21,028 nt of DNA, taken from IMG/VR virus record IMGVR_UViG_3300000956_000059, positions 1 to 21,028 of that record. One strand, given 5' to 3'. A model generated the notes under the pieces. The model did no database searches. It saw only the letters and a program-made list of their open reading frames with translations, and was not told the origin of the DNA. The position numbers and the translations under genes are program-made. Numbering within the stretch: position 1 is the first letter of the stretch; each line of letters opens with the position of its first letter. Origin of the DNA: a virus. Of this stretch, positions 1-21,028 are shown one piece after another.

Positions 1-49
1 CGGGCTCATAACCCGGAGGTCGCAGGTTCGAATCCTGCCCCCGCTACCA
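1..49 (+). tRNA. tRNA-Met(CAT), initiator type, 3' part only
   Basis: The window opens inside a tRNA. The anticodon arm is CGGG-CTCATAA-CCCG with anticodon CAT. The three consecutive G-C pairs closing the anticodon loop are the classic mark of initiator tRNA. The T arm (GCAGG-TTCGAAT-CCTGC), the 3' acceptor strand CCCCGCT and an encoded ACCA end (46-49) follow. The 5' half lies outside the window. tRNA 3' ends are common prophage attachment sites, and phage genes start right after this one, so it may mark a prophage edge. No integrase is visible to confirm that. Confidence 0.9.
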
Positions 50-177
50 CTTCCGAGGCCGTACGCCGCTCGCCCTTGAGCTGACCGGACAGCCTCGATA
101 GGCCGCTCGCGACAGGTGGCGTCCCGCAGTGGGGCGCCGCGGTGCCAGGGCGGGATCTAGGGACACGAAGGTGTCCC

Positions 178-447
178 ATGGTTGGAGTCGTTCTCGAGCG
201 GCCGACGCGCAAGGCGCGGGTCGCAGTCGAGCAGGTGTTTTCTCGGGCGTTCCGCGCTGAGTTCGGCGCGCGTCCCGAGCCTTCGCATCCCCGCGCCGTC
301 GACCTTGTCTGGCGCGTTTCCGGCGGCTCGCTAGGGGCGATACGCCGTGAAACCAACCGCGCGCTACGGGAAGCGGCGGCGCGGGGGTACTTGATCGACC
401 TGGGTGCGATCGCTTGCCGGTGGAGCGCAAGTGGGCGGGCCGCGTGA
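178..447 (+). CDS. Small hypothetical protein upstream of the HNH gene
   Basis: An 89-aa ORF with no family I recognise. I chose ATG 178 because AAGGTG lies about 5 bases upstream; an in-frame ATG at 142 would add 12 residues. The middle is Arg/Ala-rich and probably helical (about residues 10-75, including SLGAIRRETNRALREAAARG). GC at third codon positions is high, as in neighbouring genes. Its TGA overlaps a GTG for the HNH gene by 4 nt, the coupling style used along this operon. It is probably the first early gene after the tRNA, but it could be a chance ORF. Confidence 0.5.
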   Translation: MVGVVLERPTRKARVAVEQVFSRAFRAEFGARPEPSHPRAVDLVWRVSGGSLGAIRRETNRALREAAARGYLIDLGAIACRWSASGRAA

Positions 448-833
448 AGCGCGCGCCCCTAGCTCGCGGCAGACCGCTCGCACGCGGAAAGGTTCTGTCC
501 CGCCAAGGAACGCGGGCAAAGCGCGAAGCCGCCGCCCTCGCCATCTTCAAGCGCGTTGTGAAGCGCCGCGCCGGCAATCGGTGCGAGCGCTGTCGCGTTC
601 CACAGAGCCTCGGCGTTCGCGTCGAAGCTCACCACGTCCTGCCACGATCGCGCGGCGGGTCACACGATCCGTCCAACGGCAAGTGCCTTTGCCACACCTG
701 CCACGGTCTCGTGCACGAGCGCAAGGTGCCGGACTGGGGCGCGTGGCTCGTGACCTCGAAGCCGGTGGCGGTTGGAGCCCTTTGGCCCGCAATAGCCCGC
801 AATGGCCTGAGCTGGCCCGAGGTGGCGACGTGA
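444..833 (+). CDS. HNH endonuclease
   Basis: A 129-aa protein with a basic N-terminus and a zinc-type HNH module. It has a CERC knuckle, the EAHHVLPRSRGGSHDPSN stretch (HH as metal/catalytic residues, Asn downstream), then CLCHTCHGLVH as second Cys pair and final His. HNH proteins nick or cut DNA. In tailed phages they often sit beside replication or packaging genes and may act in packaging or be free-standing mobile nucleases. GTG 444 is preferred because it overlaps the upstream stop as GTGA. TTG 414 and GTG 420 are in-frame alternatives, and none has a strong Shine-Dalgarno. The gene ends in a GTGA overlap with the replication gene, and its last 45 bases contain a decamer repeat array. Confidence 0.85.
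   Translation: MKRAPLARGRPLARGKVLSRQGTRAKREAAALAIFKRVVKRRAGNRCERCRVPQSLGVRVEAHHVLPRSRGGSHDPSNGKCLCHTCHGLVHERKVPDWGAWLVTSKPVAVGALWPAIARNGLSWPEVAT
783..829 (+). repeat. Decamer direct-repeat array A (TGGCCCGnnn)
   Basis: Four consecutive 10-base units, TGGCCCGCAA, TAGCCCGCAA, TGGCCTGAGC and TGGCCCGAGG, are followed by a partial TGGCGACG. They lie at the 3' end of the HNH gene, directly before the replisome-organiser start at 830. The 10-base spacing puts every unit on the same face of the helix. A related array lies inside the next gene at 1201-1236. They may be iteron-like binding sites for the initiator. Confidence 0.6.
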
Positions 834-1705
834 GGACCAATCGCTGGGCTCCGCTCTTCGCCGCCCTCTCGTTGAGCGAGAAGTTTGCTGACCTATCCGA
901 CCACCGCGCGCGCCTCTTCTACACGCTGCTGCATCCACACGCCGATGACTGGGGGCGCTTCGAGGTCAATTCCCGCGTCTTGAACGCAACGGTCTGGCCG
1001 ATGCTCGGCGAGAGCGCGCAGACCACAACGAAGGTTCTCGTCGAGCTCAATCGCGTCGGCCTGATCGACGTTTTCCAGGTTGGAGATGGGCGCGAGTTCG
1101 CACAGATCACCGGCTTCGAAGACAAGGCCGGAACGGTCGGCAAACGAGATCATCGCCGAGCCTCCCTGTTCCCCAGCCCCGGCGACGGCACAACCAATGT
1201 TGGCCCGGACTGGCCCGGACCGGCCCAGGCTGGCCCTCGCGCGCGGGCGGGCACACGCGCCCGCAATCCGGATCCGATCCGATCCGATCCGATCCGAGCC
1301 GAACACGAACCAGAGCCGGAGAACCCCCCTACCCCCCGTGGGGGGGAGCCGCCTTCGGCGGCGGTGGCCGTACCCGCACGGCGTTCGAAGTCCGAAGTGG
1401 CGGATCTCGAGAAGGAACTCGAAGGGCATCCGCCGTGGCTCGCTTCATTCGCTCACGACTGGACGGCGTACCGGCGTCAAAAGCGACTGGACGAGTTCAC
1501 TCCGATCGGTCTGCGCTCGCTGCTGAACCGCTGCTTGCGCTGGGGCGAGCCGCGCTGTCGCGCAGCGATGGAGCACTCCAGCGCGAACGGTTGGCAGGGC
1601 CTCATCGAGCCGGATGCGCGCGGCCAGAACGGCCAGGCGCAGACTGAGTCTTCCGCCACACGCGCAATCCGTGGCCTCGTCGAACGCGGGAGGGTCGCGC
1701 TGTGA
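830..1705 (+). CDS. Replisome organiser / replication initiator-like protein
   Basis: A 291-aa protein starting at GTG 830, in a GTGA overlap with the HNH stop. The N-terminal ~105 residues read like the winged-helix domain of phage O/DnaD-like replication proteins: SEKFADLSDHRARLFYTLL, then HADDWGRFEV, a helix set ending ELNRVGLIDV, and a wing-like DGREFAQITGF strand. A low-complexity Pro/Arg/Glu linker (about 118-185) is encoded by decamer and GATCC repeats plus C- and G-runs. The C-terminal ~85 residues are helical, with Trp-rich segments such as WLASFAHDWTAYRRQKRLDEF. By family, such proteins bind the origin and recruit helicase or its loader. The next gene is loader-like, which fits. The family assignment is by eye. 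The reading frame continues upstream through the HNH gene, but that part is a shadow. Confidence 0.65.
   Translation: MRTNRWAPLFAALSLSEKFADLSDHRARLFYTLLHPHADDWGRFEVNSRVLNATVWPMLGESAQTTTKVLVELNRVGLIDVFQVGDGREFAQITGFEDKAGTVGKRDHRRASLFPSPGDGTTNVGPDWPGPAQAGPRARAGTRARNPDPIRSDPIRAEHEPEPENPPTPRGGEPPSAAVAVPARRSKSEVADLEKELEGHPPWLASFAHDWTAYRRQKRLDEFTPIGLRSLLNRCLRWGEPRCRAAMEHSSANGWQGLIEPDARGQNGQAQTESSATRAIRGLVERGRVAL
1201..1236 (+). repeat. Decamer direct-repeat array B inside the initiator gene
   Basis: The units TGGCCCGGAC, TGGCCCGGAC, CGGCCCAGGC and the partial TGGCCC run head to tail. Two are perfect copies. They share the TGGCCCG core and 10-base period with array A at 783-829. They encode part of the disordered linker (PDWPGPAQAGP), so protein sequence alone does not demand them. 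Lambdoid phages carry their origin iterons inside the O gene, a parallel location. Confidence 0.65.
1271..1295 (+). repeat. GATCC x5 tandem pentanucleotide repeat
   Basis: Five perfect GATCC units are followed by one imperfect unit (GAGCC). They encode PDPIRSDPIR in the linker of the initiator-like protein. Each unit carries a GATC, so this is a dense cluster of possible Dam-type methylation sites and a slippage-prone tract. Since 5 is not a multiple of 3, gain or loss of one unit would shift the frame. Two short GC-rich hairpins follow at about 1332-1346 and 1348-1362. Confidence 0.85.
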
Positions 1706-2202
1706 TTCCCAAGCACATCGCAGAGGTCTTCGCGGTCTTCGGCGAGGCGTACCCGAAGTGGGAGGTGCGCGAGCGGACCGTCGAGGTTTGGGCCTCGCTG
1801 CTCGCGGACGTTCCGGCCGACGCGCTCAAGCGTGCGGCGGTGCAGTACGCCCGCACGTCGAAGTTCCCGCCGACGGTCGCCGAGTTGCGCGAGATCGCGC
1901 GAGGGCCGGCGGAGTGTTCGGCGGAGGAGGCGTGGGGCGAGATCTACAAGCGCCGTCCGCCTCCGAACGACGCGGCGAAGCGAGCGCTCGAAGCGATCGG
2001 TGGGAACCAGATGTTGCGCAATATGCTGACAGCTCAGGTCGGCGTTCACCGCGCGCACTTCATGCGCTGCTACGACGCGTACCTCGGTCGAGAGCGCGAC
2101 ACCGAAGAGCGCGAGTCGGTCGAGCAACTCACCGGAGCGGCGCGCGAGCTTCGTGAACTCGACGAGGACGACAACCGACTGCTCGGCGAGGAACCGGAAT
2201 GA
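1702..2202 (+). CDS. Putative helicase loader/inhibitor (SPP1 G39P-like)
   Basis: A 166-aa protein starting at GTG 1702 in a GTGA overlap, with GGGAGGG about 8-14 bases upstream. Residues 1-70 (helical, VFAVFGEAYPKW, then LKRAAVQYARTSKFPPTVAEL) resemble the N-terminal domain of phage SPP1 G39P-type loader proteins, where an FPPT/A-xAEL motif is common. Such proteins load or hold the replicative helicase at the phage origin. The C-terminal half is charged and probably coiled coil (EERESVEQLTGAARELRELDEDD). Its position right after an initiator-like gene supports the role. The assignment rests on motif memory and gene order. Confidence 0.55.
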   Translation: MIPKHIAEVFAVFGEAYPKWEVRERTVEVWASLLADVPADALKRAAVQYARTSKFPPTVAELREIARGPAECSAEEAWGEIYKRRPPPNDAAKRALEAIGGNQMLRNMLTAQVGVHRAHFMRCYDAYLGRERDTEERESVEQLTGAARELRELDEDDNRLLGEEPE

Positions 2203-2423
2203 GCGACGACCTCGACGAGCCGACGTGGACCGACTGGGAGCAGGCGAAGCCGGCGCAGCGCGCGGATCTCTTCCCCGAAGCATTCGCTCGCGGGACACGG
2301 AACGTGGAAGAGCACGAACGCCTACTCCGCGAGAAGTCTCTGCACCAGTGCCAATGCCTCGGATGCCGCGGTAGCCGCGCGGCAGCGAGGGGCGTCTATC
2401 ACTCGAACGATCCGAGATTCTGA
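2199..2423 (+). CDS. Small hypothetical protein with CxCxxC motif
   Basis: A 74-aa protein whose ATG 2199 overlaps the upstream TGA (ATGA). It has an acidic N-terminus, a central helix (VEEHERLLREK) and a Cys cluster CQCLGC near residues 50-55, followed by a basic, His-containing tail. The Cys cluster could bind one metal ion but lacks a clear fourth ligand. I do not recognise the family. Tight coupling suggests it is a genuine early gene. Confidence 0.65.
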   Translation: MSDDLDEPTWTDWEQAKPAQRADLFPEAFARGTRNVEEHERLLREKSLHQCQCLGCRGSRAAARGVYHSNDPRF

Positions 2424-2437
2424 GCGCAGGAACCCCC

Positions 2438-2710
2438 ATGCCCACCACCACCAAACCCAAGCCCCGCAGCACACTCGAATCCGAATCCGAACCGAGCGTC
2501 GCCGAGCAGGATCACGCGAAGCTCGCGGCGATCCGCAAGCAGAACGAGGTCGTCTACGCGAAAGAGAAAGCGTGGAGCGGACTGAAAGAGCAGTGCGCTG
2601 ACGCCAAGCGCGAGTTCGACGACGCGGTGGGATTGCTGCGCGGGCTCATCGACGACTCGAGGCAGGGCGAGTTGTTCGCGGGAGTCGCGAAGGAAGTGGG
2701 TGACGAGTGA
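2438..2710 (+). CDS. Hypothetical coiled-coil protein
   Basis: A 90-aa protein with an AGGAA Shine-Dalgarno about 6 bases before ATG 2438. The first ~20 residues are Thr/Pro/Lys/Ser-rich and disordered. Residues 22-75 form a charged amphipathic helix or coiled coil (DHAKLAAIRKQNEVVYAKEK and onward). No enzyme motif is visible. Its stop overlaps the next GTG (GTGA), so the two products are probably co-translated. Confidence 0.65.
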   Translation: MPTTTKPKPRSTLESESEPSVAEQDHAKLAAIRKQNEVVYAKEKAWSGLKEQCADAKREFDDAVGLLRGLIDDSRQGELFAGVAKEVGDE

Positions 2711-3006
2711 GCGAGATCGTGAAGGTGAATCCTCCGCACTACCGGATCCCTGAATCCTTCGACAGCGGCTATCTCGTCACGGAACTGGCGAGTGGTGTTC
2801 GCGTCACGCTTGGGCGTGTTGGCATCCCGCCGTTTCGATCGGCGCCGCGGGTGCTCATCTGGAGAGATCGCGCATTCGTGCGTTCGGAGTTGGATCTAGA
2901 CACGTGGGTGGAGGCATTCGCGTACGCGGTTCCGGAACACCATGTCGACGTGAGACCGCCGACACCCAACCTCAAAGCACCCGACCCGGGCGGAGAGAAC
3001 GCGTGA
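2707..3006 (+). CDS. Hypothetical small protein
   Basis: A 99-aa protein from GTG 2707 (GTGA overlap). It looks like a compact alpha/beta protein with alternating hydrophobic strands (GYLVTELASGVRVTLGRVG, then PRVLIWRDRAFVRSEL) and a Pro-rich tail. No catalytic motif or family is recognised. GC-rich third positions and overlaps on both sides support it as a gene. Confidence 0.6.
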   Translation: MSEIVKVNPPHYRIPESFDSGYLVTELASGVRVTLGRVGIPPFRSAPRVLIWRDRAFVRSELDLDTWVEAFAYAVPEHHVDVRPPTPNLKAPDPGGENA

Positions 3007-3407
3007 CGTACATTCGACCGCCTCCTTTGGAAGAAACGATTATGGACAATGGCGGCGCTCTTCCGGCTGGACATCGACGCTGCGCGAATTGCGGAACGAT
3101 CGACACGCCTACGACAGGACACGCCTGCCGCAAGCGCTCTCGCCTCCTCGATCGACTGCGCGAGTGGCTGGTGGCGCCGAGCACGCGTGAAGCGCAAGAC
3201 TCGCTGTTCATCGAACTCGCCGATGTACGAGGCCGCATGGACGGCAGCTTTCGAGGCCTGATCTCCTCGCTCGACGAACTCAAAGCGACTCGCGACGGCG
3301 GAGACGTCGTGTTCGAGTCGCTAAAGCTCGCCCAGAACGCAGAGGCGAAGTCTCGCCGCAAGCGCAAGCCCAAGAAGAAGTCCCGCAGGAAGGCTGGTGC
3401 ACGTTGA
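3003..3407 (+). CDS. Hypothetical protein with CxxC zinc knuckle and very basic tail
   Basis: A 134-aa protein from GTG 3003 (GTGA overlap); ATG 3042 is an alternative start. Around residues 24-40 it has RCANCGTIDTPTTGHACRKR, a CxxC then HxC arrangement that could form a small zinc site. A central helix (DSLFIELADVRGRMDGSFR, then ISSLDELKATRD) leads to a C-terminal run of Lys/Arg (KSRRKRKPKKKSRRK) suited to binding nucleic acid. The role is unknown. Its TGA overlaps the TTG start of the next gene. Confidence 0.6.
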   Translation: MTYIRPPPLEETIMDNGGALPAGHRRCANCGTIDTPTTGHACRKRSRLLDRLREWLVAPSTREAQDSLFIELADVRGRMDGSFRGLISSLDELKATRDGGDVVFESLKLAQNAEAKSRRKRKPKKKSRRKAGAR

Positions 3408-5221
3408 GCTACGGCCCGACAACCGTCCCCTCTCGCTCCCCGCTCGCGTACGACGAAACCGGCAAGCCGGTCGTCTTCTGGGACTGCGGACTGCTCGCGG
3501 GAAAGATCACCACAGCACCGAAGTTCGATGTGGTCATGGACCTGCCGGGCGGCGGAACGGCACGCGCGAGCTTCCCGAGCCGCAAGCAGAGATTGCTCGT
3601 GGACGATCCGGGCAAAGAGCGCGTGGTCGAGCACTGGGCCGTCGCGAAGACTCGCTGGCTCGCGCGTCCCGTCGTTGGCGTACACGTCTTCACCGAAGAG
3701 CGTGGTGATGGGTTCGTTGGTGTAGAAGTCATCGTCAACGCCGGGACGCTCGATCCTGCGAAACCGAACTCGTGGCCCGGTGCGGTGCGGTTCAACGACA
3801 TTCGCGTGGTCCTGCCTTCGGGTTGGTCGCGCAAGGGCGGCACGTTCGGGCCTCCCGGGGATTGGTACGTCGGTCCGCGCGGAATGATGACGCGCCGCTT
3901 CGCGCTCCTACCCACGAACGCGAACGCCGCGGTGCAGGCGAACGCCTCGGCGTGGCTCGCTCTCGCGGGCCTCGTAGCGAACGGCCACCCCTGCCTTGGA
4001 GCGGGCCGGCACAAGATTCCGCTCGCGAAAGCTTATCGACACCAGCCGCTACAGGGCGGCAAGGGGGCAGGGCCGATCAGCACCGATCGCCCGTCCGACG
4101 GCGGCGGCATGGTGAGCGGCTACGGGATCATCCCGCTCGGAGGCTGGGAGGGATCTGCAGGCGCCGCACGCAGCTACGCGAACGACGTGTGGCGTGTGCT
4201 CTCGGGTCATCCGTGCGCGGCCTTCCACGTCGCGACGGGCGAGCCGATCCTCCCATCGCAGTGGGCGAACCCTCGGGGCTACCCGCTCACCGACGGCTAT
4301 CTCGGGTACGACTACTGGAACAAGCAGGATCTCGCCGGCTCGCTCGTCGGCGTGTTCGGTTGGGACAAGAACGCGCCGTGGCCGAAGGAGTTCAACCCAG
4401 GTCCGTCGAACTCGCGCGCAGCGATCCTCGCGATTCAGAAGCACGACGGCGCGCATCTGATTCGCGCGCTGCATGTGCTCATCGCAGCCTGGTACTACAC
4501 ACGCTCGTGGTCGGCTTGGCTTGAGCTTCGCATGATCGCGATCGACGTTGCGACGAGCGGCGTGCTGCTTGGATCGAATCAGTACCTGCGTGAGCGAGCG
4601 TGGACGCAGAAGGCGATCGCGACGGGGATCGCGATTCAGGGGCCGGGTGCGGAGCGCACGTACCTGCTCACGCATCGCGACGCGGCACTCGCGCAGCTCT
4701 CGATGTCGATCCTGCCGAACGGTTGGGCTCGTGCTGGCGCGTATCCCAACTCCGACAACGGCGAACCGTGGGCGATGGGAATGCCGACCGAGTACGCGAC
4801 CGCCGCAGCGTGGCAGCTCGGCCTGTACGTGGACGGCACGTACGACCTGCTGCGCTGCGGACCGCTCACGGCGATCACGAAGCCGCGCGCAGACTGGCTC
4901 CTCACCGAAGCGCTCGCCTCGATGATCGTCGGCCCGCTCACACAGAACGGATCGCCGCCCGTGCACGCTGGAGTGATCAAGAGCGGCAAGGCCGAGGTGC
5001 CCGTGGTGCGTGGCGTCGGCCGAGCGCACGACGGACACAGCATCCACGAGTGGCACGCAATCGCGCTCGCGTGGAAGTGGACCGGCGACGTGAAGTTCCG
5101 CTACATGCTCGAGCGCATCGGGACGCCAGCGAGAAACCTCACGCAGCTACAGGCGCACTGGCTCGGGCCGAACGACCAGGCGCCGGAGTGGAGCTGCGTT
5201 CCCAAGGCGGTGATTGTGTGA
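3404..5221 (+). CDS. Large protein, possible alpha/alpha-toroid carbohydrate-active enzyme
   Basis: A 605-aa protein, by far the largest in the early region, starting at TTG 3404 in a TTGA overlap. Residues 1-170 look all-beta (repeated V-x-V strands such as VVGVHVFTEERGDGFVGVEV). From about 180 onward it is helical, with Trp/Tyr/His-rich segments and HEWHAIALAWKWTGDVKFRY near residue 550, a pattern typical of (alpha/alpha) barrel hydrolases and polysaccharide lyases (xLAxxxTGDxxY). That suggests a beta-sandwich plus toroid enzyme, vaguely like exo-rhamnogalacturonan lyase/YetA proteins, but I could not place catalytic residues. No signal peptide is visible. It is out of place between replication and packaging genes and may be cargo or a virion protein. 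The gene is secure; the function is a guess. Confidence 0.8.
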   Translation: MSYGPTTVPSRSPLAYDETGKPVVFWDCGLLAGKITTAPKFDVVMDLPGGGTARASFPSRKQRLLVDDPGKERVVEHWAVAKTRWLARPVVGVHVFTEERGDGFVGVEVIVNAGTLDPAKPNSWPGAVRFNDIRVVLPSGWSRKGGTFGPPGDWYVGPRGMMTRRFALLPTNANAAVQANASAWLALAGLVANGHPCLGAGRHKIPLAKAYRHQPLQGGKGAGPISTDRPSDGGGMVSGYGIIPLGGWEGSAGAARSYANDVWRVLSGHPCAAFHVATGEPILPSQWANPRGYPLTDGYLGYDYWNKQDLAGSLVGVFGWDKNAPWPKEFNPGPSNSRAAILAIQKHDGAHLIRALHVLIAAWYYTRSWSAWLELRMIAIDVATSGVLLGSNQYLRERAWTQKAIATGIAIQGPGAERTYLLTHRDAALAQLSMSILPNGWARAGAYPNSDNGEPWAMGMPTEYATAAAWQLGLYVDGTYDLLRCGPLTAITKPRADWLLTEALASMIVGPLTQNGSPPVHAGVIKSGKAEVPVVRGVGRAHDGHSIHEWHAIALAWKWTGDVKFRYMLERIGTPARNLTQLQAHWLGPNDQAPEWSCVPKAVIV

Positions 5222-5481
5222 AGGAGCCAAAGGACGACGAGTTCATCATTCTCGGAGCCGGCCTGACGCCCGATAACCACGCGAGCATCGCAGGCTCGCG
5301 CTCCTCCAAGCTCGCCCTCTGGCGCACCAACGCCGACGGCGGATGGTGGCCCTGCCGTGTGTGCAACCGCAGGCTCGCATCGCGCGCGGGATGGCTACAG
5401 CATTTCGTGGACGCACACCCCAAGGCCGTGCATGTGATTCAGCGCGCGGCGAGGAAGACGAGAGAGGCGCGGGTGGCGTGA
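5218..5481 (+). CDS. Small C2H2 zinc-finger protein
   Basis: An 87-aa protein from GTG 5218 (GTGA overlap). The core reads PCRVCNRRLASRAGWLQH followed by FVDAH, which is C-x2-C-x12-H-x4-H. That is the spacing of a classical C2H2 zinc finger, with hydrophobic residues where the finger core expects them. The N-terminus is acidic and flexible and the C-terminus is basic (IQRAARKTREARVA). Single-finger proteins of this kind occur in phages and may bind DNA or proteins. The partner is unknown. Confidence 0.7.
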   Translation: MKEPKDDEFIILGAGLTPDNHASIAGSRSSKLALWRTNADGGWWPCRVCNRRLASRAGWLQHFVDAHPKAVHVIQRAARKTREARVA

Positions 5482-5630
5482 GGTGCGTCGGAGCCGCAGG
5501 TATCGGCATCGCGGTTGGCGTCGTGTGCGCTCAGCTCGGCTTCCCGTGGCCTACCGGGATTCTCGTTACGCTCGGAGTGCTACTCGTGTGGCTCGCAACG
5601 GTCGACCTCTTGTTGAGACGCGCGCCGTGA
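5478..5630 (+). CDS. Tiny membrane protein
   Basis: A 50-aa protein from GTG 5478 (GTGA overlap). Two hydrophobic segments, AAGIGIAVGVVCAQLGF and GILVTLGVLLVWLATVDLLL, are separated by a short PWPT turn and followed by RR. This predicts a two-helix hairpin in the inner membrane with a basic cytoplasmic end. The function is unknown. Its stop overlaps the next start. Confidence 0.6.
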   Translation: MRCVGAAGIGIAVGVVCAQLGFPWPTGILVTLGVLLVWLATVDLLLRRAP

Positions 5631-5773
5631 CCGCCCCCCGCCTCTGCCTCACCTGCCACAAGCCTCTCGTGCGCCGCAAGGACGAGCGCAGCCAACCGTG
5701 GTCGCGGCGCAAGTACTGCAAGAAGGCGTGCTACTGGAGCGGGGCGAGCGCGAAGAGGAGGGTGTGCGGGTGA
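5627..5773 (+). CDS. 48-aa zinc-ribbon-like protein
   Basis: Starts at GTG 5627 (GTGA overlap). CLTCHK near the N-terminus and YCKKAC about 30 residues later give a CxxC...CxxxC set of four ligands, with many Arg/Lys residues between. The arrangement resembles the short zinc-knuckle proteins in phage accessory regions. Nothing else identifies it. Confidence 0.6.
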   Translation: MTAPRLCLTCHKPLVRRKDERSQPWSRRKYCKKACYWSGASAKRRVCG

Positions 5774-6063
5774 GCGACGCATGCAAGCCGGTTCGATTCG
5801 TCATCCTCTACGCGGATGAGGTAAAGGCTGCGGCGCGTGCGCTGCGCCAGTTGGGCGACTACAAGGGCGACACGGAGGGCGAGTACCGGTTGGTCGTTGA
5901 CGCCCTCAACGCTTGTTGGTGCGCGATGAGCAGCCCCGAACTTCTGGAGCCGGAAGCGGTCGTCATGCTCACGGAGCGCAGCCTGTTTCCAATCGAACAC
6001 CGGCAGCATGAACCCCCGATGTTCGCTGTCAGGCCGAAGCCTACAGAAGAGCGGGCGCCATGA
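5770..6063 (+). CDS. Hypothetical protein
   Basis: A 97-aa protein from GTG 5770 (GTGA overlap). A strand FVILYA is followed by helices (VKAAARALRQLGDY and YRLVVDALNACWCAM), then a hydrophilic Pro-rich tail. It is probably a small alpha-helical protein. I see no motif. It overlaps the HGG-motif gene by ATGA. Confidence 0.6.
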   Translation: MSDACKPVRFVILYADEVKAAARALRQLGDYKGDTEGEYRLVVDALNACWCAMSSPELLEPEAVVMLTERSLFPIEHRQHEPPMFAVRPKPTEERAP

Positions 6064-6776
6064 GAGCCGCGACGACCTCATGGAGTAGCGGCGACCTCAT
6101 GGAATCGCAGAGGCCCCAGTGTACGGCGAAGTCGAAGCAGTCGGGTCAGCGGTGTCGGCGACCACCGAGCATCGGCAAGGCGGTCTGCAAGATCCACGGC
6201 GGCGCGTCCCCCGGCGGCAAGGTGATCCACGGCGGGTTCGTCAAGGTCGCGGGCAAGTACCGCGCAGCACTCCAGGAATCGCTCGACGACAAGGAGCTGT
6301 TCAACCTTCGGCAGACGACCGCGATTCTCCACACGCTCGTCAAGGGCGCGCTCGAACGCGCGTCGAGTGGAGACGCTCCCGAGCTGCGGAGGAAAGCTCT
6401 CGCGCTCACACGCGACACGCTCGATGCGGTGCGCGCAGAGAACAGCGCAGCGGTGGACGAGAAGCTCGCCGCGCTCGAAGCGCTCCTTCGCGACGGCATC
6501 GCCGAGGACCGCAACACGCGTGTGCTGGCCGACCGCACGATCAAGCTGCACAAGCTCATCCAGGGCGCGAAGCACATCGACCTCGCGAAACAACAGGTCA
6601 TCAACGTGCGCGACCTGACGCTGATCACAGCGAAGATCATGGAGCGAGTGCGCGCGCACGTAGACGCGCCGACGTTCACCGTGATTCTGAAAGACGTGGA
6701 CGTGTCGGTGTATGGGGGGGTGGGGAGGAAGCAGTTGGCGAAGGGTGATGAGGCGAAGAGCGAGACGGAGGCGTGA
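6060..6776 (+). CDS. HGG-motif phage protein, possible small terminase subunit
   Basis: A 238-aa protein. Residues 20-54 carry the phage module CTAKSKQSGQRC, then a Cys and KIHGGASPGG, i.e. three Cys, one His and the HGG turn, resembling HGGxSTG-type proteins often found next to terminases. The rest is mostly helical (about 65-200) with a beta-like TFTVILKDVDV near the end. It may be the DNA-recognising small terminase, but it lies almost 4 kb upstream of the large subunit, so this is tentative. ATG 6060 overlaps the upstream stop. ATG 6099 is a possible later start, and both lie near a duplicated 12-mer, CGACCTCATGGA (6073-6084 and 6092-6103). Confidence 0.6.
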   Translation: MRAATTSWSSGDLMESQRPQCTAKSKQSGQRCRRPPSIGKAVCKIHGGASPGGKVIHGGFVKVAGKYRAALQESLDDKELFNLRQTTAILHTLVKGALERASSGDAPELRRKALALTRDTLDAVRAENSAAVDEKLAALEALLRDGIAEDRNTRVLADRTIKLHKLIQGAKHIDLAKQQVINVRDLTLITAKIMERVRAHVDAPTFTVILKDVDVSVYGGVGRKQLAKGDEAKSETEA

Positions 6777-7084
6777 TGACCAAGGCTGAAGCGCGTGCGA
6801 GGGCGGAAGCGGCATACGCGAAGATCCAGGCCGGCAAGAAAGAGCTCTTCTATCCGCCCGGCATGGCGCCGCTTCAGGTGCAGGCGAGACGAGAAGCGGA
6901 GCGTCTCCGCGACGAGTTCGCCATGAAGGCGCTGCCGGTCTATGTCCTGGCGACAAACGACTCTCCACTGACGAGGGATCCAGCCGCCTTCGCTCTGGCT
7001 GTGCAGCTCTCTACGAAAGCCTGCTACGAGTGGGCAGATGCGATGCTCGACGCGCGCGCCAAGAAGAAGGACACGCACCCGTGA
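6776..7084 (+). CDS. Small phage protein with ADAML-type C-terminus
   Basis: A 102-aa protein. The start is ATG 6776 (TGATG overlap); GTG 6773 would add one residue. The N-terminus is basic and helical. The C-terminal EWADAMLDARAKK resembles the ADAMLAAR ending of many small phage proteins of unknown function. No catalytic motif is seen. It closes the long coupled run that began at the HNH gene. Confidence 0.6.
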   Translation: MTKAEARARAEAAYAKIQAGKKELFYPPGMAPLQVQARREAERLRDEFAMKALPVYVLATNDSPLTRDPAAFALAVQLSTKACYEWADAMLDARAKKKDTHP

Positions 7085-7107
7085 CTCCGCGAGCAGTCAC
7101 GCCAGGG

Positions 7108-7141
7108 GCGCCGGCTTCGCCCGGGGGGGCCGGGCCGGCGC
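7108..7141 (+). other. GC-rich stem-loop in intergenic gap
   Basis: GCGCCGGC at 7108-7115 pairs perfectly with GCCGGCGC at 7134-7141 across an 18-nt loop that can pair internally (CCCGG/CCGGG). It sits in the only gap of note between 6776 and 7609. There is no T-run, so it may be a weak terminator, an mRNA-stabilising hairpin or a remnant. Confidence 0.4.
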
Positions 7142-7168
7142 TCCGCTTACAGGGAATAGGAGTCTGAG

Positions 7169-7609
7169 ATGCCGAACGCGAACCACTCAGCGCGGGAGCT
7201 CATCTACGCGCGCGACATGCCGCATCCGCGCAGCAACGCTACGGAGGAAGAACTGCAGGAGGCCGCTCGTCGACTGCTACCAGATGCGCAAGAGATCGCC
7301 GGCCTGCTCGCCCGCCTGAGATACACGGGGAATCAGGTCGAGGAGGCATTCCAGGTCGTTCTCCAGCGAGCACTGCAGGACACATTGGCTGCGGTGGCCG
7401 GCGACTACGTTATCGAGCACCTAGCAACGCTCCTGCCGGCAGCGGTCGACCGCGTCCTTGAGAGCGAGTGGGATGCTTATGTAGACGGGCGACGGGTGAG
7501 GGAGACCCTGCGTGGCTGCGTCTTGCGCAAAGTCGAAGAGGCTGTGCAGCGAGATGTCGCCGCGCGGTATGAGATCGACGTGGCCGTGACCTTCAGGAAG
7601 AAGGCGTGA
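7169..7609 (+). CDS. Hypothetical helical protein
   Basis: A 146-aa protein with AGGAG 6 bases before ATG 7169, one of the clearest Shine-Dalgarno sites here. Residues 25-125 are predicted helical, with Glu/Leu/Val-rich stretches such as TGNQVEEAFQVVLQRALQDT. It ends with a short strand (YEIDVAVTF) and KKA. The family is not recognised. Its stop overlaps a 38-codon zinc-ribbon gene, suggesting joint expression. Confidence 0.65.
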   Translation: MPNANHSARELIYARDMPHPRSNATEEELQEAARRLLPDAQEIAGLLARLRYTGNQVEEAFQVVLQRALQDTLAAVAGDYVIEHLATLLPAAVDRVLESEWDAYVDGRRVRETLRGCVLRKVEEAVQRDVAARYEIDVAVTFRKKA

Positions 7610-7722
7610 AGCCCTGGAGTCATCGCGTGACGTGCGCTGCTTGCGGGCTCGTGCAGTACGTGCTCGACGTGACATCGAAGCCTCACTGTCCGCGCTGTGG
7701 GGCCAAGAAGTGGAAGTCCTGA
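7606..7722 (+). CDS. 38-aa zinc-ribbon protein
   Basis: Starts at GTG 7606 in a GTGA overlap with the preceding stop. It contains CAACG and, 15 residues later, CPRCG (CxxC...CxxC), the minimal rubredoxin-like zinc ribbon, ending in KKWKS. The spacing, glycine after each second Cys, and the operon overlap make it convincing despite its size. It is directly followed by a strong hairpin. Confidence 0.65.
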   Translation: MKPWSHRVTCAACGLVQYVLDVTSKPHCPRCGAKKWKS

Positions 7723-7723
7723 A

Positions 7724-7767
7724 ACACCAGGACCACGGCCCTCGTCGAGCCGTGGTCCCTGTTGTGT
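7724..7767 (+). terminator. Hairpin between convergent gene sets, likely terminator
   Basis: GGACCACGGC (7730-7739) pairs perfectly with GCCGTGGTCC (7749-7758) around a 9-nt loop. Weaker outer pairing (ACAC with GTGT) can extend the stem. It follows the + strand stop at 7722 and faces the end of the reverse-strand cluster at 7785, so it could stop transcription from both sides. The T-tract is poor on either strand. Confidence 0.6.
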
Positions 7768-7784
7768 CTACGCGCTTCTCGCGT

Positions 7785-7877
7785 CTACCCGCCGCTCGGC
7801 CTCGGCTTCGGCGTGGGGGTCGGCTTGGGCGCGGTCGGCTTCTGCGTCGAGGGCTTCGTGTCGTTGTGATTGGCCAT
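7785..7877 (-). CDS. 30-aa Lys/Pro/Thr-rich peptide
   Basis: On the reverse strand, ATG (7877-7875) is preceded by AAGGAG at 8-nt spacing, a strong Shine-Dalgarno. The 30-residue product is MANHNDTKPSTQK followed by a repeated P-x-P/K-P tail ending PSGG. The sequence is disordered and basic, with no hydrophobic core. It is the last gene of the reverse cluster. The good ribosome site argues it is translated, but it could be a degenerate tail of a longer gene. Confidence 0.5.
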   Translation of the reverse strand: MANHNDTKPSTQKPTAPKPTPTPKPRPSGG

Positions 7878-7916
7878 GTAGGTGTCTCCTTCCTGGCGGT
7901 TCGTGCGACAGACGGC

Positions 7917-8174
7917 TCAGGCGAACGGGCCCGGCATCGGCGCGTCTTCCGGCGGCGTCGGCGGGATCGGGGCGGTCGCGTTGTGACCCATCGCGTTCAG
8001 CGTGCCCTTGAGCGCGTTGAGGCGCGCGAGGACGGCTTCGGTTTGCGGACCGTTGAGGCCCTCGGTCGCGGTGCGGTTGATGTCGTCGATGAGGGCCTGG
8101 ACGCGGGCGCCCAGGTCGTTGGTGGCTGCGTCGACTTCGGACCAAGCTGCGGTGACTTCATCGCTTCGTGCCAT
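7917..8174 (-). CDS. Small helical protein of the reverse cluster
   Basis: An 85-aa protein. I chose ATG 8174 (MARSDEV) because GGAG lies about 7 bases upstream; ATG 8198 would add eight residues without a better site. It has two amphipathic helices (VTAAWSEVDAATNDLGARV and TEAVLARLNALKGTLNAMG) and a Pro-rich tail. Its second half resembles that of the upstream gene at 8195-8524: both have GLN, then a helix, then LN-x-MG and a Pro-rich end. They may be paralogues. The function is unknown. Confidence 0.6.
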   Translation of the reverse strand: MARSDEVTAAWSEVDAATNDLGARVQALIDDINRTATEGLNGPQTEAVLARLNALKGTLNAMGHNATAPIPPTPPEDAPMPGPFA

Positions 8175-8194
8175 GGCAAACTCCTTCGAGTGCT

Positions 8195-8524
8195 TCAAGA
8201 AACAGGGATAGTGGGACCTGGCACGGGCGTCTTGCCCATGCCGTTGAGCTTGTCGGCGAGCGCGCGCAGGCGACGGATCTGTTCGGCCTCCGCTTCGGCG
8301 TTGAGCCCCGAGGTGATCTCCTCGATCTGCTCGGCGAGATCGTTCGACTCCTCGTCGATCTTCGCCATCTCGGCGCGGTGCCCTTCGCGCACGAGCGAGA
8401 TGATGATAGCGATGCCGCGCAGGACTTCCGTGAGGTCGAGGCGGTCGCGCAGGAGCTTGACCTCGCGCTCGAGATCCCCTACGCGGCAGTCGAGATTCTT
8501 GTGCTCGCTGTGGTGGCCGTCCAT
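8195..8524 (-). CDS. Coiled-coil protein, first gene of the reverse cluster
   Basis: A 109-aa protein. A polar His-rich start is followed by a coiled coil (CRVGDLEREVKLLRDRLDL), a short hydrophobic patch (GIAIIISLV), a second helix pair (IDEESNDLAEQIEEI), then LNGMG and a Pro-rich tail similar to its neighbour at 7917-8174. There is no good Shine-Dalgarno before ATG 8524, unlike the two downstream genes. It is divergent from the + strand gene at 8605 with only 80 bases between them. No function can be assigned. Confidence 0.55.
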   Translation of the reverse strand: MDGHHSEHKNLDCRVGDLEREVKLLRDRLDLTEVLRGIAIIISLVREGHRAEMAKIDEESNDLAEQIEEITSGLNAEAEAEQIRRLRALADKLNGMGKTPVPGPTIPVS

Positions 8525-8604
8525 GGGGAGAGAGTGGTCCCGATGTGCGGCGCGTGCTGGGTTACGTAGGACGTGAGGGGGAGGGTGCGGTATGGTGAGG
8601 CGGG

Positions 8605-9075
8605 ATGAGTGACGCGGAGGACATCGAGGCGCTTGCGCGCGCGGCGATCGAGCAGGACGCGAAGGCGACGCCTGGGCCGTATGTAATCGAGCCGCTTGCC
8701 AGGAAGTATTACCGCACGGAGGTGAGGTGCGGCGACGACATGCACCTCACTGCCTGTGGTAGCCAGGACGACGAGGGTCATGCTCCCAGTAGTCGCGAGC
8801 TTGAGCGGTACAAGACAACTCTCGACGACCCAGAGCTGTGGGAGTTGTTCTGCGACAGTCACCATGAGTCGCAGCTAACTCTGGACACGGTCTCGTGGAT
8901 CTGCGCCGCCCGCACCCGCGAGCCCGCCCTTGCGCGGGAGGTCATCGCCGTGCGGGCTCTGCTCCTCGAAGCCTTCAACCTCAACGCGGACTTCGACGGC
9001 TGGGCGACGTGGAAGCAGAAGACGGCCAAGCATCTGTTCGGATGGACGCCGCCCGCGCCGGAGTCGACGTCGTGA
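8605..9075 (+). CDS. Phage protein with ATPGPY-type N-terminus
   Basis: A 156-aa protein from ATG 8605 (GAGG 4 bases upstream). It starts with a helix, ALARAAIEQDAKATPGPYVI, and later has WICAARTREPALAREVIAVR. The ATPGPW/Y motif followed downstream by a xIAAAR-x-x-xPAL helix recurs in small phage early proteins of the Ea22/ead kind, whose role is unclear. It ends in a GTGA overlap with the next gene. Confidence 0.6.
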   Translation: MSDAEDIEALARAAIEQDAKATPGPYVIEPLARKYYRTEVRCGDDMHLTACGSQDDEGHAPSSRELERYKTTLDDPELWELFCDSHHESQLTLDTVSWICAARTREPALAREVIAVRALLLEAFNLNADFDGWATWKQKTAKHLFGWTPPAPESTS

Positions 9076-9416
9076 CGCCGCTGCCGAAGGGGTGGGAGCG
9101 CGACCTCAATCACTTCTTTGGAGCGACGCCGGAGGTTCGGTATGTCCACGAAGACGGACTCGCCGAGCTTGTGGTGTCAGCCTCCGCCCAGGGCGTCCGT
9201 GTCGGAACGACAGGCGTTGACGATGAGCTTGCCTCGCCGGCCGACTTCGACGCGCTGATCTCCATCCTGAATCATGCTCGCCGCCAGCACGAGCACTTGA
9301 AGGCGGGCGCGAGCGAGCCGCTGAGTGAAGCTGCTGAGAGCGGCGAGGCGGGCGGTCACCCGTTCGTTGACAGTCCGTGCCGGTATCGCGCCTCCGGCCC
9401 GGACGAGGAGTGCTGA
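9072..9416 (+). CDS. Hypothetical protein
   Basis: A 114-aa protein from GTG 9072 (GTGA overlap). The first half looks alpha/beta (GWERDLNHFFGATPEVRYVH, then AELVVSAS), followed by a helix (FDALISILNHARRQHEHL) and a flexible C-terminus. No known motif is seen. The gene is supported by overlap and codon bias. Confidence 0.6.
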   Translation: MTPLPKGWERDLNHFFGATPEVRYVHEDGLAELVVSASAQGVRVGTTGVDDELASPADFDALISILNHARRQHEHLKAGASEPLSEAAESGEAGGHPFVDSPCRYRASGPDEEC

Positions 9417-9417
9417 G

Positions 9418-9549
9418 GTGACGCAGAGCTTCGCCGAGTTCATCGCCTCGCGCGCACCTTGGCAGTGGCAAGCTCTTGTTGTGTCGCTGGTCGTCTGCGT
9501 CGCGCTGTTCGCTGTCGCGGCATGGATCTCTCCTCGGAGCCCCGCATGA
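9418..9549 (+). CDS. 43-aa single-span membrane protein
   Basis: From GTG 9418, one base after the upstream stop. An amphipathic start (SFAEFIASRAPWQW) is followed by one transmembrane segment, ALVVSLVVCVALFAVAAWI, and a short SPRSPA tail. The function is unknown. Its TGA overlaps the first of three tandem paralogous genes. Confidence 0.55.
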   Translation: MTQSFAEFIASRAPWQWQALVVSLVVCVALFAVAAWISPRSPA

Positions 9550-9740
9550 CCGCGTGGACCCGCACCGCCCCCACCACCCCCGGTCACTACTGGATCCGCT
9601 GGCCCGGACATCGCGCGTGGATGTACATGCTCGACAAGCACGGGCGCTGGTTCTCGATTGGCAATGAGGAGGTCGGCAAGGGCGACAGCTTCGGTGCGGA
9701 GGTGGAGTTCTGGCCGGTGGCGATTGAGGAGCCCGCATGA
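9546..9740 (+). CDS. Trp-rich small protein, tandem paralogue 1 of 3
   Basis: A 64-aa protein from ATG 9546 (ATGA overlap). It begins MTAWTRTAPTTPGHYWIRW and ends EFWPVAIEEPA. The pattern M-[ST]-A-W ... P-x-x-x-G-x-Y-[WF]-x-R ... W-P-x-x-I-[EK]-x-P is shared with the next two genes and with small phage proteins that start W-x-x-x-P-P-T-x-P-G-W-Y-W. Their function is not known to me. Confidence 0.65.
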   Translation: MTAWTRTAPTTPGHYWIRWPGHRAWMYMLDKHGRWFSIGNEEVGKGDSFGAEVEFWPVAIEEPA

Positions 9741-9943
9741 GCGCGTGGTCGAACAGGACGCCCACGGAGCGCGGGTTCTACTTTGCGCGCCGCGGGGACG
9801 ACGACGAGATCACCATCCACGAGATATCGGACAACGGCCTGGTCGACGCGATCGGTTACGACTTTGCCCGGCGCGTCGAGGAGCTTTCCACGAACGGTTG
9901 GGAGTGGTGGCCTGTCCCTATCAAGCCGCCGGAGCCAGCATGA
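9737..9943 (+). CDS. Trp-rich small protein, tandem paralogue 2 of 3
   Basis: A 68-aa protein from ATG 9737 (ATGA overlap). It begins MSAWSNRTPTERGFYFARRG and ends EWWPVPIKPPEPA, matching the frame of its neighbours while the middle is diverged (EITIHEISDNGLVDAIGYDF). This suggests a compact beta-type fold with a conserved shell. It probably arose by tandem duplication. Confidence 0.65.
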   Translation: MSAWSNRTPTERGFYFARRGDDDEITIHEISDNGLVDAIGYDFARRVEELSTNGWEWWPVPIKPPEPA

Positions 9944-10320
9944 CCGCTTGGAGCAAGACGCCGCCGAGCGACGACGGCTATTACTGGGTCCGACTCGACG
10001 ATCGGTACATCACATTCATGGAACGCGATAGCGTTCGCAGGAGCGGTGCTGTGTGGGTTCGGGCTGGAATAGACATGCCCAGCACGACGCAGGAACTGAT
10101 CGACGAAGGTGCAGATTTCTGGCCCGAGCGCATCGAGCCGCCGGAGGAGGAGGTCGCGAGCGCGTTCTCGTGGTGGCGCTGCACGGGATGCTTCGTGGTG
10201 ATCCAGACGCCCGCGGATGAATCGGCGATCCACGACTGCGAATTTCCAGACGCAACGCTTGAGCGCGTCTATGCACACGGTGGGCGATTTGTTCGTTCGT
10301 CAGTGGAGAGGGTGGAGTGA
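9940..10320 (+). CDS. Trp-rich protein, tandem paralogue 3 of 3, with Cys/His extension
   Basis: A 126-aa protein from ATG 9940 (ATGA overlap). Residues 1-66 repeat the family pattern (MTAWSKTPPSDDGYYWVRL ... FWPERIEPP). Unlike its two neighbours it carries ~60 further residues with RCTGC and, 17 residues on, HDC, which could coordinate a metal. It therefore looks like a fusion of the repeated module to a second small domain. Function unknown. Confidence 0.65.
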   Translation: MTAWSKTPPSDDGYYWVRLDDRYITFMERDSVRRSGAVWVRAGIDMPSTTQELIDEGADFWPERIEPPEEEVASAFSWWRCTGCFVVIQTPADESAIHDCEFPDATLERVYAHGGRFVRSSVERVE

Positions 10321-10342
10321 TTCACAGGCGACGGGAGAAAGC

Positions 10343-10711
10343 ATGAAGACCACCACTGAACAGGCCGCCGCTCCCCGCTTGGTGTGTAGGGAGATGCCGG
10401 ATGTGGAGCCGGGCAAGTTCACGCGCGGCGATTGGATCCTTGAGGACATCGCGGGGTATCTCATCGCGATCGAAAAACACGTTGGCGCGTTGAGTGCGGA
10501 AGAGGCCCGATGGATCACGGAGCCTGAGGGCCCGCCGGCTTACGACTTCAAGACTGTCGTTGTGCCGGAGCGTCTCTACGAACGCATGAAGCGGCGCAGC
10601 GACGCCTTCGACTCGCTTCTTGAAGCTTTCCGGAAGGTAACGGACGTTGCGTGGAACAGGGAGAGGGCGAGGCTTCGCGCGGTGGAAGCCGCGCGCGCCG
10701 GCCGTGCATGA
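10343..10711 (+). CDS. Hypothetical protein before the terminase
   Basis: A 122-aa protein from ATG 10343, with GGGAG about 7 bases upstream. It is alpha-helical in the centre (WILEDIAGYLIAIEKHVGAL) and near the C-terminus (LYERMKRRSDAFDSLLEAF). It overlaps the large terminase start by 8 bases. It could be a packaging accessory or even a small terminase by position, but no DNA-binding motif is evident. Confidence 0.55.
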   Translation: MKTTTEQAAAPRLVCREMPDVEPGKFTRGDWILEDIAGYLIAIEKHVGALSAEEARWITEPEGPPAYDFKTVVVPERLYERMKRRSDAFDSLLEAFRKVTDVAWNRERARLRAVEAARAGRA

Positions 10712-12278
10712 CCTCGAATCGTTGGATGCGCCCCAGCTCGCCTGGCAAGAGGCCCTGAAAGTCCTCACCGGCGCGAACCAGGCCACGCGGTTCGCGAAGT
10801 ACCGGGACGATCCGGTCGCGTTCGGGCGGGAGGTGCTCGGAGCGACGTACTGGGCGGCGCAGGTGTCGATCCTCAACGCGCTCGCGACTCACAAGCGCGT
10901 GACCGTGCGCGGCCCGCGGAAGTCGTCCAAGACGCACACAGCTTCGCACGCGGTGCTGTGGTTCATGGCCACCGCCCCATCCCGCGTCATCACGATCGGC
11001 CCGAGCGAACGGCAGGTGAAGGAGCAACTGTGGGCGCGCATCGGTTCCGAGAAGCTCGCCGCGCGTGAGGAGCTTCCCGGCGTCTGCAACGTCGTCGAGT
11101 GGACCGTCGCGCCCGACTGGAAGGCCATCGGTATGTCGACGGACAAGCCGGGGAACGTGCGGGGGTTCCACTCCGACATCGACCCGGCGCTGCTCGTCGC
11201 GGGCGAGGTGAAGCGGCTCACGTCGCAGAAGCCACAGCGGCGCCTCCTGATCATCGTGGACGAGGCGAATGCGATCGCGCAGCCGATCTTCGATGCGCTG
11301 CGTGGGTCGTTGCAGGGCGACAACACGTACCTGCTGCTCCAGGCGAACCCGACGCTCGCCGCAGACTCGCCGCACTTCTACGCGAAGAGCCACCAGCCTG
11401 GCAGCGGGTTCCATCGCATCCACATCTCCGCCGAGAAGATCGAGCAGGACGAGGTGGGCAGCGAGGAACTCTTCGACAGCGTGCCCGAGGTGCTGATCAG
11501 CCCGAAGTGGATCGGCGAGATGCGCCGAGATTGCGGGCATGACTACATGAAGAGCCCGATCTACCTCGCGGACGTACGCGGGCAGTTCTCGAGCGGCGCG
11601 ATCGACTGGCAGATCGTCACCAGGCCGATGCTCGACGCGATGGCGACCCTGGAGTTGTGCGATGACGGCCGCCCAGAGAGCCGACACATCGGCGTGGACG
11701 TTGCGCGGGAGGGAGGAGACAACAACGTCGCCGTTCTGTGGGTCGGCGGAGCCCTTGCCGCGATCCACAACTGGAAGACCCGCAACGACCCGTCGTCGCT
11801 CATGACGACCGCCGGGATCATCGCGCAGCTCATCCACACATGGGGGCCAGCCGGTCGGCAGATCCCCGCCAGGAACGTTCACATCGACGTGGGCATGGGC
11901 GCCGGTGTCATCGACCGGCTGCGGCAGACCGGCTTCTACGTCGATGGCGTCGACTTCGGAGGGGGCGCGAAGTACGACCACAAGCGACTCACGGGGCAGG
12001 CGCTCTTCCAGAACCGCAAGTCGGAGCTGTTCTGGGTCATGCGGCGCTACCTGGAGGAGGGCGAGGCGTCGATCCCCAGGAAGTACGAGAGGGTGTGGCA
12101 GCAGCTACAATGGCACCGCTACAAGCTGGTCGAAAAGGCAGGCGGGACACAGATTGGAATGCGCGACCACAAGGAAGAACTGAAGACGCGCTACGGCGAG
12201 TCGCCCGACTACGCGGACGCGGCGGTGATCGGGTGGAGCAGGGTGAGCGCGAGTCCGCCGAGCTTCCGAGTCCTCTAG
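10704..12278 (+). CDS. terL: Terminase large subunit
   Basis: A 524-aa DNA-packaging motor. GTG 10704 is the first plausible start after the upstream gene. ATPase domain: an atypical Walker A, RGPRKSSKT (residues 69-77), a Walker B LLIIVDEAN (181-189) with DE, and a coupling-motif-like LLLQANPT (210-217). The RNase-H-like nuclease domain follows, with D332 in HIGVDVAREGGD, D395 in VHIDVGMGAG and the SPDYADAAVIGW segment (501-512) giving the third acidic residue. These features match phage terminases that cut and pump DNA into the HK97-type procapsid through the portal. The Walker A lacks the usual Gly before Lys, which several terminases tolerate. The last eight codons (SPPSFRVL) are duplicated about 300 bases downstream. 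Confidence 0.92.
   Translation: MHDLESLDAPQLAWQEALKVLTGANQATRFAKYRDDPVAFGREVLGATYWAAQVSILNALATHKRVTVRGPRKSSKTHTASHAVLWFMATAPSRVITIGPSERQVKEQLWARIGSEKLAAREELPGVCNVVEWTVAPDWKAIGMSTDKPGNVRGFHSDIDPALLVAGEVKRLTSQKPQRRLLIIVDEANAIAQPIFDALRGSLQGDNTYLLLQANPTLAADSPHFYAKSHQPGSGFHRIHISAEKIEQDEVGSEELFDSVPEVLISPKWIGEMRRDCGHDYMKSPIYLADVRGQFSSGAIDWQIVTRPMLDAMATLELCDDGRPESRHIGVDVAREGGDNNVAVLWVGGALAAIHNWKTRNDPSSLMTTAGIIAQLIHTWGPAGRQIPARNVHIDVGMGAGVIDRLRQTGFYVDGVDFGGGAKYDHKRLTGQALFQNRKSELFWVMRRYLEEGEASIPRKYERVWQQLQWHRYKLVEKAGGTQIGMRDHKEELKTRYGESPDYADAAVIGWSRVSASPPSFRVL
12251..12278 (+). repeat. Terminase 3'-end repeat, copy 1
   Basis: The last 28 bases of the terminase gene match 12578-12605 at 24 of 28 positions. 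All four differences are synonymous in the terminase frame (CGA/AGG, GTC/GTG, CTC/CTG). The pair brackets the gene at 12289-12579. Confidence 0.85.
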
Positions 12279-12288
12279 GAGAACAACG

Positions 12289-12579
12289 ATGCCGAAGCCT
12301 CCGATGGTCTGGTTCAGCTTGGGAGATGCACTGTGGTCAATCTGCATGGAGCCGTACAAAGAGCCCATCCAGTGTGACGACGGTGAGGCCCGCGAGTTCA
12401 ACGGCTTCGAGGTCGACCTAAAGCGGGACCTCGCGCCACACTTGAAGCGTGGAGACCGCATCAAGGTCACAGATGGTGACGGGGCCTGCTGCTTCTGGGA
12501 TTGGGACGGGGAGAGGTTCCACAAGCCGTATCACCCAGAAGAGCAGGGGCCGGCAATTCAGTGCGCGGTACACGGGTGA
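12289..12579 (+). CDS. Accessory gene inserted after the terminase
   Basis: A 96-aa protein with AGGAG 7 bases before ATG 12289. It is rich in Trp, Cys and Asp (VWFSLGDALWSICMEPYKEP, DRIKVTDGDGACCFWDWDGE), suggesting a small beta-rich fold. I do not recognise it. It lies exactly between the genuine terminase end and a second, synonymously diverged copy of that end, so it looks like a moron brought in by recombination with a related phage. It has its own ribosome site. Confidence 0.6.
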   Translation: MPKPPMVWFSLGDALWSICMEPYKEPIQCDDGEAREFNGFEVDLKRDLAPHLKRGDRIKVTDGDGACCFWDWDGERFHKPYHPEEQGPAIQCAVHG

Positions 12580-12605
12580 GTCCGCCGAGCTTCAGGGTGC
12601 TGTAG
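12576..12605 (+). pseudogene. Remnant of a second terminase 3' end (repeat copy 2)
   Basis: From GTG 12576 the sequence reads V-SPPSFRVL-stop, the same last eight residues as the terminase, with different synonymous codons. It is too short to be a gene. It is best read as the leftover tail of another terminase allele, marking a recombination junction at the end of the inserted gene. Confidence 0.7.
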
Positions 12606-12629
12606 CTGGGAGTGAGGAGGCAAAACCGC

Positions 12630-12881
12630 ATGTCCATTTTCGATCTGAACGCAGCGGTAGGCCGCGAGGTCCCATTCGAGGATCTTGACGAGAAGGTTCG
12701 GACCAAGCTCCTCCAGTGCGTCGTTCAGCTAGACGGTGTGGTCCCGCCGCTCGACATCCCCGGCGTGGACAGCAAGGGATCGTTCGAGGTTCGCTTCGAA
12801 GGTAGCCCGCTCGCCCCGGTGAAGACGATTCGCGGGAGCGCGATCCAGGCTGTGGCGGCTGTCCTGAAAATCCAGCAGTAG
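12630..12881 (+). CDS. Small hypothetical protein
   Basis: An 83-aa protein. ATG 12630 is chosen because GAGGAGG lies upstream at about 10-nt spacing; GTG 12612 would add six residues but has no better site. It begins MSIFDLNAAVGREVPFEDLD, with alternating strands and helices, and ends in a helix (SAIQAVAAVLKIQQ). No family is recognised. It may belong to the same accessory insert as its upstream neighbour. Confidence 0.6.
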   Translation: MSIFDLNAAVGREVPFEDLDEKVRTKLLQCVVQLDGVVPPLDIPGVDSKGSFEVRFEGSPLAPVKTIRGSAIQAVAAVLKIQQ

Positions 12882-12956
12882 TCCTGCGCCATGGTCTACG
12901 GCGACATCGACCCCGCCGAGAAGCGCGCGACGGACGCCTTTCCGGTGTAGGATCCT

Positions 12957-13091
12957 GGCGCGCGCGGCGGCGTGGAAGGAACACGCGGAGAGCCATGTAT
13001 TCCCTGCCCCGGCTTCCGTAGAGGCCGGGTTGGGCCAGGGTAGACAGCCCTGAAAAGCAGGAGCCGGTGTCGAGTCCGGCCCGCGCGCACC
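12957..13091 (+). ncRNA. Candidate structured RNA, tRNA-like outer architecture
   Basis: In a gap without a convincing gene, five helices can be drawn. The closing helix pairs 12960-12967 (GCGCGCGG) with 13081-13088, perfect over 8 bp. GCGTG/CACGC (12970-12974 with 12982-12986) has loop GAAGGAA. CCCGGCTTC/GAGGCCGGG (13008-13016 with 13021-13029) has tetraloop CGTA. CAGGG/CCCTG (13036-13040 with 13048-13052) has a 7-nt loop. GCCGG/CCGGC (13063-13067 with 13076-13080) has loop TGTCGAGT and stacks directly on the closing helix. Acceptor + D-like + T-like arms recall a tRNA, but the middle is ~75 nt and no credible anticodon arm or CCA is present. It may be a degraded or intron-bearing tRNA, a tRNA mimic, or another structured RNA. 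Confidence 0.4.
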
Positions 13092-13098
13092 CTACATC

Positions 13099-13332
13099 GT
13101 GTCCGACCGCGACCGCATCGCCGCCGACCGAGTCCTGCTGGAGACGCTCCACGTCTTCTTCGACGATCGCCGAGAAAAGCGCGACGTGTTCGGGCACTAC
13201 ACCGTCGCGGTGCTGATCCAGAAGGGCTGGCTCGGCCTGCGCCTTGTCGGCCCTCGTCGATTCGAGGCTTACCTCACACGCGCCGGAACCCGGGAGCTCG
13301 CCGCTTTTCGTCGCGGTCCTTCGCCGCGTTGA
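13099..13332 (+). CDS. Small hypothetical protein
   Basis: A 77-aa protein from GTG 13099, just after the RNA candidate. It starts with a helix (DRDRIAADRVLLETLHVFFD), then a strand-like YTVAVLIQKGWLGLRLVG, and a basic end. High third-position GC supports it as coding. The start lacks a clear Shine-Dalgarno. Its 3' end overlaps by 59 bases the end of a reverse-strand gene, an unusual convergent overlap. Confidence 0.5.
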   Translation: MSDRDRIAADRVLLETLHVFFDDRREKRDVFGHYTVAVLIQKGWLGLRLVGPRRFEAYLTRAGTRELAAFRRGPSPR

Positions 13333-13546
13333 CCTCGCACGCCTTGGCCGTCGAGGCGTCCTTCATGAAGGTCGAGGGAGACACGCACCGCACTGCGGCG
13401 GCTGCTTTCGCGATCGCCTGAAACGCTGTGCGGCGCATCCGCACGCGGACGACGATCGAGGGGTTGGCTGAATTGACCTGGACGAGCTTCGCTCGGCGCG
13501 GAGCGCTCGTCCACGCCGTGAGAAACGGGTTGTGACGGCGAGTCAC
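13274..13546 (-). CDS. Reverse-strand small protein with ribbon-helix-helix-like segment
   Basis: A 90-aa reverse-strand ORF from GTG (13546-13544). The part PSIVVRVRMRRTAFQAIAKA followed by AAAVRCVSPSTFMKDASTAK looks like a ribbon-helix-helix/DUF1778-type fold: a strand, a helix, a Ser-containing turn, then a second helix. Such proteins are DNA-binding antitoxins or repressors. No toxin partner is visible next to it. Third-position GC in this frame is high. A Shine-Dalgarno is weak, so the start is uncertain. It fills the gap before the portal gene and runs against all its neighbours. Confidence 0.4.
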   Translation of the reverse strand: MTRRHNPFLTAWTSAPRRAKLVQVNSANPSIVVRVRMRRTAFQAIAKAAAAVRCVSPSTFMKDASTAKACEVNAAKDRDEKRRAPGFRRV

Positions 13547-13623
13547 TGTCTTGCTGTCGTGCCTTTCTGTCCCTCGTCCTACGTCGAGGCCGTCCTGTCT
13601 TCGGTCGCCGGAAGCTTCGGACA

Positions 13624-16600
13624 GTGGACAGTGGAGCCCGCAAGGCGCTGCGACGCAATCCTTTCGCGGCGAATCGCGACGGTGCGGGATTCGATCGCAT
13701 AGCGCTGCCCAACCTCGCTGACCGTCTGAACGGTCGGGGGCAGATGCTCCTGCAGGAGGAGTGGGCGCAAAAGTCGGTCGGGAGCTTCTTCGCCAACAGC
13801 GGCTTCTTCCTGCGCCCGCAGGCCGGCGGCGCAGAGGGAGTGACCGACGCGTTCCTCGAATCGTGGGTCGTCTACGTCTGCGCGACGCTGCTCGCGGACA
13901 AGGTCGCATCGATCCCGATCCAGGTGTGGAACGGCATCGGCGACGACGCGGCGGAGGTGTCCGAGAAGGATCCTGTCGTCCAGCGGCTCTACCGCCCCAA
14001 CCGCGACACGACATGGAGCCAGTTCGCGGCGCGCGGAATCATCCACCGCCGCCTGTCGGGCGAGGACATCTGGTTCCTCATGGATCTCGCGGGCCAGCCG
14101 AAGGTCCAGGCGGGAGCGACGGCGTTCGACCTACCCGACCAGATCGTCAACGTCACAGGCAGTGCGGTCGAGGACGAGCGCGACCCCAGCACCGGCCGCA
14201 TCCTGCGCTGGAAGTACGCGGGCAGCGGCGGAAGCGTCGTTCCCTGGTTCCCCTCCTCGTCGATCGTCCACTTCGCCGACTACGACCCGAACGATCCGCA
14301 GCGGGGCATCGGTGCTGCCGAGGCTGCTGCGCGACAGATCGCGATCGGGTTTCAGGCCGAGCGCTACCAGGAAGCGGTCATGCGCTCGGGCGGCCTGGGC
14401 GGGTTCCTCGTCTCGAAGGAGCGCATGGGGCCGGAGCACGAGGAGGCGCTCCAGGCTCGCATGGACGACGCCGCGAAGGATCCCAACGCGGCGAACCGGC
14501 TGAAGCTCCTCACCGGCGAGTGGGACGTGAAGCCCGGGATCATCGCCCCGAAAGACATGGCGGGGCTCGAGTTCCTCAAGTGGTCGCGCAACGTGATCGC
14601 GAGCCTCATGCGCGTGCCGCTGCTCTGCATCGGCGTCACCGAGGACTCGACGTACGCGAACCTCGACACCGCCTGGCGCGAGTTCTGGTCGGGCGTGCGC
14701 GACTACCTCAACGGCGTCGCCGAGGTGATGAACTCGGCCTTCTTCCCGAAGCTCAAGGGTCCGGGCGCGAAGTACCGCTGTTCGTTCGACTTCTCGAAGG
14801 TCAAGTACCTGCGCGACATCAGCGGCGAGGACTTCGATCGCGCGCTCAAGGCTGCCGCGGCAGGAATCGGCATCTCGTTCAACGCTGCGTCCGAGGCGCT
14901 GAAGATCGAGATCGATCCCGTCGAGGGCGGTGATCGCCAGCTCGTGAACGGGATGCTCGTCGAGGCGGAAGCGTTCGACGCAGAGAGCGAAGAGCCCGAA
15001 GAGGATCCGCCGACCGATCCCGACAAAGCCGCCAAGACGGTCCGCGCCTACCGCCACCCCGCGCTGACCGACGCCAAGGTCCGCGCGCAGTACCACGCCG
15101 ACTGGCTGATCCGCGCCGGGGTCATGCGCCACGAGCGGCGCCTGGCGCTGACGATCAAGCGCTACCTCGCCGCCTACGAACGCGCGCAGATCGCGCGGCT
15201 CAAGCTGTTCGCGGAGAAGGGTCCGGAGGGCGTAGAGCCGAATCGGCCCCTGCCGGCGAAGTCGGTCTCTGGTGCCGTGCAGAAGATCAGCGGCGCCGAC
15301 ATTGAGCGCTGGCTGCTGCTCTACAAGCGTGAGTGGGAAGAGCGCCTCGGCGTAGCGACCGCACGCACGATCGCGAGCGCCTTCGAAACCGCCGCCGCTG
15401 ACGCCGCACGCGAACTCGGCGCGCTTTCGATCGACGGATCCGACCCGCGCGTCCTCGCCTTCCTGAAGGACCAAGAGATCAAGCTCGTCGAGGGCGTCAC
15501 GAGCACGCTCGCGCAGCGCGTCAAGGTGCAGGTGCTCGACGTGCTCCAGGGCTCCACGAACACCGCGGAGCTGCAATCTGCCGTTCGTGAGATGTTGCCA
15601 GAACTCACGGACAAGCTCCGCGGTTCCTTCTCGACGAAGGATCAGCGCGCGCTGGTGATCGCCCGCACAGAGACAGCGCACGCATCGAACGGCGCGCGCT
15701 TCATGCAGTTCGAAGACGCCGGCGTCACGAAGACGCAGTGGATCACCGCGGGAGACGAGCACGTGCGCGATAGCCACAAGGCAGTCGACGGGGACGTGCA
15801 GCCGCTCGGCGTGGAGTTCCGCAACGGACTGCGCTGGCCGAGCGACCCCGAAGGACCTGCGGGCGAAGTCATCAACTGCTTGCTCCCAGGATCTCTCGTC
15901 CAGGGCCGAATCGTTGCGGGCCTAAAATCCGTCTACGCGGGGCCGGCGTGGGAGATCAAAACGCTTGGGGGTCAGCGGCTTCGCGTCACGCCCAATCATC
16001 CCGTACTGACCGATGAGGGCTGGCGTCCTGCTCATGCGCTGACAAAAGGCGACCGCCTGATCTGCGCAGCCGGCAATGTCGATCGTCTCGCGGTGAAGCT
16101 GGACGTAGATCATCAGCACGGACCAGCCCGCGTCGAGGATGTTTTCGACGCGCTCGCGGCGAATGGACGAGTGGTTTCGACGGTGGTTGGCGGACTGGAT
16201 CTCCATGGCGACGCGCGCTTCGGGGACGGCGAGATCCACGTTGTAGGTGTCGATCGCAAACTGCGGAAACGGCGCGACTCCCCGCTCAGCCATGGCCGCC
16301 GCGATCTCGGCCTCGAACTTTCCGACGCGAGCGCAAGCCCGCTGAAAAGCAACAGCGCGGGCAACGATTCGCTCGTGGGAGTCCTTCTGGCCCCGGCGCT
16401 TGGTGTGCGCGGCGGCCGTTTGAAGCGCGCGCCCAACCGCATCCATCTGACTCCACTTCAACCGCTCTGCATCGGATCGGCCGCGAATCTGCACGCCCGC
16501 GCGAGCGAGGCGGCGAAGGAGAAGTGGTCTGCTGAGCCGCGTCTCGTCCGCGAGCTTCTTCAGGCTGGTTCCGGCCTCGTAGCGATTGACGAGGTCAGCG

Positions 16601-16728
16601 AGGTTCGAGAGCTGCATTTCCGCGGACACGTGTACGACCTCCAGAGTGAGACGGGCTGGATTATCGCAGACGGAATCGCTTCCGGGAACTGCCGTTGCAC
16701 CGCCGTCGCCGTCGACCCCGAGGAATAG
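13624..16728 (+). CDS. Portal-MuF fusion protein interrupted by an intein
   Basis: The precursor is 1034 aa. Residues ~75-410 form an HK97-family portal (ESWVVYVCATLLADKVASIP, then WSQFAARGIIHRRLSGEDIW, IVHFADYDPNDPQRGIGAAE and WSRNVIASLMRVPLLCIGV), the ring through which DNA is packaged. A linker leads to a MuF/SPP1-gp7-type head morphogenesis domain (about 555-763 of the mature form) with ALVIARTETAHASN and the C-terminal motif IN-CRCTAVAV. An intein (residues 752-1022) splits that motif between IN and CRC. Splicing would give a 763-aa protein with a 12-residue C-extein. GTG 13624 has GGAAG upstream; ATG 13744 is a possible later start. Portal and MuF are usually separate neighbouring genes; here they are one reading frame. 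The protease gene starts two bases after the stop. Confidence 0.9.
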   Translation: MDSGARKALRRNPFAANRDGAGFDRIALPNLADRLNGRGQMLLQEEWAQKSVGSFFANSGFFLRPQAGGAEGVTDAFLESWVVYVCATLLADKVASIPIQVWNGIGDDAAEVSEKDPVVQRLYRPNRDTTWSQFAARGIIHRRLSGEDIWFLMDLAGQPKVQAGATAFDLPDQIVNVTGSAVEDERDPSTGRILRWKYAGSGGSVVPWFPSSSIVHFADYDPNDPQRGIGAAEAAARQIAIGFQAERYQEAVMRSGGLGGFLVSKERMGPEHEEALQARMDDAAKDPNAANRLKLLTGEWDVKPGIIAPKDMAGLEFLKWSRNVIASLMRVPLLCIGVTEDSTYANLDTAWREFWSGVRDYLNGVAEVMNSAFFPKLKGPGAKYRCSFDFSKVKYLRDISGEDFDRALKAAAAGIGISFNAASEALKIEIDPVEGGDRQLVNGMLVEAEAFDAESEEPEEDPPTDPDKAAKTVRAYRHPALTDAKVRAQYHADWLIRAGVMRHERRLALTIKRYLAAYERAQIARLKLFAEKGPEGVEPNRPLPAKSVSGAVQKISGADIERWLLLYKREWEERLGVATARTIASAFETAAADAARELGALSIDGSDPRVLAFLKDQEIKLVEGVTSTLAQRVKVQVLDVLQGSTNTAELQSAVREMLPELTDKLRGSFSTKDQRALVIARTETAHASNGARFMQFEDAGVTKTQWITAGDEHVRDSHKAVDGDVQPLGVEFRNGLRWPSDPEGPAGEVINCLLPGSLVQGRIVAGLKSVYAGPAWEIKTLGGQRLRVTPNHPVLTDEGWRPAHALTKGDRLICAAGNVDRLAVKLDVDHQHGPARVEDVFDALAANGRVVSTVVGGLDLHGDARFGDGEIHVVGVDRKLRKRRDSPLSHGRRDLGLELSDASASPLKSNSAGNDSLVGVLLAPALGVRGGRLKRAPNRIHLTPLQPLCIGSAANLHARASEAAKEKWSAEPRLVRELLQAGSGLVAIDEVSEVRELHFRGHVYDLQSETGWIIADGIASGNCRCTAVAVDPEE
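15922..16629 (-). CDS. Putative homing endonuclease nested antisense in the intein
   Basis: A 235-aa reverse-strand protein from GTG (16629-16627), with GGAGGT 7 bases upstream; M5 is an internal alternative. Residues ~10-52 form a helix-turn-helix typical of homing nucleases (YEAGTSLKKLADETRLSR, LLLRRLARAGVQIRGRSDA). Residues ~103-176 match the Vsr-like/DUF559-type PD-(D/E)xK pattern: FEAEI (E106/E108), PQFAIDTYNVDLAV (D132), VAMEIQSANH (E143, H149), RVENILDAGWSVLMIYV. The tail PALIGQYGMIGRD resembles the GQY-x-V-I-x-x-D/G ending of that family. It likely cuts intein-free MuF alleles to spread the intein. The frame is codon-aligned with the sense intein. Long antisense shadows are common here, so the case rests on motifs, Shine-Dalgarno and codon bias, not on length. 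Activity is inferred. Confidence 0.75.
   Translation of the reverse strand: MSAEMQLSNLADLVNRYEAGTSLKKLADETRLSRPLLLRRLARAGVQIRGRSDAERLKWSQMDAVGRALQTAAAHTKRRGQKDSHERIVARAVAFQRACARVGKFEAEIAAAMAERGVAPFPQFAIDTYNVDLAVPEARVAMEIQSANHRRNHSSIRRERVENILDAGWSVLMIYVQLHRETIDIAGCADQAVAFCQRMSRTPALIGQYGMIGRDAKPLTPKRFDLPRRPRVDGF
16637..16642 (-). promoter_or_regulatory. Shine-Dalgarno of the antisense endonuclease gene
   Basis: On the reverse strand the sequence is GGAGGT, seven bases before the GTG at 16629. On the sense strand the same bases encode the VYDLQ part of intein block F, so one stretch serves as both splicing-domain code and ribosome site. This supports GTG 16629 as the start. Confidence 0.7.
16660..16688 (-). 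promoter_or_regulatory. Candidate promoter for the antisense endonuclease gene
   Basis: On the reverse strand GATAAT (16665 to 16660) matches five of six bases of a sigma-70 -10 box. TTCCCG (16688 to 16683), 17 bases upstream, is a weak -35 match. Transcription would start near 16653, leaving a ~24-nt leader that contains the GGAGGT. The element lies within the codons of blocks F and G. It is a short motif in GC-rich DNA and not proof. Confidence 0.35.
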
Positions 16729-16730
16729 TC

Positions 16731-17924
16731 ATGACTGAGCTTCTGATTCGCAACGAAGAGATGCACCGCCTCGCCCGCAAGATCCTCGCGGGCATCGCGA
16801 CCGACGCCGACTTCCAGACCGCCAACATCGAGGACGTGCGCGCGATCAAGTGCGACACGGGCACGCCGCACTACAAGGCGATGGTCGGCGACGTGGAGAA
16901 GGTTGCATCCGACACGGGCCGCAAACGCAAGTTCATCTCGAGTCGCGAATCGCGCGACCGCATGGGCGACGTGATCGAGATCGCCGGCTGGGACCACACG
17001 AACTTCAACAACAACCCGGTGGCGCTGTGGGCACACCAGGACAAAGGGCTGCCGCTCGGATCCGTCTCCGACACCACGTTCGGCGAAGTCGACGGCGTCA
17101 AGACGATGTGGCAGTCGATCGACTACGTCCCGGCAAAGCTCAACCCGATGGCCGAGGCCGTTCTGGGCCTTGTGGATGCGGGCGTGCTCAAGGCCGTGTC
17201 GGTCGGCTTTCTGCCGTTGCAGCCGCCGCTGTGGCCGAAGACCGCTGAGGAGCGCGAGTCGCTCGATCTCGGGCCGTTTGGCGTGCGCTATCAGAAGCAC
17301 GAGCAACTCGAACTGTCGGTCTGCACGATCCCCGCTCACCCCGGGGCGCTCGCTTCCAAGGCCATCCGTCGTGCTGTCGCCGAACTGGCGGACGACGGGA
17401 AGATCAGCCGACAGAGCGCCGGGGCGCTGCTCGACGACATCGAAAGCCGTCGCGCGAAGCGTAAGGGCTGGCTCGCGTTGCCGAGGCTTCCGGAACCCGA
17501 GGAAGAGATCAGCGATCCGGCGGCGGATGAGGCGCCGACGAAGACTGCGGACACCGTCGCGGTGCGGCCGGCACAGACGAGCCAGGCGCAGGGAGAGGTC
17601 TTCAGCCTCCCGCCCAAGATCACAGTCGCGGGCAGCAACGAGTCAGCTTGGATCTGGGATCCGCGCGCTACCGGCTCTTCTGTCGCCGCGCGCTCGACGA
17701 CAGACGACAGAGCCGACGCGCTGCACGCGAAACTCGAACGCACTCTCATCGAGATCGCCGAAGTGCGTGAGACACAAGGCGACATCTGCGAAGCGTTGAC
17801 CGCTGTTGCCGAGTCAATCGACTCGCTGCACGGCGTCCTACGTTCCTCCTCGCGTTCTGCGGACGCGACGAGGTTCTACGGCGAAGCCTTCAGGGCTGTG
17901 CAAGCACACCTTCGCCAGAAGTAG
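16731..17924 (+). CDS. HK97-type prohead protease with long C-terminal region
   Basis: A 397-aa protein from ATG 16731, with AGGAA shortly upstream and two bases after the portal-MuF stop. Residues ~65-210 match the phage prohead serine protease: RKFISSRESRDRMGDVIEI, NNPVALWAHQ with H102, LKAVSVGF with S157, and ELSVCTIPAHPGAL. It cleaves the scaffold and capsid N-termini during head maturation. Residues beyond ~215 are helical and low-complexity, with a likely C-terminal coiled coil (about 325-375), and may act as a fused scaffold. It is longer than the ~200-aa minimal enzyme, which supports a protease-scaffold fusion. The gene order portal, protease, capsid is standard for HK97-type phages. 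Confidence 0.9.
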   Translation: MTELLIRNEEMHRLARKILAGIATDADFQTANIEDVRAIKCDTGTPHYKAMVGDVEKVASDTGRKRKFISSRESRDRMGDVIEIAGWDHTNFNNNPVALWAHQDKGLPLGSVSDTTFGEVDGVKTMWQSIDYVPAKLNPMAEAVLGLVDAGVLKAVSVGFLPLQPPLWPKTAEERESLDLGPFGVRYQKHEQLELSVCTIPAHPGALASKAIRRAVAELADDGKISRQSAGALLDDIESRRAKRKGWLALPRLPEPEEEISDPAADEAPTKTADTVAVRPAQTSQAQGEVFSLPPKITVAGSNESAWIWDPRATGSSVAARSTTDDRADALHAKLERTLIEIAEVRETQGDICEALTAVAESIDSLHGVLRSSSRSADATRFYGEAFRAVQAHLRQK

Positions 17925-17944
17925 CCCCGGGGAGGGGCTCAACA

Positions 17945-19183
17945 ATGCCTCCGGATTCCGCAGTCGCCGAAACCACTTCGAACGCCGCGCCCGCCGCGCC
18001 GGTCACGGGCACGAGCAACGAACCGCGCAGCGCCCAAGAACTCGCCGCGTTCGTCGGCGGCGAGTTCCAGAAGGCACTCGCGGCGCAAAAGACCGAGAGC
18101 GCGGAAGCGCTGGGCAAGCAGCTCAACGACGCGCTCGCCACGTTGCGCGCCGAGTACGACGCGAAGCTTGCGCGCTACGCCGTCCCCGGTCTCGAGCAGC
18201 GCGACATCGACAAGTTCCAGATCCGCAACCTGATCAACGTCCTCGTCACCAAGAACACCAAGGGCGCCGAGTACGAGATCGACCTCTGCCGCGAAGCCGC
18301 GCTGACGGTCGGCAAGGACATGTCCGCGGGCGTCGACTCGCTCGGCGGGTTCATCGTCCCCGTGCAGGTGATGACCTCGAAGATGATCCCGCTGCTCCAG
18401 GCGCGAATGATCGCGCAGGATCTCGGCGTCCAGGATCTCTCGGGTCTCTCGGGCTCCCCGGTCCAGATCCCGAAGATCACCGGCGGCACGACTGCGCAGT
18501 GGATCGGCGAGAACGCCGGCCCGACCGCGAGCGACGTCACCTTCGGTCAGCTCGAACTGACGCCGCACCTCGTCGCGGCGCGCACGCAGATTTCGCTGCG
18601 CCTGGCGAACCTCTCCTCGCCCGCGGCGGAGGGGATCATCACGAAGCAGATCGCGAAGGACTTGGCGCTCGCAATCGACGCCGCGGTCTTCAACGGCACC
18701 GGCGGCTCGAACCAGCCGACGGGTGTGCTGCAAACGGCCGGCATCCAGACCTCGTCCTTCGGCTCGGCGGTGGCGAGCACCGCCTACAACGCGCTCATCG
18801 ACATGATGACGAAGCTGGAGACCGCGAACGCCGCGTCTCCGACTTCCGCGTGGGCGATCGACCCGGTCACGTGGTCGAAGCTCCAGAAGCAGCTCGACGC
18901 GACCGATCAGCCCAAGCAGCGCCGGCTTTTCGACTCGCTGCCGATCGGCGACAAGCTGCTCGGCTTCAAGCACCGCGAGTCCACCGCGCTCCCCTCGAAC
19001 ACGATCATCTTCGCCGACTGGGAGCAAGTCGTCCTCGGTCGCTGGGGAACGATGATCCTGCGCGCGAGCGATCAGGCCGGGACCGCCTGGCAGAACTTCC
19101 AGGTCTGGATCCAGGGCGGCGTCGAAGTCGACGTCGGCGTCATGCAACCCGCCTCCATCGTCAACGCGACCAGCGTCAGCTAG
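17945..19183 (+). CDS. Major capsid protein, HK97 fold
   Basis: A 412-aa protein with GGGGAGGGG upstream of ATG 17945. Residues 1-30 are disordered. Residues ~30-80 form a helical delta-like scaffold region (QELAAFVGGEFQKALAAQK). The HK97-fold body follows: DSLGGFIVPVQVMTSKMIPL, IPKITGGTTAQWIGENAG, a spine helix near ISLRLANLSSPAAEGIITKQ, then FNGTGGSNQPTGVLQ, and the C-terminal WIQGGVEVDVGVMQPASIV. These are typical of Phage_capsid family proteins. It is probably processed by the adjacent protease at the delta/body border, near residues 105-125. It assembles the icosahedral shell. Confidence 0.93.
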   Translation: MPPDSAVAETTSNAAPAAPVTGTSNEPRSAQELAAFVGGEFQKALAAQKTESAEALGKQLNDALATLRAEYDAKLARYAVPGLEQRDIDKFQIRNLINVLVTKNTKGAEYEIDLCREAALTVGKDMSAGVDSLGGFIVPVQVMTSKMIPLLQARMIAQDLGVQDLSGLSGSPVQIPKITGGTTAQWIGENAGPTASDVTFGQLELTPHLVAARTQISLRLANLSSPAAEGIITKQIAKDLALAIDAAVFNGTGGSNQPTGVLQTAGIQTSSFGSAVASTAYNALIDMMTKLETANAASPTSAWAIDPVTWSKLQKQLDATDQPKQRRLFDSLPIGDKLLGFKHRESTALPSNTIIFADWEQVVLGRWGTMILRASDQAGTAWQNFQVWIQGGVEVDVGVMQPASIVNATSVS

Positions 19184-19211
19184 GTCAGCTCAGAACACGA
19201 AGGACACTCAG

Positions 19212-19505
19212 ATGAATACTCCCAACAGCACCTTCTCGGCCGAAGAACTGACGCAGATCGACGCAGAGCTTCGCGAGGTCGAAGAACAACTCGACCTCAT
19301 CGCCGGCAGCGTCAACAACGCCGACGTGGCGGCGCGCATCCGTGCGCTCTCCGCCAAGATCGGTCAACGCCGCGGTCGAGTCGTGGACACGCGCGACCGT
19401 CGCCCCGGCTTCATCACGTCCAGCGCGCCGGCGGCCACTCCGCCCAAGCAAGTGGTCGAGACCGTGCATACGGACAAGCACGCGGACAAGAAGCCGTCGG
19501 CCTGA
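19212..19505 (+). CDS. Small hypothetical head-region protein
   Basis: A 97-aa protein with GAAGGA about 8 bases before ATG 19212. An N-terminal coiled coil (AEELTQIDAELREVEEQLDL) is followed by a second helix (VAARIRALSAKIGQRRGR) and a disordered Lys/Ala/Pro tail. No family is recognised. Its place after the capsid gene is often taken by decoration, head-fiber or assembly proteins. Confidence 0.65.
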   Translation: MNTPNSTFSAEELTQIDAELREVEEQLDLIAGSVNNADVAARIRALSAKIGQRRGRVVDTRDRRPGFITSSAPAATPPKQVVETVHTDKHADKKPSA

Positions 19506-19538
19506 TCGGCCTTCACACCAGAAGGAGCCTAGAACCTC

Positions 19539-19976
19539 ATGGCCGCACGCAATCCGAAGACTCGCTGCAAGGTCGTACCGCTCTACTTCCCGGCGACCAC
19601 GACGGCGACGCAGACGCTCAACAACTCGGCGCCGAACCTCGACGTCGACTGCAAGGGATTCACGCACGCCCTCGTGTTCGCGGTCGGCGGCGACTTGAGC
19701 ACCGCTGGCACCGACACGCTGACGGTGCAGTTCAAGGAGACCGACACTGCGGGCTCAGCGTATTCCAACGTCACCAGCGCGGCGCTCACCGCCCTCGCTG
19801 GTGATGTCGACTACCCCACGCCGCTCGGGGAGATCAGCCTGGCGGGGCGCAAGCGCTACCTCTCGGCGACGCTCACCGAGGCCGGCACTTTCAGCGGCAT
19901 CGTGACGGTCATTGTGGTGCTCATGCACCCCGAAGACTCGGCCCTGGCCGCGCAGACCTACGCCTTCTCCGTCTGA
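19539..19976 (+). CDS. Beta-rich structural protein, likely head decoration or completion
   Basis: A 145-aa protein from ATG 19539, with AAGGAG upstream at a longish spacing of about 11. It is almost all Thr/Ser/Val/Ala strands (ALVFAVGGDLSTAGTDTLTV, KRYLSATLTEAGTFSGIVTV), suggesting a beta-sandwich. The position in the head module and composition suggest a virion protein. A strong hairpin follows the stop. The motif GFTHALVFA is loosely echoed by YEFTHFHVMA in the protein at 20430, so the two may share a fold. Confidence 0.7.
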   Translation: MAARNPKTRCKVVPLYFPATTTATQTLNNSAPNLDVDCKGFTHALVFAVGGDLSTAGTDTLTVQFKETDTAGSAYSNVTSAALTALAGDVDYPTPLGEISLAGRKRYLSATLTEAGTFSGIVTVIVVLMHPEDSALAAQTYAFSV

Positions 19977-19994
19977 CCCTCTCTTCTCTCGCCA

Positions 19995-20028
19995 CTGGCC
20001 GGGCGGTTCGTGGAGACCGTCCGGCCAG
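19995..20028 (+). terminator. Strong hairpin after the decoration-type gene
   Basis: CTGGCCGGGCGGT (19995-20007) pairs with ACCGTCCGGCCAG (20016-20028) over 13 bp with one G-U pair and an 8-nt loop. It stands 19 bases after a stop and before a new ribosome site. There is no U-tract (CCTCTCCC follows), so it is a partial terminator or an mRNA-stability element limiting readthrough beyond capsid genes. Confidence 0.6.
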
Positions 20029-20056
20029 CCTCTCCCGATCCACAGGAGGCAGCGCT

Positions 20057-20425
20057 GTGTCGAGTTTCCAACGAGTGATCGCGGGGAAGTACCTGCACTA
20101 CCCGAGCGGCTATCCCTCGCGGTTCAACATCAACGGTCGCGACCGCATCTGGCTCCAGCCGGGCGGCGTGGTCGACCTCGGAGATCCCTTCATCGAGGAG
20201 GCCGTCAAGGGGCAAGAGTACAAGCTCGAGCCCGATCCCAAGGCGACCAGCGCTGACGCTCTGCCGCATCCGAAGCTGATTCGGCTGCGCGAGGAGTTCA
20301 TGCGCGGTGCGGGCGTGCTCCCGCCGGAGGAGACCAAGGCCGACAAGCTCGTGGCGGTCGGCGCCACCGCTTCGGGAGACATCCCCAAGCCCGACGCGCG
20401 TCCGCAGCGGGGAACGAAGGGCTAG
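20057..20425 (+). CDS. Hypothetical head-region protein
   Basis: A 122-aa protein from GTG 20057, with AGGAGG 8 bases upstream. It has aromatic and Gly-rich strands (YLHYPSGYPSRFNI, RIWLQPGGVVDLGDPFIEEA), then a helix (LIRLREEFMRGAG) and a flexible Pro/Lys tail. A short beta domain followed by a disordered tail suits a neck or head-joining accessory, but no family is recognised. Confidence 0.65.
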   Translation: MSSFQRVIAGKYLHYPSGYPSRFNINGRDRIWLQPGGVVDLGDPFIEEAVKGQEYKLEPDPKATSADALPHPKLIRLREEFMRGAGVLPPEETKADKLVAVGATASGDIPKPDARPQRGTKG

Positions 20426-20429
20426 ATCG

Positions 20430-20822
20430 ATGCGTCGCGACGGAGCCCTTGGTCGCAAACCGGTGCTGCTGAATTGCCAGCAGCTCAACGGCATCGTCAA
20501 CACGGCGAGCGTGCGCGTGAACGGATACGAGTTCACGCACTTCCACGTCATGGCGAACGCGGGCGGCGGGCTCACGTTCACCGCAGTCGTGCAGCACTCC
20601 GACGACGATGTGACGTTCGCGAACGCGCCGAGCCCCAACACGATCACGATCGTCAACACGCTCGACGAGAAGTGGATCCTGGTCGATCACCAGAAGCTGA
20701 ATCAGTACGTGCGGCTGCGCATCTCGACCGACGGGAACATGAGCATCGGCGTGCTCGCCGTGCAGTCGAACAGCAAGAACAACCTCGGCGGCACCTTGCC
20801 GGATCTCGCGATCACGGGGTAG
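20430..20822 (+). CDS. Beta-rich hypothetical virion protein
   Basis: A 130-aa protein from ATG 20430, four bases after the upstream stop. The same frame extends upstream without good starts. Strands dominate (FTHFHVMANAGGGLTFTAVV, ITIVNTLDEKWILVDH, QYVRLRISTDGNMSIGVLAV), consistent with a jelly-roll or Ig-like fold. By position and composition it is probably structural, perhaps decoration or tail-completion. It may be distantly related to the protein at 19539-19976. Confidence 0.65.
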   Translation: MRRDGALGRKPVLLNCQQLNGIVNTASVRVNGYEFTHFHVMANAGGGLTFTAVVQHSDDDVTFANAPSPNTITIVNTLDEKWILVDHQKLNQYVRLRISTDGNMSIGVLAVQSNSKNNLGGTLPDLAITG

Positions 20823-20829
20823 CGCTGCC

Positions 20830-21028
20830 GTGTACCTCAACACCGCGCCCACCGATCGCTCGACGGTCTACGTCGTTCGCCCCAACAAGACAATCGAGCT
20901 CGAGGACGGCGTGACGCTGGGACCGGGCAGCGAAGTGGTCGGCGACACGGTTCCGAACGCGTGGGCCAGCTACCTGTTCCTCAAGCAGACCGTGCCGACG
21001 ACTCCGACCGACCAGCAGATCACCGACG
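20830..21028 (+). CDS. Partial gene, cut by window end
   Basis: An open frame from GTG 20830 to the last base, 66 codons and no stop. It begins VYLNTAPTDRSTVYVVRPNK and continues with strand-like segments (TIELEDGVTLGPGSEVVGD). It follows the previous stop by seven bases. The rest is outside the window, so no function can be given. Confidence 0.55.
   Translation, partial: MYLNTAPTDRSTVYVVRPNKTIELEDGVTLGPGSEVVGDTVPNAWASYLFLKQTVPTTPTDQQITD

Follow-up and report, generated by a model that had tools for sequence, protein, structure and literature searches.

A phage intein family with a predicted homing endonuclease encoded antisense within the intein DNA

Introduction

By existing descriptions, an intein either contains its endonuclease as an in-frame domain or has lost it. 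A portal-MuF gene in an IMG/VR virus record (IMGVR_UViG_3300000956_000059; the 21,028 nucleotides analysed are called the window below) raises the question of whether the endonuclease of an intein can be encoded separately, by the opposite strand of the same DNA. An earlier note on the window had proposed such a nested antisense arrangement, and profile, structure and selection analyses support the reverse frame that it described.

Results

A cis-splicing type intein with a disordered core interrupts a portal-MuF gene

The host gene (13624..16728, + strand) encodes a 1034-aa, intein-interrupted precursor with Pfam matches to Phage_portal (residues 82-397, E=2.7e-36) and Phage_Mu_F (residues 633-726, E=1.7e-8). 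The intein (15877..16689, +) comprises 271 codons without a stop, runs from Cys1 to Asn271 and lies in MuF at VIN|CRC, the same position that the inteins of relatives occupy. The Pfam Intein_splicing profile matches intein residues 19-258 (E=1.7e-7), and the Hint blocks A, B, F and G that the earlier note had placed at the ends of the insertion are readable. Alignment and model assign block A to the start of an N-terminal Hint segment (15877..16086, +), which also contains block B (VTPNHPVLTDEGW, about 15985-16023, +), and place block F (GHVYDLQ, 16624-16644, +) and block G, ending IASGN, in a C-terminal Hint segment (16567..16689, +). The element has Cys1, TPNH, GHVYDL and Asn271|Cys, with MuF resuming as CRC; by sequence criteria it is an intein of the cis-splicing type within the Hint superfamily, and it is predicted to splice.

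The AF2 model of the sense intein is uneven. Its Hint ends reach a pLDDT of 92-98, whereas the overall value is 69.6 and most of core residues 126-230 fall at 39-52. This sense core (16252..16566, +), which is the complement of nuclease-coding sequence, is thus predicted to be disordered, and its position-1 substitutions indicate that amino acid change is tolerated. A Pfam search identified no nuclease profile in the core. These two properties do not fit a bifunctional large intein with an in-frame endonuclease domain.

The antisense gene encodes a helix-turn-helix protein with a predicted Vsr-type nuclease

The reverse open reading frame is where the earlier note had located it (15922..16629, - strand, stop included), encodes 235 aa from a GTG start and is codon-aligned with the sense frame. 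Its product combines a helix-turn-helix DNA-binding domain (residues 11-56; 16462..16599, -; HTH_58 E=3.7e-5; model helices 10-18, 23-30 and 34-43) with a Vsr/EDxHD-like nuclease domain (residues 100-201; 16027..16332, -). Two or more copies of the helix-turn-helix are present in some relatives.

Several lines of evidence bear on the nuclease assignment. The MTES_1575 profile (Pfam PF18741) matches the window protein with E=4.4e-6, at a score of 27.1 bits that lies below the curated gathering cut-off of 38.2, and matches 46 of 53 relatives. A profile of the antisense family retrieves the nuclease-like structure 3hrl from the PDB (E=3.2e-7); the family profile was required, as the single protein sequence returned nothing useful from that database. 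The AF2 model, folded from alignments that comprised only the window and the scanned loci, is confident (pLDDT 94.0, pTM 0.79), and its best Foldseek match is the homing endonuclease I-Bth0305I (probability 0.99), a group I intron endonuclease. VIA gives Z scores of 9.6 for Vsr (1cw0), 9.3 for I-Bth0305I (3r3p) and 8.9 for 3hrl. Matches to 2ivn and to helicase and glycoside hydrolase profiles were at chance level and were set aside.

Among the 53 relatives, E106 is kept in 51, D132 and E143 in all 53 and R160 in 52, so that the Vsr-like core fold comes with three near-invariant acidic residues, as in Vsr/EDxHD-type enzymes. Of the EDxHD signature, the E and D are present. In 46/53 there is a His no more than 12 residues after E143, but the HD dipeptide occurs in only 2/53, and the final D is not conserved. 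Together, profiles and models support the antisense product as a helix-turn-helix protein with a Vsr/EDxHD-type domain and predicted nuclease activity. The helix-turn-helix and Vsr-like/DUF559-type pattern recognized in the earlier note is thereby borne out, and the homology and fold whose lack it had named as grounds for rejection are both present.

Opposed open frames are a property of the whole family

Because the DNA is GC-rich, open frames by themselves are weak evidence in the window: recoding the antisense protein with host codon usage gives 1.3 expected sense stops and a probability of 0.26 of none. The GC counts in the earlier note proved exact (78% at codon position 1 and 73% at position 3 for 16141-16440, against 55% and 95% for the portal codons at 13861-13920). 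Across 63 family members, the expected number of sense stops is 5.7 per member, with a combined log10 P of -181, and AT-rich members have 0 sense stops where 11-17 are expected.

A viral scan baited with a peptide complementary to block B had placed all relatives within inteins, a circular result, and scanning was repeated with three other baits. Loci inside one scan are not phylogenetically independent, and the following counts should be read accordingly: all 84 loci found with the nuclease motif lie opposite a sense frame that is open and has a Hint motif, all 80 found with the sense intein have the antisense nuclease, and so do 79 of 80 phage loci found with 66 residues of the N-terminal Hint segment, a bait blind to the intein core, the 80th locus being interrupted by a contig end. 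In this last scan the reverse frame is intact in 77/80 loci, has one stop in two and is truncated by a contig end in one. None of the three scans returned a copy of the helix-turn-helix nuclease subfamily outside inteins, and the nuclease motif matched only four loci in a host-genome collection. Judged by these sequences, the layout of intein plus putative antisense endonuclease is common to hundreds of phage relatives from many hosts.

Selection acts on opposite strands in the core and the Hint segment

We assigned substitutions to sense codon positions in 10 disjoint pairs of loci, the both-frame analysis that the earlier note had suggested. The N-terminal Hint segment has the pattern of a sense-coded protein, with changes mainly at position 3 (position 1:position 3 = 95:168), whereas the core has the reverse pattern (644:337), sense position 1 being antisense position 3. 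Each direction holds in 10/10 pairs (Fisher P=1e-17), and the antisense dN/dS in the core is about 0.16-0.21. Purifying selection thus acts in the antisense frame, distinct from that in the sense frame, as in an overlapping gene. It is the sense core that varies freely, not the reverse frame, which is the opposite of the routinely broken reverse frame and conserved sense core that would have spoken against the earlier note. The antisense motif YGVIRG was discounted, being the complement of block B TPNHP.

Splicing motifs contain candidate expression signals for the antisense gene

A Shine-Dalgarno sequence GGAGG (16638..16642, -) lies 8 nt before the GTG, inside the block F codons D-L-Q, and an extended -10-like element TGCGATAAT (16660..16668, -) lies inside the sense codons IIA of the block G region. 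Codon choice in block F is biased in favor of the start codon and the Shine-Dalgarno sequence. The His codon that forms the antisense start is CAT in 45/55 members (21.8 expected from synonymous codons), and the Leu codon within the Shine-Dalgarno is CTC in 43 of 51-53 (about 13.2-13.4 expected), whereas block B control codons show no such bias (His 20/61 against 25.0 expected, Leu 15/49 against 13.3). The extended -10 has a family mean of 8.58 against a synonymous null of 7.38 (z about 15), an excess confined to the F-G region and, there, to the antisense strand; it is a family-level statistical signal, tested post hoc after a single example had been noticed, and some members have it weakly or lack it. 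In the window no -35 box was identified, and a sigma-70 two-hexamer scan and a terminator scan were negative. Five loci lack the block F start codon (L014, L031, L035 and L085, with His to Pro, and L008) and would have to start elsewhere.

Splicing motifs in this family thus appear to double as signals for transcribing and translating the gene on the other strand. Because it has its own signals, the endonuclease would be independent of the timing of the late structural gene and untethered from the spliced product, and this uncoupling offers a directly testable explanation of the arrangement.

The insertion is exact and polymorphic

Pseudomonas aeruginosa phages with an empty MuF site are 95-98% identical to intein-bearing alleles across the exact junction, and empty-site alleles also occur in Gordonia phages (identity up to 93%) and Salmonella phages. 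Presence and absence at one exact site in near-identical alleles is what is expected of a homing element, and the sequences are consistent with homing. In one pair of loci (L004/L051), the inteins differ by 6.7% and the exteins by about 25%.

We consider it highly probable that the intein is mobile and that its homing endonuclease, instead of being an intein domain, has its own gene on the strand complementary to the intein frame. The portal-MuF precursor would be translated through the intein on the sense strand, and the Hint halves would fold together and excise the intein at N|C, restoring MuF, with the core of ~105 residues serving as a disordered spacer of which only openness is required. 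The extended -10 in block G, together with the Shine-Dalgarno and start codon in block F, would drive the 235-aa helix-turn-helix nuclease, which, when phages co-infect a cell, would most likely cut MuF alleles that lack the intein, close to the N|C-x-C codons. Recombinational repair would then copy the intein and the antisense gene jointly.

A second predicted antisense nuclease occupies the same site in Gordonia phages

The Gordonia phages Nordenberg and Barsten carry a different intein at the same MuF site, with an unrelated antisense LAGLIDADG-like open reading frame. Between the two, sense position 1/2/3 changes number 30/1/7 in the first 110 codons of this frame and 15/9/61 in the extein. 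Because the antisense nuclease of this intein is unrelated, the layout probably arose twice. It is likely that antisense endonucleases, with signals in blocks G and F and independent Vsr-fold and LAGLIDADG-like origins, are a general and recurrent mobile-intein design.

Discussion

Alternative explanations

The antisense gene could encode a real nuclease that serves something other than homing, acting in superinfection exclusion against competing phages or host DNA, or as a DNA-binding regulator. Its activity and target are predicted, Vsr-fold nucleases have many roles, and membership of the MTES_1575 or DUF559 family does not in itself make a protein a homing endonuclease. We nonetheless regard such a role as improbable. 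The insertion is exact and polymorphic, in a single gene family and at a single codon boundary, with nearly identical empty alleles, and every copy of the antisense nuclease in the scans lay within an intein. The helix-turn-helix plus nuclease layout, the best fold match, to a homing endonuclease, and the unrelated homing-type nuclease that substitutes in the Gordonia intein weigh in the same direction.

It is far less probable still that the sense core is a functional intein domain and that the antisense frame results incidentally from codon composition. GC-rich DNA keeps frames open at little cost, an antisense frame in codon register mirrors the conservation of the other, and DFHGD and similar sense motifs appear conserved; DFHGD, however, is what the nuclease motif xAVEV reads as on the complementary strand, and was rejected as a sign of function for that reason. 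The direction of core substitutions in every pair, the contrast in pLDDT between the two products, the stop-free AT-rich members and the matches of the antisense protein to unrelated nuclease profiles and folds all oppose this explanation. Equally hard to credit is a decaying remnant of a formerly active endonuclease. Under the homing-cycle model, an endonuclease is expected to decay once fixed, and a few copies do contain a stop (L041, L204, L270 and L318), but about 97-99% of copies are intact, the low dN/dS and near-invariant acidic residues indicate constraint, and empty alleles are common, so that the homing cycle can run. A mobile intein with its endonuclease on the complementary strand therefore remains the preferred reading.

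Relation to known systems

EDxHD/Vsr-like homing endonucleases such as I-Bth0305I share the Vsr-like fold and attached DNA-binding motifs, and were reportedly described with split inteins by Dassa and colleagues in 2009. The window nuclease differs in being antisense within a cis-splicing type intein and in conserving E and D but not strictly xHD. The MTES_1575 and DUF559 families (PF18741, PF04480) share the nuclease-core sequence profile; the window protein scores below the curated cut-off, and its subfamily was confined to inteins in our scans.

Reviews (PMC3943268, PMC6801210) cover large, bifunctional inteins, in which the homing endonuclease is nested in frame; in examples such as PI-SceI it is translated fused to the intein, from the same strand and frame (PMC3943268). 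They resemble the window element in that a host protein contains a Hint splicing domain, at a conserved site of the host gene, and in the mobility proposed here through an endonuclease, but the window endonuclease would be a separate complementary-strand protein with its own start signals. Nuclear rDNA group I introns likewise carry homing endonuclease genes opposite the strand of the splicing element (PMC9548176). Because the host element there is an RNA intron, they do not imply that the other strand is constrained by protein coding, whereas in the window both strands of the same codons would be translated. The overlap of two codon-aligned antisense genes, of ~235 codons and conserved in phages from many hosts, is to our knowledge one of the longest of its kind and one of the best supported, and hence a natural test bed for the evolution of two proteins on one DNA.

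Inteins in minor head or F proteins of the same or related phage groups include those of Methylococcus Mu-like prophage F (PMC517821), Escherichia phage vKMB36 (PMC11162368), Salmonella UPWr_S phages (PMC8425127) and Mu-like AB09 (PMC7468147), and the accessible text of these four reports does not mention an antisense gene. That of the 2004 Methylococcus report judges the F intein to lack a recognizable endonuclease and doubts its mobility (PMC517821). Inteins called degenerate or mini, this one among them, are reopened by the present results, and, if our reading is correct, full mobility would extend to some phage inteins now listed as lacking an endonuclease. The earlier note knew of no description of the arrangement, and our open-access literature search likewise returned nothing on inteins with an antisense endonuclease, although bioRxiv and most subscription journals lay outside it and absence is not proof. 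A large phage-borne intein family would thus place its endonuclease on the other strand, invisible to standard annotation. Public records usually show one hypothetical or head protein across the intein region.

A predicted nuclease gene antisense to a MuF intein

In this 21,028-base viral record, the portal-MuF fusion gene (13624-16728, + strand; Pfam Phage_portal E=2.7e-36, Phage_Mu_F E=1.7e-8) is interrupted at VIN|CRC by a 271-codon intein (15877-16689, +). The 271-residue Hint insertion proposed in an earlier note is borne out by its motifs (Cys1, VTPNHP, GHVYDL and a C-terminal Asn adjoining an extein Cys) and by Pfam Intein_splicing (1.7e-7). The codon-aligned 235-aa reverse ORF described in the same note also holds: on the - strand it stays open between GTG at 16629 and the stop at 15922. 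The note's GC figures for sense codons 16141-16440 and portal codons 13861-13920 were exact on recomputation. Portal and MuF form a single gene in this phage, and Phage_portal is also matched by 7 of 96 related exteins.

The reverse product matches Pfam families MTES_1575 (restriction-endonuclease-like; 4.4e-6) and HTH_58 (3.7e-5). Its AlphaFold2 model (53 sequences; mean pLDDT 94.0, pTM 0.79) finds the homing endonuclease I-Bth0305I as its best solved Foldseek match (prob 0.99). By VIA-align, model residues 100-222 match Vsr (Z 9.6), I-Bth0305I (Z 9.3) and the endonuclease-like 3hrl (Z 8.9), and residues 3-49 match HTH domains. These results agree with the helix-turn-helix and Vsr-like/DUF559-type nuclease originally read from the sequence. 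A PDB sequence search with the family profile recovers 3hrl at 3.2e-7, and E106, D132, E143 and R160 are near-invariant in the family. The sense intein model (50 sequences) is confident at the Hint ends (pLDDT 92-98) and mostly 39-52 in the core (16252-16566). Two apparent conserved motifs, sense DFHGD and antisense YGVIRG, were discounted as complements of motifs on the opposite strand.

Conservation of the dual-strand arrangement

Four alignment-based scans with differing baits covered 2.9 million viral contigs; the first was biased, because the peptide it used was itself complementary to block B. Baiting with the nuclease motif, with four loci added from genomes, yielded 84 loci, and in every one the other strand has an open sense frame that includes a Hint motif. 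The antisense nuclease was present in 80/80 loci from the sense-intein scan (stop-free in 79) and in 79/80 from an N-Hint-only scan blind to the core, the remaining locus being cut by a contig end. Routine breakage of the reverse frame, a possibility raised earlier, is not seen (77 intact among the 80 N-Hint-only loci), and no free-standing homologue turned up in any of these scans. Both strands' products co-occur (tblastn) in Pseudomonas, Cronobacter, Vibrio, Gordonia, Idiomarinaceae, Aggregatibacter, Salmonella, Klebsiella and Escherichia phages.

The family's exteins comprise MuF-like, VG15 and minor capsid proteins, and they share the insertion site N|C-x-C. The exception is Escherichia phage fEg-Eco06 (Kagunavirus; locus L102), where a dual-strand intein of this kind occupies another position in MuF (DSRTSTT|CRARDG); the nuclease family has thus switched target one or more times. 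In Rhodococcus phage REQ3 (L099) the intein apparently starts with Ala rather than Cys1 and the antisense ORF seemingly lacks the N-terminal HTH. The sense intein frame of Salmonella phage GE_vB_HIL (L104, a record marked unverified) is broken after about 130 residues, which may reflect sequencing error or decay.

Selection and candidate expression signals

In codon-aligned strands, the first codon position of one strand is the third of the other. Counted over 15 close pairs, the per-codon differences at sense positions 1/2/3 came to 0.219/0.166/0.461 for exteins, 0.122/0.058/0.214 for Hint-N and 0.095/0.043/0.220 for Hint-C, but to 0.263/0.065/0.133 and 0.380/0.122/0.190 for the two core segments. 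Among ten disjoint pairs, Hint-N favoured position 3 in 10/10 (pos1:pos3 95:168), whereas the core favoured position 1 in 10/10 (644:337), which marks the core as the antisense gene's territory, where the sense strand must mainly stay open. Antisense dN/dS in the core is ~0.16-0.21. Were the antisense protein encoded with ordinary codon usage, AT-rich members, which have no sense stops, would be expected to have 11-17.

Splicing blocks also appear to carry antisense expression signals. Relative to extein codon usage, block F His is CAT (antisense ATG) in 45/55 members vs 21.8 expected, and block F Leu is CTC (antisense GGAG or CGAG) in 43/51 vs 13.2. Control codons showed no bias: His in block B stood at 20/61 (25.0 expected), Leu in block B at 15/49 (13.3 expected) and Leu across all of N-Hint at 74 (73.9 expected). 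On the antisense strand of the window, GGAGG lies 8 nt ahead of GTG. Opposite block G, the extended -10 (TGnTATAAT) score averages 8.58, against a mean of 7.38 for synonymous recodings (z ~15), an excess confined to the antisense strand of the F-G region; the window match is TGCGATAAT (16668-16660, -). A -35 box was sought in the window and not found. In five loci (L014, L031, L035, L085 and L008) block F His is replaced (GPVYD or TPVYT), which removes the usual antisense start codon, so the start must lie elsewhere.

Intein mobility

When the two sides of the Pseudomonas intein site are joined, they align gap-free at 95-98% identity with many P. aeruginosa phages, among them phi297, JBD44, Haboob and BUCT566; vB_Pae_* phages have the intein. 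Gordonia and Salmonella/Escherichia phages are likewise polymorphic for its presence. Between Cronobacter ES2 and locus L051, ~25% of extein positions differ vs 6.7% of intein positions, indicating horizontal movement. The best explanation is a mobile intein with a putative, separately expressed antisense homing endonuclease.

A second antisense case in Gordonia phages

In Gordonia phages Nordenberg, Lennon, Sitar and Barsten this MuF site holds another, distinct intein, with a 196-aa antisense ORF (AAFIDGEG...). Between Nordenberg and Barsten (L105 and L350), differences at sense positions 1/2/3 number 30/1/7 over the first 110 codons of this ORF vs 15/9/61 in the extein, a contrast that argues firmly for antisense coding. 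The ORF matches phage endonuclease family PHROG 5046 (2.2e-15; labelled HNH), a cyanophage endonuclease (2e-6) that itself has a weak LAGLIDADG profile score (0.003), and, weakly, I-MsoI (0.0013). It is unrelated to the Vsr-fold nuclease, and we tentatively class it as LAGLIDADG-like; the antisense arrangement apparently arose independently.

Relation to described inteins

Intein endonucleases are reviewed as being translated as fusions with the intein (PMC3943268), and antisense homing endonuclease genes are known from group I introns (PMC9548176). In the parts consulted, the 2004 account of the Methylococcus Mu-like prophage F intein judged it endonuclease-less and of doubtful mobility (PMC517821), MuF/F inteins are noted in E. 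coli phage vKMB36 (PMC11162368) and Salmonella phages (PMC8425127), and none of the three mentions the other strand. Locus L248 (2501-3442), probably that Methylococcus capsulatus intein, contains the antisense nuclease (HMM E=8e-56). For inteins, the antisense layout appears novel within the open-access literature searched. Reverse ORFs are annotated as hypothetical proteins in Salmonella phage PK1. The intein-bearing MuF gene of MT677934 and OQ507916 (database matches H103 and H117) is labelled NAD+--asparagine ADP-ribosyltransferase, which looks like a misannotation.
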